A DNA stretch of 64,000 bases from Cupriavidus sp. MP-37 (GTDB lineage: Bacteria > Pseudomonadota > Gammaproteobacteria > Burkholderiales > Burkholderiaceae). The notes beneath the pieces were generated by a model that saw only the letters and a list, made by a program, of their open reading frames with translations, did no database searches and was not told where the DNA came from. Where the stretch lies: NCBI RefSeq assembly GCF_020618415.1, contig NZ_CP085345.1, positions 2,418,001 through 2,482,000 of the forward strand, in the 5' to 3' direction. Shown piece by piece: positions 1 through 64,000 of the stretch. The position numbers and the translations under genes are program-made. Positions within the stretch are counted from its first letter, which is position 1, and every line of letters starts with the position of its first letter.

Positions 1-459
1 GCGCAGGCCCGCAGCGCCAACGCCGACGCGGGCGACCACGACTACGCGACCCTGCAGTACACCGGCGCGACGCTGAGCCACCGCGACTGGCTGCGCCTGC
101 AGGTCACGCGTGAACGCTTTGCCGCCGCATGGCGCCGCTTCTTCAGCCGCTACGACGTGCTGCTATGCCCGGCCGCCACCACCACGGCGTTCGCGCTCGA
201 CGAGGCAGGCGAGCCATGGCAGCGCACGCTCACCGTCAACGGCCGGCCGCAGCCGATGACCACGCAGTTGTTCTGGGCCGGCCATTCCGGGCTGTGCGGC
301 CTGCCCTCTGCGGTGGCGCCGATCGGCCCCGGTGCCGGCGGACTGCCGGTCGGCGTGCAGATCGTCGCCGGCCGCTACCAGGATCTCACCGCCTTGCGTT
401 TTGCCAGCCTGCTGGAGGAAGCAGGCTATGCCTACCGGCCGCCGAAGCTGACCGCCTAG
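1..459 (+). CDS. Amidase signature family enzyme, C-terminal part (5' end outside window)
   Basis: The frame is open from the first base to the TAG at 457-459, so only the last 152 residues are present. They resemble the C-terminal part of amidase-signature hydrolases (GatA, acetamidase, allophanate hydrolase type): a YDVLLCPAATTTAF stretch, then GLPSAVAPIGP and GLPVGVQIVAGRYQD, the usual end of this fold. The Ser-cisSer-Lys catalytic residues lie upstream of the window, so substrate cannot be judged. The MFS transporter gene follows 63 bp downstream on the same strand, so amidase and transporter may be one unit importing and hydrolysing an amide; that link is inference. A short CCGCC/GGCGG hairpin overlaps the stop codon (452-466). 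Confidence 0.8.
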   Translation, partial: AQARSANADAGDHDYATLQYTGATLSHRDWLRLQVTRERFAAAWRRFFSRYDVLLCPAATTTAFALDEAGEPWQRTLTVNGRPQPMTTQLFWAGHSGLCGLPSAVAPIGPGAGGLPVGVQIVAGRYQDLTALRFASLLEEAGYAYRPPKLTA

Positions 460-522
460 TCGGCGGCACCACCACTGACCACAACCGACCACAACACATC
501 ACACACCACTGGGGAGGGGATC

Positions 523-1827
523 ATGTTCGATTGGTTCCGTGATTTGTCGCGCATGGAGCGCAAGGGATTCTATGGCGCGTTCCTGGGGCATGCCGTCGAC
601 GTGTTCGACTTCATGATCTATTCCTTCCTCATCTCCACGCTGCTGGGGCAGTGGGGCATGAGCAAGTCGACGGCGGGGGCGATCGTCACCTGGACGCTGG
701 TGTCGTCGCTGGTCGGGGCGATCGGGGCCGGCATCCTGGCCGACCGCTACGGCCGCGTGCGCGTGCTGCGCTGGACCATCATCGTATTCGCGGGCGCGTG
801 CTTCCTGTGCGGGCTGGCGCAGTCGCCGGAGCAACTGATGGTTTTCCGCATGATCCAGGGCCTCGGGTTCGGCGGCGAGTCGTCGCTGTGCATGGTGCTG
901 GTGACCGAGATGATCCGCAACCCGGCCCACCGCGGCAAATACTCGGGCTTTACCGCGAGCAGCTATTCCTTCGGCTGGGGCGCGGCGGCGATCGTGTATG
1001 CGATCACGTTCAGCGTGCTGCCGGCGGAGACGGCATGGCGCGTCTGCTTCTTCCTCGGCATCCTGCCGGCGCTGGTGGTGATCTACCTGCGCCGCAACCT
1101 GGAGGAGCCCGAGATCTTCCTGAAGAGCCGCGCCGCCGGCCACCATGGCTCGGCGCTGGCCGGGCTGGGCCGGCTGTTCCGCGGGCCGCTGCTGGCCAAG
1201 ACGCTGCTGTGCAGCCTGCTGTCCGGCGGCATGCTGGGGGCGTATTACGCCATTGCCACGTGGCTGCCCACCTTCCTCAAGACCGAGCGCGGCCTGTCGG
1301 TGTTCGGCACCAGCTCCTACCTGGCGGTCACGATCATCGGCTCACTGGCCGGCTACGTGGCGGGCGCCTATGCCACCGATCGCTGGGGCCGGCGGCTCAC
1401 GTACATCGTATTTGCCGCGGGAGCCTTCATCGCCGCGCTGGTCTACATGGTGATCCCGGTGTCCAACACGTCCATGCTGTTCCTCGGCTTCCCGCTGGGC
1501 GTGCTGATGCAGGGCGTGTTTGCCGGCATCGGCGCGACCATCGCCGAGTCCTATCCCAACGATGTCCGCGCCACGGGTTATGGCGTCTCGTACAACGCAG
1601 GCCGCGTGATCGGCTCGCTGTTCCCGCTGTCGGTCGGGTGGCTCAGTTCCGGGCACACCTCGCTGCCGGTTGCGATCGCCATTGTCGCTGGGGTTGGCTA
1701 TGCGATGGTCGTGGTCGCCGCGGCGCTGCTGCCCGAAACCACCGGCATGGACCTGGAACAGGCCGGCGGCAGTGGCGGCAAGGAAGACCCCACGCCGCTG
1801 GCGCGGCCGGCGGGGACGGTGGCCTGA
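523..1827 (+). CDS. MFS transporter, organic-acid/sialate:H+ symporter-like
   Basis: This 434-residue protein has about twelve hydrophobic segments, the usual size for a major facilitator. The loop between segments 2 and 3 carries the family signature (GILADRYGRVRVLRW, residues about 71-85), with a second copy near GAYATDRWGRRLTY in the C-terminal half. The N-terminal FDFMIYSFLI segment is typical of metabolite:H+ symporters for aromatic or carboxylic acids. A strong GGGGAGGGG ribosome site sits just before the ATG at 523. It probably works with the upstream amidase. The stop lies only 27 bp from the displaced tauE tail at 1855, which marks the left edge of the AbiE-like island. The substrate is not predictable from sequence. 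Confidence 0.85.
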   Translation: MFDWFRDLSRMERKGFYGAFLGHAVDVFDFMIYSFLISTLLGQWGMSKSTAGAIVTWTLVSSLVGAIGAGILADRYGRVRVLRWTIIVFAGACFLCGLAQSPEQLMVFRMIQGLGFGGESSLCMVLVTEMIRNPAHRGKYSGFTASSYSFGWGAAAIVYAITFSVLPAETAWRVCFFLGILPALVVIYLRRNLEEPEIFLKSRAAGHHGSALAGLGRLFRGPLLAKTLLCSLLSGGMLGAYYAIATWLPTFLKTERGLSVFGTSSYLAVTIIGSLAGYVAGAYATDRWGRRLTYIVFAAGAFIAALVYMVIPVSNTSMLFLGFPLGVLMQGVFAGIGATIAESYPNDVRATGYGVSYNAGRVIGSLFPLSVGWLSSGHTSLPVAIAIVAGVGYAMVVVAAALLPETTGMDLEQAGGSGGKEDPTPLARPAGTVA

Positions 1828-1854
1828 AGCTGCTGGCAGGTGCTGTCGGTGCCG

Positions 1855-1971
1855 TCAGCGCACCCATGCCGAAATCGCCGGCAGCATCAAACAGACCCCG
1901 ATCCCGATCAGCACCCCGAACGCGACACGCCGCGTCGTGGTGGGCGAGAACGGCGGCGGAAAGCGGCGTCC
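1855..1971 (-). pseudogene. Displaced 3' end of tauE (last 38 codons plus stop), left island boundary
   Basis: On the minus strand this stretch reads as the C-terminus of a TauE/SafE protein ending in ISAWVR and a TGA stop (1855-1857). It matches 4070-4186, the end of the intact tauE, at 114 of 117 positions; I count mismatches at 1867, 1868 and 1893. The reading frame and stop are undamaged, so this looks like a real gene end cut off from its body rather than decayed sequence. There is no start codon or upstream part, so no product is expected. The pair is best read as a target duplication made when the island between them entered the 3' end of tauE. Confidence 0.8.
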
Positions 1972-2062
1972 GGACAGCATCGGACCCGCGGCCAGGTATG
2001 AGCTGCGCGTACAGCGCTGAATAACGTACGCAACCGGCAGGTGTTGTATGATGTTCGTGCAA

Positions 2063-2081
2063 TGTACGCGTTACGCGTACA
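2063..2081. promoter_or_regulatory. Inverted repeat at the start of the AbiEi-like gene (candidate autoregulatory operator)
   Basis: The arms TGTACGCG (2063-2070) and CGCGTACA (2074-2081) form a perfect 8-bp inverted repeat around TTA, ending at the base before the ATG at 2082. Related half-sites occur upstream: CGCGTACA at 2008-2015 and CGTACGC at 2025-2031. A TATGAT hexamer at 2047-2052 could be the -10 element, so a protein bound here would block transcription or initiation. Known AbiEi antitoxins repress their own promoters through inverted repeats, so autoregulation is likely. No clear Shine-Dalgarno sequence is visible. Confidence 0.55.
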
Positions 2082-3152
2082 ATGGCGAAAATTCGAACAT
2101 CACATGTGATGCATACAACGCCCGCAGACAAGCAAATCCTGCTTCATGCTGCCGCCAGCGCCTTCCGTTCTGCGACTGCCCTGGGCGCGGACGCCGTGCC
2201 GGCATCAACGCGTTCCGACTTGCAGCCGGACGGCTCAATGCGTTTCGATCTGGGTGACGGAGGTATCTGCACCTTGCCTGTGACGGTGCGCCGTGCGGTG
2301 GATCGTTTCTCCGCCGTGTTCCCGATCGTGGAAATGCAGCGTCGACTTGGACAGAAGGTGCTGCTCGTCACGTCATACGTGTCACCCGACATGGCCGAGC
2401 GCCTGCGCAGCCATGACATCGCCTTTATCGATACCGCGGGCAACGTTTCGCTGCGCTTGCCCAATGCATTGTTATACGTGGTGGGTCGGCGCGCGCCGGC
2501 TGGCGGCGTGCCGCAGCGACGCGCACGGACCGCAAGCCCCAAGCAGCTGGAAGTCCTGTTTGCACTGATCGCGAACCCTGGGTTGCTGAGCGCTCCGTAC
2601 CGGTCCATCGCCAACGCGGCCGGCGTTGCCCTGAGCACGGTCAATCTTGCACTGGACGACCTGCTCGAACGCGGCCTGGTAGGGGTAGGGGATGACGGCA
2701 AGCGCCGCTTCATTGACTGGGAGCGTGTCGTCGACGAATGGGCGACGCTTTATCCGCTGCGGCTCCGGCCGAAACTGGCGAGCAAGCGATTTAGCGCCAT
2801 GCGGCCTGATTGGTGGCGGGGCATCGACCATCACCGATACGACGCCGTCCTTGGAGGCGAGGCGGCCGCAGAGAAGCTTGCGCATAATCTGCGGGCCGAG
2901 CGCATCACGCTGTACGCCAGTTCGGCGACGCCTCGCGAACTTATCCTCGACGCGAGGCTGAAGGCAGACCCTGGCGGCGAAGTGGAGATCGTGCAGCGCT
3001 TCTGGCCAGGGGCGTTTACGGCGACTGCGGTCGCGATGCCTGGTGTTGCGCATCCGGTGCTCGTGTATGCCGATTTGCTCGATACCGGAGAATCGCGCAA
3101 TGTCGAGGCGGCGCGACAAATAAGAGAACAGTACCTTGCCCATCCTCCATGA
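2082..3152 (+). CDS. AbiEi-like antitoxin/regulator (COG4861-type, winged helix)
   Basis: This 356-residue protein resembles the AbiEi-type antitoxins paired with nucleotidyltransferase toxins. The N-terminal half (about 70-145) has the alternating pattern of that family, with VLLVTSYVSPDMAERL and FIDTAGNVSLRL. A winged helix-turn-helix follows at about 160-205 (SIANAAGVALSTVNLALDDL), then a C-terminal domain with a DWWRGIDHHRYDAVLGG stretch. By family analogy it would bind its own promoter and neutralise the toxin encoded next. A second in-frame ATG at 2109, inside the palindrome 2098-2111, may be the real start. The next gene overlaps its end by 17 bp, implying translational coupling. It lies within the island at tauE. 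Function in this organism is inferred. Confidence 0.75.
   Translation: MAKIRTSHVMHTTPADKQILLHAAASAFRSATALGADAVPASTRSDLQPDGSMRFDLGDGGICTLPVTVRRAVDRFSAVFPIVEMQRRLGQKVLLVTSYVSPDMAERLRSHDIAFIDTAGNVSLRLPNALLYVVGRRAPAGGVPQRRARTASPKQLEVLFALIANPGLLSAPYRSIANAAGVALSTVNLALDDLLERGLVGVGDDGKRRFIDWERVVDEWATLYPLRLRPKLASKRFSAMRPDWWRGIDHHRYDAVLGGEAAAEKLAHNLRAERITLYASSATPRELILDARLKADPGGEVEIVQRFWPGAFTATAVAMPGVAHPVLVYADLLDTGESRNVEAARQIREQYLAHPP
2098..2111. promoter_or_regulatory. Perfect 14-bp palindrome at the alternative start of the AbiEi-like gene
   Basis: CATCACATGTGATG at 2098-2111 is its own reverse complement. It covers the in-frame ATG at 2109, which may be the true start. If translation begins there, both palindromes (2063-2081 and this one) would lie in the 5' leader and form a two-site operator. 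It could also be an incidental coding palindrome if the ATG at 2082 is used. Confidence 0.35.
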
Positions 3153-4035
3153 AATTCCGGCGGCGCGGCCGATCGACGCCGAAAGCAGGGCCTTGCTGGG
3201 CGACCTGGACGCGGTCGCGCGACAGCTTGGCATCTCCTACTTCGTTGGTGGTGCGACGGCCAGGCAAGTGATCCTCGAGAATGTCTTCGGCAATCCGCCG
3301 GCGCGGCGCACGTACGATATCGACATCGGAATCTGCATTGCCGACTGGGCCGAGCACGAAGCGCTGCGTCGGCAACTGGTCGCTACCGGCCGATTTCAAA
3401 CGGTCGACAAGAACGCGCACAAACTGACCTATCACCTCGGTGGCGAACGTGTGATGGTGCTCGATATCATTCCGTTCGGGGCCATCGAAAGGCCAGCTGC
3501 GAGCATCGCGTGGCCGCCGGCCATGGATACCGTGATGAACGTCGCAGGCTTTCGCCAGGCCTTCGATGCGGCGATCCGCATCGTGGTCGACGACGGACTG
3601 ATTGTCGCGTTCGCCTCGCTGCCCGGGCTGGCGATGCTCAAGCTGCTGGCGTGGCACGACCGTCATCGCGACGACAGACGCGACGCCACGGACCTGTTGA
3701 CCTTGTTATGCAGCTATGAATCAGCCGGCAATCAGGACCGGCTATACCAGCAGGAAGCTGCCCTGCTGGAGCAATATGGCTTTGACCTCGACATCGCCGC
3801 AGCAGCGCTGCTCGCGCGCGATGCCGCTGCACTGGCGCGCGGCGACACCGCAGTGACGAGGCAACTGGTTGCCGTACTTGGCGACGACAAGGTCTTTAGT
3901 CGGCTGCTCGAGCACATGGCGTTTGGCGAGCGCCAGCCAGTGCTCGGCGACAGCATGGACCCGAAGCGGGTCTATCCGCGCATGCAAGCGTTCCGGGCGG
4001 AATTCTTGGCAATGCTGGGATCCAAGCTGTCCTGA
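3136..4035 (+). CDS. AbiEii-like nucleotidyltransferase toxin (COG4849-type)
   Basis: This 299-residue protein has the features of the DNA-polymerase-beta-type nucleotidyltransferases that act as AbiEii toxins. They are FVGGATARQ at 36-44, the metal-binding pair in TYDIDIGI (Asp61, Asp63), and a downstream LKLLAWHDRHRDD helix near 168-180 with RRDATDL after it, as in the later AbiEii motifs. The only plausible start is TTG at 3136, because a stop lies in frame at 3121. An AAGAGA ribosome site sits 8 bases upstream. The start overlaps the AbiEi-like gene by 17 bp. In characterised AbiE systems the toxin is bacteriostatic and mediates abortive infection against phage. All expected catalytic residues look intact, so it is probably active. 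Confidence 0.75.
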   Translation: MPILHEIPAARPIDAESRALLGDLDAVARQLGISYFVGGATARQVILENVFGNPPARRTYDIDIGICIADWAEHEALRRQLVATGRFQTVDKNAHKLTYHLGGERVMVLDIIPFGAIERPAASIAWPPAMDTVMNVAGFRQAFDAAIRIVVDDGLIVAFASLPGLAMLKLLAWHDRHRDDRRDATDLLTLLCSYESAGNQDRLYQQEAALLEQYGFDLDIAAAALLARDAAALARGDTAVTRQLVAVLGDDKVFSRLLEHMAFGERQPVLGDSMDPKRVYPRMQAFRAEFLAMLGSKLS

Positions 4036-4069
4036 GCGGCGCCGCCGCCTGAGGCAAGGACGGCTTTCC

Positions 4070-4186
4070 TCAGCGCACCCACACCGAAATCGCCGGCAGC
4101 ATCAAACTGACCCCGATCCCGATCAGCACCCCGAACGCGACACGCCGCGTCGTGGTGGGCGAGAACGGCGGCGGAAAGCGGCGTCC
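4070..4186. repeat. 117-bp direct repeat, right copy (tauE 3' end), right island boundary
   Basis: This segment is the last 38 codons and stop of the intact tauE. It is 97% identical to 1855-1971 in direct orientation, at an offset of 2,215 bp. It restores the tauE reading frame, so the incoming DNA must have carried its own copy of the gene end. That is the usual outcome of integration into the 3' end of a gene. No recombinase gene lies between the copies. Confidence 0.85.
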
Positions 4187-4840
4187 CAGCAGCGTGGCGA
4201 TCACTACCACCGGCACCCCGACCGCGGCCTGCAGCCAGATCGCGGCATCGAGTTGCCCTTGCCAGGCCGAGAACAGGGTGCGCACGGACGAGGTCACGGT
4301 GAACACCAGGATCAGTGCGCAGCGGATTTCCACCGGCTTCATCGGCTGCCGGTAGAACTGGAAGATCAGCGGCGGCCCGGAGACGCCGAACATGCCGCTC
4401 AGCAGGCCGCCGAAGACACCGCTCATGAAGAAGCTGCCGTCGCCGGAACGTTGCGGCAGCGGTTCGGGTTTGAAGGCGGCGCTCAGGCCGCCGTACAGGA
4501 TGACCGCGCCCAGCAGCAGCTGCAGCAGCGTGGCGGCGGTGCTGCTCAGGTATTCCAGCACCAGCACGCCGACCAGCACCGAAGGCAGGATGCCGATCGC
4601 CGCCGCGCCCACGGCGCGCCAGTCGATATGCTGGAACTTGCCGGGCAGCGCGCAGGCGCTGTTGGCCAGCGTCACCAGGCTGACCACGGCGGCCACGGTG
4701 GCGACGGGCGCCAGCCCCAAGCCGCTGGTGGCGCCCATCACGATCATGCCGAGGCCAAAGCCGGTCACCGTCTGGAAATAGGTGCCGGCACCGAGCAGGG
4801 CCTGCAGGCCCAGCAGCGGCAACAACAGTTCTGCCTTCAT
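4070..4840 (-). CDS. tauE: TauE/SafE (DUF81) sulfite exporter
   Basis: This 256-residue integral membrane protein of the TauE/SafE family has about eight hydrophobic segments. Two related halves begin with GTYFQTVTGFGLGM (about 18-31) and FGGLLSGMFGVSGPP, the paired motif of the family. In Cupriavidus, a DUF81 protein encoded beside pta and xsc exports the sulfite released from C2 sulfonates, and the gene order here matches. The ATG at 4840 overlaps the pta stop (ATGA), indicating translational coupling. Its last 38 codons are duplicated at 1855-1971 and belong to the island boundary, yet the frame is intact. A role in sulfite or sulfoacetate transport fits the context; specificity is inferred. 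Confidence 0.88.
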   Translation of the reverse strand: MKAELLLPLLGLQALLGAGTYFQTVTGFGLGMIVMGATSGLGLAPVATVAAVVSLVTLANSACALPGKFQHIDWRAVGAAAIGILPSVLVGVLVLEYLSSTAATLLQLLLGAVILYGGLSAAFKPEPLPQRSGDGSFFMSGVFGGLLSGMFGVSGPPLIFQFYRQPMKPVEIRCALILVFTVTSSVRTLFSAWQGQLDAAIWLQAAVGVPVVVIATLLGRRFPPPFSPTTTRRVAFGVLIGIGVSLMLPAISVWVR

Positions 4841-5871
4841 GCCGCCGCCTGCTCGCCCTTGGGTGCCTGCGCCGCGGTGGCTTGCGCCTGGATCACGGTG
4901 ACGGCGATGACATGGAACACGTCGTCGGCGCTGCAGCCGCGCGAGAGATCGTTGGCCGGCTTGTTCAGGCCCTGCAGCATCGGGCCGATGGCCTTGGCGC
5001 CGCCGACGCGCTCGGCCAGCTTGTAGCCGATATTGCCGGCCTCCAGGCTGGGGAACACCAGCACGTTGGCGTGGCCGTTCACCTGCGAATGCGCCACCTT
5101 GCGCGCGGCGATCTCGGCGACGATGGCGGCATCGAGCTGCACGTCGCCGTCGATGGCCAGTCCCGGGCGCTGCGCGCGCACGCGCTCGGTCGCGGCCACG
5201 ACCTTGTCGACGGCGGCATGGTGCGCGCTGCCGCTGGTCGAGAACGACAGCATCGCCACGCGCGGCTCGTCGTTCAGCAGGGCGCGCGCGCTGTCGGCGG
5301 CGGCCATGGCGATGTCGGCGAGGGCTTCGGCGTCGGGATCGACCACCAGTCCGCAGTCCGAGAAGATCAGCCCGCCCTTGAGCGTGTGGAACGGCTCGCA
5401 CAGCATCATCAGGAAGAAGCTCGACACCAGCCGGAAGCCGGGCGCCAGACCGATCAGCTGGATCGCGTTGCGCACCACGTCGGCGGTGGTGTGGGCGGCG
5501 CCCGCGACCGAACCGTCGGCATGGCCCAGGCGCACCATCAGGTTGGCGAAGCACAGAGGATCCAGCACGGCGCGCCTGGCTTCATCGAGCGTCATGCCCT
5601 TTTTCTGGCGCAGCGCGAAAAGCTGCTGCGCGAACGAGGGCGTCAGCGCCGAGGTGGCGGGATCGACCAGCGTCATGCCGTCCAGCGCAATGCCGTGGAT
5701 GGCCGCGGCGGCGTTGATCTGGCGCGGCTCGCCCACCAGCACGATACGCGCGATGCCCTCCTGCGTGGCGCGCTGCGCGGCCAGCAGGATGCGCGGGTCG
5801 TCGGCCTCGCACAGCACGATGCGGCGGGGCGCGGCGCGAGCGCGGTCGATGATGCGGAGGATGGGTTTCAT
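4837..5871 (-). CDS. pta: Phosphate acetyltransferase
   Basis: This short-form (344 residues) phosphotransacetylase converts acetyl phosphate and CoA to acetyl-CoA and phosphate in the cytoplasm. Conserved family stretches are visible: LVGEPRQI near the N-terminus, GHADGSVAGAAHTTADVVR near residue 120, SFSTSGSA, VFPSLEAGNIGYKL and GLNKPANDLSRGCSADD near the C-terminus. I start it at the ATG at 5871; an in-frame TTG at 5895 would add eight residues but has no better ribosome site. It lies between xsc, which makes its substrate acetyl phosphate, and tauE, whose start overlaps its stop. The 203-bp gap to xsc holds a large palindromic repeat (5929-6055), so pta may be expressed less than xsc. Confidence 0.9.
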   Translation of the reverse strand: MKPILRIIDRARAAPRRIVLCEADDPRILLAAQRATQEGIARIVLVGEPRQINAAAAIHGIALDGMTLVDPATSALTPSFAQQLFALRQKKGMTLDEARRAVLDPLCFANLMVRLGHADGSVAGAAHTTADVVRNAIQLIGLAPGFRLVSSFFLMMLCEPFHTLKGGLIFSDCGLVVDPDAEALADIAMAAADSARALLNDEPRVAMLSFSTSGSAHHAAVDKVVAATERVRAQRPGLAIDGDVQLDAAIVAEIAARKVAHSQVNGHANVLVFPSLEAGNIGYKLAERVGGAKAIGPMLQGLNKPANDLSRGCSADDVFHVIAVTVIQAQATAAQAPKGEQAAA

Positions 5872-5928
5872 GGTGGTTGGATGTGTAGAACGCAAAAAAG
5901 GGCCGGAGCCCTTGTCATGCTTGCGGTG

Positions 5929-6055
5929 TGCTCCCCTCTCCCGCGTGCGGGAGAGGGGCAGGGGGTGAGGGCAGGCGGTGGCACACCACCAGTCGGAACT
6001 TCGTGGGGATCCCGGCCCTCACCCCAACCCTCTCCCGCACGCGGGAGAGGGAGCA
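5929..6055. repeat. 127-bp BIME/REP-like palindromic element, copy 1
   Basis: The two outer arms begin TGCTCCCCTCTCCCGC and end GCGGGAGAGGGAGCA, so the whole element is an imperfect inverted repeat. Each arm also contains its own CTCTCCCGC/GCGGGAGAG hairpin, followed by GGGGTGAGGG on the left and preceded by CCCTCACCCC on the right. A second copy of the same 127-bp length lies at 24661-24787, with a different centre. This is the architecture of dispersed bacterial interspersed mosaic elements. Placed between xsc and pta, it could end or weaken transcription or protect the upstream mRNA. Confidence 0.8.
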
Positions 6056-6098
6056 CACCAATCGCAAGCGGGGCGCCTGTGCAAGCGCAAGCTCGGAC

Positions 6099-7955
6099 TC
6101 AGACGTAGTCCTTGTACTTGTCCAGGTAACGCACCGGCTTGGCCAGCGCATCGCGGCGGAACGGGTCGCCCAGTTCGCGGGTGCACATGATCTCGATGAT
6201 GGTGGTCTTGCCGTGGTTCATCTGCAGGTCGATGGCGCGCTTCAGTGCCGGGCCCACGTCTTCCAGGCGGTCCACCACGATGCCTTCCGCGCCCATCGCC
6301 TTGGCGATGCCGGCGAAGCTCTGGTTGTCGAGCTCGCCCGCGACGAAGCGGCGGTTGTAGAAGTCCACCTGGTTCTTCTTCTCCGCGCCCCACTGGCGGT
6401 TGTGGAACACCACCGCGGTCACCGGGATGTTGTGGCGCACGCAGGTCATGGTTTCCATCAGGCTCATGCCCCAGGCGCCGTCACCGGCGTACGACACCGC
6501 CGGGCGGTGCGGCGCCGCGACCTTGGCGCCGATGATGGTGGGGAAGGCGTAGCCGCAGTTGCCCCAGCTCATCGCCGCGAAGAAGCTGCGCGGCTTCTCG
6601 AAGCGCAGGTAGCTGTTGGCGACCGAGTTGATGTTGCCGATGTCGGTCGACACCATCACGTCCGCCGGCATGGCCTTTTCCAGCTCGCGCAGCACCTGGC
6701 GCGGATGCAGGTAGTGGCCGCCGGTGGGCGTGCGCTCGTTCTTCTGCTCTTCGATCATGTCGAGGCTGTACGGGTCGCGCTCGTGCGTCCACTCGTCCAG
6801 TTCCTTTTCCCACGCTGCCTTCTCGTTGGCGATCTCGGTGGCGCGGCCGTCGCGGGTGGCATCGCAGGCCAGCGTGCGGCCGGCCAGGCGCTGCGTCAGC
6901 GCGATCGCGGCAGCCTTGGCGTCGCCGCAGATGCCGACCGAGATCTTCTTCACCAGGCCCAGCATCTTGTGGTCGGCGTCGATCTGGATGATCTTGGCGT
7001 TCTTGGGCCAGTAGTCCATGCCGTGCTGCGGCAGCGTGCCGAACGGCCCCAGGCGCGAGCCCAGCGCCACCACCACGTCGGCGCGCGAGATCAGCTTCAT
7101 TGCCGCCTTCGAGCCCTGGTAGCCCAGCGGGCCGCACCACAGCGGGTGGCTGGCCGGGAACGAGTCGTTGTGCAGGTAGCTGTTGACCACCGGCGCGCCC
7201 AGGCGCTCGGCCAGCGCCTTGCATTCTTCGACGGCATCGGCCATCACCACGCCGCCGCCGGAGATGATCACCGGGAACTTGGCATTGGCCAGCAGCTCCG
7301 CCGCTTCATTCAGGCTTTGCTCGCCGCCGGGGCCGCGGTCGAGGTGCTGCGGCTTCGGAATCTCGGCGGTGATCTTGCCGTAGAAGTGGTCGCGCGGGAT
7401 GTTCAGCTGGGTCGGGCCCATTTCGGCCTTGGCGCGGTCGAAGCAGCGCGCGGTGAACTCGGCCATGCGCGCCGGGTTGGTGACGTGGCCCTGGTACTTG
7501 GTGAACTCCTGGAACATCGGCAGCTGGTTGGCCTCCTGGAAGCCGCCCAGGCCGATGCCCATGGTGCCGGCTTCGGGGGTGACGATCACCACCGGGCTGT
7601 GGGCCCAGTAGGCGGCGGCGATGGAGGTCACGCAGTTGGAGATGCCGGGGCCGTTCTGGCCGATCACCACGCCGTGGCGGCCCGACACGCGGGCGTAGCC
7701 GTCAGCCATGTGGCCGGCGCCTTGCTCGTGCACCACCGGGATCAGGCGGATGCCGGCGGGCGCAAAGATGTCCATCGCGTCCATGAAGGCCGAGCCCATG
7801 ATGCCGAACATGTCGGTCACGCCGTTGGCGGCCAGCGTTTCGACGAAGGCTTCGGACGGGGTCATGGTCTGCGGGCCAGCCGGCACCTGGCTGTCCTTCG
7901 CGGCGGCCGAGCCACCGGAAACGGCGGGATTCGAGGTGGTTTCGAGGTCGCGCAT
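6099..7955 (-). CDS. xsc: Sulfoacetaldehyde acetyltransferase
   Basis: Xsc is a thiamine-diphosphate enzyme that converts sulfoacetaldehyde and phosphate to acetyl phosphate and sulfite, the central step of taurine, isethionate and sulfoacetate degradation. The 618-residue length suits the family. The N-terminal PYR-like domain has VHEQGAGHMADGYAR with the catalytic Glu, and GQNGPGISN. The C-terminal domain has the ThDP/Mg motif starting GDGAWGMSLMETM and running to VVFHNRQWG. A strong AGGAG site precedes the ATG at 7955. The N-terminal 30 residues are extra relative to the catalytic core, which begins near MTPSEAFVETLAANG. Acetyl phosphate passes to pta downstream and sulfite to tauE. Confidence 0.95.
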   Translation of the reverse strand: MRDLETTSNPAVSGGSAAAKDSQVPAGPQTMTPSEAFVETLAANGVTDMFGIMGSAFMDAMDIFAPAGIRLIPVVHEQGAGHMADGYARVSGRHGVVIGQNGPGISNCVTSIAAAYWAHSPVVIVTPEAGTMGIGLGGFQEANQLPMFQEFTKYQGHVTNPARMAEFTARCFDRAKAEMGPTQLNIPRDHFYGKITAEIPKPQHLDRGPGGEQSLNEAAELLANAKFPVIISGGGVVMADAVEECKALAERLGAPVVNSYLHNDSFPASHPLWCGPLGYQGSKAAMKLISRADVVVALGSRLGPFGTLPQHGMDYWPKNAKIIQIDADHKMLGLVKKISVGICGDAKAAAIALTQRLAGRTLACDATRDGRATEIANEKAAWEKELDEWTHERDPYSLDMIEEQKNERTPTGGHYLHPRQVLRELEKAMPADVMVSTDIGNINSVANSYLRFEKPRSFFAAMSWGNCGYAFPTIIGAKVAAPHRPAVSYAGDGAWGMSLMETMTCVRHNIPVTAVVFHNRQWGAEKKNQVDFYNRRFVAGELDNQSFAGIAKAMGAEGIVVDRLEDVGPALKRAIDLQMNHGKTTIIEIMCTRELGDPFRRDALAKPVRYLDKYKDYV

Positions 7956-8264
7956 GGCGTTTGTCTCCTGATGAGGGTGTTATAAAGTGGAACAAGGCGT
8001 TCCGGAAAATTGCTTGTTGGGGGAAATGTAGGCGGAAGATTTCCGTTGGTCAATAGAAAGTTTTGGTTTACGGAATGAAATTGATGAAAAATTGAGACAA
8101 ACAGCCTATTCGAGTGCCTTGTACCGCATTTCCAAGACGATGGAAACCGGGAGATGAATGCCCGAAAGCCACCGGCAGGCAAGATGCCCAGCGGCGGCGG
8201 TCAAAAAATCGGGATGTCGTTCAGGCGGACCGCACGCGGATCGGTGCGTCCTGGTGCCGGCGGC
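7956..8264 (-). promoter_or_regulatory. xsc promoter region with TTCCG/CGGAA operator-like repeats
   Basis: This 309-bp gap has no gene. On the minus strand, TTGACC (8053-8048) and TACATT (8030-8025) are separated by 17 bp, a good sigma-70 promoter for xsc. TTCCG/CGGAA elements surround it: TTCCGGAA at 8000-8007, CGGAA-GAT-TTCCG at 8033-8045 within the spacer, and CGGAA at 8071-8075. A looser TTTCC/GGAAA pair sits at 8129-8146. The segment is much more AT-rich than its surroundings. A regulator responding to a sulfonate intermediate is likely, but none is encoded next to it. Confidence 0.55.
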
Positions 8265-9434
8265 TCAGTGAATGAAGCCGCCCTTGATGAAGCGCACGGG
8301 CTCGGCATCCATGCGCAGCAGCAGCGCCGTCAGCCCGTCGGCCACGGGCGCACGCTGCGCGTCGGCTGCCGGCGCCGAGACGCAGACCAGGTCTGCGTCG
8401 GACCATGGCTGTCCCGGCGTGCCGCGGGCGCGCAGCCAGCCGGCACGGTCGGCCAGCAGTTGGGTGCCGGCCAGCTGCGCGAGGGCTTGGCCAGAGATGG
8501 CTGCGACCGCCTGCCAGGCCTGCGTGGAGGCCGCGGTGCAGCCGGCGCGGAAGATCGGCACCTGCGCCGGCGGGCGGCCGTCTGGCGTGACCAGCACGGT
8601 CAGGAAGCGGGGATCGTCGAATGGCAGCGCGGTGGCGCTGTCGACCGCCACCAGCCGCACGCGCTGCCCGCCGCGCCATGCCGACAGGGCCACTGGCGCG
8701 GCGTCGCCACAGCGGACCGCCATCTCCGGCAGCTGCAGCGGTACCGGCCAATTGCCCGCGCTGCTGCTGCCGGCCGACAGTGCCTTCATGTAATCGATCA
8801 CGGCCCAGGCTTCACGGTCACCGAGCTGGCCGCCGAAGGCGGGCATGGTGGGCCGTCCCTGCCGGTCGCGCATGCCGGCCAGCACGTGCCAGAACAGCTC
8901 GCCGTCGGCGCGGCGCGCCAGCAGCGGGCTGGCCAGCGTGGGCGGCCACTGCGCCAGGCTGGCGGCGAGCGGCCCTTCGCCGCGCCCGTCCGTGCCGTGG
9001 CAGCCGGCGCAGTGCTGCGCGTAGACGCGCGCGCCGAGGGCAATGGTGTCGACGGAAAAGCGCGCCGGGCTGGCGTGGAAGCTGGTAGGCGCGGCCGGCA
9101 CGAACAGCAGCGAGGTGCTGGGCCACGGGGCCGCCGCCAGCGCCAGCGCGCCGGCAGCGAGCAGCACGCCGCGGCGGCGGCGCCAGGCCAGCGCCGACGC
9201 CATGGCCAGCCCGGCAACGGCCAGGGCGCACAGGGTCAGGCCGACCTGGCGTGCCAGGCCCAGGTCGATCAGCAGGGTTTCGCCCGCCACGCGCCTCGCC
9301 CACGGCCAGGCGGGCTGGCCGTGGCTGTCGCCGGTCAGGCCCAGCGCGTGCCAGAGCCACAGCAGGCCGCGCTGCAGCGCCTCGATCAGCGCCAGCAGGG
9401 CGTTCAGCCATGCCTGCGGCGGCGGGGCGCTCAT
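8265..9434 (-). CDS. Membrane-anchored cytochrome c protein of the sulfonate ABC operon
   Basis: This 389-residue protein has three parts. Residues about 10-115 hold two or three hydrophobic segments. Residues about 130-235 form a class I cytochrome c with the haem site CAGCH (142-146) and the axial Met in RPTMPAFGG (Met197). The last 150 residues form a domain I cannot name, with LSAWRGGQRVRLVAV and Cys residues that are not in a CXXC pair. The haem domain should face the periplasm. It follows the ABC ATPase gene by 40 bp on the same strand, an unusual partner for sulfonate uptake. It might take electrons from oxidation of the transported sulfur compound; this is inference. I chose the ATG at 9434 because upstream codons are poor coding sequence. 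Confidence 0.75.
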   Translation of the reverse strand: MSAPPPQAWLNALLALIEALQRGLLWLWHALGLTGDSHGQPAWPWARRVAGETLLIDLGLARQVGLTLCALAVAGLAMASALAWRRRRGVLLAAGALALAAAPWPSTSLLFVPAAPTSFHASPARFSVDTIALGARVYAQHCAGCHGTDGRGEGPLAASLAQWPPTLASPLLARRADGELFWHVLAGMRDRQGRPTMPAFGGQLGDREAWAVIDYMKALSAGSSSAGNWPVPLQLPEMAVRCGDAAPVALSAWRGGQRVRLVAVDSATALPFDDPRFLTVLVTPDGRPPAQVPIFRAGCTAASTQAWQAVAAISGQALAQLAGTQLLADRAGWLRARGTPGQPWSDADLVCVSAPAADAQRAPVADGLTALLLRMDAEPVRFIKGGFIH

Positions 9435-9474
9435 CGGGCGGCCCGCACGGTAAAGTACGGCGTCATGCGTGTCT

Positions 9475-10296
9475 TCACCAGCTGGCGTCGAGCCCCAGCT
9501 GGCGCAGCGCTTCATGGCGCAACGCGGTCAGGCGCGCGTCACCGCGATGGCGCGGATAGGGCAGGTCGACGCGGATCTCGGCCGCGATGCGCGCCGGGCG
9601 CTGGCTGAACACAATCACGCGCTGCGCCAGGAACAGTGCCTCTTCCACGTCATGCGTAACCAGCAGCGCCGAGAAGCGCGAGCGCTGCCACAGCTCCACC
9701 AGGTCGCTCTGCATCGCCAGCCGCGTCAGCGAATCCAGCTTGCCCAGCGGCTCGTCCAGCACCAGCAGGCGCGGATCGTTGACCAGCGCGCGCGCCAGCG
9801 CCACGCGCTGCGCCATGCCGCCGGACAGCTGGTGCGGGAAGGCGCGCGCGAACGGTTCCAGCCCCACCCGGCGCAAGGCGTCGTCCACGCGATGGCGCTG
9901 CCGCACGAGGATGCCCTGCGCCTGCAGCCCGAGCGCAACGTTGTCCCAGACACGGCGCCACGGGTACAGCGTGGGATCCTGGAACACCACGATGCGCGAG
10001 GGATCGGGCTCGGTAATTGGCGTGCCATCCTGCCAGATCTCGCCCGACGCGGGCTGGTCCAGGCCCGCGACCAGGCGCAGCAGCGTGGACTTGCCGCAGC
10101 CGCTGGGTCCGAGCAGGGCGACGAATTCGCCCGGCGCGACGGCAAGGTCGACGTCGTCGAGTACCTGCAGCCGGTCGGCGCCGTTGCCGAACCAGTGGCT
10201 GACCTGGCGGATATCGATGCGGGCGCCGGCCCGCGCCGTAGTGCCGCCGGGGGCGGTGTCGGCGTGGTTGTCCTGCCGTTCGACCACGCTCACCAT
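9475..10296 (-). CDS. ABC transporter ATP-binding protein, sulfonate/nitrate/taurine type
   Basis: This 273-residue ATPase belongs to the SsuB/TauB/NrtD group and powers sulfonate import at the inner face of the membrane. Walker A is GPSGCGKST (about 63-71), the signature is LSGGMAQR (157-164), and Walker B is LLVLDEP (177-183), followed by the switch His in VTHDVEEAL. The N-terminal 27 residues before the nucleotide-binding fold are polar and variable. Its ATG at 10296 overlaps the permease stop by 7 bp, so the two are translationally coupled. The gene is third in a run of substrate-binding protein, permease and ATPase. Confidence 0.9.
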   Translation of the reverse strand: MVSVVERQDNHADTAPGGTTARAGARIDIRQVSHWFGNGADRLQVLDDVDLAVAPGEFVALLGPSGCGKSTLLRLVAGLDQPASGEIWQDGTPITEPDPSRIVVFQDPTLYPWRRVWDNVALGLQAQGILVRQRHRVDDALRRVGLEPFARAFPHQLSGGMAQRVALARALVNDPRLLVLDEPLGKLDSLTRLAMQSDLVELWQRSRFSALLVTHDVEEALFLAQRVIVFSQRPARIAAEIRVDLPYPRHRGDARLTALRHEALRQLGLDASW

Positions 10297-11348
10297 TTCA
10301 CCGTCCCCTTCTGCCACGACAGCACGCGGTCGCGCGCCGCGAACAGCAGCGTGATCACGCCCGAGAACAGCAGCGCCATCACGATCAGCGCCGCATACAT
10401 GTTGACGTACGAGGCCCAGCCCTGGGCCCAGGTCAGATACCAGCCCAGGCCCGACTTCACGCCCATCATTTCCGCGGTGACCAGCACCGAGAACGAGGCG
10501 CCCAGCCCCATGAACAGGCCGACGAACACCTGCGGCAGCGCGGCCGGGATCGCTGCGCGCAGCACCAGGAACCAGCCCGAGGCGCCGAGCGTGCGCGCGA
10601 CGTCGTAATAGCTCTTGTTGACGCCGGCCACGCCCGACCAGGTCAGCACCGCGACCGGGAACGCCGTGGCCAGCGCAATCAGGAACACCGCCGCGGCATA
10701 GCTGGACGGGAAGAAGTAGAAGGTCAGCGGCAGCAGGGCGGTCGACGGCAGCGGCCCCAGCACGCGCAGCACCGGATGCACCCAGTAGCCGATGCGGCGC
10801 GACCAGCCGATCGACACGCCAACCAGAAAGCCCGCCAGTCCGCCATACGCGACGCCCAGCCCGAGCAGTTTCAGTGTGTTCAGCGCACTCTCGCCCAGCC
10901 GTTGCCAGTCGTCTGCGTACACCTCGATCAGCGCCTGCGGCGGCGCGAAGAAGGGCGTGGGCAGGATGGCGGTCTTGGCGGTCAGGATTTCCCAGGCCGA
11001 CAGCGCGACGGGCAGCGCCACCAGCCACGGGCCGGCGGCCCGCAACGCGGCCAGCGGGCGTTGCGCCGGACGGGCCCGTGGGCCGGCCAGCGCCACCAGG
11101 GCCAGCAAGGCCGCGCCCGCCAGTGCCGCGATGCCCAGCTCCGCGGTATAGGCCCAGTCGCTGAAGCCGGCTGCCTGGTTGGGCCATTGCCACGTCAGGG
11201 CGCCGAACGCGGCCCATGCCAGCGCGGCGAGGATGCCGGTGGCCCAGACCGGAGCGGCGTTGCGTGTCGCGGCGGGCGCGTGCGGCAAGGGCGCCGCGGA
11301 AGGGTGGGGGCGCAGGCCCGGGTCGAGTGCGCTTTGGCTTGTCGTCAT
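10290..11348 (-). CDS. ABC transporter permease, sulfonate/nitrate/taurine type
   Basis: This 352-residue membrane protein has a long N-terminal extension with two extra hydrophobic segments (about 35-100) before the SsuC/TauC-like permease core. The coupling loop that meets the ATPase is recognisable near YYDVARTLGASGWFLVLRAAIPAALP. The end of the protein, with SGVITLLFAARDRVLSWQKG, is typical of the family. The ATG at 11348 lies 4 bp after the binding-protein stop. Most SsuC proteins are about 260 residues, so the extra N-terminal segments are unusual. They may interact with the membrane part of the downstream cytochrome c, which is speculative. Confidence 0.88.
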   Translation of the reverse strand: MTTSQSALDPGLRPHPSAAPLPHAPAATRNAAPVWATGILAALAWAAFGALTWQWPNQAAGFSDWAYTAELGIAALAGAALLALVALAGPRARPAQRPLAALRAAGPWLVALPVALSAWEILTAKTAILPTPFFAPPQALIEVYADDWQRLGESALNTLKLLGLGVAYGGLAGFLVGVSIGWSRRIGYWVHPVLRVLGPLPSTALLPLTFYFFPSSYAAAVFLIALATAFPVAVLTWSGVAGVNKSYYDVARTLGASGWFLVLRAAIPAALPQVFVGLFMGLGASFSVLVTAEMMGVKSGLGWYLTWAQGWASYVNMYAALIVMALLFSGVITLLFAARDRVLSWQKGTVKW

Positions 11349-11352
11349 GGCA

Positions 11353-12369
11353 TTACCCCAGCACATTGGCGTAGACGTGCTGCGCCAGGCGTTTGGCATC
11401 GGTGGACTTTTTCAGCACGCCGATGCGGCGGAAATCATCGGCATAGAACGCGATCTCGTCGCGCAGGTCGACGCCGGTCGGGTGGTGGGTATAGGTCAGC
11501 GTGGCATAGAGCTTGCGCAGGTCTTCCGGGTTGATCTTGGGCGAGTACCTGGCGAATACCTTCGCGGCCTCGTTGGGATTCTCGTTGACATAGTCGGTGG
11601 CCTGCACGATGGCGCGCGCCAGCGACGTCGCCGCGGGGCGGTCGTTGCGCACCAGTTCGCCGCGCGCGCCGACCACGCAGCAGACCTTGCGCGCGTACTC
11701 GCCGCTGAGGTTGGTGGCCAGTTCCACGTAGGCGCCGTGGGTGCGCTTTTCCAGCAGGTAGAGATTGGGGTCGCCGTCGGCGATGGCCTGGATCTCGCCC
11801 TTGTCGACCGCCACGCCCAGCAGATCGGCGGGGTACTGGCGCCAGCTGACGTCCTTGTCGGGGTCGATGCCGTGCTTGGCCAGCAGGATGGTGAAGAAAT
11901 GCTTGCCCGGCGCCGCCAGGTCGCTGACGCCGACGGTCTTGCCCTTGAGCTGCTGCAGCGTGGTGACGCCCGCGGCCTTCGCCCCCACCAGCCGCACGCA
12001 GCCGCCGTGCGAGCTGCCGATGATCTTGACGTCGAAGCCGGCTTCGAGCGGCTTGAGCCAGCGATGGATCATGCCCACCGCGGCATCGGCCTTGCCGGTG
12101 GCGATCGACTCCAGCAACTGGTCGGTCGAACCGCTGTAGTTGATCAGGTCGACCTGCAGGCCGTTCTTCTCGAAGAAGCCCTTTTCCTGCGCCACCACCA
12201 CCGGCGTCAGGCAAAAGGAATTCTGGTTCCAGGCGAAGGTCAGCTTGCGCGGCGCCGACCAGGCCTGCCGGCCCAGGATCAGCGCGGGCGCGGCCACCGC
12301 CGCGGCGCCGGCAAGCCTGAGCGCGCGGCGTCGGCGCGGGTCGGCAGGGTTGCTATGGTTCTGGCTCAT
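11353..12369 (-). CDS. ABC transporter substrate-binding protein, SsuA/NMT1-like
   Basis: This 338-residue periplasmic binding protein has an N-terminal export signal with consecutive arginines and a hydrophobic stretch (RRRRALRLAGAAAVAAPA), compatible with Tat or Sec export. The mature part begins with LTFAWNQNSFCLTPVVVAQ, then EKGFFEKNGLQVDLI, the standard opening of SsuA/TauA/ThiY-type proteins. ATGKADAAVGM and LKGKTVGVSDL follow. It should deliver a sulfonate or related organosulfur ligand to the permease encoded 4 bp downstream. The SsuD-like monooxygenase gene is 40 bp upstream on the same strand, which supports a sulfonate ligand. Confidence 0.87.
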   Translation of the reverse strand: MSQNHSNPADPRRRRALRLAGAAAVAAPALILGRQAWSAPRKLTFAWNQNSFCLTPVVVAQEKGFFEKNGLQVDLINYSGSTDQLLESIATGKADAAVGMIHRWLKPLEAGFDVKIIGSSHGGCVRLVGAKAAGVTTLQQLKGKTVGVSDLAAPGKHFFTILLAKHGIDPDKDVSWRQYPADLLGVAVDKGEIQAIADGDPNLYLLEKRTHGAYVELATNLSGEYARKVCCVVGARGELVRNDRPAATSLARAIVQATDYVNENPNEAAKVFARYSPKINPEDLRKLYATLTYTHHPTGVDLRDEIAFYADDFRRIGVLKKSTDAKRLAQHVYANVLG

Positions 12370-12409
12370 GTGGGATTCCCGTCTTCGTGGGGTGATGGGG
12401 TGCTTGCGC

Positions 12410-13507
12410 TCAGGCGGCCTGGCGCTGCGTGGCTGCCGTGGCGTCGTGCTGCGCCACCAGTGCGCGCACGCGCGGGATCAGCTCGCGGCCGTAGTCGATG
12501 GCGTCTTCCAGCGGGTCGAAGCCGCGGATCAGGAAGGTGGTGACGCCCAGCTCGTAGTAGGCCAGCAGTGCCTGCGCGACCTGCTCGGGCGTGCCGACCA
12601 GCGCGGTGGAGTTGGAGCGTCCGCCGGTCTCGCGCGCGATCGCGGTCCACAGTCGCTGGTCGACACGGTCGCCCTGTTCGGCCGCCGCCAGCAGCCGGCG
12701 CGCCCCTTCGCTCTGCTGTGGGCCGCCGCGGCTGTAGCCGGCCTGCACGCGCAACGCGCGCGTGCGTTCGAGGATGCGGTCGGCGCGGGCCCAGGCCTTG
12801 TCTTCGGTGTCGGCCAGGATCGGGCGGAACGATACCGAGAAGCGCACCGTGCGGCCGTGCCGCGCGGCTTCGGCGCGCACGCGGGCGGTCAGCTCGCGCA
12901 CCTGGTCGAGCGACTCGCCCCATAGCGCGTAGACGTCGGCATGCTTGCCGGCAACCGCCAGCGCGGCCGCCGACGCGCCGCCGAAATAGATCGGCACATG
13001 CGGCTGCTGCGCGGGCTTGACCTCGGAAAAGCCCTGGGTAAAGCGGTAGAACTCGCCTGCGTGGTCGAACGGCGTGGCCTCGGTCCAGATGCGGCGCAGG
13101 ATGTGCAGGTATTCGTCGGTGCGCGCATAGCGCTGGTCGTGGTCGAGGAAGTCGCCGTCGCGCTGCTGCTCGCTGTCGGAGCCGCCGGAGATGAAATGCA
13201 CGCCCAGGCGGCCGCCGCTGAACTGGTCGAGCGTGGCGATCTGGCGCGCGGCCAGCGTCGGCGCGGTAAAGCCGGGGCGGTGCGCCAGCATGAAATGAAT
13301 GCGCTCGGTCACGCTGGCGGCATAGGCAATGGTCAGCGTCGCCGACGGACCGGCGGAGTGGTGCGGAACCAGGATGCGGTCGAAGCCGGCCTGTTCGTGC
13401 GCCTGGGCGAACGCGCGCACGTAGTCGCGATCGATCACCGGCCCTGACGGGGGATGGATCTCGGACTGCTTCTGGCTCTGGATCATGCCGATGAAATCGA
13501 CGCTCAT
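12410..13507 (-). CDS. FMNH2-dependent alkanesulfonate monooxygenase-like (SsuD/SfnG family)
   Basis: This 365-residue bacterial-luciferase-like flavin monooxygenase cleaves C-S bonds of alkanesulfonates or sulfones with FMNH2 and O2, releasing sulfite. SsuD-like features are the HFMLAHRPGFTAPTLAARQ strand near 80, LDQFSGGRLGVHFISGGSD near 105 and DHDQRYARTDEYLHILRR. I start it at the ATG at 13507 (MSVDFIGM); the frame runs on upstream but that sequence lies in the divergent promoter. No flavin reductase gene lies nearby, so reduced flavin must come from elsewhere. It heads the operon with the sulfonate ABC transporter. Substrate range cannot be settled from sequence. Confidence 0.85.
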   Translation of the reverse strand: MSVDFIGMIQSQKQSEIHPPSGPVIDRDYVRAFAQAHEQAGFDRILVPHHSAGPSATLTIAYAASVTERIHFMLAHRPGFTAPTLAARQIATLDQFSGGRLGVHFISGGSDSEQQRDGDFLDHDQRYARTDEYLHILRRIWTEATPFDHAGEFYRFTQGFSEVKPAQQPHVPIYFGGASAAALAVAGKHADVYALWGESLDQVRELTARVRAEAARHGRTVRFSVSFRPILADTEDKAWARADRILERTRALRVQAGYSRGGPQQSEGARRLLAAAEQGDRVDQRLWTAIARETGGRSNSTALVGTPEQVAQALLAYYELGVTTFLIRGFDPLEDAIDYGRELIPRVRALVAQHDATAATQRQAA

Positions 13508-13588
13508 GTGCGTGCTCCTGAAGTCGGTGTCGGGTTGCATTGGGCTGAGGCAGAAAGTACGACAGCGGCGCGGCTTCGCTAACGAATA

Positions 13589-13622
13589 AAAACGACGCTC
13601 CATATTCAATAAGCATCGTTTT
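13589..13622. promoter_or_regulatory. Inverted repeat between divergent ssuD-like and sfnB-like genes
   Basis: AAAACGACGCT at 13589-13599 and AGCATCGTTTT at 13612-13622 form an 11-bp inverted repeat with one mismatch around a 12-bp AT-rich spacer. It lies in the only AT-rich part of the 191-bp gap between two divergent sulfur genes, so one regulator could control both. No regulator gene is adjacent; a distant LysR protein of the CysB/Cbl type is one possibility. Confidence 0.5.
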
Positions 13623-13698
13623 CGCCGGGCAGCGGCGGCGCTACGCTAGGCGGCATTCGATGCGCACCGCGCGCTAATCTTTTCCGGAGTCCTGTTCC

Positions 13699-14910
13699 AT
13701 GTCCCTGACGTCTGCCCTGCGCCGGCTGCCCGGCAGCGATGCACGCCTTGGCGAGGTGCTGGCGACGCTGTCCGCGCGCTTTGCCGCCGATGCCGGCGCG
13801 CACGATGCCGCGGCCAGCTTCCCGCACGACAACTTTGCGCAGCTGCACGCCCATGGCCTGATCGCGCAGGTGGTGCCGCGCGCGCACGGCGGCGGCGGTG
13901 CGGGGCTGGCGCAGGCGCGCCGCATCGTGGCCGCGCTGGCCGGCGGCGACGCCGCGACCGCGCTGGTGCTGACCATGACCTACCTGCAGCACCGCGCCAT
14001 CAGCCGCGCCGACTCGCACTGGCCGGCGGCGCTGCGCGAACAGGTCTTTGCCAGTGCGGTACAGGAGGGCGCGCTGATCAATTCGCTGCGCGTGGAGCCG
14101 CAGCTGGGCTCGCCCGCGCGCGGCGGCCTGCCGGCCACGGTGGCGACGCGCGTGGCCGACGGCTGGCGCGTCAGCGGCCGCAAGCTGTACAGCACCGGCA
14201 TCCCGGCCTTGCGCTGGCTTGCGGTGTGGGCGCGCACCGATGAAGCGCAGCCGCGCGTGGGCATGTTCCTGGTACCCGGGCCCGCGGCGGGCATCGCCGG
14301 CGTGCGCATCGTCGAGAACTGGAACCACCTTGGCCTGCGCGCCTCGGGCAGCCACGAGACCGTGCTCGACAATGTCTGGATTCCGCCGGACCACGCCGTC
14401 GATATCCGTGCGCCGTCGGCGTGGGCGCCGGCCGGCGCCAGCCAGGCGGACCTCGATGCCAACGCCGACCAGCAGGCCTGGATGGTGGTGTTGCTGGGCA
14501 GCCTCTATGACGCGGTGGCGCGCGCCGCGTCGGCCTGGCTCGACGACTTCGTGCGCGAGCGCGCGCCCGGCAGCCTGGGCGCGCCGCTGGCCACGCTGCC
14601 GCGCGTGCAGGAGGCCGTCGGCGAAATCGCCGCGCTGCTGCGCGTCAACCAGGTGTTGCTCGACGACGCCGCGGCGCGCACCGATGCGGGCGCTCCGCCG
14701 GCAAGCACCGACAGCGGCCTGCTGAAGTTCACCGTGACCGGCAACGCCATCCGCGCGGCGGAGCTGGCGCTGCAGCTGTCGGGCAACCACGGCCTGAGCC
14801 GCAACCACCCGCTCGAGCGCCACTATCGCGACGTGCTGTGCAGCCGCATCCATACGCCGCAGAACGATTCGATCCTGCTCGCCGCGGGGCGCGCGCAGTT
14901 GCGCCTTTAA
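13699..14910 (+). CDS. Acyl-CoA dehydrogenase-like flavoprotein, SfnB/DszC family
   Basis: This 403-residue protein has the acyl-CoA dehydrogenase fold, but its context and sequence fit the SfnB/DszC monooxygenase branch used in organosulfur metabolism. Visible features are ALVLTMTYLQHRAI near 90, GRKLYSTGIP near 160, WNHLGLRASGSHETVLDN near 210 and the C-terminal FAD-binding helix with GNHGLSRNHPLERHYRDVL. That helix lacks the catalytic Glu arrangement of true beta-oxidation enzymes. It is divergent from the SsuD-like gene. It may oxidise a sulfur compound with reduced flavin; the exact reaction is unknown. Confidence 0.78.
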   Translation: MSLTSALRRLPGSDARLGEVLATLSARFAADAGAHDAAASFPHDNFAQLHAHGLIAQVVPRAHGGGGAGLAQARRIVAALAGGDAATALVLTMTYLQHRAISRADSHWPAALREQVFASAVQEGALINSLRVEPQLGSPARGGLPATVATRVADGWRVSGRKLYSTGIPALRWLAVWARTDEAQPRVGMFLVPGPAAGIAGVRIVENWNHLGLRASGSHETVLDNVWIPPDHAVDIRAPSAWAPAGASQADLDANADQQAWMVVLLGSLYDAVARAASAWLDDFVRERAPGSLGAPLATLPRVQEAVGEIAALLRVNQVLLDDAAARTDAGAPPASTDSGLLKFTVTGNAIRAAELALQLSGNHGLSRNHPLERHYRDVLCSRIHTPQNDSILLAAGRAQLRL

Positions 14911-14959
14911 GCGGGGCCTGTAAGCGCGGCCTGCAAGCGGGGCGTGTAAGCGCTGCCGC
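14908..14959. repeat. Four imperfect 13-bp tandem repeats at the end of the SfnB-like gene
   Basis: Units of 13 bp with the pattern YAAGCGSKGCCTG run at 14908-14920, 14921-14933, 14934-14946 and, less well conserved, 14947-14959. The first unit starts on the TAA stop codon of the upstream gene. Since 13 is not a multiple of 3, the array is non-coding. It sits 100 bp before the thiol dioxygenase gene and may be replication slippage or a leader feature. Confidence 0.6.
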
Positions 14960-15056
14960 GCCTGCCGTGCTATGTTTGCGGGACCAGCGCCCCGCAGAGG
15001 GCCGCACGGCCGGCCCGGCAGCCGGCAACCACATCGAGACACTCCGGAGCGTTCCC

Positions 15057-15674
15057 ATGGGCAGTTCCCTCAATCCCCACGCGCTGGCGCCGCTGCGCGA
15101 TTTCATCACCGGCGTGGCCGCGCTGCTCGAGCAGCATCCCGACGAACCCCGCATCCTGCGCGAAGGCGCAGCCTTGCTGGCAACGCTGGTCGCGCGCGAC
15201 GACTGGCTGCCCGAAGCCTGTGCCCGGCCTCACCCCGAGTACTACCAGCAGCACCTGCTGCATTGCGATTCCGCCGAGCGTTTTTCCATCGTCAGCTTCG
15301 TCTGGGGGCCGGGCCAGCGCACGCCGATCCACGACCACACCGTATGGGGCCTGATCGGCATGCTGCGCGGCGCGGAAGATGCGCAGCCGTTTGTACTCGA
15401 CAGCGCCGGACGACCGGTTGCCAGCGGCCCGAGCGTGCGCCTGCTGCCCGGCCAAGTCGAAGCCGTGTCGCCGGCCGTCGGCGATATCCATCGCGTCAAC
15501 AACGCCTACGACGACCGCGTCTCGGTCAGCATCCATGTCTACGGCGGCAATATCGGCGCGGTGCGCCGCTCGGTCTACGCCGAGGACGGCACCCGCAAGC
15601 CCTTTGTCTCCGGCTATTCCAACCAGACCCTGCCCAACCCGTGGGACCGTTCCCGCGAACTTGCACAGTCATGA
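15057..15674 (+). CDS. Thiol dioxygenase, Gln-type (cysteine / 3-mercaptopropionate dioxygenase family)
   Basis: This 205-residue cupin belongs to the cysteine dioxygenase superfamily, which uses Fe(II) and O2 to oxidise a thiol to a sulfinate. The iron ligands appear as His92 and His94 in TPIHDHTVWGLIGMLRG and His145 in GDIHRVNN. The region that holds the substrate-carboxylate Arg in mammalian enzymes reads EYYQQHLLHCD, with Gln at 64-65. That pattern is typical of the bacterial Gln-type enzymes, several of which prefer 3-mercaptopropionate to cysteine. The Cys that crosslinks to Tyr in mammals is Gly, as usual in bacteria. Its stop overlaps the rhodanese start (ATGA), so the sulfur product probably passes to that protein. 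Confidence 0.85.
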   Translation: MGSSLNPHALAPLRDFITGVAALLEQHPDEPRILREGAALLATLVARDDWLPEACARPHPEYYQQHLLHCDSAERFSIVSFVWGPGQRTPIHDHTVWGLIGMLRGAEDAQPFVLDSAGRPVASGPSVRLLPGQVEAVSPAVGDIHRVNNAYDDRVSVSIHVYGGNIGAVRRSVYAEDGTRKPFVSGYSNQTLPNPWDRSRELAQS

Positions 15675-17302
15675 CCAACGTTTCCGCTACGCCGGCCGCG
15701 CCAACCACGCCGGCCTTTCCCACGGTTTCTCCCGAAGCCGTGCGCAACGCCTTGCGCAACCGCGACGAGATCGCGCTGATCGACGTGCGCGAGGAAGATC
15801 CCTTCGCCCAGGAGCATCCGCTGTGGGCGGCCAATTTCCCGCTGTCCCGGCTGGAACTGGACGCGTGGGCACGCATCCCGCGCCGCGATACGCTGATCGT
15901 GGTCTACGGCGAGCATGCCGGCGCTGACCTGGCGCCGCGCGCGGCGGCGGTGCTGCAAGGCCTGGGCTACACCCGCGTGCATCGGCTCGAAGGCGGGCTG
16001 CGCGCGTGGATCGATGGCGGTGGCGAGGTGTTCCGCGACGTCAACGTGCCGAGCAAGTCGTTCGGCGAAGTGGTGGAAGCCGCGCGCCATACGCCGTCGC
16101 TGGCGGCCGAGGAAGTGCAGGCCTTGATCGACAGCCGGGCCGATGTGGTGATCGTCGACGCGCGCCGCTTCGACGAGTACCAGACCATGAGCATTCCCAC
16201 CGCCACCAGCGTGCCGGGCGCCGAGCTGGTGCTGCGCGTGCGCGAGCTCGCCCCCGATCCGCGCACGCGGGTGATCGTCAATTGCGCGGGCCGCACGCGC
16301 AGCATCATCGGCACGCAGTCGCTGGTGAACGCGGGGATCCCGAACCCGGTGGCGGCGCTGCGTAACGGCACCATCGGCTGGACCCTGGCCGGCCAGCAAC
16401 TGGACCACGGCGCCAGCCGCCGCGCTCCGGCCGTGGTCAGCGACGCCAACCGCGACAGCGCCCGCCGCGGCGCGCGCGAGATCGCCGACCGCGCCGGCGT
16501 GCGGCGCATTGCGCTGGCGCAGCTCGACACGCTGCAGTCCCCCGGCCGCACCGTGTACCGCTTCGATGTGCGCACGCCCGAGGAATTCGCCGACGGCCAC
16601 CTGCCGGGTTTCGTCAACGCACCGGGCGGGCAGCTGGTGCAGGAAACCGACCACAGCGCGCCGGTGCGCGGCGCGCGCATCGTGCTGGCGGACGACGATG
16701 ACGTGCGGGCCGGCATGACGGGATCCTGGCTGGCGCAGATGGGCTGGGAGGTCTGGGTGGTGGAACCGGTGGCCGCGTCCGCACGCAGCGAGACCGGCCC
16801 GGTCGCCGCGCCGGTGCCGACGCCGGCGCCCGCAGCCGGCGTTGGCGCGGCGCAGCTGGCCGCGTGGCTGGAGGCCAGCGACGGCAGCACCGCCGTGCTC
16901 GACTTCACCACCAGCGCCAACTACGTCAGGCGCCATATCCCGGGCGCGTACTTTGTCATTCGCGCCCAGCTCGCCGACGCGCTGACCCGCATCCCGCGGC
17001 CGCGGCGCTACGTGCTCACCTGCGGCACCAGCCTGCTGGCGCGCTTTGCCGCCGCCGACCTGCGGCGCCTGACCGATGCGGAAGTGTTCGTGCTGGACGG
17101 CGGCACCCAGGCCTGGATCGACGCCGGCCTGCCGCTGGAGCACGGCGAGACGCGCCTGGCCTCGGACCGCACCGACCGCTATCGCCGCCCCTATGAAGGC
17201 ACCGACAACCCGCGCGAGGCGATGCAGGGCTACCTGGATTGGGAATTCGGCCTGATCGCGCAGCTGGAGCGCGACGGGACGCATGGGTTCAGGGTGGTGT
17301 AG
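15671..17302 (+). CDS. Four-domain rhodanese-like protein
   Basis: This 543-residue protein is made of four rhodanese-like modules (about 15-120, 140-250, 285-380 and 400-500). Module 2 has the canonical loop NCAGRTRS with Cys205, and module 4 has TCGTSLLA with Cys451. Modules 1 (VVYGEHAG) and 3 (LADDDDVR) have no Cys and are probably structural or binding modules. There is no signal peptide, so it should be cytoplasmic. The start overlaps the dioxygenase stop by 4 bp (ATGA), so the two are translationally coupled. It may carry sulfane sulfur or handle sulfite or sulfinate products of the dioxygenase; this is inference. Confidence 0.87.
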   Translation: MTNVSATPAAPTTPAFPTVSPEAVRNALRNRDEIALIDVREEDPFAQEHPLWAANFPLSRLELDAWARIPRRDTLIVVYGEHAGADLAPRAAAVLQGLGYTRVHRLEGGLRAWIDGGGEVFRDVNVPSKSFGEVVEAARHTPSLAAEEVQALIDSRADVVIVDARRFDEYQTMSIPTATSVPGAELVLRVRELAPDPRTRVIVNCAGRTRSIIGTQSLVNAGIPNPVAALRNGTIGWTLAGQQLDHGASRRAPAVVSDANRDSARRGAREIADRAGVRRIALAQLDTLQSPGRTVYRFDVRTPEEFADGHLPGFVNAPGGQLVQETDHSAPVRGARIVLADDDDVRAGMTGSWLAQMGWEVWVVEPVAASARSETGPVAAPVPTPAPAAGVGAAQLAAWLEASDGSTAVLDFTTSANYVRRHIPGAYFVIRAQLADALTRIPRPRRYVLTCGTSLLARFAAADLRRLTDAEVFVLDGGTQAWIDAGLPLEHGETRLASDRTDRYRRPYEGTDNPREAMQGYLDWEFGLIAQLERDGTHGFRVV

Positions 17303-17307
17303 GGCGG

Positions 17308-17342
17308 CTGCATGATATGCAGTGACGCTGCATATCATGCAG
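17308..17342. terminator. Perfect 15-bp inverted repeat between convergent genes
   Basis: CTGCATGATATGCAG (17308-17322) and CTGCATATCATGCAG (17328-17342) are exact reverse complements around a TGACG loop, starting 6 bp after the rhodanese stop. The MazF-like gene ends convergently at 17374. No T-run follows on either strand, so if it is a terminator it is not a classical one. It could instead be a mobile-element remnant or protein-binding site. Confidence 0.5.
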
Positions 17343-17373
17343 CGACGCCGGACGCCCTGCATCGCTGCAAGGC

Positions 17374-17733
17374 CTAGAGCCGCAGCAGCAGGCGCATGGC
17401 CGCTTCCACCTTGCGCAGGTGATTGGCTGACAACGCCGCCACGGGGCGGCCGCCCATGAAGCGACGATTCGAGACCGCGCGTACCTGGTCGATCAGCAGG
17501 TCCGTTTCATAGGCCAGGCCCGGCAGCTTGCCCAGCGCTACGCGCAGTGGGAAGCAATCCTCGATTTCGACCTGTGATGTCCCGGGCACGACGATGGTGG
17601 TCGGGTGCCCCGCATCATTGAGCAGGTCGGTCTGCAGCACCAGCGCCGGCCGGTTGCGCTTGGCCGGCTCTTCCCGGTGGGTCTGGGGGTTGAGATCGAC
17701 CTCCCAGACCTGTCCCCGCTTCAGTTCAATCAA
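17374..17733 (-). CDS. MazF/PemK-type endoribonuclease toxin
   Basis: This small toxin (119 residues) of the MazF/PemK/CcdB fold should cleave mRNA when free of its antitoxin. It opens with the family pattern RGQVWEVDLNPQTHREEPAK, then RPALVLQTDLLN, PLRVAL and DQVRAVSNRR. The last two match the conserved catalytic and dimer elements. The best start is the TTG at 17733, which overlaps the antitoxin stop (17726-17728); a GGAG site lies about 10 bases upstream. The overlap and shared strand mark it as the second gene of an antitoxin-toxin operon. Confidence 0.87.
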   Translation of the reverse strand: MIELKRGQVWEVDLNPQTHREEPAKRNRPALVLQTDLLNDAGHPTTIVVPGTSQVEIEDCFPLRVALGKLPGLAYETDLLIDQVRAVSNRRFMGGRPVAALSANHLRKVEAAMRLLLRL

Positions 17734-17956
17734 GGCCGTCTCCGGCGGCGCCGTCCATCTCTTCGTTGGCAGCCAGGTGCTTCGTCGAGAGCTTGCGCGA
17801 CAGCATGGCGATGCGGTTGGCCAGCTCGCGCTCGTTTTTCTCGCGGACGGCGTCGCGGATGTAGTCCGAGGTCTTCTGGCCTGCCGCCAGCGCCAGCGCG
17901 CGGGTCTGCTCGGCCAGTTCTTCGCCTGCGCGGAATGACAGGGTCGTGCCTTGCAT
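17726..17956 (-). CDS. Ribbon-helix-helix antitoxin partner of the MazF-like toxin
   Basis: This 76-residue protein starts with a short beta strand (TTLSFRAG) and two helices ending near SDYIRDAVREKNERELANRI, the ribbon-helix-helix DNA-binding fold of CopG/MazE-type antitoxins. The C-terminal 25 residues are likely disordered until they bind the toxin. I chose the ATG at 17956 because a GGAG site precedes it by about 7 bases and a TATACT -10 hexamer lies just upstream. An ATG at 17998 would put that promoter inside the gene. It should bind its own promoter and repress the operon. Confidence 0.82.
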   Translation of the reverse strand: MQGTTLSFRAGEELAEQTRALALAAGQKTSDYIRDAVREKNERELANRIAMLSRKLSTKHLAANEEMDGAAGDGLD

Positions 17957-17984
17957 GTGTGGCTCCGACAACGGGTAATACGCA

Positions 17985-17990
17985 AGTATA
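17985..17990 (-). promoter_or_regulatory. -10 element (TATACT) of the toxin-antitoxin operon
   Basis: TATACT on the minus strand lies about 30 bases upstream of the chosen antitoxin ATG, giving a leader of roughly 22 bases. The matching -35 position (GAAAAC) is poor, as expected for a repressed promoter. It supports the shorter antitoxin start. Confidence 0.4.
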
Positions 17991-18157
17991 GCGCTCATTT
18001 GTCACTCGTTTTCGTATTACAAAGTCGTAGACGACGGGTTTTCATGCGCGGGCCGAAGGCGTAAATGAAGCCTACGGAAGGCGCCCAATGCGGGGGAGGG
18101 GAGAAGTCTGAAAGACCTGAAAGGCGCGCGATCTCTCTACAGCAAGGGAACGAACGT

Positions 18158-18184
18158 AACGATTCCCTGTCAATCGTAATCGTT
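18158..18184. promoter_or_regulatory. Inverted repeat upstream of the metal efflux region
   Basis: AACGATT (18158-18164) and AATCGTT (18178-18184) form a perfect 7-bp inverted repeat with a 13-bp spacer. A TACAAT hexamer follows at 18189-18194. The site precedes the small acidic exported protein and the RND operon, so it may be the operator of a metal-responsive regulator. No regulator gene is adjacent. Confidence 0.4.
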
Positions 18185-18192
18185 CAGTTACA

Positions 18193-18675
18193 ATGCTGTC
18201 CTGCAGCATCCCGGTGACCAAGAACACCCTGGCCTCCGGCGCTGCCGTCAACGCCCCCGACCCAATGCGACTGTTGCTCCTGCTGCTGACTGCCATGTGC
18301 CTGTCGCTGCTCTCCTTTGGAGCAGCGGCGGACGCGCGCGCGGCGTTGCAGGGGCCGCAGCAGGCGGCAGTGGACCTGGTCGACCTGGCGTCGGCACAGC
18401 CCGTCGACGATCTGGGCCGCATCGTGGTGCCCGGCGACGATGGCCTGCACGACGACGATATCTGCGACGACCCGCCCCCCGGGTACTGCAATATCTGGTC
18501 GGCCGACCTGCTCGATCCGCTCGACCTGCTCGACGAGATCGAAGAATCCAGCGCGCTTTTTGCCTTGCCGCCAGTGAAGTTCCTGCTGCCTAGCGGCGAC
18601 GTGGCCCAGCACCCGCCAGGCCGCGCCGATCCGCCGCCTTCGGCTTTTTTCCGGCCGCCGATAGTCCTCGCCTGA
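18193..18675 (+). CDS. Small acidic exported protein upstream of metal RND operon
   Basis: I do not recognise this protein. If it starts at the ATG at 18193 it has 160 residues; the ATG at 18265 (MRLLLLLLTAM) gives a cleaner signal peptide ending near GAAADARA. The mature part is strongly acidic, with a GDDGLHDDDICDD cluster, two Cys and a Pro-rich end. Its position ahead of czcC/B/A-like genes resembles that of CzcI and similar periplasmic accessory proteins, but the His-rich character of CzcI is missing. Metal binding through the Asp cluster is possible. No Shine-Dalgarno sequence is clear at either start, so the gene is probable rather than certain. The 219-bp gap after it holds nothing else I can name. 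Confidence 0.55.
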   Translation: MLSCSIPVTKNTLASGAAVNAPDPMRLLLLLLTAMCLSLLSFGAAADARAALQGPQQAAVDLVDLASAQPVDDLGRIVVPGDDGLHDDDICDDPPPGYCNIWSADLLDPLDLLDEIEESSALFALPPVKFLLPSGDVAQHPPGRADPPPSAFFRPPIVLA

Positions 18676-18894
18676 CCGCTTTCCTGCGCCCGCACTGCGC
18701 GCGCTGCCGCATGCAGCCGTCCAGCCGCGGGCCGCGCCCCTTTGCCTGAACTCGCCAGCCTGCCTGCCGCCTGACCGCGCCGGGCATGCCGCCGCCGTTG
18801 TGCGTCCTGCCGTGATCGCGTCCCCGTGACGGCTGCACCCCGGGGCGGGCGGCAGCGTGGCGAGAGGCAGACGTATCGCTTGCTTTCCCGACTC

Positions 18895-20343
18895 ATGACA
18901 ACAACCAAGCTGACCCTGATCGCGTCGCTTTCGCTGATGGCGCTTGCCGCGGCCCCGGCCCAGGCCGGCGCCCAAGGCGGAACCTCCGCGAAGGCGACAG
19001 ACCTGGCCGGTGCCGCGCCCGCGGCCCGCGCACCGCTGTCCAAGCCGGCTGCCGCGCCGCTGCCGGGCGCCGCCATCCTGGCGGCCGCCGCCGTACCGAA
19101 GACCGCTGCCGCCGGCGCCGCCGCCGCCGGACCCGCCTACTCGCTGCCCCAGCTGCTCGAACTGGCCCAGTCCACCAACAAGGGCGTGGCCGCGGCCGAG
19201 GCCAATGTCGATGCGGCCAGCGCCGCCATCAGCAGTGCCCGCGCCTATCCGAACCCGCAGGTCGAGGTGATGTACGGCCGCATGTCCGGCAAGCAGCCGG
19301 GCGTGGCCAGCGGCAATGCGCCCAGCTATGCAGTGGTGCAGAAGTTCGATTACCCGCACCAGCGCAGCCTGCGCGAGGCCATGGCGACGCGCGGGCTGGA
19401 ATCGTCGCAGGCGGTGCGGCAGGGCTTCCGCGCCGACCTGGCCGCGCGCGTGAAGACCGCCTACTACGACGTGCTGCGCCGCGAGAGCGAACTGCACGCG
19501 GCCGAGGAAGACCTGGCGATGATGCGGCAGATCCACTCGCGCGCACGCCTGCGCGTGGAAGTGGGCGAGGCCCCGCGCTACGAGCTGATCAAGGCCGAGA
19601 CCGAATTGCTGGCCTCGCAGAAGAGCCAGCAGACCGCCGAGCTGCGCGTGAACCAGGCCAAGGCGGCGCTGCGCCAGCAGGTGGGCGGCGCCATGCCGGG
19701 CCAGTTTTCGCTGGCGGGCACGCTGGGCCAGTCGCCCGACGTGCCGCCGCTGCCGGTGCTGCGCGACACCATGACCGCCGGCAACGCCGAGCTGATCCAG
19801 CGCCGCATGGAGCTGGAGCGCGCGCAGCTGGGCGTCGATTACCAGAAGTCGTTGCGCTGGCCGGAAGTGGCGCTGCGCGCCAGCACCGACCGCCAGCCTG
19901 ACAACAACGTCTCGCAGATCGGCCTGATCCTGACCATCCCGCTGTGGGACCGCCGCAGCGGCCCGGTGGGCGAAGCCACGGCGCAGGCCACGCAGGCGCG
20001 CAGCGCGCTGGAGATGCGCGAGTTCGAGCTGACGCAGGAACTGGAAGCGGCCTACCGCCAGTACGAGATCAACCAGGCCCAGGTGACCGCGCTGGAGTCC
20101 GGCATCGTGCGCGAGGCCGAGTCGGCGCTGGGTGTGGCCGAGGCCGCCTACCGCTTCGGCGAGCGCGGCATCCTGGACTACCTCGATGCCCAGCGCGTGC
20201 TGCGTGGCGCGCGCAATGAGCTGATCGCCGCGCAGTATGACCTGCAGCTGGCCGCGATCCAGATCGAAAAGCTTATGTCGACCGCCCCGGGCGCCACTGC
20301 CGCGCCGGGCCTGCAGCCGACGTCCAACATCGAACAGAAATAA
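18895..20343 (+). CDS. Outer-membrane channel of metal RND efflux (CzcC/TolC family)
   Basis: This 482-residue outer-membrane factor has a signal peptide (LIASLSLMALAAAPAQAGA) and an Ala/Pro-rich linker before the TolC-like repeats. The repeats begin at YSLPQLLELAQSTNKG (about 82), and the second begins after RRMELERAQLGVDYQKS. The family's typical PNPQVEVMYGR and IPLWDRRSG elements are present. The start is uncertain: ATG at 18895 is used here, but TTG at 18880, about 12 bases after a GAGAGG ribosome site, is also possible. It forms the trans-periplasmic exit duct with the following membrane fusion protein and RND pump. Confidence 0.83.
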   Translation: MTTTKLTLIASLSLMALAAAPAQAGAQGGTSAKATDLAGAAPAARAPLSKPAAAPLPGAAILAAAAVPKTAAAGAAAAGPAYSLPQLLELAQSTNKGVAAAEANVDAASAAISSARAYPNPQVEVMYGRMSGKQPGVASGNAPSYAVVQKFDYPHQRSLREAMATRGLESSQAVRQGFRADLAARVKTAYYDVLRRESELHAAEEDLAMMRQIHSRARLRVEVGEAPRYELIKAETELLASQKSQQTAELRVNQAKAALRQQVGGAMPGQFSLAGTLGQSPDVPPLPVLRDTMTAGNAELIQRRMELERAQLGVDYQKSLRWPEVALRASTDRQPDNNVSQIGLILTIPLWDRRSGPVGEATAQATQARSALEMREFELTQELEAAYRQYEINQAQVTALESGIVREAESALGVAEAAYRFGERGILDYLDAQRVLRGARNELIAAQYDLQLAAIQIEKLMSTAPGATAAPGLQPTSNIEQK

Positions 20344-20345
20344 CC

Positions 20346-21506
20346 ATGCGTCCCAATTTCCTGCTTTCGCTGACGGCCGCCGCCGTCCTGACGTTCAGCC
20401 TGGCGGCCTGCTCCGACAAACCTGAGCCGGTCGCCGAGGCGCCCAAGCTGCCGCCCGGCGTGATCCAGCCCGAGGGCAACCTGCAGAAGGCCCTGAAGGT
20501 GGCGCCCGTGGCCACGTCCCCGTTCAGCGAGATGCTGCGCGTGGCCGGCCGCATCGATTTCGACGAACAGCGCGTGTCGCGCATCGGCGCCAGCGTGACC
20601 GGCCGCGTGACCGACCTCTACGCCACGCTGGGCCAGGAAGTGAAGGCCGGCCAGGTGCTGGCGCGCCTGCACAGCAGCGAGCTGGGCGCGGCGCAGATGG
20701 CGTTCCTGAAGAGCGAGGCCCAGACCGAGCTGCAAGGCCGCAACGCCGAGCGCGCACGGCAGCTGTTTGCCGCCGACGTGATCGGCCGCGGCGAACTGCA
20801 GCGCCGCGAGAGCGAACTGGCGATCGCTTCGGCCGAGATGCGCGCCTACCGCGACCAGTTGCGCGTGCTGGGCATGTCGGCGAGCTCGATCGCGCAGCTG
20901 GCCAAGAGCGGCAGCATCAATTCGCACTCGCCGGTGTATTCCAGCATCAGCGGCACCGTGGTCGAGCGCAACGTGGCGCAGGGCCAGGTGGTGCAGCCCG
21001 CCGACGCGCTCTACACCGTGGCCGACCTGTCGCGCGTATGGGTGGTGGCGGAAGTTCCCGAGCAGCAGGCCGCGCAGGTGGCCGAAGGCCAGAGCGTGGA
21101 GATCGAGGTACCGTCGCTCGCCAACGGCGCCGGGCGCCAGATCATTACCGGCAAGCTGATCTACGTGGGCCGCACGGTCAACCCGCAATCGCGCACGGTG
21201 CTGGTCCGCACCGAGCTGGAAAACCGCGAGGGCCGGCTCAAGCCCGCCATGCTGGCGAGCATGCTGATTGCCGGCAAGCCGGTCGACCAGCTGGTGGTGC
21301 CGGCGGCGGCAGTGGTGCGCGACGGCAATGACGAGCTGGTCTATGTCGAGATGCCCGGCAACAAGTACCGCCTGACCCGCGTCAAGCTGGGCGCCGAGAG
21401 CGATGGCATGCGCGTGGTCCAGAACGGCGTGAAGGCCGGCGACCGCATCGTGGTCGAGGGCGCCTTCCACCTGGACAACGAGCGCAAGCGCCTCGAACAA
21501 GGGTAA
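20346..21506 (+). CDS. RND membrane fusion protein (CzcB/CusB-like), lipoprotein
   Basis: This 386-residue periplasmic adaptor has a lipoprotein signal with the lipobox LAAC near residues 18-21, so it is lipid-anchored in the inner membrane. After that come the lipoyl/barrel region (RIGASVTGRVTDLYA, GQEVKAGQVLARLHSSE), an alpha-helical hairpin rich in Glu and Arg (about 120-180), and the beta-barrel domains with VVERNVAQGQVVQPAD. No His-rich N-terminal metal-binding segment of the CzcB type is seen. The start is 3 bp after the upstream stop. It bridges the RND pump to the outer-membrane channel. Confidence 0.88.
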   Translation: MRPNFLLSLTAAAVLTFSLAACSDKPEPVAEAPKLPPGVIQPEGNLQKALKVAPVATSPFSEMLRVAGRIDFDEQRVSRIGASVTGRVTDLYATLGQEVKAGQVLARLHSSELGAAQMAFLKSEAQTELQGRNAERARQLFAADVIGRGELQRRESELAIASAEMRAYRDQLRVLGMSASSIAQLAKSGSINSHSPVYSSISGTVVERNVAQGQVVQPADALYTVADLSRVWVVAEVPEQQAAQVAEGQSVEIEVPSLANGAGRQIITGKLIYVGRTVNPQSRTVLVRTELENREGRLKPAMLASMLIAGKPVDQLVVPAAAVVRDGNDELVYVEMPGNKYRLTRVKLGAESDGMRVVQNGVKAGDRIVVEGAFHLDNERKRLEQG

Positions 21507-21512
21507 CCGGCC

Positions 21513-24500
21513 ATGATGAAATCCTTAGTCGAAGCCGCCATCAAGCAGCGGCTGGTGGTGTGCGTCATTGCCGTGGTCCTGTTCTTCTTCGGCCTGCGCG
21601 CTGCCACCAAGCTGTCGGTGGATGCGTTCCCGGACGTGACCAACGTGCAGGTGCAGATCGCCACCGAAGCCGCGGGCCGGTCGCCCGAGGAAGTCGAGCG
21701 CTTTGTCACCGTGCCGGTGGAAATGGCCATGACCGGCCTGCCCGGGCTGGAAGAGATGCGCTCGCTGAACAAGGCGGGCCTGTCGCTGATCACGCTGGTG
21801 TTCACCGATGCCACCGACGTGTACTTCGCGCGGCAGCTGGTGATGGAGCGCCTGATCGAAGTGGGCGGACGCATGCCCGAGGGCGTCACACCCGTGCTGG
21901 GGCCGGTCTCGACCGGCCTGGGCGAGGTCTACCAGTACACGCTCGACCGCGCCGACGACGGCAACCGCGAACTGACCCAGGAGGAGCTGGCCGAGCGCCG
22001 CATTGCCCAGGACTGGGTGGTGCGTCCGCTGCTGCGCTCGATTCCCGGCGTGGCCGAGATCAACTCGCAGGGCGGTTACGTGCGCCAGTACCAGGCGCTG
22101 GTCAACCCGGAGCGCATGCGCCACTACGGCGTCTCGATCCAGCAGGTCTACGAGGCGCTGGCGCGCAACAACGCCAACTCCGGCGGCGGCGTGCTGCCGC
22201 ACTACGCCGAGCAGTACCTGATCCGCGGGGTCGGCCTGGCCAAGGGCGTCGATGATCTCGGCAGCATCGTGCTGAAGGAAGTCAACGGTACGCCGGTCTA
22301 CCTGCGCGACGTGGCCAACGTCACCATCGGCCATGAGGTGCGCCAGGGCGCGCTGGTCAAGAACGGCCAGACCGAGGCCGTCGGCGGCATCGTCATGATG
22401 ATGCGCGGCGGCAATGCCAAGGAAGTGGTCAGCCGTGTCAAGGCCCGCGTGGCCGAGATCAACGAGCGCGGCATGCTCCCTGGCAAGCTGCAGATCGTGC
22501 CGTACTACGACCGCAGCGAACTGGTCGACGCGGCGCTGTGGACCGTGACCAAGGTGCTGCTCGAAGGCGTGGTGCTGGTGGTGATCGTGCTGTTCCTGTT
22601 CCTGGGCGACGTGCGCTCGTCGATCATCGTGCTGGCCACGCTGGTGCTGACGCCATTGCTGACCTTCATGGTGATGAACGAGGCGGGGCTGTCGGCCAAC
22701 CTGATGTCGCTCGGGGGGCTGGCGATCGCCATCGGCCTGATGGTCGACGGCTCGGTGGTGGTGGTCGAGAACGCGTTCGAGCGGCTCGGCCACAAGGAGC
22801 CGGGACTGACCAAGACCGAGATCCTGGTCAAGGCGGTGCAGGAGGTGGCCACGCCGGTGATCGTGGGCGTGGGCATCATCATCCTGGTGTTCCTGCCGCT
22901 GATGACGCTGTCGGGCATGGAAGGCAAGATGTTCGCGCCGCTGGCGTTCACCATCTCGATTGCGCTGGCGATCTCGCTGTTCCTGTCGCTGACGCTGTCG
23001 CCGGTGCTGTCGTCGTACCTGCTCAAGGGCGGTGCCGAGCATGACACCTTCCTGATCGCCTTCATGAAGCGCCACTACCTGCGCCTGCTGCACTGGGCGC
23101 TGGGCAACAGCCGCAAGACCGTGCTCAGCGCGGTCGGCGCCTTCATCGCCACGCTGCTGATCGTGCCGCTGCTCGGTACCTCGTTCATTCCGGAGATGAA
23201 GGAAGGCTCGATCGTGCCCGCGATCGACCGCGTGCCCAATATCTCGCTGGAAGAGTCGATCAAGCTCGAGAAGGAAGCCAACAAGCTGGTGCTGGGCGTG
23301 CCGGGCGTGAAGTCGGTGGTATCCGGCGTGGGCCGCGGCGAAAGCCCGGCCGACCCGCAGGGCCAGAACGAATCGACCCCGATCGCCAGCCTGAAGGACC
23401 GCGACGAGTGGCCCGACGGCTGGACCCAGGACGATATCGCCAATGCCATCCGCGAAAAGCTCAAGGCCATTCCGGGCGTGCAGATCGTGATGGCGCAGCC
23501 GATCTCGGACCGCGTTGACGAGATGGTCAGCGGCGTGCGCTCCGACGTGGCGGTGAAGGTGTTCGGCGACGACCTCGACAAGCTGCGCGAACTGGCGGGC
23601 GAGATTGCCCGCGTCGCCGGCGGCATCCAGGGCTCGCAGGATATCCGCATCGAACGCGTGTCGGGCCAGCAGTACCTGTCGATCGAGATCGACCGCCAGG
23701 CGATTGCGCGCTACGGGCTCAACGTGTCGGACATCCATGACGTGATCGAGATCGCCATCGGCGGCAAGCGCGCCACCGACATCTTCGAGGGCGAGCGCCG
23801 CTTTGCCGCGGCCGTGCGGCTGCCGGAAGACTTCCGCAACAACGTCCAGGCGATCCGCCAGCTGCTGGTGAACACGCCCGACGGCATGCAGGTGCCGCTG
23901 CAGAGCGTGGCGCGCATCGAGGTCAACGACGGTCCGGCGCAGATCAGCCGCGAAATGGCCAAGCGCCGTGTGGTGGTGATGATCAACGTGAAGGACCGCG
24001 ACCTTGGCGGCTTCGTCGCCGAGCTGCAGCAGGCGGCGGATGCCAAGGTGAAGCTGCCCGAAGGCTACTACCTCGAGTGGGGCGGCCAGTTCCAGAACAT
24101 GGAACGCGCCATGGGCCACCTGAAGATCATCGTGCCGGTCACCATCGCCGCGATCTTCTTCCTGCTGTTCCTGCTGTTCAACTCGCTGCGCTTTGCCACG
24201 CTGATCATCACGGTGCTGCCGTTCGCATCGATCGGCGGCATCATCGGGCTGTTCGTCACCGGCGAGTACCTGTCGGTGCCGGCGTCGGTCGGCTTTATCG
24301 CGCTGTGGGGCATGGCGGTGCTGAACGGGGTGGTGCTGGTGTCGTATATCCGCACGCTGCGCGATTCCGGCCTGTCGCTCGACGACGCCGTGGTGCAGGG
24401 CGCGACGCAGCGTTTCCGCCCGGTGATGATGACCGCGACCATCGCCATGCTGGGCCTGGTGCCGTTCCTGTTCTCGACCGGCCCCGGCTCTGAAGTCCAG

Positions 24501-24629
24501 CGGCCGCTGGCGGTGGTGGTGATCGGCGGGCTGATTACGTCGACGCTGCTGACGCTAGTGATGGTGCCGACGCTGTACCGGTGGTTTGATGACCGCAAGC
24601 CGGATCCGACCAGGGATGTGCCGGTGTAA
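21513..24629 (+). CDS. HME-family RND metal efflux pump (CzcA/CusA-like)
   Basis: This 1,038-residue pump has twelve transmembrane segments and two large periplasmic loops and is driven by protons. The N-terminus is family-typical (KLSVDAFPDVTNVQVQI). The fourth membrane segment reads AIAIGLMVDGSVVVVEN, keeping Asp412 and Glu419. Zinc/cobalt/cadmium pumps such as CzcA also have an Asp six residues before that Asp; here the position is Ala406, as in CusA-like copper/silver pumps. The substrate is therefore uncertain and probably not of the classical Czc class. It follows the adaptor gene by 6 bp and ends the operon. A BIME element and a hairpin terminator lie downstream. Confidence 0.88.
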   Translation: MMKSLVEAAIKQRLVVCVIAVVLFFFGLRAATKLSVDAFPDVTNVQVQIATEAAGRSPEEVERFVTVPVEMAMTGLPGLEEMRSLNKAGLSLITLVFTDATDVYFARQLVMERLIEVGGRMPEGVTPVLGPVSTGLGEVYQYTLDRADDGNRELTQEELAERRIAQDWVVRPLLRSIPGVAEINSQGGYVRQYQALVNPERMRHYGVSIQQVYEALARNNANSGGGVLPHYAEQYLIRGVGLAKGVDDLGSIVLKEVNGTPVYLRDVANVTIGHEVRQGALVKNGQTEAVGGIVMMMRGGNAKEVVSRVKARVAEINERGMLPGKLQIVPYYDRSELVDAALWTVTKVLLEGVVLVVIVLFLFLGDVRSSIIVLATLVLTPLLTFMVMNEAGLSANLMSLGGLAIAIGLMVDGSVVVVENAFERLGHKEPGLTKTEILVKAVQEVATPVIVGVGIIILVFLPLMTLSGMEGKMFAPLAFTISIALAISLFLSLTLSPVLSSYLLKGGAEHDTFLIAFMKRHYLRLLHWALGNSRKTVLSAVGAFIATLLIVPLLGTSFIPEMKEGSIVPAIDRVPNISLEESIKLEKEANKLVLGVPGVKSVVSGVGRGESPADPQGQNESTPIASLKDRDEWPDGWTQDDIANAIREKLKAIPGVQIVMAQPISDRVDEMVSGVRSDVAVKVFGDDLDKLRELAGEIARVAGGIQGSQDIRIERVSGQQYLSIEIDRQAIARYGLNVSDIHDVIEIAIGGKRATDIFEGERRFAAAVRLPEDFRNNVQAIRQLLVNTPDGMQVPLQSVARIEVNDGPAQISREMAKRRVVVMINVKDRDLGGFVAELQQAADAKVKLPEGYYLEWGGQFQNMERAMGHLKIIVPVTIAAIFFLLFLLFNSLRFATLIITVLPFASIGGIIGLFVTGEYLSVPASVGFIALWGMAVLNGVVLVSYIRTLRDSGLSLDDAVVQGATQRFRPVMMTATIAMLGLVPFLFSTGPGSEVQRPLAVVVIGGLITSTLLTLVMVPTLYRWFDDRKPDPTRDVPV

Positions 24630-24660
24630 GGTAGCGATTGCCTTCACCTTCCCGCGGGTT

Positions 24661-24787
24661 TGCTCCCCTCTCCCGCGCGCGGGAGAGGGGCGGGGGTGAG
24701 GGCGGGCGGTGGCAATAGCGATAGCTTTCACTTCGTTGATGCTCCCGCCCTCACCCCAACCCTCTCCCGCAAGCGGGAGAGGGAGTA
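24661..24787. repeat. 127-bp BIME/REP-like palindromic element, copy 2
   Basis: The same architecture as 5929-6055: outer arms TGCTCCCCTCTCCCGC and GCGGGAGAGGGAGTA, an inner hairpin in each arm, and GGGGGTGAGGG / CCCTCACCCC blocks facing the centre. The central ~45 bp differ from copy 1. It sits between the 3' ends of two convergent genes, a common place for such elements, and may stabilise or terminate both transcripts. Confidence 0.8.
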
Positions 24788-24838
24788 GCCCGGCGGTAGA
24801 TCAAGGACCGCTGCGCCTGGGAATGGCGCCAAAGACAA

Positions 24839-24875
24839 CGCCCCATGCAAGTCGCTACTTGCATGGGGCGTTTTT
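24839..24875. terminator. Rho-independent terminator between convergent genes
   Basis: CGCCCCATGCAAGT (24839-24852) pairs perfectly with ACTTGCATGGGGCG (24857-24870) around a CGCT loop, and TTTTT follows at 24871-24875. On the minus strand the hairpin comes 28 bases after the methyltransferase stop and is followed by a weak T-rich stretch, so it probably serves both convergent transcripts. Confidence 0.85.
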
Positions 24876-24897
24876 CCTTTCCCGCTAACGCGACCAC

Positions 24898-25482
24898 CTA
24901 CGCCAGCCGCATCTCCACCTGCCGCGTCCACAGCTCCAGCAAGAAATCCGGCTCCTCATGCCGGATATGCCGGTACAGCCCGCGCTGCGCGCCGATCGCT
25001 TCATGCACCGCCTGCGCGGTAATCTGCTGCTCGGCGAACGGGTGCCGGAAATGGCAGGCGACGATCACGCCGTCATCGGCCAGCGCATGCGCGGCCATGG
25101 CCGCGACTTCGTGCCAGTCCGGCTTGGGAAAGTAGTAGCCCAGTTCGGAAAACACCATCAGGTCGAAGCTGCCCTCCGGCCACTGCTGCGGCAATTCGCC
25201 GGTCAGCACGCGGGCCTGCGGGAACGGCGCCAGCCGTTGCCGCGCCTGCTCGGCGGCGCTCTCGGCCAGTTCCATCGCCACCAGCGCATCGCAGCGCGGC
25301 GCCAGTGCCACGCTCAGGTGGCCGCCGCCGCAGCCGGGCTCGAAGGCGCGGGCGAAGCGCTCGCGCGGCAGCGTGGCCAGCAGCAGGGCGCGCTTGCGCG
25401 CTTCGTACCAGCGCGTGCCGATGCCCCAGGGGTCCTCGTGGCGGCCGTACAGGCCGGCAAAATAGTCGCGGTCGACCGGCAT
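24898..25482 (-). CDS. NodS-like SAM-dependent methyltransferase
   Basis: This 194-residue class I methyltransferase has the glycine-rich SAM loop FEPGCGGGHLSVAL near 48-61, the acidic Glu in VAMELAESA, and a fold resembling NodS and related small methyltransferases. The N-terminus DYFAGLYGRHEDPWGIGTRWYE is typical of the group, where the substrate is a nascent saccharide or small amine, but no specificity is visible. I chose the ATG at 25482; the frame extends upstream without a good start. The neighbour 11 bp upstream on the same strand encodes a small exported protein, with no evident functional link. Confidence 0.78.
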   Translation of the reverse strand: MPVDRDYFAGLYGRHEDPWGIGTRWYEARKRALLLATLPRERFARAFEPGCGGGHLSVALAPRCDALVAMELAESAAEQARQRLAPFPQARVLTGELPQQWPEGSFDLMVFSELGYYFPKPDWHEVAAMAAHALADDGVIVACHFRHPFAEQQITAQAVHEAIGAQRGLYRHIRHEEPDFLLELWTRQVEMRLA

Positions 25483-25493
25483 GGCGGCAGGCC

Positions 25494-25844
25494 TCAGTAG
25501 CCGTAGTACGGCGCCTCGCGGTAGTAGCCCGAAGGCTGCGGGCCGCACGGCACGTAGGCGCGGTCGTAGTCGCGGTAGCAGTAGCCCGGCGGCACTGCCG
25601 GCGCCGCGTACGAGACCGGCGCGGGAGCGTAGGTGACCGGCGGCGGCGCCACCGGGGCGGCCACCACCGGTCCCGAGGCCAGCATGGCGCCGAGCGCCAG
25701 GCCGGCGAGCGCGCCGACCGCCAGCACCGCGCCGGCGTTGGAGCCGCCGTGGTGGTGGTGCCGGCCGCGCGCCGAGGCGGACCCGGCGGCTACCAGGGAC
25801 GCGGCCAGGACCGCCGCGGCGACGATGCGGGTGGAGGGGCGCAT
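25494..25844 (-). CDS. Small exported Gly/Tyr-rich protein
   Basis: I do not recognise a specific family. The 116-residue product has a signal peptide (VAAAVLAASLVAAGSASA), a short RGRHHHHGG metal-binding-like stretch, a hydrophobic glycine-rich segment (AVLAVGALAGLALGAML), and a Pro/Tyr-rich C-terminus ending EAPYYGY with two Cys. Similar short proteins occur widely in Burkholderiales as predicted periplasmic or outer-membrane proteins. An AAGGAG ribosome site lies just upstream of the ATG at 25844. The His cluster might bind metal; nothing more can be said. The 169-bp gap upstream contains no other gene. Confidence 0.7.
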   Translation of the reverse strand: MRPSTRIVAAAVLAASLVAAGSASARGRHHHHGGSNAGAVLAVGALAGLALGAMLASGPVVAAPVAPPPVTYAPAPVSYAAPAVPPGYCYRDYDRAYVPCGPQPSGYYREAPYYGY

Positions 25845-26013
25845 TTTGAACTCCTTGTCATGCACAGCTTGTGTTCCTGAATGATGGACGCAAACCGGCA
25901 ATCAAGGTGTTTCGGGCCCCGGGCCGACTTGTTAGCTTTGTAACTGCGGCTTTTAGGATTCGCCTTTTTTAACGGGTTGTAAGACGCGGTAAAACGGCGC
26001 CGTCCGAAACCGC

Positions 26014-27129
26014 TTATCCGAGCGTTTCGGCCAGCGCGCCCAGCCCGCGCGCGCTCGCGGCAAGTTCGCCGGCCAGCGCCGCGACCAGCTCCGCCGCCGG
26101 CAGCGCGCGGGCCAGCGGCGCGGCCTGGCCGGCCCACTGCGCGGCAAAGTCGGCACTGCCGCGCGCCTTGGCGGCGGCGTGCAGGGCCTTGCCGGCATCG
26201 TAGGCGGTTGGATAGTCGGGCGTGGCGGGCGCGCCGGGTGCCGCGCCCAGCTCGGTAAAGCGGTTGGCCAGGCCGCGGGCATGGCGGCCGGAAATGGCGC
26301 GCGTCAGCACGGTCGGCTTGCGCGCCTGCAGCAGCGCCTCGCGGTAAGGAACGTCGGCCACGGTCTCGGGGCAGGCGATAAAGGCGGTGCCGAGCTGCGC
26401 CGCCTGCGCGCCGAGCGCCAGTGCCGCGGCAATGCCGGCACCGTCCATGATGCCGCCCGCGGCGATCACCGGCACGCGGGTCCGCGTTGCCAGCACGCGC
26501 ACCAGAGCGAAGGTGCCCAGGCCCTCGTCGACGGCGGACGGATCGAATACGCCGCGATGGCCGCCGGCCTCGACGCCTTGCGCGACGATCGCGTCGAGGC
26601 CGGCCGCCTCGATCGCGTGCGCCTCGTCCAGCGAGGTGGCGCTGGCCAGCAGCACGATGCCGGCATCGCGCAGCGCGCGGATCCGGCCCGCATCGGGCAG
26701 GCCGAAATGGAAGCTGACCACGGCCGGGCGTTCTTCCAGCAGCATCGCGTGCATGGCGTCGTCGGTGACGTAGCTGCGGTAGATCTCGCGCAGCGTCGCC
26801 GGCGGTGTCGCGCCGAATTCGGCGAAGCGCGGCGCGAGGTAGGCCAGCCACGCCTGCTCGCGCGCGGCATCGGCGACGGCCGGCGCGTGGCAGAACACGT
26901 TGACGTTGAACGGGCCGCTGGTCAGCGCGCGCGTTTCGCGGATGGCCTTGCGCGCGGCTTCGGCGTCCATGGCGCCAACGCCGAGCGAGCCCAGCCCGCC
27001 GGCGTTGGTCACGGCCGCCGCGAGCGCGGGCGTGCTGACACCGGCCATCGGTGCCTGGATGATCGGGGTGCGGATGCCGAGCCGGCGCAGCAGCGGCAGC
27101 CGGTCAGCGGTGGAGGTGGCGTGGGTCAA
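26014..27129 (-). CDS. Nitronate monooxygenase (2-nitropropane dioxygenase-like)
   Basis: This 371-residue FMN TIM-barrel enzyme oxidises toxic alkyl nitronates with O2. Family features are [18 protein letters not shown] near 24-41, [11 protein letters not shown] near 44, FNVNVFC, the flavin-binding [10 protein letters not shown] near 185 with the catalytic His, and [19 protein letters not shown] near 226. The most likely start is the TTG at 27129, preceded by AAGGAG at a good distance; the first ATG lies far inside the conserved barrel. The LysR gene is 55 bp upstream on the same strand and probably controls it. Confidence 0.85.
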
Positions 27130-27184
27130 TTTGGTGCTCCTTGGCGGGGTCGATGGCGATGGCGCGGCAGGCGCGATGGCGGGA

Positions 27185-28072
27185 TCAGCCATCGCGCAGT
27201 TCGCGCACGAAGGCGTCGCAGGCGTGCGTGGCATAGCCGGCACGCTTGACGAGATAGGTGTGCACCGCACGCACCGGCACGGTCTGCACGTCGACCGCGT
27301 CGCGATGCAGTGCCAGCAGCGAGCGGGGCAGGATCGCCATCGCCGTGCCGGCGCTGACGCAGGCGAGCATGGCGTGGTACGACGGCATCTCGGTGATGGC
27401 CAGGCGCTGGCGCATGTCGTCGTTGCCCTGCGCCAGCCAGTCTTCCGCGCACTGCCGGTAGGTACAGCCCTTCGGGAAGGCCGCGAGGCGGCGCAGTGCG
27501 ACGTCGCGCGGGCCGCGCACCTTCGGGTGGCTCGCCGGCAGCACCAGCTGCAGGTGTTCGGTGAACAGGTAGGTGCCTTCCAGGCCTGGGGCGAGTTCGT
27601 CCATGTCGGCCGCGCGCGCCGGTCCTGCGCCCGGATGCGCGACCACGGCGCAGTCGAGACGGTGGTCGAGCACGGCATCGACCAGCGCGCGCGAGGTGCC
27701 GGTCCGGATCTCGATCTCCACGCCGGGCCAGGCTGCGTGGAATCGCGCGAGCGGCATCGGCAGCCGGTTGGCGGCAGCGCTTTCCATGGTGCCGATGCGC
27801 AGGCGGCCGGACGGCGCGGCGCCCTGCACCGACTGCCGCGCCTCTTCCGCCAACGCCAGCATCTGGTTGGCATAGGCGAGCAGCCGGTGACCCTCGGGCG
27901 TCAGCAGCATGCGCTTGCTGTCGCGCTGGAACAGCGCCACGCCCAGCGCCTCTTCCAGTTGCTTGACGCGGGTGGTGACGTTGGACTGCACCCGGTCCAG
28001 CAGGCGCGCGGCACGGGTGATGCTTTGCTCGGTGGCTACGGCGCGGAAGATTTCAAGTTCAGCCAGTTCCAT
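27185..28072 (-). CDS. LysR-family transcriptional regulator
   Basis: This 295-residue LysR regulator starts with a helix-turn-helix ([20 protein letters not shown], ending at about residue 25) and continues with [22 protein letters not shown] periplasmic-binding-protein-like effector domain follows from about 90. I start it at the ATG at 28072; the frame is open upstream but would enter its own palindromic promoter. The nitronate monooxygenase gene directly downstream on the same strand is the obvious target, and the palindrome at 28112-28132 is the likely autoregulatory site. Confidence 0.85.
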
Positions 28073-28111
28073 CGGTGGTCGGGCGCGGCAGGCGGAAAAG
28101 AGGTCGCTTCG

Positions 28112-28163
28112 ATATTCTCGTTCAGAGAATATAGCAAAGAAAACAATCTTTCCATGAGAATAT
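28112..28163. promoter_or_regulatory. Palindrome and third half-site upstream of the LysR gene
   Basis: ATATTCTC (28112-28119) and GAGAATAT (28125-28132) form a perfect 8-bp inverted repeat with a 5-bp spacer. A third GAGAATAT lies at 28156-28163, 31 bp from the second arm, a spacing near three helical turns. The palindrome covers the minus-strand TATATT -10 candidate. This recognition-plus-activation arrangement is typical of LysR-type regulators. Confidence 0.6.
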
Positions 28164-28200
28164 AAAAATCGCTCCGCCGCCCCGTGCCGGCACCGTCGCC

Positions 28201-28818
28201 TCAGGCCGGCGCCGTCTCCCTGGGCCAGCCTGCCGGCGCCTGTACGCTGTCCAGCCCCATCCGCGCAAAGTCCTGGCCCCAGTTCATGCGTTCCATGCGC
28301 ATCACTTCCACCTGCGTGATGCCGATCGCCGCGAACACATACTTCAGGTAAGGCGACAGGAAATCCTGCTGGCTGCCCGGGCCTTCCCGGAACGGGCCGC
28401 CGCACGAGACCACCGCCAGCACCGGCCGGTCCGCCAGCATGCCGACCTTGCCGGCCGGCGTATTGCGGAAGGTGCGGTTGGGCCGCACCACCAGGTCGAT
28501 CCAGGCCTTGAGCGCCGACGGCACGGTGAAGTTGTGCATCGGCGTCGAGATCAGCACGGCATCGGCCGACTCCAGCTCGGCGATCAGCGTTTCCGACAGC
28601 GCCAGCGCGGCATGCTCGGCCGGGCCGCGCTGCTCGGGCGGCATCAGGCTGGCTTCGACGTGGGCACGATCCGGGTGCGGCAGCGGCTCGCCTGCCAGGT
28701 CGCGCTCGATCACGCGCAACGGACCCGCGCCGATCTGCCCCAGCAGGCGCGCGGCGGCCTGACGGCTGTTCGAGGCCTCGCCGCGGCTGCTGGCGCTGAG
28801 GTGAAGCAGGGTGGTCAT
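28201..28818 (-). CDS. azoR: FMN-dependent NADH-azoreductase
   Basis: This 205-residue flavodoxin-fold enzyme reduces azo dyes and quinones with NADH and FMN. The N-terminal LLHLSASSRGEASNSRQAA phosphate-binding loop, STPMHNFTVPSALKAWID near 93 and VVSCGGPFREGPGSQQDFL near 140 are the family landmarks. The start (28818) overlaps the GNAT stop by 4 bp (ATGA), showing coupling within the AhpD-GNAT-AzoR operon. The physiological role is likely quinone or electrophile detoxification under control of the divergent MarR. Confidence 0.9.
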   Translation of the reverse strand: MTTLLHLSASSRGEASNSRQAAARLLGQIGAGPLRVIERDLAGEPLPHPDRAHVEASLMPPEQRGPAEHAALALSETLIAELESADAVLISTPMHNFTVPSALKAWIDLVVRPNRTFRNTPAGKVGMLADRPVLAVVSCGGPFREGPGSQQDFLSPYLKYVFAAIGITQVEVMRMERMNWGQDFARMGLDSVQAPAGWPRETAPA

Positions 28819-29276
28819 CGGTGGTTTTCCTCCAGGGGGAAATGGAAATGGAGCGCGCTGGCCAGCAGGCCGTTGCGGTAGTAGAAGCGGTGGCCCAGCA
28901 CGTTGACGAGCGGCGTATCGAGGACCAGCGTGCGGCAGCCGGCCTGGCGCGCCTCGTGTTTCAGCCGGTCCATCACCTGCTGCCCGTAGCCGCTGCTGCG
29001 CGCATCCGCATCGGTGACGAGGTCATCGACGTAGGCGTGCATGCCGCGCACCAGGTTCTCCTGCAGGCGCCAGCCGGCCAGGGCCACCGGCTTGCCGTGG
29101 TCCCACAGCACCAGCAGGCGATACCCCGTGGCGGCCTGGCGGCGCCAGCGCGCCACCAGTTCATCGGCCGAGTCCAGGTGCGGCCGCAATTGCCGCATCA
29201 GTGCAAAACAGGCGCCCACTTCCGTGTCATGTTCGACATGCCGGAGTTCGATGTGCGGGGCGGTGGCGGGGATCAT
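28815..29276 (-). CDS. GNAT-family N-acetyltransferase
   Basis: This 153-residue protein has the GCN5-related acetyltransferase fold, with the acetyl-CoA pyrophosphate loop within SSGYGQQVMDRLKHEA (about 97-112) and a C-terminal LGHRFYYRNGL. The acceptor substrate is unknown. Four-bp overlaps link it to both neighbours: its start to the AhpD-like stop and its stop to the AzoR start. The placement suggests protection against a toxic amine or other reactive compound, as an inference. Confidence 0.83.
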   Translation of the reverse strand: MIPATAPHIELRHVEHDTEVGACFALMRQLRPHLDSADELVARWRRQAATGYRLLVLWDHGKPVALAGWRLQENLVRGMHAYVDDLVTDADARSSGYGQQVMDRLKHEARQAGCRTLVLDTPLVNVLGHRFYYRNGLLASALHFHFPLEENHR

Positions 29277-29773
29277 GCGGCGCTCCCTGCCGTTTGCGCG
29301 GCCGGCGGCGGGAACTGCAGGCCGGCGGCGATGCGGTTCCATGCCTGGATCGCGGCGATCGCAGCGGCCAGGAAGGGAATCTCGGCCTCGCTGAAATGCT
29401 CGCGCACCTGCCCCAGCGCCTGCTGGCGCACGTGTTCGGCGCCCGCGCCCGCAGTGGCGCCCAGCACGGTCAGCGCCTCGGCCCAGGCCAGGGCCGCCTG
29501 CTCGCGCGCGGAGTGGACGCCGGCCTCGCGCCACACCGCGACCAGGTCAAGCTTGCGCGCGTCCACGCCATGCCGGCGCGCCAGGTTCAGGTGGAACTGC
29601 AGGCAGAAGGCGCAGCCGTTGAGCTGCGACACGCGTACCTTGATCAGCTCGGTCAAGGGCTTGTCGAGTCCCGAGTCGTCCACGGCGGTGCCGAGCGCGC
29701 GCAGGGCAGCGTACACGGCCGGCGCGGCGCGGGTGAATGAATCGAACGTCATGCTGGCATGCGGATCTGGCAT
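29273..29773 (-). CDS. Carboxymuconolactone decarboxylase/AhpD-like peroxidase family protein
   Basis: This 166-residue helical protein carries the AhpD-type redox motif in NGCAFCLQFHLNLAR (about 46-60), with the CXXC pair and following His. Such proteins act as peroxide-linked thiol reductants or ring-opening decarboxylases; the CXXC favours the AhpD-like role. A GGAGG site sits just upstream of the ATG at 29773. It is the first gene of the operon with GNAT and AzoR, divergent from marR. Confidence 0.87.
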   Translation of the reverse strand: MPDPHASMTFDSFTRAAPAVYAALRALGTAVDDSGLDKPLTELIKVRVSQLNGCAFCLQFHLNLARRHGVDARKLDLVAVWREAGVHSAREQAALAWAEALTVLGATAGAGAEHVRQQALGQVREHFSEAEIPFLAAAIAAIQAWNRIAAGLQFPPPAAQTAGSAA

Positions 29774-29799
29774 TCCGGACCTCCTTCGGCGGAACTGGG

Positions 29800-29833
29800 T
29801 TAATATCAGAGCACGAACATAATATAAGAGTTC
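29800..29833 (+). promoter_or_regulatory. marR promoter with overlapping GAAC/GTTC inverted repeat
   Basis: TTAATA (29800-29805) and TATAAG (29823-29828) are 17 bp apart on the plus strand, placing the start of transcription a few bases before the ATG at 29841. GAAC (29815-29818) and GTTC (29830-29833) form a short inverted repeat around the -10 region. A MarR dimer bound there would repress both divergent promoters. Confidence 0.45.
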
Positions 29834-29840
29834 TGACATT

Positions 29841-30344
29841 ATGCGCAAGACAACCACCAGGCGCGGCGCCACGGCTGCCGTGCCGGCTCCCGGCGAAGGC
29901 AAGCGTGGCGAGAGCGGGCATCTTGGCTACCTGCTGCGCCAGGCCAGCGCGGCCAACCGGCTGCGCATGGAGCGCGCGCTGGCCGACCTGAACGTAACGC
30001 CGCCACAGTTCGTGGTGCTGACCATGCTGGGCGCGTATCCGGGGCTGTCGGGTGCCGACCTGGCGCGGCTGGCGCTGCTTACGCCGCAGACCGTCAGCGT
30101 GATCGTCGGCAACCTGGAAAAGGCGGGCCATATCGAGCGCGCGCCGCATCCGGTGCACGGCCGCATCCAGACCATCGCGCTGACGGCGCAGGGCAAGGTG
30201 TTGCTGGGCCAGTGCCGCGAGCGGGTCATGGCCAACGAGGCCCGCCTGGCGGCGGGCCTGACGGCGCAGGAAGAGGAGGTGATTCGCCGCTGGCTGGTAG
30301 CGGTGGCGGTGGACGCTGCGGCCGAAGCGGAGGCCGCGCTGTAG
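29841..30344 (+). CDS. MarR-family transcriptional regulator
   Basis: This 167-residue winged-helix repressor has a typical MarR core from about 30: LNVTPPQFVVLTMLGAYPGL, the recognition helix in LTPQTVSVIVGNLEKAGHI, and the wing RAPHPVHGRIQTIALT. The N-terminal 25 residues are polar and probably disordered. It is divergent from the AhpD/GNAT/AzoR operon across only 67 bp and most likely represses it until a phenolic, quinone or oxidant ligand appears. The gene ends convergently 36 bp from the mechanosensitive-channel gene. Confidence 0.88.
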   Translation: MRKTTTRRGATAAVPAPGEGKRGESGHLGYLLRQASAANRLRMERALADLNVTPPQFVVLTMLGAYPGLSGADLARLALLTPQTVSVIVGNLEKAGHIERAPHPVHGRIQTIALTAQGKVLLGQCRERVMANEARLAAGLTAQEEEVIRRWLVAVAVDAAAEAEAAL

Positions 30345-30380
30345 CGGCGATCGCATGCATGGCGGCGGCGCCGCCGGACC

Positions 30381-32846
30381 TCAGCCGGTCGCCAGCGCGC
30401 GCTCCGGTTCCGGCCCGAACGGCGGCATGTTCTCCAGCCGCAGCGATTGCGGCACCGACAGCGAGATGCCGGCGGCGCGCAGCCGCTTGAGGATCTCGAA
30501 CAGCAGGTCGCTGCGCGTGTTCGCGGCGATGCGCGGGCTGCCGACATAGCCGGTCACCGACAGCGTGATGCCGTTGGGCGCGAGCTGGCTGAACATCACC
30601 GACGGCGCCGGCACGTCGAGGATGCTTTCGTTCTCGCGGTAGACGTCGAGCAGCAGGTCGCGCAGCTGCTCCGGGTCGGTGTTCAGCGGGAAGGTGAGTT
30701 GCAGCGAGGCCACCCCCTGGGTGCTGTTGCTCATGGTGACGTTGCGCAGGTTCTGCGAGATCAGCTGCGAGTTGGGCACGATCACCGTGGAGCGGTCGCC
30801 CAGCTGGATCTCGGTGGCGCGCACGTTGATGCGGCGGATGTCGCCCTCGACGCCGGCAATGCTGACCATGTCGCCGACCTTGACCGGGCGCTCGGTCAGC
30901 AGGATCAGCCCCGACACGAAGTTCTTCACGATCTCCTGCAGGCCGAAGCCGATGCCGACCGACAGCGCGCTGACGATCCACGCCAGGTTGTCCCAGCGCA
31001 CGCCCAGCAGCGACAGCGTCAGCAGCACCAGCAGCACGTAGCCGACATTGCTGAACAACGTGATCAGCGACGCGCGCAGCCCGGGCTCCATGCACAGCTT
31101 GGGCAGCAGCTCCGCGTCCAGCCAGCGCCGCACCGTGCGCAGCAGCCAGATGCCCACGCCCAGCGCGACCAGCGCATTCAGGATGCGCTCGGGCATGATG
31201 TTCAGGCTGCGCAGTTTTTCGCCGCCCAGCACGGTGACCAGGCTGTCGACCAGGTCCGCGGGGGTGGTGCCGAAGCCCCCGGTCAATAGCGCCACCACGG
31301 CCAGCAGCAGCAACAGGCTGGCGCCGATGCCGGACAGGATGGTGGCGGCCTGTTCCAGGCGCGCATCGTCGACGCCGAACAGCTGCTTGATCACCTGGCC
31401 GCTGGTGTGCTGGGTCGAGAACAGGCTTTCGAACAGGTCGCGCGTGACCTGCGTCAGCAGGTACAGGCTGCACAGCACGATGTCGAACCAGACCAGCTCA
31501 TAGGTCAGGAAGCGCGCAAAGCTGATATAGCCCGCCAGCAGCGCCACCATCGACACGATCACGATCAGCGTGACGCCGGCGTGGATCATGCCCGCCAGCG
31601 TGGCGCGCGCCTCGGGCTGCTCGCCGGCGGCGGCCAGCTCGTTGCGCACGCGGTTGGCGCGCAGCAGCGCCGCGCCGATGGTCAGCACCACCACCAGCGA
31701 GACCAGGCCGCGCCCCAGCAGCGTGACCTGCACGCTGGTATCGGCAATGCGGTTGAGCTGTTCCAGCGTGCCGGCCAGCAGCAACAGCCCGGCCAGCACC
31801 GCCGGGAACGGCTTCATTGCCCGCGCCACGGGATCGGCCAGCGCGGGCAGCCGCCAGGATGGATGGCGCGTGCACAGCAGCGCGCGCCCGAGGCCCGCGA
31901 TCAGGGCGCTGGTCAGGGTCAGCTTGACCAGCCCGCCGTACAGCGTCATCAGGTCCGGCGGCAGCTCATAGTTGCGGGTGAAGGCGTTGTAGACGATCTG
32001 CACCGCCAGTCCCGTGGTGGCCACGGTCGCGAGCGTGGTGGCGAGCGCCAGCGCGCTGCGCCGCAGCCGCGTCGGCGGCAGCTTGTTCAGGCAGAACCAG
32101 GCCAGCGCGCGTTCGGCCAGGCGCTTGCCCAGCAGCCACACGCCCAGCGCGAGCAGCAGCAGGGCGATGGTGGCGGCGCGCTGCGACGGCTGCCACGCCA
32201 GCTGCACCATCGGCACCACCTGGTCCAGGAACGCGCCCATGCGCGCGCGGTCCTCGGTGCCGGGGCTGACCATCGGCTTCCAGAACTGCGGGTTGAGGAT
32301 GCTGTCCGAGCGCAGCGCCAGCTGGTCTTTCATCTGGCTGCGCTGCAGCCGCGCGATCTGGCCGCTCAGGTTGGCGATGTTCTCCTTGCTTTCGGCCGCC
32401 TGCTTGAGCTGCGCATCGAGCTGCAAGCGCCGCGCATTGAGCTCGGCGCGCTGCCGCACTACCGCCGGGGCCTCCTTGGTGATGCCATCCGCCGGCGGCG
32501 GGCCCAGCACGTCGAGCTGCGCCTGCAGCTGGTCGCGCTGCGGCGCCAGCGCGGCGGAAAGCTTGTCGACATCGGTGTCGAGCTGGTGCAGGTCATGGTC
32601 GAGCTCGTCCAGCCTGGTGGTGCCGTCGGGGTCGGAGGCCTGTTGCTTGATGCGGTCCTGCTCGGTCTGCAGGCGCTTGAGTTCGGCGGTGGCTTCGGCG
32701 TGCGTGAGGGCGGGGGGCTGCTGTGCCTCGGTGGCGGAGGCGGCCTCGGATGCCGGCGCCGCGATCGCGGCGGGCAGGGTGGCTGGCATCAGGTGGCATA
32801 GCGCTGCGAGCGCAAGGCCCAGTGCGAGCCGTGAAACGTTGCTCAT
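30381..32846 (-). CDS. Large MscS-family mechanosensitive channel (DUF3772 type)
   Basis: This 821-residue protein has a signal peptide (LALGLALAALCHLMPATL), a long periplasmic coiled-coil region (about 50-210, rich in Gln, Glu and Arg), about eleven membrane segments, and a C-terminal MscS core. The pore helix is visible near LAWIVSALSVGIGFGLQE, followed by GLILLTERPVKVGDMVSI and the beta domain with VIVPNSQLISQNLRN. The architecture resembles MscK and YbiO but is shorter than MscK. It should release solutes on hypo-osmotic shock. The start at 32846 is preferred; a TATAAT promoter hexamer lies upstream on the same strand. Confidence 0.88.
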   Translation of the reverse strand: MSNVSRLALGLALAALCHLMPATLPAAIAAPASEAASATEAQQPPALTHAEATAELKRLQTEQDRIKQQASDPDGTTRLDELDHDLHQLDTDVDKLSAALAPQRDQLQAQLDVLGPPPADGITKEAPAVVRQRAELNARRLQLDAQLKQAAESKENIANLSGQIARLQRSQMKDQLALRSDSILNPQFWKPMVSPGTEDRARMGAFLDQVVPMVQLAWQPSQRAATIALLLLALGVWLLGKRLAERALAWFCLNKLPPTRLRRSALALATTLATVATTGLAVQIVYNAFTRNYELPPDLMTLYGGLVKLTLTSALIAGLGRALLCTRHPSWRLPALADPVARAMKPFPAVLAGLLLLAGTLEQLNRIADTSVQVTLLGRGLVSLVVVLTIGAALLRANRVRNELAAAGEQPEARATLAGMIHAGVTLIVIVSMVALLAGYISFARFLTYELVWFDIVLCSLYLLTQVTRDLFESLFSTQHTSGQVIKQLFGVDDARLEQAATILSGIGASLLLLLAVVALLTGGFGTTPADLVDSLVTVLGGEKLRSLNIMPERILNALVALGVGIWLLRTVRRWLDAELLPKLCMEPGLRASLITLFSNVGYVLLVLLTLSLLGVRWDNLAWIVSALSVGIGFGLQEIVKNFVSGLILLTERPVKVGDMVSIAGVEGDIRRINVRATEIQLGDRSTVIVPNSQLISQNLRNVTMSNSTQGVASLQLTFPLNTDPEQLRDLLLDVYRENESILDVPAPSVMFSQLAPNGITLSVTGYVGSPRIAANTRSDLLFEILKRLRAAGISLSVPQSLRLENMPPFGPEPERALATG

Positions 32847-33305
32847 GGCGGAATCTCGTCGGACGGTGACGGCTTGCGGCGCTCCGGCATCGACAGGCGG
32901 ATCGCCAGTTGCGCCCCACCAGCAGAGGTGCAGCGCGGCGATCGGATGCGGGAACGGCCGGGACACCGGCAATGAACAGGCAAGGGGATCGCCGCTCGCT
33001 GGCGGTCCTCTCGGTGGTTCGGCCAGGCCCGATGCGCCCACGCGAGGGCACCGGCAGCTGGCCGCTGATGACGGGACCGGTGCAACCGGCCCAGCCGCGA
33101 TCCGCGAAATTATAGAAAAGCGCATCCGCCACACCGCCGGATGCTGCGGCGGATCGGGCACACCGTGACAAATTGATACGCATCCCTGCCCGCGGCGCCG
33201 GCGCGGCCGCCGTCGGCATGCGCGCCGTCATCGCAGTAAGATCACGGGCTTCCGGACATGCGCGGCCCGCATTGCCTCAGTCACTCAACATCTTCTGGAG
33301 AACGC
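32847..33305. promoter_or_regulatory. Divergent intergenic region (459 bp) between channel and hydrolase genes
   Basis: I see no gene here. On the minus strand a perfect TATAAT -10 hexamer lies at 33114-33109, which would give the channel mRNA a leader of about 260 bases; its -35 is weak. The plus-strand start has a clear GGAG site at 33297-33300 five bases before the ATG at 33306. Several frames are open because of the high GC content, but none has good coding character. Confidence 0.45.
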
Positions 33306-33974
33306 ATGGCGCTTGCGTCAGGCACCGAAAAGACCCGGCTCGACGGCGACGCCGGGGCGATTGAAATGCTGGTCGACCGACCCAAGGGCGATCCGCTCGG
33401 CATTGCCGTGGTGGGCCACCCGCATCCGTTGCTGGGCGGCTCGGCCACGCACAAGGTGCCGCACCAGCTGGCCAAGGCGCTGGCGGCGCGCGGCTACCTG
33501 ACGGTGCGGCCGAATTTCCGCGGCGTGGAGGGTTCGGGCGGCGCCCATGACCAGGGCCGCGGCGAGGCGCAGGACATGCTGGCAGTCGTCGCCCACCTGC
33601 GCGAAGCGCATCCGGGCCTGCCGCTGGCGCTGGCCGGCTTTTCCTTCGGCGCCTTCGTCATGACCCATGTGGCCGCGGCGCTGGCGGCGCAGTCCGTGCC
33701 GATCCGCCACCTGGTGCTGGCCGGCACCCCCTATGGCGTGGTGAAAGGCCATCGCAGCTATGACACACCGGCGGTGCCGGCCGATTGCCTGGTGGTCCAT
33801 GGCGAGCGCGACGAGCGCGCGGAACTGGCGGCCTTGTTCGACTGGGCCCGGCCGCAGGCGCTGCCGGTGGTGGTGGTGCCGGGCGCGGATCACTTCTTCA
33901 CCGGCAAGCTGCCGCTGCTGGTGCGCATCGTCGGCGGCTATCTGGATCGGCCCGTGCAGGCCGCCACCATGTAA
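33306..33974 (+). CDS. Alpha/beta-hydrolase family protein
   Basis: This 222-residue hydrolase has the nucleophile elbow GFSFGAF near 110 (Ser in G-X-S-X-G), GHPHPLLGG in the oxyanion region, an Asp in the acid loop, and the catalytic His in PGADHFFTGKL near the end. It resembles the small dienelactone-hydrolase-like or CocE/NonD-type hydrolases common next to stress genes. No signal peptide is seen, so it should be cytoplasmic. Substrate unknown. It is divergent from the channel gene and separated from the next gene by 166 bp containing no ORF. Confidence 0.82.
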   Translation: MALASGTEKTRLDGDAGAIEMLVDRPKGDPLGIAVVGHPHPLLGGSATHKVPHQLAKALAARGYLTVRPNFRGVEGSGGAHDQGRGEAQDMLAVVAHLREAHPGLPLALAGFSFGAFVMTHVAAALAAQSVPIRHLVLAGTPYGVVKGHRSYDTPAVPADCLVVHGERDERAELAALFDWARPQALPVVVVPGADHFFTGKLPLLVRIVGGYLDRPVQAATM

Positions 33975-34140
33975 AAACTTCGATCTTTGCCGCCGTTGCG
34001 CGGACTGCGCCGGGCCATGCGCTGACCGCGGGCCCGGCCGTCGCCAGCCGCTGCGATCCGCGCCGAGCCGGCGCGAGGCATGGATGATGCTACCGATAGC
34101 AGACACGGCGCACGACACGCGTCCGGATCGGAGGCAATCC

Positions 34141-34875
34141 ATGAAAGACTATCCACCGTCAGAAATCAGGGAAACGTGGCGCAACCGGGGCTATGGCGAG
34201 CCCGGCGATACCCGCCAGGCACACCACTGGCGCAGCGGCAATCCGGGCGGCGCCGGCTTTGGCTACGGCCAGGCGCGCTATGGCGCGGAAGACGGCGAGG
34301 GCCCGGAACAGCAGTACCGTCCCGGCATCCCGGCACGGACCGCGTCGCGCCGGCTGCCCAAGAACTACCAGCGTACCGACGCGCGCATCCGCGACGATCT
34401 GTGCGAACGGCTGGCGCATGCCGACGACGACGTCTCGGATGTGACCGTCGATGTCGGCTCGGGCATCGTCACGCTGACCGGCACCGTGGCCGACCGCGGC
34501 ATCAAGTACCGCATTGAAGAGCTGGCCGAAGACGTGCTGGGCGTGAACGAGGTGCGCAACAACCTGCAGGTGGCGCGCCGCGCGGGCGGTGCGGACGACG
34601 GGCAGCGCGAGCCCGGCGCCGCGGGCGGCAGCATGCCCGGACACCGGCGCCTGGGCCAGTCGGCCGGCCGGCGCCAGCCGGTGGGGGAGGTTGGCTCGGA
34701 CGTGCTGTATATCGTTCAGTCGCGCGACGGGCGCTTCCTGGGCGCGGAGTCCGGCGAGGCCGTGCTGGTGCCGGGAATCAGCCAGGCCGGCTTGTTCGAC
34801 GATCCGGATGAAGCCCGCGCCGCGGCGCAGGAGCATTGCAGCCGCGGCTACCGCATCCTGGCGACGCGGCGCTGA
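34141..34875 (+). CDS. BON-domain protein with DUF2188-like C-terminus
   Basis: This 244-residue protein has no signal peptide. Residues 1-70 are polar and Gly/Arg/Tyr-rich, suggesting a disordered region. Residues about 77-145 form a BON domain (DARIRDDLCERLAHADDD, then VGSGIVTLTGTVADRG). The last 60 residues (VLYIVQSRDGRFLGAESGEA) resemble short stress-associated domains fused to it. BON domains bind membranes or lipids, often in osmotic-stress proteins, which suits the neighbouring MscS-type channel. A GGAGG site precedes the ATG at 34141. Confidence 0.72.
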   Translation: MKDYPPSEIRETWRNRGYGEPGDTRQAHHWRSGNPGGAGFGYGQARYGAEDGEGPEQQYRPGIPARTASRRLPKNYQRTDARIRDDLCERLAHADDDVSDVTVDVGSGIVTLTGTVADRGIKYRIEELAEDVLGVNEVRNNLQVARRAGGADDGQREPGAAGGSMPGHRRLGQSAGRRQPVGEVGSDVLYIVQSRDGRFLGAESGEAVLVPGISQAGLFDDPDEARAAAQEHCSRGYRILATRR

Positions 34876-34884
34876 CAGCGCGAC

Positions 34885-34912
34885 GGCGTCAGGCGTCAGG
34901 CATCAGGCATTA
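34885..34912. repeat. Four 7-bp tandem repeats (GGCRTCA) at the end of the GntR gene
   Basis: GGCGTCA, GGCGTCA, GGCATCA and GGCATTA run head to tail from 34885 to 34912. The third unit contains the minus-strand TGA stop of the GntR gene (34903-34905), so slippage here could change the C-terminus. Copy number is likely to vary between strains. Confidence 0.6.
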
Positions 34913-35634
34913 GGCACGGCCGGCGCGCTGGCCGGATCCGGGTGGATCTGCATCACCGCGGCGCGCTTCTCCAGCAGGTGCTGGCGCAGGATCGACGCCA
35001 GGCGCTTGCCGTCGCGGGCTTCCAGCGCGCGGATCATCTCTTCGTGGTCGTGCACCGCGCGCTCCCACTTGTCGGTCTGGTGGTTGGAGCGGAAGCGCAT
35101 CGCCTTGAGCCGCCGGTTCAGCGTCAGGTAGGTCTGCAGCAGGGTCTGGTTGCGCGCCGCCGCGGCGATGCGGTCGTGGATTTCCTGGTTGCGGCTGTAG
35201 TAGCCGGGCAGGTCATTGCGCGCATGGCAGGCCAGCATGGCGTAATGCAGCGCCTTGATCTCGGCCAGTTCCGGCGCGGTGATGCGTTCGCACGCCAGCT
35301 CGCCGGCGAAGGCCTCCAGGCCGCTCATCAGCTCGAACGCCTCCCACGCCTCGGCCTCGCTCATGCGCGAGACGCTGGCGCCGCGGTTGGGCGAGATCTC
35401 GATCAGCCCCTCGGCGGCAAGCACCTTGAGCGCCTCGCGCAGCGGCGTGCGCGAGATCCCCAGCGTTTCGCACAGTTCGCGCTCGTTCAGCTTCATGCCC
35501 GGCGCCAGCACCCCTTCGACGATGAAGTTGCGCAGGTGGTCGACCACGGTGTCGTGCAGCCGCTGGCGCACCACCTTGGGCAGGAGCGGGGCGGCGGGAG
35601 TGCCGGTGCCGCCGGTGCCGTCCGAAGCTTGCAT
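34903..35634 (-). CDS. GntR-family (FadR/FCD) transcriptional regulator
   Basis: This 243-residue regulator has a winged helix at about 25-95 (LNERELCETLGISRTPLREA, then LAAEGLIEISPNRGASV) and an all-helical FCD ligand domain with the metal-binding His pattern of that subfamily, including HDHEEMIRAL near the end. FCD regulators usually answer to small carboxylates. The MHS transporter lies 77 bp upstream on the same strand, so both may control uptake of an organic acid. The 3' end overlaps the 7-bp tandem repeats. Confidence 0.85.
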   Translation of the reverse strand: MQASDGTGGTGTPAAPLLPKVVRQRLHDTVVDHLRNFIVEGVLAPGMKLNERELCETLGISRTPLREALKVLAAEGLIEISPNRGASVSRMSEAEAWEAFELMSGLEAFAGELACERITAPELAEIKALHYAMLACHARNDLPGYYSRNQEIHDRIAAAARNQTLLQTYLTLNRRLKAMRFRSNHQTDKWERAVHDHEEMIRALEARDGKRLASILRQHLLEKRAAVMQIHPDPASAPAVPNA

Positions 35635-35711
35635 GCAATGTCCCTGTCATTAGCGTGGTGCCATTCTAAGACATTGCCGGCCTGCCGCAACGCTGGCCGC
35701 GACCGTTGCGC

Positions 35712-37040
35712 TCAGCGCGCCGGGCGGCGCAGCGGCACGCCGCTTTCGCGCTGCGCCGCGGCCTCCGCGCGCCGCCCGATCAACGCCACCGACAGCGCCG
35801 AGACCAGTCCCGCGAAGGCCACGTAGGCGCAGATCTGCCACGGTTGCCCGCCGCCGGACTTGAGCAGCGCGGTGGCGATGATGGGCGTGATGCCGGAAGC
35901 GAAGATGCCCGAGAACTGGTAGACGAACGAGATCCCGGTGTAGCGCACCCTGGCATCGAACAGCTCGCAGAACAGCGCCGCTTCCGGCCCGTACACCGCG
36001 GCGTAGAGAATGCCGAACGGCACCACGATGGCCAGCCACAGCAGCATGGTGTTGCCGCCGCTGTTCAGCATCAGCCAGAACGCGGGGAAGGCCGACAGCG
36101 CGGTGATCAGCGAACCCCAGAAATACACCCGCGTGCGGCCGATGCGGTCGGACAGGTGGCCGAAGAACGGGATGAAGAAGCACATCGCGATCGCCGCCGC
36201 CATCACCCCGACCAGCGCCTGGGTGCGGCTGATGTTGACGGTCTGGGTCAGGTAGGTGATCGAGAACACGCCGAAGATGTTGAAGAAGACGCCGTCGATA
36301 TAGCGCGCGCCCATGCCCTTGACGATATTGCCTGGGTAGCGCCGCATCATGTCGACAAAGGGAATCCGGGTTTCCGCATTGCGCTGCTTGATCACGGCGA
36401 ATTCCGGCGTTTCCTTCACGTTGAGCCGGATATACATGCCTACGAACACCATCGCCGCCGAGATCAGGAACGCCACGCGCCAGCCCCACGCCAGGAACTG
36501 CGCATCGGTCAGCGTCAGCGACAGCAGCGCGACCACGCCCGAGGCCAGGCACAGCCCGATCGCCAGCCCGATCTGCGGCAGCGACGCGTAGAAGCCCTTG
36601 CGGTGCGGCGGCGCGTACTCGTACGCCATCAGCACCGCGCCGCCCCATTCGCCGCCCAGGCCGATGCCCTGCAGCACGCGCAGCAGCAGCAACAGCAGCG
36701 GCGCCAGGATGCCGATGCTGTCATAGGTCGGCACCAGGCCGATCAGGAAGGTGGACACGCCCATGATCATCAGCGTCATCACCAGCATGCTCTTGCGGCC
36801 GACCTTGTCGCCGAAGTGCCCGAAGATCACGCCGCCGAGCGGACGTGTGACAAAGCCCACCGCGAAGGTGGTGTAGGCCAGCATGGTGGCCACCAGCGGG
36901 TCATCGCCGGGGAAGTACAGCTTGTTGAAGACCAGGCCGGCGACCACGCCGTACAGGAAGAAGTCATACCACTCGATGGTGGCGCCGATCACGGACGCCA
37001 GCGCGACCTTGCGGATCGCCTGTTCGTTGGGGCTAGTCAT
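35712..37040 (-). CDS. MHS-family MFS transporter (metabolite:H+ symporter)
   Basis: This 442-residue MFS protein of the MHS subfamily (ProP, KgtP, ShiA type) has about twelve membrane segments. It opens with GATIEWYDFFLYG, the hallmark of the subfamily, followed by FGHFGDKVGRKSML (loop 2-3), RVLQGIGLGGEWGGA and PETPEF-like KETPEFAVI. A strong AGGAG site precedes the ATG at 37040. The GMC oxidoreductase gene is 113 bp upstream on the same strand, so it may import the alcohol or acid used by that enzyme. Substrate not predictable. Confidence 0.87.
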   Translation of the reverse strand: MTSPNEQAIRKVALASVIGATIEWYDFFLYGVVAGLVFNKLYFPGDDPLVATMLAYTTFAVGFVTRPLGGVIFGHFGDKVGRKSMLVMTLMIMGVSTFLIGLVPTYDSIGILAPLLLLLLRVLQGIGLGGEWGGAVLMAYEYAPPHRKGFYASLPQIGLAIGLCLASGVVALLSLTLTDAQFLAWGWRVAFLISAAMVFVGMYIRLNVKETPEFAVIKQRNAETRIPFVDMMRRYPGNIVKGMGARYIDGVFFNIFGVFSITYLTQTVNISRTQALVGVMAAAIAMCFFIPFFGHLSDRIGRTRVYFWGSLITALSAFPAFWLMLNSGGNTMLLWLAIVVPFGILYAAVYGPEAALFCELFDARVRYTGISFVYQFSGIFASGITPIIATALLKSGGGQPWQICAYVAFAGLVSALSVALIGRRAEAAAQRESGVPLRRPAR

Positions 37041-37153
37041 GCTTGTCTCCTCTGGTGGTGGGCGGCGTCCTCTGGAAGGATGGTTATGGACGCCGATGCG
37101 CTGCGGGGCCTGGCCTGGTGGTTTTCGATGCCCGGGCCCGCCGGTTTGCCGCT

Positions 37154-38809
37154 TCAGGCTGCGACGGCCATCGGCGCGACGACATCGGCGTGGTGGATCT
37201 CGCGCCGCGCGTCTTCGCGGATCAGGTCCGCCGCGCGCTCGGCCATCATTACCACCGGCACGTTGGTGTTGCCCGAGACCAGCGTGGGCATCACCGAGCA
37301 GTCGACCACGCGCAGCCCGCCGATACCGTGCACGCGCAGGCGCGCATCGACCACCGCGAGCGGATCGGCGGCGGGGCCCATCTTTGCGGTACCCGACGGA
37401 TGGAAGATGGTGGCGCCGTACTCGCGGCAGAAGTGCAGGATCTCGTCGTCGCTGCGCACCGCGTCGCCGGGCCGGAACTCGCGCTTCATCAGCCCGCGCA
37501 TCGGTTCGGTCTGCGCCACGCGCCGCGCGTAGCGCACCGCCGCGACCGTGCAGCGCCGGTCCAGCTCGGCCGACAGGTAGTTGGGCTGCATCGACGGCGG
37601 CTCGAACGGGTCGGTCGAGCGGATGCGCACGGTGCCGCGCGACTCCGGGCGCAGCTGGCACACGGAATAGGTGCAGCCCGAGAACGGGTGCACCATGCCG
37701 CCGGCCATGTCGGCCGACAGCGTCGAGAAATGGAACTGCGTGTCCGGCGTCGCGCTCTCGTGCGGCAGGGCGCGGCAGAACATCGCGCCCTGGTTGATGC
37801 CGATCGCCAGCGGGCCCTTGCGCAGCAGCAGCCATTCCAGGCCCATGCGCGCCTTGCCGGCCAGCGTGCGCAGCTGGTCGTTGGTGGTAATGGGCCGGGC
37901 CACCTCGTAGATCAGCCGGATCTGCAGGTGGTCCTGCAGGTTTTCGCCGACGCCCGGCAGCGCCTGCACCACCGGCACGCCCAGCTCCTGCAGCAGCGGT
38001 GCCGGGCCGATGCCGGACAGCTGCAGCAGCTGCGGCGACTGCAGCGCGCCGGCACACAGGATCACCTCGCGCCGCGCCCGCAGGATATAGGGCTGGCCGT
38101 GCTGGGTGTAGCGCACCCCCACGGCGCGCTTGCCTTCGAACAGGATGCCGGTGGTATGCGCGTCAGTCTCCACGCGCAGGTTGGCGCGCCCGCGCGCCGG
38201 GCGCAGGTAGGCCACCGCGGTGGAGCAGCGCCAGCCGTTGCGCGTGGTCAGCTGGTAGTAGCCCACGCCTTCCTGGTCGCCGCCGTTGAAGTCGGTCCGG
38301 CGCGGCAGGCCCAGCGCCTGGCCGGCGGCGATGAAGGCATCGACCAGCGCATGGCGCCGGTCGATCGAGGTGGCATTGAGCGGGCCGTCGGTGCCGCGCG
38401 TCGGGCCGGCGCCGAGGTCGTTGTTCTCGAGCTTGCGGAAGTAGGGCAGGCAGTCGTCCCAGCCCCAGCCAGGATTGCCCAGCGCCGCCCAGTGGTCGTA
38501 GTCCTCGCGCTGGCCGCGCACGTAGATCAGGCCGTTGATGGCGCTGCTGCCGCCCAGCGTGCGCCCGCGCGGCCAGTAGATGCGGCGGTTCAGCATGTTG
38601 GGATCGGGATCGGTATAGAAGCCCCAGTTCACCTGCTTGTGGAACATGGTCTTGCCGTAGCCGATCGGGATATGGATCCACGGGTAGCGGTCGGGCGGGC
38701 CCGCCTCGAGCAGGCAGACCGAATGGCGGCCGTCTTCGCTGAGCCGGTTGGCCAGCACGCACCCGGCCGAGCCCGCGCCCACCACGATGTAGTCAACGGT
38801 TTGCGACAT
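37154..38809 (-). CDS. GMC-family FAD oxidoreductase (alcohol/choline dehydrogenase-like)
   Basis: This 551-residue flavoenzyme has the N-terminal FAD-binding VVGAGSAGCVLANRL (about 9-23), the GMC signature 1 around WPRGRTLGGSSAINGLIYVRG (78-98 region), signature 2 near CAGALQSPQLLQLSGIGP, and the C-terminal active-site His pair in FHPSGTAKMG and VSGNTNVPVV. Such enzymes oxidise aliphatic alcohols, choline or polyethylene glycol with a membrane electron acceptor. An AGGAG site precedes the ATG at 38809. It is divergent from the IclR gene, its likely regulator, and is followed by the transporter. Confidence 0.88.
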   Translation of the reverse strand: MSQTVDYIVVGAGSAGCVLANRLSEDGRHSVCLLEAGPPDRYPWIHIPIGYGKTMFHKQVNWGFYTDPDPNMLNRRIYWPRGRTLGGSSAINGLIYVRGQREDYDHWAALGNPGWGWDDCLPYFRKLENNDLGAGPTRGTDGPLNATSIDRRHALVDAFIAAGQALGLPRRTDFNGGDQEGVGYYQLTTRNGWRCSTAVAYLRPARGRANLRVETDAHTTGILFEGKRAVGVRYTQHGQPYILRARREVILCAGALQSPQLLQLSGIGPAPLLQELGVPVVQALPGVGENLQDHLQIRLIYEVARPITTNDQLRTLAGKARMGLEWLLLRKGPLAIGINQGAMFCRALPHESATPDTQFHFSTLSADMAGGMVHPFSGCTYSVCQLRPESRGTVRIRSTDPFEPPSMQPNYLSAELDRRCTVAAVRYARRVAQTEPMRGLMKREFRPGDAVRSDDEILHFCREYGATIFHPSGTAKMGPAADPLAVVDARLRVHGIGGLRVVDCSVMPTLVSGNTNVPVVMMAERAADLIREDARREIHHADVVAPMAVAA

Positions 38810-38869
38810 CGTCGCTGTCTCCTGTTTTTGGCCTGCGGGGCGCGCGGCCCTTCGGCATGGATTTATAAT

Positions 38870-38910
38870 TTGAAACGTTCTGTTCCGGATTTTATTTTTC
38901 AAGGCCGGAA
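38870..38910 (+). promoter_or_regulatory. iclR promoter and overlapping TTCCGG/CCGGAA operator
   Basis: TTGAAA (38870-38875) and TATTTT (38893-38898) are exactly 17 bp apart on the plus strand, a good promoter for the IclR gene. TTCCGG (38883-38888) and CCGGAA (38905-38910) form an inverted repeat with a 16-bp spacer over the -10 and start region, so the IclR protein probably represses itself and controls the divergent GMC oxidoreductase gene. Confidence 0.5.
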
Positions 38911-38941
38911 TGGAAAGCCCAATCGCGAGGAGACGCCGGTT

Positions 38942-39766
38942 GTGAAACAGAACATGACAATGCCGTTTCAGAATCGCACTGCAGCAGAAGACGGGGTGCC
39001 GGAAGAGGATGCCCGCAGCTTGCGCGTGCTGGCGGTGCTGTCCAGCCTGGCCCGGGCGCAGCAGCCGCAGACGCTGTCCCAGCTGTCGCAGCGCCTGCAT
39101 GTGCCGAAGGCGACGCTGATGCGCCTGCTGGCGGCGATGGAGCGCAGCGGCTTCGTGGTGCGGATGCCGGCCGAGCGCGGCTATGTGCCCGGGCCCGCCG
39201 CGGCGGCGTTGTCGCTGCAGACGCTGCGCAGCCCGCCGCTGCTGCGCGAATGCCGCGGCATCCTGGCCCGGCTGGTGGCGCGGCTGGGCGAAACCTGCAA
39301 CCTGACCGCGCTCGACGGCGACCGCGTGCTCTACGTCGAGCGCGTCGAAACGCACGAGCCGCTGCGGCTGCAGCTGTCCCCCGGCATCCATGTGCCGCTG
39401 CACTGCACCGCCAGCGGCAAGCTGTTCCTGTCAGCGATGAACCGGGTGGAACGCCAGCAGACACTGCGGCGCCTGGACCTCGCCGCGCACACGCCGCGCA
39501 CGCTGTCCGACCTGCCCGGACTGAACGCCGAACTCGACCGCCTCGCCGCGCGCGGCATTGGCGTCGATCACGAGGAATTCGTGCGCGGCATGTGCGCGGT
39601 GGCGGTGCCGGTGCGCGAACCGGACGGCGCCGGCCCGGGCCGCGTGGTGGCCGCAATCGCCTGCCATGCGCCGACGGCGCGGGCCTCGCTGGAAGCGTTG
39701 CAGCGGGCGGTGCCTACGCTGCAGGGTGCGGCGAAGGAGATGGCGGCGGTGCTGTGCGGGCAGTGA
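38942..39766 (+). CDS. IclR-family transcriptional regulator
   Basis: This 274-residue regulator has an N-terminal winged helix (ARSLRVLAVLSSLARAQQP, LSQRLHVPKATLMRLLAAM) and the IclR effector domain with CNLTALDGDRVLYVERVE, PLHCTASGKLFLSAM and the GVDHEEFVRGMCAVAVPV stretch that lines the ligand pocket. I start at the GTG at 38942, preceded by GAGGAG at a good distance; an ATG at 38954 is the alternative. It is divergent from the GMC oxidoreductase and likely regulates it and the MHS transporter. Confidence 0.85.
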   Translation: MKQNMTMPFQNRTAAEDGVPEEDARSLRVLAVLSSLARAQQPQTLSQLSQRLHVPKATLMRLLAAMERSGFVVRMPAERGYVPGPAAAALSLQTLRSPPLLRECRGILARLVARLGETCNLTALDGDRVLYVERVETHEPLRLQLSPGIHVPLHCTASGKLFLSAMNRVERQQTLRRLDLAAHTPRTLSDLPGLNAELDRLAARGIGVDHEEFVRGMCAVAVPVREPDGAGPGRVVAAIACHAPTARASLEALQRAVPTLQGAAKEMAAVLCGQ

Positions 39767-39787
39767 GCCGGGCGCAAGACTTCCCGC

Positions 39788-40795
39788 TCAGCGCTTGCGG
39801 ACGCCAGCCGCCGCCACCGCGCGCGCGGCCAGCAACGGCACCGGCTCGGCCATGACAGTCTCGCCGGCCCGGCGCATGACGAGTTCGCGAAACAGCCGAG
39901 CCGGCGTGCGCGGCGTGAGTTCGTCGTTCCACACGGCGACGACCGGCTCCACGCGGCTGCCGAGTTCGAAGCGAAGCGCTTTGCCCACCTTGGCCAGGGT
40001 GAGTTGCGCGGCGATGCGCTCGGGAAACACCGCCAGGAAATGACCCGCCTGCAACAGACTGGCCGTGGCGGCCACATCGCTGGTGCGGATGCCGAGCGAG
40101 GGCGCCGGCGCGCCCAACGTATGGAATGCCGCATGCAGCAAGTGCAGCATGCGCGAGCCCGCCACCGGAATGCACCATTGCTGCCCGGACAGTTCACGCG
40201 CCGTCAGCTTGCGGCGCGCGAGCAGCGGATGGTCCAGGCTGGCGACGATCACCACCTTCTGTGCCGGCACCACCGGCGCCGCGCGCAGCGCGGGTAGCGA
40301 CAGGCGCGGATCGTCATAGGCGAACAGCAGGTCCAGCGAGCCACCCACAAGTTGATCCGCCAGCTCGCCGATGCCGCCTTCGATCACGCTGATCTCCACG
40401 CGCGGATGATCTCGGTAGAAATCGCTCATCGCGCGCGCCAGGAAGGGCTGCACCGACATCGTCCGGAACGCGATGCGCAACTCCCCCTGGCTGCCGGCGC
40501 GCACCGCCTCCAGCGATTCGGCAAGCCGTTCGAGCTGCGCCAGCAAGACCGCGGCGTGAGCCGCCATCTCCCTGCCGGGCTCGGTCAGCCGCAGGCCGCG
40601 GCGGCTGCGCTCGAACAGCGGCATGCCCACGATGTCTTCGATTTCGGCCAGTGTCTTGGACACCGCAGCGGGGCTGACGTGGAAGCGCGCGGCGACGGCG
40701 GCGGCGGTCTGCATCTCGCTCAGCGCGAGCATGATGCGCAGATGCCGCAGCTTGAGGCGGCCAAGCAGGGTATGGGCGAAGGTTTCGGCGGGCAT
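39788..40795 (-). CDS. LysR-family transcriptional regulator
   Basis: This 335-residue LysR protein has its helix-turn-helix at about 18-75 (LKLRHLRIMLALSEMQTAA, VSPAAVSKTLAEIEDIVG, FERSRRGLRLTEPG) and a standard effector domain after that. The long N-terminus and the RLKLRHLRI start resemble the PcaQ/GbpR subgroup that controls aromatic or sugar-acid catabolism. It is divergent from the Bug receptor/mlrC genes across 167 bp, its likely targets. Confidence 0.85.
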   Translation of the reverse strand: MPAETFAHTLLGRLKLRHLRIMLALSEMQTAAAVAARFHVSPAAVSKTLAEIEDIVGMPLFERSRRGLRLTEPGREMAAHAAVLLAQLERLAESLEAVRAGSQGELRIAFRTMSVQPFLARAMSDFYRDHPRVEISVIEGGIGELADQLVGGSLDLLFAYDDPRLSLPALRAAPVVPAQKVVIVASLDHPLLARRKLTARELSGQQWCIPVAGSRMLHLLHAAFHTLGAPAPSLGIRTSDVAATASLLQAGHFLAVFPERIAAQLTLAKVGKALRFELGSRVEPVVAVWNDELTPRTPARLFRELVMRRAGETVMAEPVPLLAARAVAAAGVRKR

Positions 40796-40856
40796 GGGGG
40801 CGGTGATCGGCGGGCGGGGCGGCTCATTCTACAAGTTAACCATTTGCTCAACAAAC

Positions 40857-40901
40857 AGCGATTTTTATTCGCTTTTTGTGTCGAAACGGATCCCATATAG
40901 T
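40857..40901 (+). promoter_or_regulatory. Promoter and inverted repeat upstream of the Bug receptor gene
   Basis: TTTTTG (40873-40878) and TATAGT (40896-40901) are 17 bp apart on the plus strand. AGCGA (40857-40861) and TCGCT (40869-40873) form a perfect short inverted repeat just upstream, with a TN11A-like shape expected of a LysR site. The region is markedly AT-rich. Confidence 0.45.
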
Positions 40902-40962
40902 CGGCGCATCGCCTGATTTATTCCAGGCCATCACGAGGCAATCAGACCTCAGGAGGAGACCC

Positions 40963-41952
40963 ATGGAAGCAGTGAGCCATTTGCGCTCGATCATGCGCGG
41001 CATGCTTGCCGGCGCCGCCTTGCTGACGGCCACTTGCGCCGGTGCCGCTCCCGCGTGGCCCGACCGCCCGCTGCGCCTGGTCGTGCCGTTCCCCGCGGGC
41101 GGCTCCTACGACATCATCGGCCGGACGCTTGCGCGCAAGCTGGAACAGCGGCTGGGGCAACCGGTGGTGGTGGAGAACATCGCCGGCGGCGCGACCGTGC
41201 CGGGTGTGTCGTCGGTGCTCAAGGAGAAGGCCGACGGCAATACCCTGCTGCTCGCCAGCGACGGCACGCTCAGCATCAATCCGCACACGATCAAGGGCCT
41301 GCGCTATCGCCCCGATACCGACCTGACACCGGTGACCATCGTCAGCACCGTGCCGCACTGGATCATCACGCGTGCCGACCGCAAGGAGATGACCCTGAAT
41401 GAGCTGAAAACGCATATCCAGCGCAATCCCGGCAAGGTGTCGATCAGCATCAACGTCGTCGCGGGGGCCGCGCACCTCGGCCTGGCCGACTGGAAGCGCC
41501 GCAATGGCCTGGACTTCACCATCGTGCCGTACCGCGGCTCGCCGCCGGCCATGGCGGATCTGATCGGCGGCCAGACCGATGCCCATGTCGATGTGATCGG
41601 CTCTTCGGTCAACTACGTCCAGGATGGCAAGGCCAGGCCGCTGGCCGCGCTGCAGGCCGAGCCCATCACGCAGTTTCCGGCCCTTGCAACGCAGAAAGCG
41701 GGTGGCGCCGATGCACTGCAGGTACGCGGCAACCTGGCGCTGGTGGTCAAGGCGGGTACGCCGGCCCCGGTCATCGACCGGCTCTACAAGGAAGTGAAGG
41801 CCAGCGTGCAGGAAGCGGACTTTGCCGCACGGCTGCAGACGCTGGCCTACGAGCCGGTCCTTTCCACTCCCGAGCAGGCGCGCCGCTTCCTGCAAGGCGA
41901 AACGATCCGCTATGGCGCCATTGCGCGCGCGGTCGATCTCGAATCCAACTGA
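40963..41952 (+). CDS. Bug/TctC-type periplasmic solute receptor
   Basis: This 329-residue tripartite-tricarboxylate receptor has a signal peptide (GMLAGAALLTATCAGAAPA), then WPDRPLRLVVPFPAGGSYDI, the family's N-terminal loop that holds the ligand carboxylate, followed by GQPVVVENIAGGATVPG and IVPYRGSPPAMADLIGGQTD. A GAGGAG site precedes the ATG at 40963. No TctA/TctB membrane genes are in the window, so it is an orphan receptor. It precedes mlrC by 26 bp and presumably binds a compound that MlrC or nearby enzymes process. Confidence 0.87.
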   Translation: MEAVSHLRSIMRGMLAGAALLTATCAGAAPAWPDRPLRLVVPFPAGGSYDIIGRTLARKLEQRLGQPVVVENIAGGATVPGVSSVLKEKADGNTLLLASDGTLSINPHTIKGLRYRPDTDLTPVTIVSTVPHWIITRADRKEMTLNELKTHIQRNPGKVSISINVVAGAAHLGLADWKRRNGLDFTIVPYRGSPPAMADLIGGQTDAHVDVIGSSVNYVQDGKARPLAALQAEPITQFPALATQKAGGADALQVRGNLALVVKAGTPAPVIDRLYKEVKASVQEADFAARLQTLAYEPVLSTPEQARRFLQGETIRYGAIARAVDLESN

Positions 41953-41978
41953 ACCCTTGACGCTGTCGGAGCCCGTCC

Positions 41979-43478
41979 ATGCGCTTTGTCATTGCCCTGA
42001 TGCGGCATGAAACCAATACCTTTTCGCCGATTACCACGCCCCTGAGCGCGTTCAACCGCGGCAGCACCGACGGCCCGCTTTACGGCGATGACGCGATACG
42101 TGCCTGCCAGGGCACCAACAGCGCCGCGGCCGCCTTCATCGATATCGCACGGCGCCAGGGCGACGACTTCGTGATGCCATTGATGGCGAACGCAGTGCCC
42201 AGCGGCATGGTCACCGCCGAAGCCTTTGAGTCGATGGCGGCCACCATCGTCGAGGCGGTACGCGCCGGCTGCGATGCGGTGATGCTGGATCTGCACGGCG
42301 CCATGGTGGCCGAGGGTTATCCGGATGCCGAGGGCGAACTGCTGGCTCGCATCCGTGCCGTCGCGCCGGAGACGCCGATCGCGGTATCCCTGGACTTCCA
42401 CGCCAACTTCAGCGCTGCACTGGTCGACAATGCGACCGTGATCGCCGGCTACTGCACCTATCCCCACGTGGACGTGTACGAGACCGGCGCACGCGCCGCC
42501 CGTACCCTGATGGCGGCGCTGCGAGGCGAGGCCCGTCCGGTCTTGCTGTGGCGCACGCTGCCGATGCTGACCCACATGCTGCGCCAGACTCCGAGCGCGC
42601 AACCCATGAAGGACATCATGGAGCGTGCCATGGCGGCCGAGCGCGATGGCGAGGTGCTCAACGCCTCGGTCTTCGGTGGCTTTCCGCTTGCCGATATTCC
42701 GCATACGGGCCTGGCCGTGGTGATCGTGGCCGAGGGCGCCAGGATCGAAGCAGGGCGGCGCCTGCTCGACGAGCTCTGCGGCATGGCGTGGCAGCGCCGG
42801 GCCGATTTCGTCTTCCCGATCGAACCGATGGCGGAGTCCATTGCGCGCGCCAAGTCGCTCACGCAGGGCCCGGTGGTGCTGGTGGACCATGGCGACAACT
42901 GCGGTGCCGGTGGGCCGACGGATGAAATGACGGTGCTGGGCGAAGTCATGCGCCAGCGGCTCGAAGGCGTGGTCGCCGGGCCGTTCTGGGATCCGGGCGC
43001 CGTGGCGGAGTTGATTGCCGCCGGCGTCGGGCAGTCCGTCACGCTGGAGGTGGGCGGCAAGACCGACATGCCGGCGCTGGACCTGAAGGGCCGCCCGCTG
43101 CGGCTGACCGGCCGGGTGCAGTGCATTACCGACGGGAACTACCAGGTCACCGGTCCGATGTTCACGGGCATGAAGCTGAGCCTGGGCCGCACCGTGGTGC
43201 TGGATGTCGCAGGCACGTTGGTGGTGATCTGCGAAAAGCCGCAGGAGCCCTTCGATACCGGCGTGTTCACGCACGCGGGCATCGACCTGTCGCGCCGCAA
43301 GTACATCCTGATCAAGTCGCGCCAGCATTTCCGCGCCGGATTCGAACCAATCGCCAGCGAAATCGTGCTGGTGGCCGGCCCCGGTGTCTGCAGCTCTGAC
43401 TACAGCCAGTTTCCGTTCCGCAACCTGCGCCGCCCCATCTATCCGCTGGAAGCGCACACTGAGCTCGATGCCGCCTGA
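41979..43478 (+). CDS. M81-family metallopeptidase-like protein (MlrC type)
   Basis: This 499-residue protein belongs to the MlrC/M81 family, named for the microcystin-cluster protein of Sphingomonads. It opens with ALMRHETNTFSPITTP, which carries a conserved metal-binding His-Glu pair, and continues with DLHGAMVAEGYPDAEGELL, SLDFHANFS and a C-terminal DHGDNCGAGGPTDEM, all with likely zinc ligands. Most members are of unknown substrate; peptide or cyclic amide hydrolysis is inferred from the founding enzyme. It lies between two Bug receptor genes in one unit, 26 bp after the first and 33 bp before the second. Confidence 0.85.
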   Translation: MRFVIALMRHETNTFSPITTPLSAFNRGSTDGPLYGDDAIRACQGTNSAAAAFIDIARRQGDDFVMPLMANAVPSGMVTAEAFESMAATIVEAVRAGCDAVMLDLHGAMVAEGYPDAEGELLARIRAVAPETPIAVSLDFHANFSAALVDNATVIAGYCTYPHVDVYETGARAARTLMAALRGEARPVLLWRTLPMLTHMLRQTPSAQPMKDIMERAMAAERDGEVLNASVFGGFPLADIPHTGLAVVIVAEGARIEAGRRLLDELCGMAWQRRADFVFPIEPMAESIARAKSLTQGPVVLVDHGDNCGAGGPTDEMTVLGEVMRQRLEGVVAGPFWDPGAVAELIAAGVGQSVTLEVGGKTDMPALDLKGRPLRLTGRVQCITDGNYQVTGPMFTGMKLSLGRTVVLDVAGTLVVICEKPQEPFDTGVFTHAGIDLSRRKYILIKSRQHFRAGFEPIASEIVLVAGPGVCSSDYSQFPFRNLRRPIYPLEAHTELDAA

Positions 43479-43511
43479 ACGCATCCGCCGCCGTCAACCG
43501 GAGTGACCCGC

Positions 43512-44504
43512 ATGCTAGTTCCAAATCCCTTGCAACGGCTGGCCGCAGCGCTGGCATTGGCCCTGGGTGTCAGTGCCGTGCCAGCCATGGCTGCCCCCGC
43601 CAGCGGCGATGCCCCCGTGCGCATCGTCGTCGGCTTCGCGGCCGGTGGCGCACTGGACATCTTCGCGCGCACGCTTGCTGAGAAGCTGCGTGTTTCGCTC
43701 GACACGCCGGTGCTGGTCGAGAACCGCCCCGGCGCATCGGCGCGACTGGCGCTGGAGCAGGTCAAGCGCGCGCCGCCGGACGGCAAGACGGTGCTGATCT
43801 CGCCCGCGCCGCCGTTCACCATCTTTCCGCTGACCTACAAGCGCCTGCCCTATGACCCCGACAAGGACCTGGTTCCGGTCGCCTACCTGGCCGACGTGCC
43901 GCTGGTTGCATCTGCCAGCGTCAACCAGCCCTATCGGACCATGCCGGAATACCTGGCATGGGTGAAGCGCAACCCGGACAAGGGCGGCGTCGGTCTGGTC
44001 ACGCTCGGCGGCAGTATCCATTTCGGGGTGCTGTCGCTCAGTAAATCGATTGGCGTCCCATTGCTGCCAACTGCCTATCGCGGCGCCGTCATGATGCTGG
44101 CCGATGAGGTCGGCGGCACGCTGCCGCTGGGTATCGATGCGGTGGCCGGGCAAATGGAACTGTACCGGGCGGGCAGGATACGTTTCCTCGGCGTCACCGG
44201 GACGCGCCGGTCCGCGCTGTTGCCTGATGTGCCTACGCTGGCGGAAGCGGGAGCGCCAGGTTTCGAGGCAGCATCCGGCTGGTACTCGGCCTTTGTGCCG
44301 GCAGCGACGCCGCCGGCCGCGGTGGCGAGGCTCGAGAAGGCGCTGCTCGACGCCGTCAAGGACCCCTTGGTGCGCGACAAGATGTCGGCGCTGGGCATGG
44401 AAATGAACGGCAAGCCCGGGGATTCGCTGCGCAAGCTGATCCAGGCGCAGCGCACGCAGTGGGGCCCGGTGGTCGCGGCCTCGGGCTTCACGGCCAGCGA
44501 TTGA
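43512..44504 (+). CDS. Bug/TctC-type periplasmic solute receptor
   Basis: This second receptor of the cluster (330 residues) has a signal peptide (LAAALALALGVSAVPAMA) and the conserved PVRIVVGFAAGGALDIFAR loop, LVENRPGASARLALEQVKR, and LLPTAYRGAVMMLADEVGG. The first receptor at 40963 is clearly different in sequence, so the two may bind related but distinct ligands. The ATG at 43512 follows a GGAG site; an in-frame GTG at 43503 is less likely. It ends the plus-strand unit with mlrC. Confidence 0.86.
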   Translation: MLVPNPLQRLAAALALALGVSAVPAMAAPASGDAPVRIVVGFAAGGALDIFARTLAEKLRVSLDTPVLVENRPGASARLALEQVKRAPPDGKTVLISPAPPFTIFPLTYKRLPYDPDKDLVPVAYLADVPLVASASVNQPYRTMPEYLAWVKRNPDKGGVGLVTLGGSIHFGVLSLSKSIGVPLLPTAYRGAVMMLADEVGGTLPLGIDAVAGQMELYRAGRIRFLGVTGTRRSALLPDVPTLAEAGAPGFEAASGWYSAFVPAATPPAAVARLEKALLDAVKDPLVRDKMSALGMEMNGKPGDSLRKLIQAQRTQWGPVVAASGFTASD

Positions 44505-44550
44505 GGCCAGCCGGCCGGGCGGTGACGGGCGGCCAGGTATCGCTTGCGGC

Positions 44551-45198
44551 CTACCCCGGCCGCACGGGCCCTTGTCGCAAGAGCTGGCCAACCCGCTCCC
44601 GCAGCATCGGCAGCACCTCGCCCTCGAACCACGGATTCTGCTTGAACCACGGCTGGTTGCGCGGCGACGGGTGCGGCAGCGGGATGAAGGCGGGCGCGTA
44701 GTCCCGCCATGCCCTGACGGTTTCGGTCAGCGTAGGCTTGCGGCGCGCGCCGAGGAAATGGCGCTGCGCGTACTGGCCGACCAGCAGGGTCAGCGCGATC
44801 GACGGCAGTTGCGCCAGCAGGCGGTCCATCCACAGCGGCGCGCATTCGGGGCGCGGCGGGTTGTCGCCACTCTTGCCGCGGCCCGGGTAGCACAAGCCCA
44901 TCGGGATGATGGCGAATTGCGCGGCATTGCAGAAGGTGGCGTCGTCGACGCCAAGCCACTGCCGCAGCCGGTCGCCGCTGGCATCGTTCCACGGGATGCC
45001 GGTCTCGTGCACGCGCGTTCCCGGCGCCTGGCCTACCACCAGGATGCGCGCGCCGGCACCGGCGCGCACCACCGGGCGCGGGCCCAGCGGCAAATGCGGC
45101 GCGCAGGCGCGGCAGGCGCGGACCTCGGTCAGCAGGGCATCGAGCGCGGCGGGTTGGTGACGGCGGGTTTTTTCAGGCGGGGGCGGCTTGGCTGGCAT
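44551..45198 (-). CDS. Uracil-DNA glycosylase superfamily protein
   Basis: This 215-residue protein has the uracil-DNA glycosylase fold of the YqfO-like/family-4-related group. It has the pocket motif VVGQAPGTRVHETGIPWND near 55 and the second conserved motif PHPSPRNQ near 176. The CRACAPH stretch at the N-terminus, with further Cys residues at positions 30-33, hints at the iron-sulfur-like Cys of family 4 but the full set of four cannot be made out. It should remove damaged bases from DNA or be a related hydrolase. It is convergent with the upstream receptor gene and independent of its neighbours. Confidence 0.75.
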   Translation of the reverse strand: MPAKPPPPEKTRRHQPAALDALLTEVRACRACAPHLPLGPRPVVRAGAGARILVVGQAPGTRVHETGIPWNDASGDRLRQWLGVDDATFCNAAQFAIIPMGLCYPGRGKSGDNPPRPECAPLWMDRLLAQLPSIALTLLVGQYAQRHFLGARRKPTLTETVRAWRDYAPAFIPLPHPSPRNQPWFKQNPWFEGEVLPMLRERVGQLLRQGPVRPG

Positions 45199-45334
45199 CG
45201 CTCAGGTTGTCCGGAATGCGCGCTTTCGAGCGGATCTGCAATGGTTGGCCGAGGCCGCGCGCATGGCGTATTTTACAGGGGCAAGGCGCCCCTGCCGCCG
45301 GCAGGCGGTGCCCCGGCCGTCACAGGAGCCCGCC

Positions 45335-46837
45335 ATGCCCGACGCACTTCGCCACGCATTTCGCCACGCGCTTGGCCGATTCGCCATCGCCTGCTGCCTG
45401 GGCCTTGCCGCCTGCGGAGGCGGCGGTGGCGGCGACAGCGGTGGCGTGGGCGAGGCCGGCGGTGGTGGTGGTGGCGGTGGTGGCGCCGGCGGCAACGGCT
45501 CGCTGACGCTCGCGATCTCGGGCCTGCCGTCTGGCGCCGCGGCGGCCATCACGGTAACGGGCCCGGGCCAGTTTCGCCAGGCCGTGGTGCAGTCGACCAC
45601 GCTGTCCAACCTGGCACCCGGCAGCTATACCGTCACCGCTGGCGACGTGCTCACGGGCAGTGCGTTGCGCAGGCCGCAGCCGCCGTCGCAGGCGGTCGCG
45701 GTGACCGCGGGCACCGGGGCGACAGCCAGCGTGGCCTACGGTGCGCCGGAATCGATGCAGCTGTCGTTGACGCAGGTGCCCGGCGAATTCTCCGCGCCGA
45801 TCTTCCTGACCGCGCCCGCCGGCGATGCGCGCCTGTTCGTGGTGGAGCGTGCCGGCCGTATCCGCATCGTGCGCGACGGCGCGCTGCTCGCCACGCCGTT
45901 TCTCGATATCAATGCGCTGACCACGACCGACGGCGAGCGTGGACTGTTGTCGATGGCGTTCGATCCCGACTATGCCGCCAATGGCCGCTTCTACGTCTAC
46001 TACACCGACACCGGCGGCGCCATCACCATCGCCCGCTACCAGGTCTCGGCCACGAACCCGGATCTCGCCGATGCCTCGGGTACGGTGCTGCTGTCGGTCC
46101 CGCACCCCAACTTCTCCAACCACAACGGCGGCCAGCTCGCATTCGGCCCCGACCGCATGCTTTATATCGGCACGGGCGACGGCGGCGGTGGCGGCGATCC
46201 GGCGGGCAACGCGCAGAACGCGGCAACGCTGCTCGGCAAGATGCTGCGCATCGATGTCAGCGGCGCGTCGGGCTATGGCGTGCCGGCCGGCAACCCCTTC
46301 GTCGGCCAGTCCGGCAGCCGCGGCGAGATCTGGGCGCTCGGGCTGCGCAATCCGTGGCGGTTCTCGTTCGACGCCGGCTCGTTGTATATCGCCGATGTCG
46401 GCCAGGAGCAGCGCGAGGAAGTCGATGTCTCGCCGTCGACCAGTGCAGGCCTGAATTACGGCTGGAACCTGACCGAAGGGACCGCGTGCGTGGGCGCCAC
46501 CACCTGCGACAAGAGCGGGCTGACCATGCCCGTGTTCGAGTACGGCCACGAGGCCGGCGGCTGTGCCATCGTCGGCGGCTATGTGTACCGGGGCAGTGCC
46601 AGCCCGGCGCTGCAGGGGCGCTACTTCTACTCCGATCTTTGCACCGGCAAGCTGCAGAGCTTCCTGTATCGCGATGGCGTTGCGAGCGAACCGGTCGACT
46701 GGAACGTCACGGTCCCGGGCAGCGTGTTCTCGTTCGGCGTAGATAGCGCGCAGGCGCTCTATGTGCTGGCCGATCCGGGCACGTCCGCAAGCAGCGGGCG
46801 GGTCTACCGGATCGATGCGTCGGGCGGCACGCCTTGA
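45335..46837 (+). CDS. PQQ-type soluble sugar dehydrogenase-like lipoprotein
   Basis: This 500-residue protein has a lipoprotein signal (CCLGLAACGGGGGG, lipobox LAAC), a glycine-rich linker with two Gly runs, an Ig-like or PEGA-like domain (about 50-135), and a six-bladed propeller of the GdhB/Hedgehog-interacting-protein type. Propeller landmarks are LFVVERAGRIRIV, GERGLLSMAFDPDYAANG, NHNGGQLAFGPD, GLRNPWRFSFD and GGYVYRGS. It probably oxidises a sugar or other alcohol with PQQ at the outer membrane or periplasmic side, feeding electrons to the respiratory chain. An AGGAG site precedes the ATG at 45335. It stands alone. Confidence 0.83.
   Translation: MPDALRHAFRHALGRFAIACCLGLAACGGGGGGDSGGVGEAGGGGGGGGGAGGNGSLTLAISGLPSGAAAAITVTGPGQFRQAVVQSTTLSNLAPGSYTVTAGDVLTGSALRRPQPPSQAVAVTAGTGATASVAYGAPESMQLSLTQVPGEFSAPIFLTAPAGDARLFVVERAGRIRIVRDGALLATPFLDINALTTTDGERGLLSMAFDPDYAANGRFYVYYTDTGGAITIARYQVSATNPDLADASGTVLLSVPHPNFSNHNGGQLAFGPDRMLYIGTGDGGGGGDPAGNAQNAATLLGKMLRIDVSGASGYGVPAGNPFVGQSGSRGEIWALGLRNPWRFSFDAGSLYIADVGQEQREEVDVSPSTSAGLNYGWNLTEGTACVGATTCDKSGLTMPVFEYGHEAGGCAIVGGYVYRGSASPALQGRYFYSDLCTGKLQSFLYRDGVASEPVDWNVTVPGSVFSFGVDSAQALYVLADPGTSASSGRVYRIDASGGTP
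45458..45484 (+). repeat. GGN trinucleotide tract encoding nine glycines
   Basis: Nine consecutive GGC/GGT codons lie in the linker of the PQQ-type dehydrogenase, following a first run of six near 45416. Trinucleotide slippage here would change linker length without shifting the frame, so it is a likely site of strain variation. Confidence 0.6.
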
Positions 46838-46841
46838 TCCG

Positions 46842-46859
46842 GTGCGGCCGCCGCCGCAC
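46842..46859. terminator. Short GC-rich hairpin between convergent genes
   Basis: GTGCGGC (46842-46848) and GCCGCAC (46853-46859) pair perfectly around a CGCC loop, 4 bp after the dehydrogenase stop and 21 bp before the convergent receptor's end. No T-run follows, so termination is only suggested. Confidence 0.35.
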
Positions 46860-46880
46860 TTGGCCGCACTTCGCCCCGCC

Positions 46881-47891
46881 TCAGGCCGCGTTGGTCTTGC
46901 GGCCGACGCCCTGGATCAGCTTGTTCACGCGCGCTAGGTACTGGTCGAACATCCGGTTCGCCTGTTCCTGGCTGTCGATCGGTTGCAGCACGGTGCGGCC
47001 CTCCGCTTCAAGCTTCGCGCGGATTTCCGGCTTGGCCAGGGCTTCGCCGATGGCCTTGCGCAGCACCGCCACGCGCTCTGCCGGCGTGCCTTGCCTGACG
47101 AAATAGCCGCCGCCGATGGTGTATTCGAAGTCCGGCACCAGCTTGCTCTGCGAAATCAGCGGGACCGACTTGAGCGCAGGCGGCAAGGCCCGCGAGAAGC
47201 TGGTCAGGATCTTCAGCCGGCCCTGCTGCTGCATGCTGTCGAAGCTGGACTGGTAGGGCAGGATGGCGAAGTCGACCTCGCCGCCGGCCAGGCCCTGCAG
47301 CGCCGGGGCGCCGCCCTTGTAGGGCACGTGCAGGAACGGCACGCCCAGGCGCGCGGCCAGCGCATCGCCCATCAGGTGATAGATCGAGTCGATGCCGACG
47401 GTGGCGTAGGTCAGCGACTTGCCCTTGCCCTGCCGAGCGAACTCGATGAACTTGTCCAGGCTGTCCGCGGCGATGCCGTTGCGCACCATCAGCACGATGT
47501 TGGCGTCGCTGATCGGCGCGGCCAGCAGGAAGTCCTGCGGCTTGTAGCGTGCCGCGGGGTTCAGCAGCGGCGCCAGGAACACCTCGTTGATCGAGCCATG
47601 GAAGAAGGTGTAGCCGTCGGCCGGCGCGGCCAGCACCTTGTTGGCGCCGATCACGCCGGTGCCGCCGCCGTAGTTCTCCACCACCACCTGCTGGCGCACG
47701 CTCTTGCTGATCGATTCGCCGAAGATGCGCGCCGACGCGTCGCTGGCGCCGCCGGCGGGGTAGGGCACCACCAGCGACAGGGCCTTGGCGGGAAAGGCGT
47801 CCGCCGCAAAGGCGGGCAGGCCGGACAGCACGGAAGCGCCGGCGGCAAGGCCGGCGTGTTGCAGGAAGCGGCGGCGGTTCAGGGTAGCCAT
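46881..47891 (-). CDS. Bug/TctC-type periplasmic solute receptor, Tat-exported
   Basis: This 336-residue receptor has a twin-arginine signal (NRRRFLQHAGLAAGASVLSG). It continues with LSLVVPYPAGGASDASAR, VVVENYGGGTGVIGANKVLA and LHVPYKGGAPALQGLAGGEVD, the standard family landmarks. The gene lies 23 bp after the M20 amidohydrolase on the same strand, so it probably binds an amide or N-acylated compound that the hydrolase cleaves. No TctA or TctB gene is near, as with the other receptors here. Confidence 0.87.
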   Translation of the reverse strand: MATLNRRRFLQHAGLAAGASVLSGLPAFAADAFPAKALSLVVPYPAGGASDASARIFGESISKSVRQQVVVENYGGGTGVIGANKVLAAPADGYTFFHGSINEVFLAPLLNPAARYKPQDFLLAAPISDANIVLMVRNGIAADSLDKFIEFARQGKGKSLTYATVGIDSIYHLMGDALAARLGVPFLHVPYKGGAPALQGLAGGEVDFAILPYQSSFDSMQQQGRLKILTSFSRALPPALKSVPLISQSKLVPDFEYTIGGGYFVRQGTPAERVAVLRKAIGEALAKPEIRAKLEAEGRTVLQPIDSQEQANRMFDQYLARVNKLIQGVGRKTNAA

Positions 47892-47914
47892 GGGGTTGTC
47901 TCCTCAGTATTTTT

Positions 47915-49096
47915 TTAGACCAGATAGCTTTGCGCCAGGTGCGCCCAGAATGCGGCGCCGACCGGCAGGGCCTTGTCGTTGAAGTCGTACAGCGGGTTGT
48001 GCACCATGCAGCCGCCGTCTTCGCCCAGGCCGTTGCCCAGCCGGATATAGGCGCCGGGGCGATGCTCGAGCAGGTAGGCGAAGTCCTCGCTGCCCATCAC
48101 CGGCGGGCGCTCGACCACGTGGTCGGCGCCCACCAGCCGGATCGCGGCCTGGCGTGCGAATTCGGTCTGCGCGGCGTGGTTGACCAGCACCGGATACTTG
48201 CGCTCGTAGACCACCTCGGCCTGCAGGCGGAAGCTCTGCGCCTGGGCCGTGACGAAGGACTGGATGCGCTCTTCGACCAGCGTGCGCACGCGCGGGTCGA
48301 GCGTGCGCACGCCGATCTTGATGGTGGCGGTGTCGGGCACCACGTTGTAGGTGCTGCCGGCCTGCAGCGCCCCCACGGTGATGACCGCTGACTTGAGCGC
48401 GTCGATCTCGCGGCTGACGATGGATTGCAGCCCCAGCACCATGCTGGCCGCGCCCTGCATCACGTCGATGCCGTGGTGCGGCATCGCGCCGTGCGCGCCG
48501 CGCCCGCGCAGCGTGACCGTGGCGCGGTCGAACGAGGCCATGGCGGGGCCGGCGATGACGCCGATCTGACCCACCGGCATTCCCGGCGAGTTGTGCAGCG
48601 CGTACACCTCGTCGCACGGAAAGCGCTCGAACAGGCCGTCCTCCAGCATGCGCAGCGCGCCGCCTTCGTTTTCTTCGGCCGGCTGGAAGATCAGGTTCAG
48701 CGTGCCGTTGAAATCAGCCGACTCGGCCAGGTAGCGCGCGGCACACAGCAGGATCGCGGTATGCCCGTCATGGCCGCAAGCATGCATCTTGCCCGCGATG
48801 GTGCTGGCATAGTCCAGGCCGGTCTGTTCCTGGATCGGCAGCGCGTCCATGTCGGCGCGGATGCCCAGCGCCTTGCTGCCGTGGCCCTTGCGCAGCGTGC
48901 CGACCACGCCGGTGGTGCCCAGGCCGCGATGCACGGCGTAGCCCCACGCCGCCAGCTGCTCGGCGACGAGGTTGCTGGTCTGGCGCTCTTCGAAGGCCAG
49001 CTCCGGATGCGCGTGGATCTTGCGCCGGATCGCGACGAACTCGGGTGCGAGGGCCTGGATGGATCGCTGCAGGTCTGCGGGCAGGTTGTGGGTCAT
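47915..49096 (-). CDS. M20-family amidohydrolase
   Basis: This 393-residue metal-dependent hydrolase of the M20 family (hippurate hydrolase/IAA-amino-acid hydrolase type) has the zinc-binding pattern IRADMDALPIQEQ, KMHACGHDGHTAILL with the catalytic Asp and His, FQPAEENEGGALRML with the general-base Glu pair, and a C-terminal GSEDFAYLL. I start at the ATG at 49096 because the extended N-terminus from 49138 is poorly supported. It cleaves an N-acyl or amide substrate in the cytoplasm and is co-transcribed with the Bug receptor. The divergent LysR probably controls both. Confidence 0.87.
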   Translation of the reverse strand: MTHNLPADLQRSIQALAPEFVAIRRKIHAHPELAFEERQTSNLVAEQLAAWGYAVHRGLGTTGVVGTLRKGHGSKALGIRADMDALPIQEQTGLDYASTIAGKMHACGHDGHTAILLCAARYLAESADFNGTLNLIFQPAEENEGGALRMLEDGLFERFPCDEVYALHNSPGMPVGQIGVIAGPAMASFDRATVTLRGRGAHGAMPHHGIDVMQGAASMVLGLQSIVSREIDALKSAVITVGALQAGSTYNVVPDTATIKIGVRTLDPRVRTLVEERIQSFVTAQAQSFRLQAEVVYERKYPVLVNHAAQTEFARQAAIRLVGADHVVERPPVMGSEDFAYLLEHRPGAYIRLGNGLGEDGGCMVHNPLYDFNDKALPVGAAFWAHLAQSYLV

Positions 49097-49174
49097 GGGG
49101 GCAGGGGAACGTGGTGGTTCACCGCATTCTCTCCGCACCCGTGCGCCGAAACCATGACAACAATCGCGACAAAG

Positions 49175-49193
49175 CGTTGTATAGAATGCAACG
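49175..49193. promoter_or_regulatory. LysR-type box between amidohydrolase and LysR genes
   Basis: CGTTGTA (49175-49181) and TGCAACG (49187-49193) form an inverted repeat with one mismatch. It contains the TTG-N9-CAA core expected of a LysR recognition site, and lies in the AT-rich centre of the 161-bp divergent gap between the amidohydrolase (47915) and LysR (49258) genes. Confidence 0.6.
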
Positions 49194-49257
49194 ATAAACC
49201 ATTTGCGCGGCGCGGCCGGTACGGCACCGTGGCGACGCCGCCGCAGGAGACCAAGCC

Positions 49258-50166
49258 ATGGAAGACGTGCTGGACCGCAAGCGGGCGCTGTGCCTGCTGC
49301 AGATCATCGAAACCGGTTCCGTGCGCGGCGCCGCCGAAGTGCTGGAGCTGGACCCGTCGGTGGTCAGCCGTGCCGTAGCCAAGCTGGAGCAGGACACCGG
49401 CCTGGCGCTGCTGGAACGGCGCGGGCGCGGCGTGGTGGCCACCGACGCGGGACGCCTGCTGGCGCTGTTTGCGCGGCGCCAGCAGGACCTGAACGACACC
49501 TTCGTGGCCGAGGTGAACAACCTGAAGAACGCCCAGCGCGGCCATGTCGAGCTGTCGTTCGGCGAAGGCTTTGTCGACCTGGTGCTGGAACCGGTGCTGC
49601 AGGGCTTCCTGCGCAAGCATCCCGACGTCACCTGCAGCATCCAGGTGGCGGGCACCGACGAGACCGTCCGCCTGCTGCTGGAGGACCTGGCCCATATCGG
49701 CTTCGTGTTCCAGCCGCCCGACGATGCGCGGCTGCACTCGCACTATTCGCGGCTGTCGCCGATCCGCGCGCATGTGCACAAGGATCATCCGCTGGCGCGG
49801 CGGCGCCGCGCGCTGACGCTGGCGGACCTGGCGCAGCACCAGGGCGCGTTCCTGGCCGGTTCGTTCGGCGTGCGCAAGCATGTGCAGGCGGCCGAGCTGG
49901 ACGAGCACATCACGCTCAAGCCGATGCTGGTGACCAACTCCTTCAAGGTGCTGTGGGAATACGCCGCGATGGGGCTGGGCTATATCCTGACGGCGCGTTC
50001 GGTGCCGCTGAAGGAACCGCAATTGCGCCAGCTGGTATCGCTGCCGCTGGCCAATCCCATTTTGAACAACAGCCGCATCCACATCCTGACGCGCACGGGC
50101 CGGCATCTGTCGCCGGTCGCGGACGGCCTGCTGCGGCACCTGGTCAAGGCGTTTCCCGCCGCCTGA
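49258..50166 (+). CDS. LysR-family transcriptional regulator
   Basis: This 302-residue LysR protein has its helix-turn-helix at about 8-60 (RALCLLQIIETGSVRGAA, LELDPSVVSRAVAKLEQD, LERRGRGVVATDAGRLL). The effector domain includes LSFGEGFVDLVLEPVLQGF. It is divergent from the amidohydrolase and Bug receptor unit across a 161-bp gap with a LysR-type box at 49175-49193, so that pair is the probable target. Its ligand is unknown; an N-acylated amine is a reasonable guess only. Confidence 0.86.
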   Translation: MEDVLDRKRALCLLQIIETGSVRGAAEVLELDPSVVSRAVAKLEQDTGLALLERRGRGVVATDAGRLLALFARRQQDLNDTFVAEVNNLKNAQRGHVELSFGEGFVDLVLEPVLQGFLRKHPDVTCSIQVAGTDETVRLLLEDLAHIGFVFQPPDDARLHSHYSRLSPIRAHVHKDHPLARRRRALTLADLAQHQGAFLAGSFGVRKHVQAAELDEHITLKPMLVTNSFKVLWEYAAMGLGYILTARSVPLKEPQLRQLVSLPLANPILNNSRIHILTRTGRHLSPVADGLLRHLVKAFPAA

Positions 50167-50274
50167 AGCCACCGGCATGCGGCGGCGGCGAACGGAGCGT
50201 TCGGGAATGGCAGAGGCGGCCAGCCCGGAATGCGGCGATCATGCAGTCTGATCCTGTCCGCCCCGCGATGCGCC

Positions 50275-50871
50275 ATGCACGTCCATCTGCAGTCTTCCAT
50301 GCACGCCAGCCTGCAGCAGCTGTTGCCGGCGTTTCCGCTGTCGGTCGGCGCCGAATGCGGCAGGGTGGTGGTCAAACGGCGCGGCTACGAGCGGGTGCTG
50401 CTGGCCGGTCAGCATGCAGTCATCGACCCGTTCGAAGCGTTTGCGCTGCGCCTGGATGGCAGCAGCGTCCAGCCGGCGGCATGCACGCTCGAGATGCGGG
50501 GGCTGACCCCGGCACAACCGTCGGAATGCCTGCACCATCGCATTGCCAAGCGCGTGTTTCTGCAGCCGCAGTACGCCTGGAATGCGGCCTTTATCGCGGA
50601 ACGGCTCGGCATGTCCGCGGCGCAGCTGCGGCGCGCGTTGTTTGCCCAAGGCACCGCGCTGACCGACCTGTGCCGCACGCAACGGCTGATGCGGCTGCTG
50701 TTCGATGTGATGGCGGACGAGGCGGCCCTCGCCGAGGCCCGGCGGCGCATCGGGTGGCCGGTCAACGGTGATGTCGACGGCGCATTCTATGATCGCTTCG
50801 GCGTCTCGCTGGAAGCCGCGCGGCGGCTCGCCGGCGCGCACGCGATGCCGCGGCAGCGCTCGGTGGCGTGA
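50275..50871 (+). CDS. AraC-like helix-turn-helix protein (truncated or divergent)
   Basis: This 198-residue protein has no clear family match over its whole length. Residues about 105-150 (AWNAAFIAERLGMSAAQLRR, then ALFAQGTALTDLCRTQRLMR) look like the first of the two helix-turn-helix units of AraC regulators. The second unit is degenerate: SLEAARRL replaces the usual SYFCRVFKRHFG-like stretch. Residues 1-100 may be a small cupin-like sensor. Start uncertain: ATG 50275 or 50299. It could be a diverged AraC protein or a partial one. It does not form an obvious unit with the next gene, 66 bp downstream. Confidence 0.55.
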   Translation: MHVHLQSSMHASLQQLLPAFPLSVGAECGRVVVKRRGYERVLLAGQHAVIDPFEAFALRLDGSSVQPAACTLEMRGLTPAQPSECLHHRIAKRVFLQPQYAWNAAFIAERLGMSAAQLRRALFAQGTALTDLCRTQRLMRLLFDVMADEAALAEARRRIGWPVNGDVDGAFYDRFGVSLEAARRLAGAHAMPRQRSVA

Positions 50872-50937
50872 CGCGCGCGGCGCGGTTTGCGAGATAATCC
50901 GGCGAGCTAAGCCGCCGTTGTGCCCGGGAATGATGTC

Positions 50938-51840
50938 ATGCGCTTTGATCTGGTCGACCTGAAACTGTTCACGCATATCGCGGAGGCACAGAGCCTGACC
51001 GGCGGTGCGCAGCGTTCCCACCTGTCGCTGGCCGCGGCCAGCACCCGCATCAAGAACCTGGAGGAACACGTCGGCGTCAAGCTGCTGAGCCGCAGCAGCC
51101 AGGGCGTGAAGGTGACCGGGGCGGGCGAGACCCTGCTGGCCCACGCGCGCCGCGTGCTGCGCCAGCTGGAGCAGCTGAGCGGCGACCTGCAGGAATACGC
51201 GGCGGGCGTCAAAGGGCATGTGCGCGTGTTCGCCAACACCACCGCCATGAGCGAGTTCCTGCCGGCGGTGCTGCGCAGCTACCTGGTCAGCCATCCGGAC
51301 GTGACCATCGACATGCACGAGCGGCTCAGCCCGGACATCGTGCGCGCGGTGCAGGAGGGCATCGTCGACATCGGCATCATCGCCGGCAACGTGCGCACCG
51401 AGGGGCTGGAGGTCATGCCATACCGGCGCGACCGGCTGGTGCTGGCCACCGCGCTGAGCCATCCGCTGGCCGAGCGCGGCCGCGTCGATTTCATCGATAC
51501 GCTCGACTACGACTTCATCGGCCTGCCCGAAGACAGCGCCATCCACAACTTCCTGAAGCGCGCCGCGGCGGACCTGCAGCGCAGCCTGCGCTGGCGCGTG
51601 CAGGTCAGCAATTTCGAGACCGCCTGCCGCATGATCGAGGCCAACGTCGGCGTCGGCGTGTTGCCCGAGACCACCGCGCGCCGCCATGCGCGGGCCATGT
51701 CGCTGCGCATCGTCCAGCTCGACGATGAATGGGCCGAGCGCCAGTTGCAGATCTGCGTGGCCGACCTCGACGCCTTGCCGCTGTTCGCGCGCAAGCTGGT
51801 GGACCTGCTGGTGGAAGACGGGCAGGGGCGCCAGGACTGA
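50938..51840 (+). CDS. LysR-family transcriptional regulator
   Basis: This 300-residue LysR protein has the winged helix at about 2-65 (LVDLKLFTHIAEAQSLTGGA, SLAAASTRIKNLEEHVGV, SRSSQGVKVTGAGETLL) and a standard effector domain (VRVFANTTAMSEFLPAVL, then DIGIIAGNVRTEGLEV). It is convergent with the CoA ligase gene, 25 bp away, so the CoA ligase-thiolase-CoA-transferase unit is a plausible target though not adjacent to its promoter. Ligand unknown. Confidence 0.84.
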   Translation: MRFDLVDLKLFTHIAEAQSLTGGAQRSHLSLAAASTRIKNLEEHVGVKLLSRSSQGVKVTGAGETLLAHARRVLRQLEQLSGDLQEYAAGVKGHVRVFANTTAMSEFLPAVLRSYLVSHPDVTIDMHERLSPDIVRAVQEGIVDIGIIAGNVRTEGLEVMPYRRDRLVLATALSHPLAERGRVDFIDTLDYDFIGLPEDSAIHNFLKRAAADLQRSLRWRVQVSNFETACRMIEANVGVGVLPETTARRHARAMSLRIVQLDDEWAERQLQICVADLDALPLFARKLVDLLVEDGQGRQD

Positions 51841-51865
51841 AGCAGCGCCGCCGCTCGACTGCGCG

Positions 51866-53398
51866 CTACGCCTGGCTCGCGAGCGTTTGCCGCAACTGGT
51901 GCTTGAGCAGCTTGCCGCTGGCCGTGGTCGGCATCGCCGCCACGCGCACGATGCGCTCGGGCCGCTTGTAGGGCGACAGGCGCCCGACCAGGTAGTCATG
52001 CAACGCCGGCGCGTCGAAGCGTTCGCCTGCGCGGATTTCGACGAAGGCGATCACCTCCTCGTTGCCATCCGCCGCGGGCCGGCCAACCACGGCCGACACG
52101 CGCACCGACGGATGCGTGTTGAGCACCGATTCGACTTCGATCGGATAGACGGTGAAGCCCGAGCGGATGATCAGGTCCTTGGTGCGGCCGACGATAAACA
52201 GGGCGCCGTCGGCATCGAGCCGCCCGATATCGCCGGTGTTGAGCCAGCCGCCGGGGCGCAGCGCGTCGGCGGTCAGGTCGGGCGCGCGGTAGTAGCCGCG
52301 CATCACGCCCGGCCCGCGGATCCATAGCTCGCCGGGCTGTCCCGGCGGCACCGGCTGGCCGTCGGGCCCGACCACCTGCAGGTCCGCGCCCGCGACGATT
52401 TCGCCCGCGGCGCAATCGGTGCGCGGCCGGTCCATGCGCGTCACGAACATCGTTCCCGCGTACTCGGTCATGCCGTAGCCATGGTGCAGCGGCTGGCCGA
52501 ATGCGGCTTCGACATCGCGCTTGAGCGTGGGGTCGAGCGGGCCGCCGCCGGTGTAGAGATAGCGCAGGCGCGGCGACGGCCGCAAGGGCGCGCCGCTTGC
52601 CCGCACGTGGGCCAGGATGCGGCTGAACATGGTCGGCACGCCTTGCAGCAGCGTGATGGCGCCATCGCGGATCGCCGCGGCCAGGTCCGCCGCGTTGAAG
52701 CGCGCGCACAGGTACAGGCTGGCGCCGGCGTGCAAGGTCGAGATCAGCAGGGTGCCCAGCCCGAACACGTGCGACATCGGCATCACCGCGTAGGCGCAGT
52801 CGTCCGGCTGCATGCGGCGCGAGGCCACGGTGACCTCGGCAAAGTGCAGCAGGCCGCGGTGGGTGACCATCACCCCCTTGGGCTGGGCGGTGGTGCCCGA
52901 CGTATAGATCAGCGCGGCCACGTCGCGCGCCAGCGATTCGGGCTCGCGCGCGGCGGTCTCGTCGACGGCGCCGGCCATCAGCGGACCCAGCCCGGCCGGG
53001 GCAATTTCCCGGGCGCGATAGCGCACGCCATGGCGCAGCGCATCCGGCGACGCGGCGTGGGTGAACAGCATCAGCCGCGGGCGGCAGTGGGCGCGGATCA
53101 CCTCGATCTCGCGCTCGGACAAGCGCGCATTGACCACCACCGGCCATGCGCCCAGCTCAGACAAGGCGAACACCAGCGTGATCACCGCCAGGCAGTTCTC
53201 GGCCACCACCAGCACCCGGTCGCCGGTGCCCACGTCCTGCGACTGCAGGTAGCGCTGCGCTTCCCCGATAGCGGCCCACAACTGCGCATAGGTGGTGGTC
53301 CGGCCGTCTTCGAACACGGCGACATGGCCGGGCGTGTGCGCGGCCCAGTGGCGCGGGATGTCACTGATGCGGGTGAGGGGGACTCGGTCCGGTGGCAT
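51866..53398 (-). CDS. AMP-dependent acyl-CoA synthetase/ligase
   Basis: This 510-residue enzyme of the acyl-adenylate-forming family joins a carboxylic acid to CoA with ATP. The AMP-binding signature is YTSGTTAQPKGVMVTHRGLL near 168, the substrate pocket around YGMTEYAGTMF, the hinge and Asp in WLNTGDIGRLDADGALFIVG, and the C-terminal catalytic Lys in PTTASGKLLKHQLRQ. Its length suits medium-chain or aromatic acyl-CoA ligases. It is the last gene of a unit with CoA-transferase and thiolase, so it probably activates a carboxylic acid for beta-oxidation-type breakdown. Exact substrate unknown. Confidence 0.86.
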   Translation of the reverse strand: MPPDRVPLTRISDIPRHWAAHTPGHVAVFEDGRTTTYAQLWAAIGEAQRYLQSQDVGTGDRVLVVAENCLAVITLVFALSELGAWPVVVNARLSEREIEVIRAHCRPRLMLFTHAASPDALRHGVRYRAREIAPAGLGPLMAGAVDETAAREPESLARDVAALIYTSGTTAQPKGVMVTHRGLLHFAEVTVASRRMQPDDCAYAVMPMSHVFGLGTLLISTLHAGASLYLCARFNAADLAAAIRDGAITLLQGVPTMFSRILAHVRASGAPLRPSPRLRYLYTGGGPLDPTLKRDVEAAFGQPLHHGYGMTEYAGTMFVTRMDRPRTDCAAGEIVAGADLQVVGPDGQPVPPGQPGELWIRGPGVMRGYYRAPDLTADALRPGGWLNTGDIGRLDADGALFIVGRTKDLIIRSGFTVYPIEVESVLNTHPSVRVSAVVGRPAADGNEEVIAFVEIRAGERFDAPALHDYLVGRLSPYKRPERIVRVAAMPTTASGKLLKHQLRQTLASQA

Positions 53399-53476
53399 GG
53401 TTCAGGCGTCGTTGTGCGGGGCAAAGCGTGCGGCGCGTGTGCGGCAAGCAGCGGGCCGCACGCCGCCGCTGCGGCA

Positions 53477-54685
53477 TCAATAGCGTTCGAACACCGCGGC
53501 AATGCCCTGGCCGCCGCCGATGCACATGGTTTCCAGGCCGTAGCGGCCGCCGCGGCGCTGCAGTTCGTGCAGCAGCGTGGCCAGGATGCGCACGCCGGTG
53601 GCGCCGATCGGATGGCCCAGCGAGATGCCGGAGCCGTTGACGTTGAGCTTCTGCTCGATCGCGTCCTGGTCCTGCCAGCCCCAGCCCTTGAGCACGGCCA
53701 GCACCTGGCAGGCAAAGGCCTCGTTCAGCTCGACCAGGTCCATCTGGTCCAGCGTCAGGTTCAGGCGCGCCAGCAGCTTCTTCACCGCCGGCACCGGGCC
53801 GATGCCCATGTGCGAGGGCTCGCAGCCGGCGGCGGCCCACCCCACCAGCGAGGCCATCGGGGTCAGGCCGAGTTCGGCGAGCTTGTCCTCGGCCACGATC
53901 AGGCAGGCGGCCGACGCGTCGTTCTGCTGGCTCGCGTTGCCCGCGGTGACGGTGCCGTTCGGCATCAGCACGCGCAGCTTGGCCAGGCTTTCGAGCGTGG
54001 TCTGCGGGCGGAAGCCTTCATCGCGCGTAAATGCCACCGGCTCGCCCTTGCGCTGCGGCACCTGCACCGGGACGATTTCGGCGTCGAAGCGCCCGGCCTC
54101 CCACGCCGCCGCGGCGCGCTGGTGGCTGCGCACGGCAAAGGCATCGGCATCCTCGCGGCTGATGCCGTAATCGCGCGCCAGGTTCTCGGCGGTCTCGATC
54201 ATGCCGGAGATCTTGCCGAAGCGCTCCACCGGCTGCGAGCGCTCGCGGCCGCGGTCGAGACGGTCGAAGAAGCGCACGTTGCCGGAGCGCGCGCCCCAGC
54301 GCATGTCGGTGGTGTAGTACTCGATATTGCTCATGCTTTCGACGCCGCCCGCGATCACCACGTCGGCGGCGCCGCTCTGCACCATCATCGACGCGGTGAC
54401 GATGGCCTGCAGGCCGCCGCCGCAGCGTCGATCCAGCTGCATGCCCGGCACTTCCACCGGCAGGCCCGCCTGCAGCGCGGCCCAGCGCCCCACGCACGGC
54501 ACTTCGCTGTTGGCGTAGGACTGGGCGAAGACGACGTCGTCGATGCGGGCGGGATCGATGCCGCTGCGCTCGACCACCGCGCGCACGGCGGTCGCGGCCA
54601 GTTCCTCGACCGGAACCGGACGCAGGCTGCCGCCGAAGGTGCCGACGGGGGTGCGAAGGGGGGTGACGATTGCAGCTCTGCGCAT
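53477..54685 (-). CDS. Thiolase (acetyl-CoA C-acyltransferase)
   Basis: This 402-residue thiolase cleaves 3-ketoacyl-CoA with CoA. The active-site Cys lies in QLDRRCGGGLQAI near 89, the second catalytic Cys in MCIGGGQGIA near 390, and the conserved NGSGISLGHPIGATG near 355 completes the triad. An AGGAG site precedes the ATG at 54685. The gene follows the CoA-transferase by 49 bp and precedes the CoA ligase by 78 bp. Together with the divergent acyl-CoA dehydrogenase, they make a partial beta-oxidation set. Confidence 0.9.
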   Translation of the reverse strand: MRRAAIVTPLRTPVGTFGGSLRPVPVEELAATAVRAVVERSGIDPARIDDVVFAQSYANSEVPCVGRWAALQAGLPVEVPGMQLDRRCGGGLQAIVTASMMVQSGAADVVIAGGVESMSNIEYYTTDMRWGARSGNVRFFDRLDRGRERSQPVERFGKISGMIETAENLARDYGISREDADAFAVRSHQRAAAAWEAGRFDAEIVPVQVPQRKGEPVAFTRDEGFRPQTTLESLAKLRVLMPNGTVTAGNASQQNDASAACLIVAEDKLAELGLTPMASLVGWAAAGCEPSHMGIGPVPAVKKLLARLNLTLDQMDLVELNEAFACQVLAVLKGWGWQDQDAIEQKLNVNGSGISLGHPIGATGVRILATLLHELQRRGGRYGLETMCIGGGQGIAAVFERY

Positions 54686-54734
54686 GGAAGTCTCCTGGGA
54701 ATCTGGTATCGGGTGAACCATCAAGTTAGTCGTT

Positions 54735-56048
54735 CTACGCCTGCCCGGAAAGGGCGGCAGGGGCGGAAATTGCGACGAAGGCCGCGCCGCACTGGCGCAG
54801 CAGCGCGTGGGCCTGGCGTTCCAGGTCCGCGCGGTGTTCGGGGGCGGCGAGGTCCAGCATGCGGCGCACGCGCTGCGACAGGGTCTGGCCGCGCAGGTCG
54901 GCCACGCCATGCTCGGTGACGATCAGACCGGCATCGGCGCGCGGCGTGCTGACCGGGCCGGACAATTGCGCGACGATGCGGCTCGCACCCTTGGCGGTGG
55001 CTGGCAGCGCCACGATCGGCAGGCCGCCGCGGCTGCGCGCGGCGCCGCGCAGGAAGTCGACCGCGCCGCCGACGGCGCCGACATAGACGCCGGCGGCCAC
55101 CTCGGCATTGACCTGGCCGGTCAGGTCGACCTCGATGGCGGAATTGATGGCGGTCAGCCGGTCGATGCTGGCGAGCACTTCGGGGTGGTGGGTATAGGCG
55201 GTCTCGCGCAACTGCAGCTGCGGATTGCGATGGGCCCAGCACCGCAGCCGCTCGCTGCCCATCAGGATGCCGCCGATGCCGATGCCGGTATCGATGCGCT
55301 TGCGTGCGTTGGTCAGCACACCGGCCTCGGCCAGCGCGGCAATGCCGTCACCGACCGCACCGCTGTGCAGGCCCAGGTCGCGGCGGTCATGCAGCGCGGC
55401 CACTACGGCCTCGGGCAGGTTGCCGATGCCCATCTGCAGGGTCGCGCCGTCTTCGACCCAGCCGGCGATATGGCGGGCGATGGCCTGTTCGGCCGCTCCC
55501 GGAGCGCTGCGCTCCAGGCTGATGGGCGGGTGCAGCGCCTCGACCTGCAGATCGATCTCGTCCGCAGTGAGATAACGGCTGCCGTGGGTCCACGGCACCT
55601 CGGGGTTCACTTCGGCAATGATCACGCGGGCCCGGTCGAGCGCGGCGGGCAGGTATTCGTGCACCAGCCCAAGGCTGTAGCGCCCGTGTTCGTCGGCCGG
55701 CGAGACCTGCACCAGCACCACGTCCGCACGCAGCGTGCCCTGCCGGATCAGCCCCGGCAGGTGCGAATAATGGCTCGGCACGATGTCCAGCACGCCGGCA
55801 CTGGCCAGCCGGCGGTGCGGCCCGCTGGCGGCGTAGCCGAAGAAATCGATGACGTCGGCCTGTTCCGGCTGCAGCGTGTCCGACTGGCCGATGCCGACGA
55901 AGACGCTGAAGCGCCCGCCGCGCGCGATGGCATGGCGGTGTGCCACCAGCGCGCGCGTCAGCGTCAGCGGCTCGGCGGTGGCCTGTCCCCACCAGAGGTG
56001 GTCGCCGGGGCGGATCAGGGTTTGCAGTCGGGAGGCCAGGTCGTGCAT
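54735..56048 (-). CDS. Acetyl-CoA hydrolase/CoA-transferase family protein
   Basis: This roughly 437-residue protein of the acetyl-CoA hydrolase/4-hydroxybutyrate CoA-transferase family has two repeated alpha/beta domains. The catalytic Glu is in IIAEVNPEVPW near residue 150; the GMGIGG-type turn appears as GIGIGGILMGSE near 250. DLTGQVNAE and VTEHGVADLRG follow. It would move CoA between carboxylic acids. I use the ATG at 56048 (MHDLASRL); an ATG at 56081 is also possible, as neither has a clear ribosome site. First gene of the minus-strand unit. Confidence 0.84.
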   Translation of the reverse strand: MHDLASRLQTLIRPGDHLWWGQATAEPLTLTRALVAHRHAIARGGRFSVFVGIGQSDTLQPEQADVIDFFGYAASGPHRRLASAGVLDIVPSHYSHLPGLIRQGTLRADVVLVQVSPADEHGRYSLGLVHEYLPAALDRARVIIAEVNPEVPWTHGSRYLTADEIDLQVEALHPPISLERSAPGAAEQAIARHIAGWVEDGATLQMGIGNLPEAVVAALHDRRDLGLHSGAVGDGIAALAEAGVLTNARKRIDTGIGIGGILMGSERLRCWAHRNPQLQLRETAYTHHPEVLASIDRLTAINSAIEVDLTGQVNAEVAAGVYVGAVGGAVDFLRGAARSRGGLPIVALPATAKGASRIVAQLSGPVSTPRADAGLIVTEHGVADLRGQTLSQRVRRMLDLAAPEHRADLERQAHALLRQCGAAFVAISAPAALSGQA

Positions 56049-56362
56049 GTCCACGGGGAAACGTTGCGTAGCCCAGAGCATGTCGCCAAAGCCGCGTTTG
56101 CGCTATTCGACAATGCCAATGGCCGGCTTTGGCGATTGCGAAAAGGGCGCGGGCGCAGCGCCTGCCCGGGCTTAAGCCGCGTGGAAGGCGCGCTTTCGGA
56201 AAGGCTGATTGTCGCGCCGGCCGAACGCCGCGACCATTGCGGCTATCGCGCGGCGTCGGGCCATCCGCCGCGGCCGCCACATTCTGATCGCCAGAGACCG
56301 ATCCCGGAAACCGATCCCACAAGCCGATCGCCACAGACACAGACCGACCGCAAGGCAGCGCC
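56049..56362. promoter_or_regulatory. Divergent intergenic region (314 bp) before acyl-CoA dehydrogenase
   Basis: I see no gene and no clear promoter in this GC-rich gap between the divergent CoA-transferase and acyl-CoA dehydrogenase genes. Near its right end a run of imperfect CCGATC units recurs about every 13-15 bp (56295-56350), just before the dehydrogenase start. It may be simple repetitive sequence or a set of weak binding sites. Confidence 0.4.
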
Positions 56363-57529
56363 ATGATCGAACAGACCCTATCGAACAATTTCCACGAAAT
56401 CCGCGATGCCATCCGTGCGCTGTGCGCGGAGTTCCCCGACGAGTACTTCCGCAAGGTCGATGAACAGCGCGCCTATCCCGAGGCCTTCGTCAATGCGCTG
56501 ACCGCCGCGGGCTGGCTCGCGGCGCTGATTCCGCAGGAATACGGCGGCTCCGGCCTGGGCCTGACCGAAGCCTCGGTCATCATGGAGGAGATCAATCGTT
56601 GCGGCGGCAATTCCGGCGCCTGCCACGGCCAGATGTACAACATGGGCACGCTGCTGCGGCACGGTTCCAAGGCGCAGAAGGAAAAGTACCTGCCCAAGAT
56701 CGCCTCGGGCGAATGGCGCCTGCAGTCGATGGGCGTGACCGAGCCCACCACCGGCACCGATACCACCAAGATCAAGACTTCGGCGGTGAAGAAGGACGGC
56801 CGCTACGTCGTCAACGGCCAGAAGGTGTGGATCAGCCGCGTGCAGCACAGCGACTTCATGATCCTGCTGGCGCGCACCACGCCGCTGGCCGAGGTGAAGA
56901 AGAAGAGCGAGGGCATGTCGATCTTCATGGTCGACCTGCACCAGGCGCAGAAGCAGGGCCTGACCGTGCGCCCCATCCCCAACATGGTCAACCACGAGAC
57001 CAACGAGCTGTTCTTCGAGGACCTGGAAATCCCCGAGGAGAACCTGATCGGCGAAGAGGGCAAGGGCTTCAAGTACATCCTCGACGGCCTCAATGCCGAG
57101 CGCACGCTGATCGCCGCCGAGTGCATCGGCGACGGCTACTGGTTCATGGACCGGGTCACGAAGTACGTGAAGGAGCGCGAAGTCTTCGGCCGCCCCATCG
57201 GCCAGAACCAGGGCGTGCAGTTCCCCATCGCCGAGTCCTTCATCGAGCTCGAGGCGGCCAACCTGATGCGCTGGAAGGCCTGCGAGCTGTTCGACAAGCA
57301 CGAGTCCATGGGCGCGCAGGCCAACATGGCCAAGTACCTGGCGGCCAAGGCCAGCTGGGAGGCCGGCAACGCCTGCCTGCAGTTCCACGGCGGCTTCGGC
57401 TTTGCCTGCGAATACGATGTCGAGCGCAAGTTCCGCGAGACGCGCCTGTACCAGGTGGCGCCGATCTCGACCAACCTGATCTACTCGTTCGTCGCGGAAC
57501 ACGTGCTGGGCCTGCCGCGTTCGTTCTGA
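56363..57529 (+). CDS. Acyl-CoA dehydrogenase
   Basis: This 388-residue flavoprotein introduces a trans double bond into acyl-CoA. It shows the FAD/substrate loop MGVTEPTTGTDTTKI near 124-138, the middle domain with NGQKVWISRVQHSDF, and the C-terminal helical domain ending in QFHGGFGFACEYDVERKFRE. The catalytic base equivalent in that segment is not certain from inspection. It is divergent from the CoA-transferase, thiolase and ligase genes, and is a natural partner for them. Its 3' end is convergent with paoC. Confidence 0.89.
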   Translation: MIEQTLSNNFHEIRDAIRALCAEFPDEYFRKVDEQRAYPEAFVNALTAAGWLAALIPQEYGGSGLGLTEASVIMEEINRCGGNSGACHGQMYNMGTLLRHGSKAQKEKYLPKIASGEWRLQSMGVTEPTTGTDTTKIKTSAVKKDGRYVVNGQKVWISRVQHSDFMILLARTTPLAEVKKKSEGMSIFMVDLHQAQKQGLTVRPIPNMVNHETNELFFEDLEIPEENLIGEEGKGFKYILDGLNAERTLIAAECIGDGYWFMDRVTKYVKEREVFGRPIGQNQGVQFPIAESFIELEAANLMRWKACELFDKHESMGAQANMAKYLAAKASWEAGNACLQFHGGFGFACEYDVERKFRETRLYQVAPISTNLIYSFVAEHVLGLPRSF

Positions 57530-57553
57530 GCGGGACGCCTGGCATCCCTGACG

Positions 57554-59845
57554 CTAGGCACCCTGTTCCGCAGCCTGCAGCCCGGTGAGCAGCTTGTCCA
57601 GCGTCACCGGGAACTCGCGCACCCGCACCCCGGTGGCGTTGTACACCGCATTGGCCACCGCTGCGCCCGCGCCGCACACGCCCAGCTCCCCCAGCCCCTT
57701 GACGCCCAGCGGGTTGGCATTGAAGTCAGGTTCCTCCAGGAACAGCACGTCCATCTGCGCCACATCGGCGTTGACCGGCACGTGATATTCGGCAAGATCG
57801 TGGTTGATGAAATTGCCGTAGCGCCGATCCAGCAGGGTCTGCTCCATCAGCGCCGCGCCGATGCCCCACGTCATGCCGCCCAGGATCTGCGAGCGCGCCG
57901 TCTTGGGATTCAGGATGCGGCCGGCCCCGATGACGGCGAGCATGCGCCGCATGCGCACTTCACCGGTATCGGCATCGACGGCCACTTCGGCGAAATGCGC
58001 GCCATAGGCATGCTGCGAGTACGCCTTGTACGCCTCGTCCATGCCTGCCACCCGGCCTTCGGCGTGCAGCCCGCCGGGCGCGGCACGCGGCAGCAGGTCG
58101 TCCAGGCGCTGCATGCGCCCGTTCACGGTGATGGCTCCATTGGCGAAGCGCGCCTCCGTGGCGGCGCCATCGGCCGGCGCCACACCGTCCCGTCCGCGCG
58201 CGGCCGATACAATCTGGCGCTTGAGCTGCGCGCAGGCATCGGCGACCGCGGAACCGGAGCTTGCCGCGCCCCAGGACCCGCCAGACCCCGCCGTGCGGGG
58301 AAAGCGGCTGTCCCCCAGTTCGACGCGCACCCAGTCCAGCGGCACGCCCAGGCTTTCGGCCGCGATCTGCGCCAGGATGGTGTAGGTGCCGGTGCCGATG
58401 TCGGTCATGTCCAGGCGCACGGTGACGCGTCCGCGAATGTCCATGGCCACCAGTGCCGACGCGGCGCCAAGGTAGTTCGGCCGTATCGCCGCGGCCATGC
58501 CCATGCCCACCAGCCAGCGCCCCTCGCGCACGCTGCGCGGCGCCGCCCGCCGGCGCTGCCAGCCGAAGCGCGCGGCGCCCGTGCGCATGCAGTCCACCAG
58601 GTTGCGGGTCGAATAGGGCAGGCCGGTCTCGGGCTCGCGGCGGGGCTCGTTGCGCACGCGCAGTTCGATGGGGTCGAGCCGCAGGCGTTCGGCCAGTTCG
58701 TCCATGGCGCACTCGAACGCCAGCATGCCTGGCGCCTCGCCCGGCGAGCGCATCCATTCGCCGCGATTCAGGTCCACCGGCACCAGCCGGTGGCGCGTCG
58801 AGCGGTGCGGCGCGGCGTACAACGCGCGGGCAAACACCGCGGTCTGCTCGCAGTATTCCTCGAAGCGGCAGGTGGCCGACCAGACGTCATAAGCCAGTGC
58901 CGAGAGCCGGCCGTCGCGGTCTGCGCCCAGCCGTATGCGGTGCGACATGGCCGCGCGGTGACCGGCATTGGCGTACATTTGCTGGCGCGTCAGGGCGATC
59001 TTCACGGGCCGCCGCAATTCGCGCGCGGCCAGCGCGGCCAGCACGGCGTCGGCATGGATGATCAGCTTGGCACCGAAGCCGCCGCCGGTGAACGGGCTGA
59101 CGATGCGCACGCGTTCCGGCGGGATACGCAGCGTGGCAGCCAGGCCCGCCTGGAAATTGCCGAGGGTCTGCGTCGCGGTATAGACCGTCAGTCCCGCATC
59201 TGACCATACCGCCATGGTGGCGTGCGGCTCCATCGGGTTGTGGCTCTGGTACGGCGTGGCGTATGTCACGTCGAGCGCAACCCCGGCCTGGGAAAACGCG
59301 CTGTCGAAGTCTCCGGTCGCGCTGTCGGGCGCGAAACCCGCGTTGGTGCGCGGCGGCTTGTAGGCTTCGGCCAGCCTGGGCGCCAGCTCGAATTCACCGT
59401 TCGCGGCCTGGTAGCGCACCTGCACCAGCGCGGCCGCCGCGCGCGCCGCTTCGAAGGTCTCGGCCACGACCAGCGCCACCGGCTCGTCGTAATAGCGCAC
59501 CTGGTCCGAGGCCAGGCAGGGCCGGGCGCGCGTGAACACGTCGCGCGGCGTGGGCGGCACCGATGGCCCGAACGGCGGCTGCGCCGGCGCGTTGAGATGC
59601 GTCATCACATGCAGCACCCCCGGCGCCCGGCGCGCCTGCCGGGTATCGATCGAAAGAATGCGGCCGCGCGCGATCGATGCGCCGACGATGTAGCCGTAGG
59701 CCGGCGGCGCGCCGCCGGACACCCGCTGCTCATAGGCATAGGTGGCACGGCCCGTCACCTTCAGCCTGCCATCGACCCGGTCGACAGGCAGACCTACCGG
59801 AGCGCCCGGCCCCCTGCCTGCATTGCCTTGCGTATTCGTTGTCAT
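57554..59845 (-). CDS. paoC: Aldehyde oxidoreductase molybdenum-binding subunit (PaoC-like)
   Basis: This 763-residue large subunit of a xanthine-oxidase-family molybdoenzyme (PaoC/YagR) binds molybdopterin cytosine dinucleotide. It has VTGRATYAYEQ near the start, FTGGGFGAKL near 245, NEPRREPETGLPYSTRNL, and the end motif VKGLGELGVCGAGAAVANA with the conserved catalytic Glu. It should oxidise aromatic or other aldehydes to acids in the periplasm together with the 2Fe-2S and FAD subunits encoded upstream. The 70-bp gap after the FAD-subunit gene is larger than the other junctions. No PaoD-type insertion chaperone gene is adjacent. Confidence 0.9.
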   Translation of the reverse strand: MTTNTQGNAGRGPGAPVGLPVDRVDGRLKVTGRATYAYEQRVSGGAPPAYGYIVGASIARGRILSIDTRQARRAPGVLHVMTHLNAPAQPPFGPSVPPTPRDVFTRARPCLASDQVRYYDEPVALVVAETFEAARAAAALVQVRYQAANGEFELAPRLAEAYKPPRTNAGFAPDSATGDFDSAFSQAGVALDVTYATPYQSHNPMEPHATMAVWSDAGLTVYTATQTLGNFQAGLAATLRIPPERVRIVSPFTGGGFGAKLIIHADAVLAALAARELRRPVKIALTRQQMYANAGHRAAMSHRIRLGADRDGRLSALAYDVWSATCRFEEYCEQTAVFARALYAAPHRSTRHRLVPVDLNRGEWMRSPGEAPGMLAFECAMDELAERLRLDPIELRVRNEPRREPETGLPYSTRNLVDCMRTGAARFGWQRRRAAPRSVREGRWLVGMGMAAAIRPNYLGAASALVAMDIRGRVTVRLDMTDIGTGTYTILAQIAAESLGVPLDWVRVELGDSRFPRTAGSGGSWGAASSGSAVADACAQLKRQIVSAARGRDGVAPADGAATEARFANGAITVNGRMQRLDDLLPRAAPGGLHAEGRVAGMDEAYKAYSQHAYGAHFAEVAVDADTGEVRMRRMLAVIGAGRILNPKTARSQILGGMTWGIGAALMEQTLLDRRYGNFINHDLAEYHVPVNADVAQMDVLFLEEPDFNANPLGVKGLGELGVCGAGAAVANAVYNATGVRVREFPVTLDKLLTGLQAAEQGA

Positions 59846-59915
59846 CTTCGCTATCCGTCTCTGTTGCCGGCGTGGCAGCCCGCTGGCTGCCTGCGCATCG
59901 GATTACCTGCCTGCG

Positions 59916-60926
59916 TCATGCCCGCCTGGGCGCCACCATCGGTGCGGCCATCGCGGCGGCGGTCAAGGTCTGCCGCAAGGTCTGCGCCGCCAGCGGAATC
60001 TTGAAATCGTTGCCGCCATGGCCGCGCGCGCCCGCCAGTGCCGCATCCGCGGCCGCGCGCCAGCTTGGCGCTGCCGCGGGTTTGCCGGCCAGCACGTGCT
60101 CGGCGGCGTCCGCGCGCCAGGGGCGCGGCGCCACGCCGCCCAGCGCGATACGCGCCGCCTGCACGCGGCCATCTCTCAGGTCCAGCACCAGCGCCACCGA
60201 CACCAGCGCAAACGCATACGAAGCGCGGTCGCGCACCTTGCGGTAGAGCTGGCGGCCGGGCGGCGGTGGCGGCAGCGTGACCGCCGCGATCATCTCGCCA
60301 TGCTCGAGCTGGGTTTCGATATGCGGCGTCGCGCCCGGCAGGCGGTGCAACTCGCGCAACGCAATGACGCGTCCGCCGCCGCGCGGCAAAACGGTGTGCA
60401 CCTGCGCATCCAGTGCCACCATTGCCACCGCCATGTCCGACGGGTGCACGGCGATGCAGGCCTCGCTGGCGCCGAGGATGGCATTCATGCGGTTGTGGCC
60501 CTGCATCGCCGCGCAACCGCTGCCGGGCGTGCGCTTGTTGCAGGGCATGTGCGGGTCGTAGAAATAGGCGCAGCGCGTACGCTGCAGCAGGTTGCCCGCG
60601 GTCGAGGCCTTGTTGCGGATCTGCCCGGACGCGCCGGCGAGCAGAGCTTGGGACAGCAGCGGATAGCGTGCCCGCACACGCGGATCGGCTGCCAGGTCGC
60701 TGTTGCGCACCTGTGCGCCGATGCGCAGGCCGCCTTCCGGCGTCTCGTCGATGCCGGCCAGCGGCAGGCGGCTGAGGTCGACCAGATGGCGCGGCTGCTC
60801 GATATGCAGCTTCATCAGGTCGAGCAGGTTGGTGCCGCCGCCGACAAAGCGCGCGCCGGGCCGGGACGCCACGGCCTGCACCGCTTGCGCCGGATCTTCC
60901 GCGCGTTCATAGGTGAAGGGGGTCAT
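59916..60926 (-). CDS. paoB: Aldehyde oxidoreductase FAD/4Fe-4S subunit (PaoB-like)
   Basis: This 336-residue subunit has the FAD-binding [13 protein letters not shown] near 27-39, [19 protein letters not shown] near 98, and a Cys cluster (Cys119, Cys129, Cys138 in [20 protein letters not shown]). That cluster is the hallmark of PaoB/YagS, which carries an extra [4Fe-4S] centre not found in ordinary FAD subunits. It passes electrons from the molybdenum site to an acceptor. The ATG at 60926 overlaps the 2Fe-2S subunit stop (ATGA). Confidence 0.9.
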
Positions 60927-61588
60927 GAACGGCCTCCCTGCGCGGCATCGCGGATCGCGGCGACGATATTCGGATAGGCTGCGCAACGGCACAGGTTGCC
61001 GCTCATGCGCTCGCGTATCTCGGCCTCGTCGAGCGCAAACTCGCGCGCAGCCACATCCCCGCTCGCATGGCTGGGCCAGCCGGCGCGAACCTCGGCCAGC
61101 ATGCCCACGGCCGAGCAGATTTGCCCGGGCGTACAGTAGCCGCACTGGAACGCATCGCGCGCGATGAAGGCGGATTGCACCGGATGCAGTGCATTGCCGT
61201 CGGCCAGGCCTTCGATGGTGGTGATCTCGTCGCCTTCATGCATGACCGCCAGCGTCAGGCACGCATTGATACGGCGGCCGTTCACCAGCACCGTGCAGGC
61301 GCCGCACTGGCCGTGGTCACAGCCTTTCTTGGTGCCGGTCATGGCCAGCTGGTTGCGCAGTGCGTCCAGCAGGGTGGTGCGCACGTCCAGCTCGACCCTG
61401 TGTTCCGTGCCGTTGATGCGCAGCGCCAGCGGCCGGACCGGCACGGCGGAGCCGTGCGTGCCTTGGGCCGGCGCGCCCGACGCCCCATGCGCGGGCGCGG
61501 CGCCGACTGCGAAGAACACGCCGCTTGCCGCACCGGCCCGCAGCACAGCGCGGCGCCCCGGGTTTTGCGGATGGTCTGCCTGATCCAT
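60923..61588 (-). CDS. paoA: Aldehyde oxidoreductase 2Fe-2S subunit with Tat signal (PaoA-like)
   Basis: This 221-residue iron-sulfur subunit has a twin-arginine signal ([15 protein letters not shown]), so the complex is exported folded. It has the plant-type 2Fe-2S site (Cys90, Cys95, Cys98, Cys110 in [15 protein letters not shown] and following), and the second 2Fe-2S site with Cys149, Cys152, Cys200 and Cys202 ([19 protein letters not shown]). An AGGAG site precedes the ATG at 61588. First gene of paoABC; the stop overlaps the paoB start. The small exported protein gene is 78 bp upstream on the same strand. Confidence 0.92.
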
Positions 61589-61666
61589 GGTCTGCTCCTG
61601 ATAAGTGGCGATGGTCGAAGACCAGGCCTCCGTCAAATAACGAACCCGTGCTGAGCCCGCGCGTGT

Positions 61667-62005
61667 TCAGCCGTTGGCGTCGGCGGGCCGGGGCTGGCTG
61701 TGCGCGCCGTCGGTGAACGCGTCGCGCGGACCCTGCACGCGCGCGCCATCGCTATACACATCGAAACGGCCCTTGGCGGTTGCCGTGTTCGCGGCGCTGT
61801 CGGTGTACGGGTCAACCGGCCGCGGCGCCGCCCTGGCCGACAACGAGAGGCTGGCGCAGGCCATCATCAGCATGGTCGGGATCAGGGCATGCAGCAGCGC
61901 GCGCCGGGCCGTGCCGCCGCGCAGCCACAGCAGGCGCGTCCGGCGCGCACGCGTGCCGCGCACGGTATGGCGGCCTCTGAGGTCGGTTCTCTGGTTCGGG
62001 ATCAT
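61667..62005 (-). CDS. Small exported protein with three DxYTDxA repeats
   Basis: I do not recognise this 112-residue protein. A basic N-terminus of about 35 residues, rich in Arg, precedes a hydrophobic stretch (LIPTMLMMACASLSLSARA) that could be a signal anchor or long signal peptide. The mature part carries three short related units, DPYTDSA, DVYSDGA and DAFTDGA, spaced about 18 residues apart. An AGGAG site just before the ATG at 62005 supports real translation. It sits between paoABC and a divergent two-component system, so it may be regulated with one of them. Function unknown; metal or ligand binding by the repeats is possible but unproven. Confidence 0.65.
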   Translation of the reverse strand: MIPNQRTDLRGRHTVRGTRARRTRLLWLRGGTARRALLHALIPTMLMMACASLSLSARAAPRPVDPYTDSAANTATAKGRFDVYSDGARVQGPRDAFTDGAHSQPRPADANG

Positions 62006-62157
62006 GGAAGGACTCCTGTTTGCGAGGGAAGGTCAGCCCGGCCAGGCACCTACAGTCTATGGAGCGCTGCCGACGCCACCCTGACGCGTTGCTGACAATT
62101 GCGACAGGCACCCATGCGCCGCGGGCCCGCACTAGCCTGGTGCAGCCAGGTCCCAAC

Positions 62158-62173
62158 TGACAGGATTGACAGG
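62158..62173 (+). promoter_or_regulatory. TGACAGG direct repeat upstream of the response regulator
   Basis: TGACAGG occurs twice, at 62158-62164 and 62167-62173, nine bases apart, and a looser TGACAATTGCGACAGG lies about 70 bp upstream. It precedes the response regulator start (62224). OmpR-type regulators bind such direct repeats, so this may be its own site. Confidence 0.35.
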
Positions 62174-62223
62174 TTCGATTCGCAGACTTCCCCTATATTG
62201 CTTAGATTCAGAGGACTGGACCC

Positions 62224-62913
62224 ATGAAACTCCTGCTGGTCGAAGACGAAATCAAGACAGTCGATTACCTGCGCCGCGGCCTGTCCGAGAACGGCTATGT
62301 GGTCGACACGGCGACCAACGGCGTGGACGGCCTGCACCTGGCCCGTGCCTGTTCCGAGCCCTACGACGCCATCGTGCTGGATGTCATGCTGCCGATGATG
62401 GATGGTGTCTCGCTGCTGAAGTCGCTGCGCCGCGAGCAACTGACGCCGGTGCTGATGCTGACTGCGCGCGATGACCTGGACGACCGCCTCAATGCCTTTG
62501 ACGCCGGCGCCGACGACTACCTGTCCAAGCCTTTTTCCTTCCTGGAATTGCTCGCACGGCTCAACGTGCTGACGCGGCGCGGCCGCCAGACCGAGCCGGC
62601 GCAGCTGACCGTGGGCGACCTGCGCATCGACCTGCTGTCGCGCCGTGCCACGCGCGGCACGCGCCGTCTCGACCTGAGCGCGCGCGAATTCACGCTGCTG
62701 TCGGTGCTGGCGCGGCGGCAAGGGCAGATCGTCTCCAAGACCGCGATCACCGAACTGGTCTGGGACATCAGCTTCGATTGCAACACCAACGTGGTAGAGG
62801 TGGCCGTCAAGCGCTTGCGCGCCAAGCTTGACTGGCCCGGCGAGCCCAAGCTGCTGCATACCATCCGCGGCATGGGCTACGTAATGGAATTGCGCGACGG
62901 CCTGCTGGCATGA
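62224..62913 (+). CDS. OmpR-family response regulator (CusR/CopR-like)
   Basis: This 229-residue two-component regulator has a receiver domain with Glu7, Asp8, the phospho-acceptor Asp53 (IVLDVMLP) and Lys102 (YLSKPFS). A winged-helix DNA-binding domain follows (about 130-225) with LSAREFTLLSVLARRQGQ and VEVAVKRLRAKLDWP. The start codon is ATG at 62224. It overlaps the sensor kinase start by 4 bp (ATGA), so the pair is coupled. Length and sequence resemble CusR, CopR or IrlR, often metal- or stress-linked, but no target is clear from context. Confidence 0.9.
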   Translation: MKLLLVEDEIKTVDYLRRGLSENGYVVDTATNGVDGLHLARACSEPYDAIVLDVMLPMMDGVSLLKSLRREQLTPVLMLTARDDLDDRLNAFDAGADDYLSKPFSFLELLARLNVLTRRGRQTEPAQLTVGDLRIDLLSRRATRGTRRLDLSAREFTLLSVLARRQGQIVSKTAITELVWDISFDCNTNVVEVAVKRLRAKLDWPGEPKLLHTIRGMGYVMELRDGLLA

Positions 62914-64000
62914 CCCGCAAACGTTCGATCGCGGTGCGGCTGGCGGCGATGTTCGGCCTGGCCGCGGCGCTGGTCTTCACCGTGACCGGCCTGGTGCTCT
63001 ACCACGTGCAGTGCCTGGAGCTGGAAAAGCGCCAGCTTGGCGAAATCCGTGCCCGCTTCGACCTGGCCGGCTCCAAGGCCGCGGGCATGGGCACCGAACA
63101 GCAGTGGGAGCGCTTTGGCGCGATGCTGCGCACGCTGACGCCGGCCGACCATAGCGTGCGCTATGTCGTGGAAAGCGCCGATCCGCGCTTCCGCTACGGC
63201 GAACCGTTCCCGCGCGGCGCCGAGGCCACGCCGCGCGCGCCGGATGTGTGGGAGGTGGAATTCGACGACAACCGCTTCCTGGTGCTCAAACGCCGCATCC
63301 CCGCGCTGGAAGAGCGCCCCGAGGTGGTGCTGGCGGTGGCGGTGGACCAGGCGGCGTTTTTCGAAACCAGCCGCACGCTGGGGATCTCGCTGGTGGTGTC
63401 GTCGGTGCTCGGCGTGATCGCCGTGAGCCTGCTCGGCTGGCGCATCGCCAAGGCCGGCCTGGCGCCGATCGAACGGCTGTCGCACCACGCCAGCGCGCTC
63501 GATCCCAAGCAGCTCGAGCGCCTGCCCGATGCCGACCTGCCCGGCGAACTGTGTGGGCTGGTGCAGGCCTTCAACGGTGCGCTCGACAAGCTCGAGCACG
63601 CCTACCAGCAACTGTCCGCCTTCAATGCGGACGTGGCGCATGAACTGCGCACACCGCTCGGCAATGTCATCGGCCAGACCCAGGTGGCGCTGTCACGTCC
63701 GCGTAGCGTCGCGGAGCTGGAAGAGATCCTGCAGTCCAATCTGGAAGACCTGGAGCGCCTGAGCCACATCGTCATCGACATGCTGTTCCTGGCGCAGTCC
63801 GACCGCGGCGCGCTGGCGCGCGACCTGGTGGAAGTGTCCGTGGCGCAAGAGGTGCGGCGCAGCGCGGACTTCCTCGACCTGCTGTTCGAGGAAGCCGGCT
63901 CCACGCTGCTCGTCAGCGGCGACGCGAGGGTACGCGTCAATGTGTCGCTGCTGCAGCGCGCGCTGACCAATCTGATGAGCAACGCGCTCCAGCATGGCCG
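62910..64000 (+). CDS. Sensor histidine kinase, heavy-metal-sensor-like (3' end outside window)
   Basis: This gene runs off the right end of the window after 363 codons. It shows a membrane segment (LAAMFGLAAALVFTVTGLVL) near the start, a periplasmic region of about 130 residues, a second membrane segment (LGISLVVSSVLGVIAVSLLG), and a HAMP region. The H-box is AHELRTPLG with the phosphorylated His244, followed by an N-box beginning NLMSNALQHG at the edge. The layout fits CusS/CopS-type sensors. Its start overlaps the regulator's stop (ATGA). The ligand cannot be judged. Confidence 0.87.
   Translation, partial: MTRKRSIAVRLAAMFGLAAALVFTVTGLVLYHVQCLELEKRQLGEIRARFDLAGSKAAGMGTEQQWERFGAMLRTLTPADHSVRYVVESADPRFRYGEPFPRGAEATPRAPDVWEVEFDDNRFLVLKRRIPALEERPEVVLAVAVDQAAFFETSRTLGISLVVSSVLGVIAVSLLGWRIAKAGLAPIERLSHHASALDPKQLERLPDADLPGELCGLVQAFNGALDKLEHAYQQLSAFNADVAHELRTPLGNVIGQTQVALSRPRSVAELEEILQSNLEDLERLSHIVIDMLFLAQSDRGALARDLVEVSVAQEVRRSADFLDLLFEEAGSTLLVSGDARVRVNVSLLQRALTNLMSNALQHG

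Follow-up and report, generated by a model that had tools for sequence, protein, structure and literature searches.

An abiEi-abiEii gene pair between two copies of the tauE gene end in Cupriavidus sp. MP-37, probably marking a recent recombination scar in a variable locus

In the window analysed here (the whole stretch of 64,000 nucleotides from Cupriavidus sp. MP-37), an abiEi-abiEii gene pair lies between two direct repeats, each of which is the end of the gene tauE. We consider the observation real and its explanation an ordinary one, to which we give a probability of about 60%: the AbiE pair would be a long-standing occupant of a variable locus that carries a recent scar, left by recombination between an 'empty' allele, in which an MFS transporter gene is followed by tauE, and an allele bearing the pair. 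The features concerned are listed in Table 1.

Table 1 Features of the tauE locus in the window
Feature	Position	Strand	Basis or remark
MFS transporter gene, left neighbour	523..1827	+	ORF; NCBIfam MFS matches under curated cut-offs
Spacer from MFS stop to left tail copy, 27 bp	1828..1854	.	Length like that of empty sites
Displaced tauE tail, final 117 bases (left repeat copy)	1855..1971	-	114/117 identical to 4070-4186
Joint of tail copy with upstream region belonging to the pair (putative)	1972..1990	.	Sequence comparison
Degenerate second palindrome, GTATGAGCTGCGCGTAC	1996..2012	.	4 mismatches against the perfect copy
Operator-like palindrome, perfect, GTACGCGTTACGCGTAC	2064..2080	.	Sole site within 3 mismatches in the 64-kb window
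abiEi, antitoxin/regulator	2109..3152	+	PF09952 AbiEi_2, E 2.9e-35
abiEii, nucleotidyltransferase toxin	3136..4035	+	PF08843, E 8.3e-8; TTG start
abiEii-tauE spacer	4036..4069	.	30 bp at 87% like C. alkaliphilus (G002); aligned with other carriers
Intact tauE (TauE/SafE family, 256 aa)	4070..4840	-	PF01925, E 1e-21; 4070-4186 is the right repeat copy

The first-pass annotation of this DNA had described direct repeats of 117 bp with 114 identical bases, each coding for the C-terminal 38 residues of TauE together with the stop codon, with the intact gene at the right copy and a displaced tail at the other, and all of this was confirmed. The mismatches are at repeat positions 13, 14 and 39, and the similarity breaks off abruptly past 1971 and 4186. 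Translation of the minus strand gave a product ending in ...GVCLMLPAISAWVR before the stop for the left copy and in ...GVSLMLPAISVWVR before the stop for the right copy; the two products differ in two amino acids (C vs S and A vs V). A repeat of 117 bp is far above chance expectation. With the left copy as query against the 6.1-Mb genome, only the left and the right copies were found at E <= 0.001 among the 40 of 96 candidates that were scored, the right copy matching with an E-value of 1.9e-51. In the search of the genus described below, one of the 60 genomes is listed with two tauE tails, that of Cupriavidus sp. MP-37. Self-comparison of 38 stretches of relatives (blastn, E <= 1e-6, at least 45 bp, at least 78% identity, low complexity masked) showed no direct repeat at the tauE spot, the other repeats sitting elsewhere. 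The window itself holds a second direct repeat, at 5925-6053 and 24657-24785 (131-bp alignment, 84% identical), which contains an inverted pair, CCCTCTCCCGC...GCGGGAGAGGG, and resembles a dispersed intergenic repeat.

The AbiEi-like and AbiEii-like genes that had been proposed between the repeats were verified by PF09952 and PF08843, and the statement that no integrase fits in the 2.1 kb agrees with the two ORFs searched there, which are abiEi and abiEii; the remaining ORFs of at least 80 aa all overlap these two genes in other frames. Both Pfam matches are above cut-off, and the regulator gene is located directly upstream of the nucleotidyltransferase (NTase) gene, whose start overlaps the end of abiEi at 3136-3152. 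The matches of AbiEi to winged-helix models were all under their cut-offs. An alternative in-frame start of abiEi is present at 2082; since this lies immediately past the perfect palindrome (2064-2080), the start at 2109 is probably the one used. The NTase motifs are present in AbiEii as VGG37, DID61 and KLLAWHDR169, which correspond to hG[G/S], DhD and the lysine and arginine of motif III, and in an alignment of seven sequences, that of the window among them, its residues G38, G39, D61, D63, K169 and R176 do not vary. No NCBIfam model matched abiEi or abiEii, PADLOC gave weak matches only for the pair, and no significant PDB relative was found by sequence. The publication listed for Cupriavidus together with AbiEii is a genome paper on another genus.

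Judged from these sequence features, abiEi and abiEii appear to make up an intact type IV toxin-antitoxin operon. It is similar to the known AbiE systems (AbiEi/AbiEii, DUF1814 NTase toxins) in being a two-gene operon with the regulator first, in both Pfam families, in NTase motifs I-III and in having upstream palindromes as in S. agalactiae, but it differs in the spacing of motifs I and II (21 vs 15 residues) and in motif III, which is of the KLxAaxxR form given for COG4849 in the accessible part of PMC3985639. The inverted repeats in the abiE promoter (Table 1) are putative operators; according to the same portion of that paper, the abiE promoter of S. agalactiae contains two inverted repeats that are bound by AbiEi (PMC3985639). 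Judged by family, AbiEi would presumably repress the operon through the palindromes and neutralise AbiEii, which in type IV systems takes place without binding of the toxin; AbiEii in turn would presumably block growth through nucleotide transfer. A toxin-antitoxin function and protection against phages may be expected of the pair.

To see the locus across the genus, 60 genomes were searched, one per species and the window's (G000) included; of these, 28 form the tauE clade, having a tauE with at least 83% identity over nearly full length. The MFS gene is present in the stretch read in 24 of the 28, and in many relatives it directly abuts tauE: the gap between the two is at most 55 bp in 14 of the 24 (22-55 bp in 13, and a 4-bp overlap in G038), 81 bp in G059 and 154 bp in G043, while in eight, the window with its 2,242 bp among them, it is 2.2-6.8 kb and filled with varied cargo. 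The cargo was named by Pfam for 10 ORFs of G056, G018, G034 and G050, and by tblastn for G057 and G024. It consists of the AbiE pair alone in the window and in C. alkaliphilus (G002); of a tctC-sulfatase-lysR group in G056; of this group and the pair, in the order lysR-abiE-tauE, in G057; of this group, remnants of the pair and a group II intron reverse transcriptase in G018; of an autotransporter in G024 and G034; and of AIR-synthase-like, phosphonate-binding and transport genes in G050. The reverse transcriptase of G018 (RVT_1, GIIM; L078 10435-11832) lies next to tauE, inside what is left of the abiE genes, and the autotransporter, about 1,230 aa in length, is encoded by L102 959-4663 in G034 and by the matching stretch of L098 in G024.

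Further arrangements involve cobT, which in the window genome lies about 15 kb to the left of tauE. Among the four clade members outside the 24, the order is cobT, AbiE pair, tauE in G025 and G040 and cobT, tauE in G015, and a short contig of G046 carries an abiEii remnant before tauE. The pair of G020 comes after cobT (CobT and CobS by Pfam), and about 13 kb ending in the MFS gene separate it from tauE. G006 has a pair of 56% identity on another contig in different surroundings. In G051 (L109), tauE and cobT are about 1.9 kb apart, and this stretch, in which abiE has no match, is perhaps another small cargo. Taken over the 60 genomes, AbiEii matches at E <= 0.001 are present in 13, several of them weak or partial, and the pair directly adjoins tauE in five (G000, G002, G057, G025 and G040). 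Twin palindromes are found upstream of the pair also in G020 and G025; related palindromes precede it in G002, G057, G018, G020 and G025, and an altered form in G040. The stretch from cobT or the MFS gene to tauE is a variable part of the chromosome, empty in some species and with differing cargo in others, and one AbiE pair has kept its place next to tauE in several of the species, with neighbouring cargo that differs.

The nucleotide identities of the pair to that of the window are 91.5% in G002, 87.4% in G057, 78.0% in G020, 76.4% in G025 and 74.3% in G040, and those of tauE are 95.4, 94.6, 92.7, 90.9 and 86.0%, respectively. Over the 15 pairs formed by six carriers, which are non-independent, the ranks of abiE identity correlate with those of tauE (Spearman 0.95) and of rpoB (0.83). 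Because the ranks agree, the pair would be about as old here as the species splits, or else would have been swapped only among close kin, and it looks like an old resident beside tauE that is missing from many lineages. The abi tree was drawn with 7 of 9 rows, the remnants of G018 and G046 being below the length cut; the right-flank tree, with 12 of 21, was left out of account.

The two tail copies of the window differ at 3 of 117 sites, and any tail from another genome has at least 6 differences from the right copy and at least 7 from the left. Since the two copies are closest to each other, the tail was probably doubled, or its copies last homogenised, after the lineage had separated from every species sampled. 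At repeat sites 12-17, most close relatives have ACGCCG, the left copy has ATGCCG, a state common to G055, G044 and G039, and the right copy has ACACCG, a state common to G019; it is as if each copy had changed once, though either state may have been imported.

We suggest that on one side a homologous crossover would have taken place between the MFS-tauE allele and the pair-bearing allele, and that on the other side an illegitimate joint would have formed at 1971/1972. The empty allele would thereby have left its tauE end behind on the left, with the pair and its own tauE end on the right, and such an exchange would need no integrase. The left side consists of the MFS stop, 27 bp and a tauE stop, which is the spacing of an empty site; the empty-site spacers of four close relatives are 22-28 bp long. 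In a comparison of the 27-bp spacer, the two best scores belonged to a tctC-type genome and to G002, so that an empty and a tctC-type parent are not told apart by it. At the joint 1971/1972 no microhomology could be demonstrated, the comparison covering reference ends of relatives rather than the presumed parent alleles. The segment 1972-1990 gave no significant match to the lysR, cobT or tauE ends of relatives, and its derivation from any of these ends is thus unsupported.

Events of this kind have precedents. The products of homology-facilitated illegitimate recombination (HFIR) are one-sided, with homology at one end, an illegitimate joint at the other and no recombinase; according to the part of PMC3240628 available, the joints mostly use 3-10 bp of microhomology, a deletion of similar size is generally involved, and the process is rare in the laboratory (PMC3240628). 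A similar displacement of 3' ends has been proposed, in the accessible portion of PMC5361080, for Vibrio T6SS clusters, in whose effector-immunity arrays, as at Rhs loci, an added module would push the old gene end aside; here, in contrast, a toxin-antitoxin pair is the module, and what is doubled is the end of a single exporter gene. The first-pass annotation had raised, as a side suggestion, homologous exchange with a related strain, and this fits best. A footprint like that of an attachment site may form without an integrase, through allele exchange at a variable locus, which calls for caution where genomic islands are inferred solely from duplicated gene ends. RecA recombination between the repeats could now remove the pair cleanly.

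Two other histories would place the origin of the left tail elsewhere. C. alkaliphilus likewise has the MFS gene, about 2.2 kb with the pair, and tauE, and it shares with the window the lack of the tctC-sulfatase-lysR group at the locus; a segment upstream of its abiEi resembles the window's tail with a score that none of 1000 shuffles reached in one test and none of 2000 in another. The doubling might accordingly be an old one, shared with the ancestor of C. alkaliphilus, overwritten from the right copy here and decayed there. If the trace is real, the duplication may be older and the near-identity of its copies may be due to gene conversion. The trace is, however, significant against some versions of the tail only: with four other tails, 30, 46, 323 and 34 of 2000 shuffles reached the score, and in a further shuffle test the counts were 33, 93, 452 and 16 of 1000 for a longer segment and 14, 22, 14 and 0 of 1000 for a shorter one, on which a lysR-end control was nearly equal (28 of 1000). 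It was also missed by blastn, which detected no second tauE tail in G002, G057, G025 or G040. A decayed left copy in C. alkaliphilus is doubtful, and we regard an old shared duplication as rather unlikely. The left tail might instead be a templated filler, a copy of 117 bp of the nearby tauE end on the same chromosome that closed the break after a deletion of the tctC-sulfatase-lysR group. This would agree with the position of the group, which in three close relatives (G057, G018 and G056) occupies the part of the gap next to the MFS gene, with the lack of a close copy of the sulfatase in the window genome (best 33%) and with the tail copies being each other's nearest relatives, but the left copy begins at the tauE stop and the spacer before it is as long as in empty sites, both of which follow from an empty allele without further assumptions, and a filler seems to us quite improbable.

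Integrative elements occur in the 3' ends of protein-coding genes such as icd, guaA and prfC. The locus resembles them in that the gene end is restored and a second end is displaced, but no integrase is among its ORFs searched, and the other carriers show no clear duplication. The first-pass annotation had favoured a minimal phage-defence island, integrated site-specifically by a recombinase acting in trans, for which the 3' end of tauE would be an attachment-like site. The direct repeats and the restored gene end do resemble attL/attR, and the spacing on the left is that of an empty site; yet in G002, G057, G025 and G040, where the pair also adjoins tauE, blastn detects no tail copy, and the presence of the pair is patchy while its divergence keeps step with that of host genes (tauE and rpoB) in the six carriers. 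The comparison of the tauE 3' regions of relatives that had been proposed did find empty sites and other cargo, but that cargo comes without a tail duplication, and the Pfam search of the 10 insert ORFs of G056, G018, G034 and G050 returned no site-specific recombinase, only the group II intron reverse transcriptase. The same two genes without a tauE duplication, or as an old vertical inheritance, which the annotation itself had named as contrary evidence, is largely what the relatives display. AbiEii had no match in the phage collection searched, and of 19 pattern matches in viral contigs none was confirmed; its plasmid relatives comprise 28 records, every one below 60% identity. A phage or plasmid origin of the pair was rejected on these grounds. 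One short plasmid match was seen in the flanks. The publications listed for tauE in connection with genomic islands and integration sites deal, by title and abstract opening, with other matters. With empty sites, carriers lacking a clear duplication and no recombinase among the ORFs searched, we do not adopt a mobile island as the main reading, and consider it very improbable. There is an equally slight chance that the pair and the adjacent tauE tail form a recombinase-free cassette, looped out by RecA as a circle of 2,215 bp; if so, it could be reinserted by homologous recombination at any Cupriavidus tauE end, to which the gene tail would direct it like an address label.

On the left of the locus, the final 300 bp of the MFS gene (1528-1827) are about 8-11% different from those of eight close relatives, and the 900 bp preceding 1528 only about 4-7%. 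The raised divergence at the gene end may reflect recombination extending into the gene, or simply a fast-changing end.
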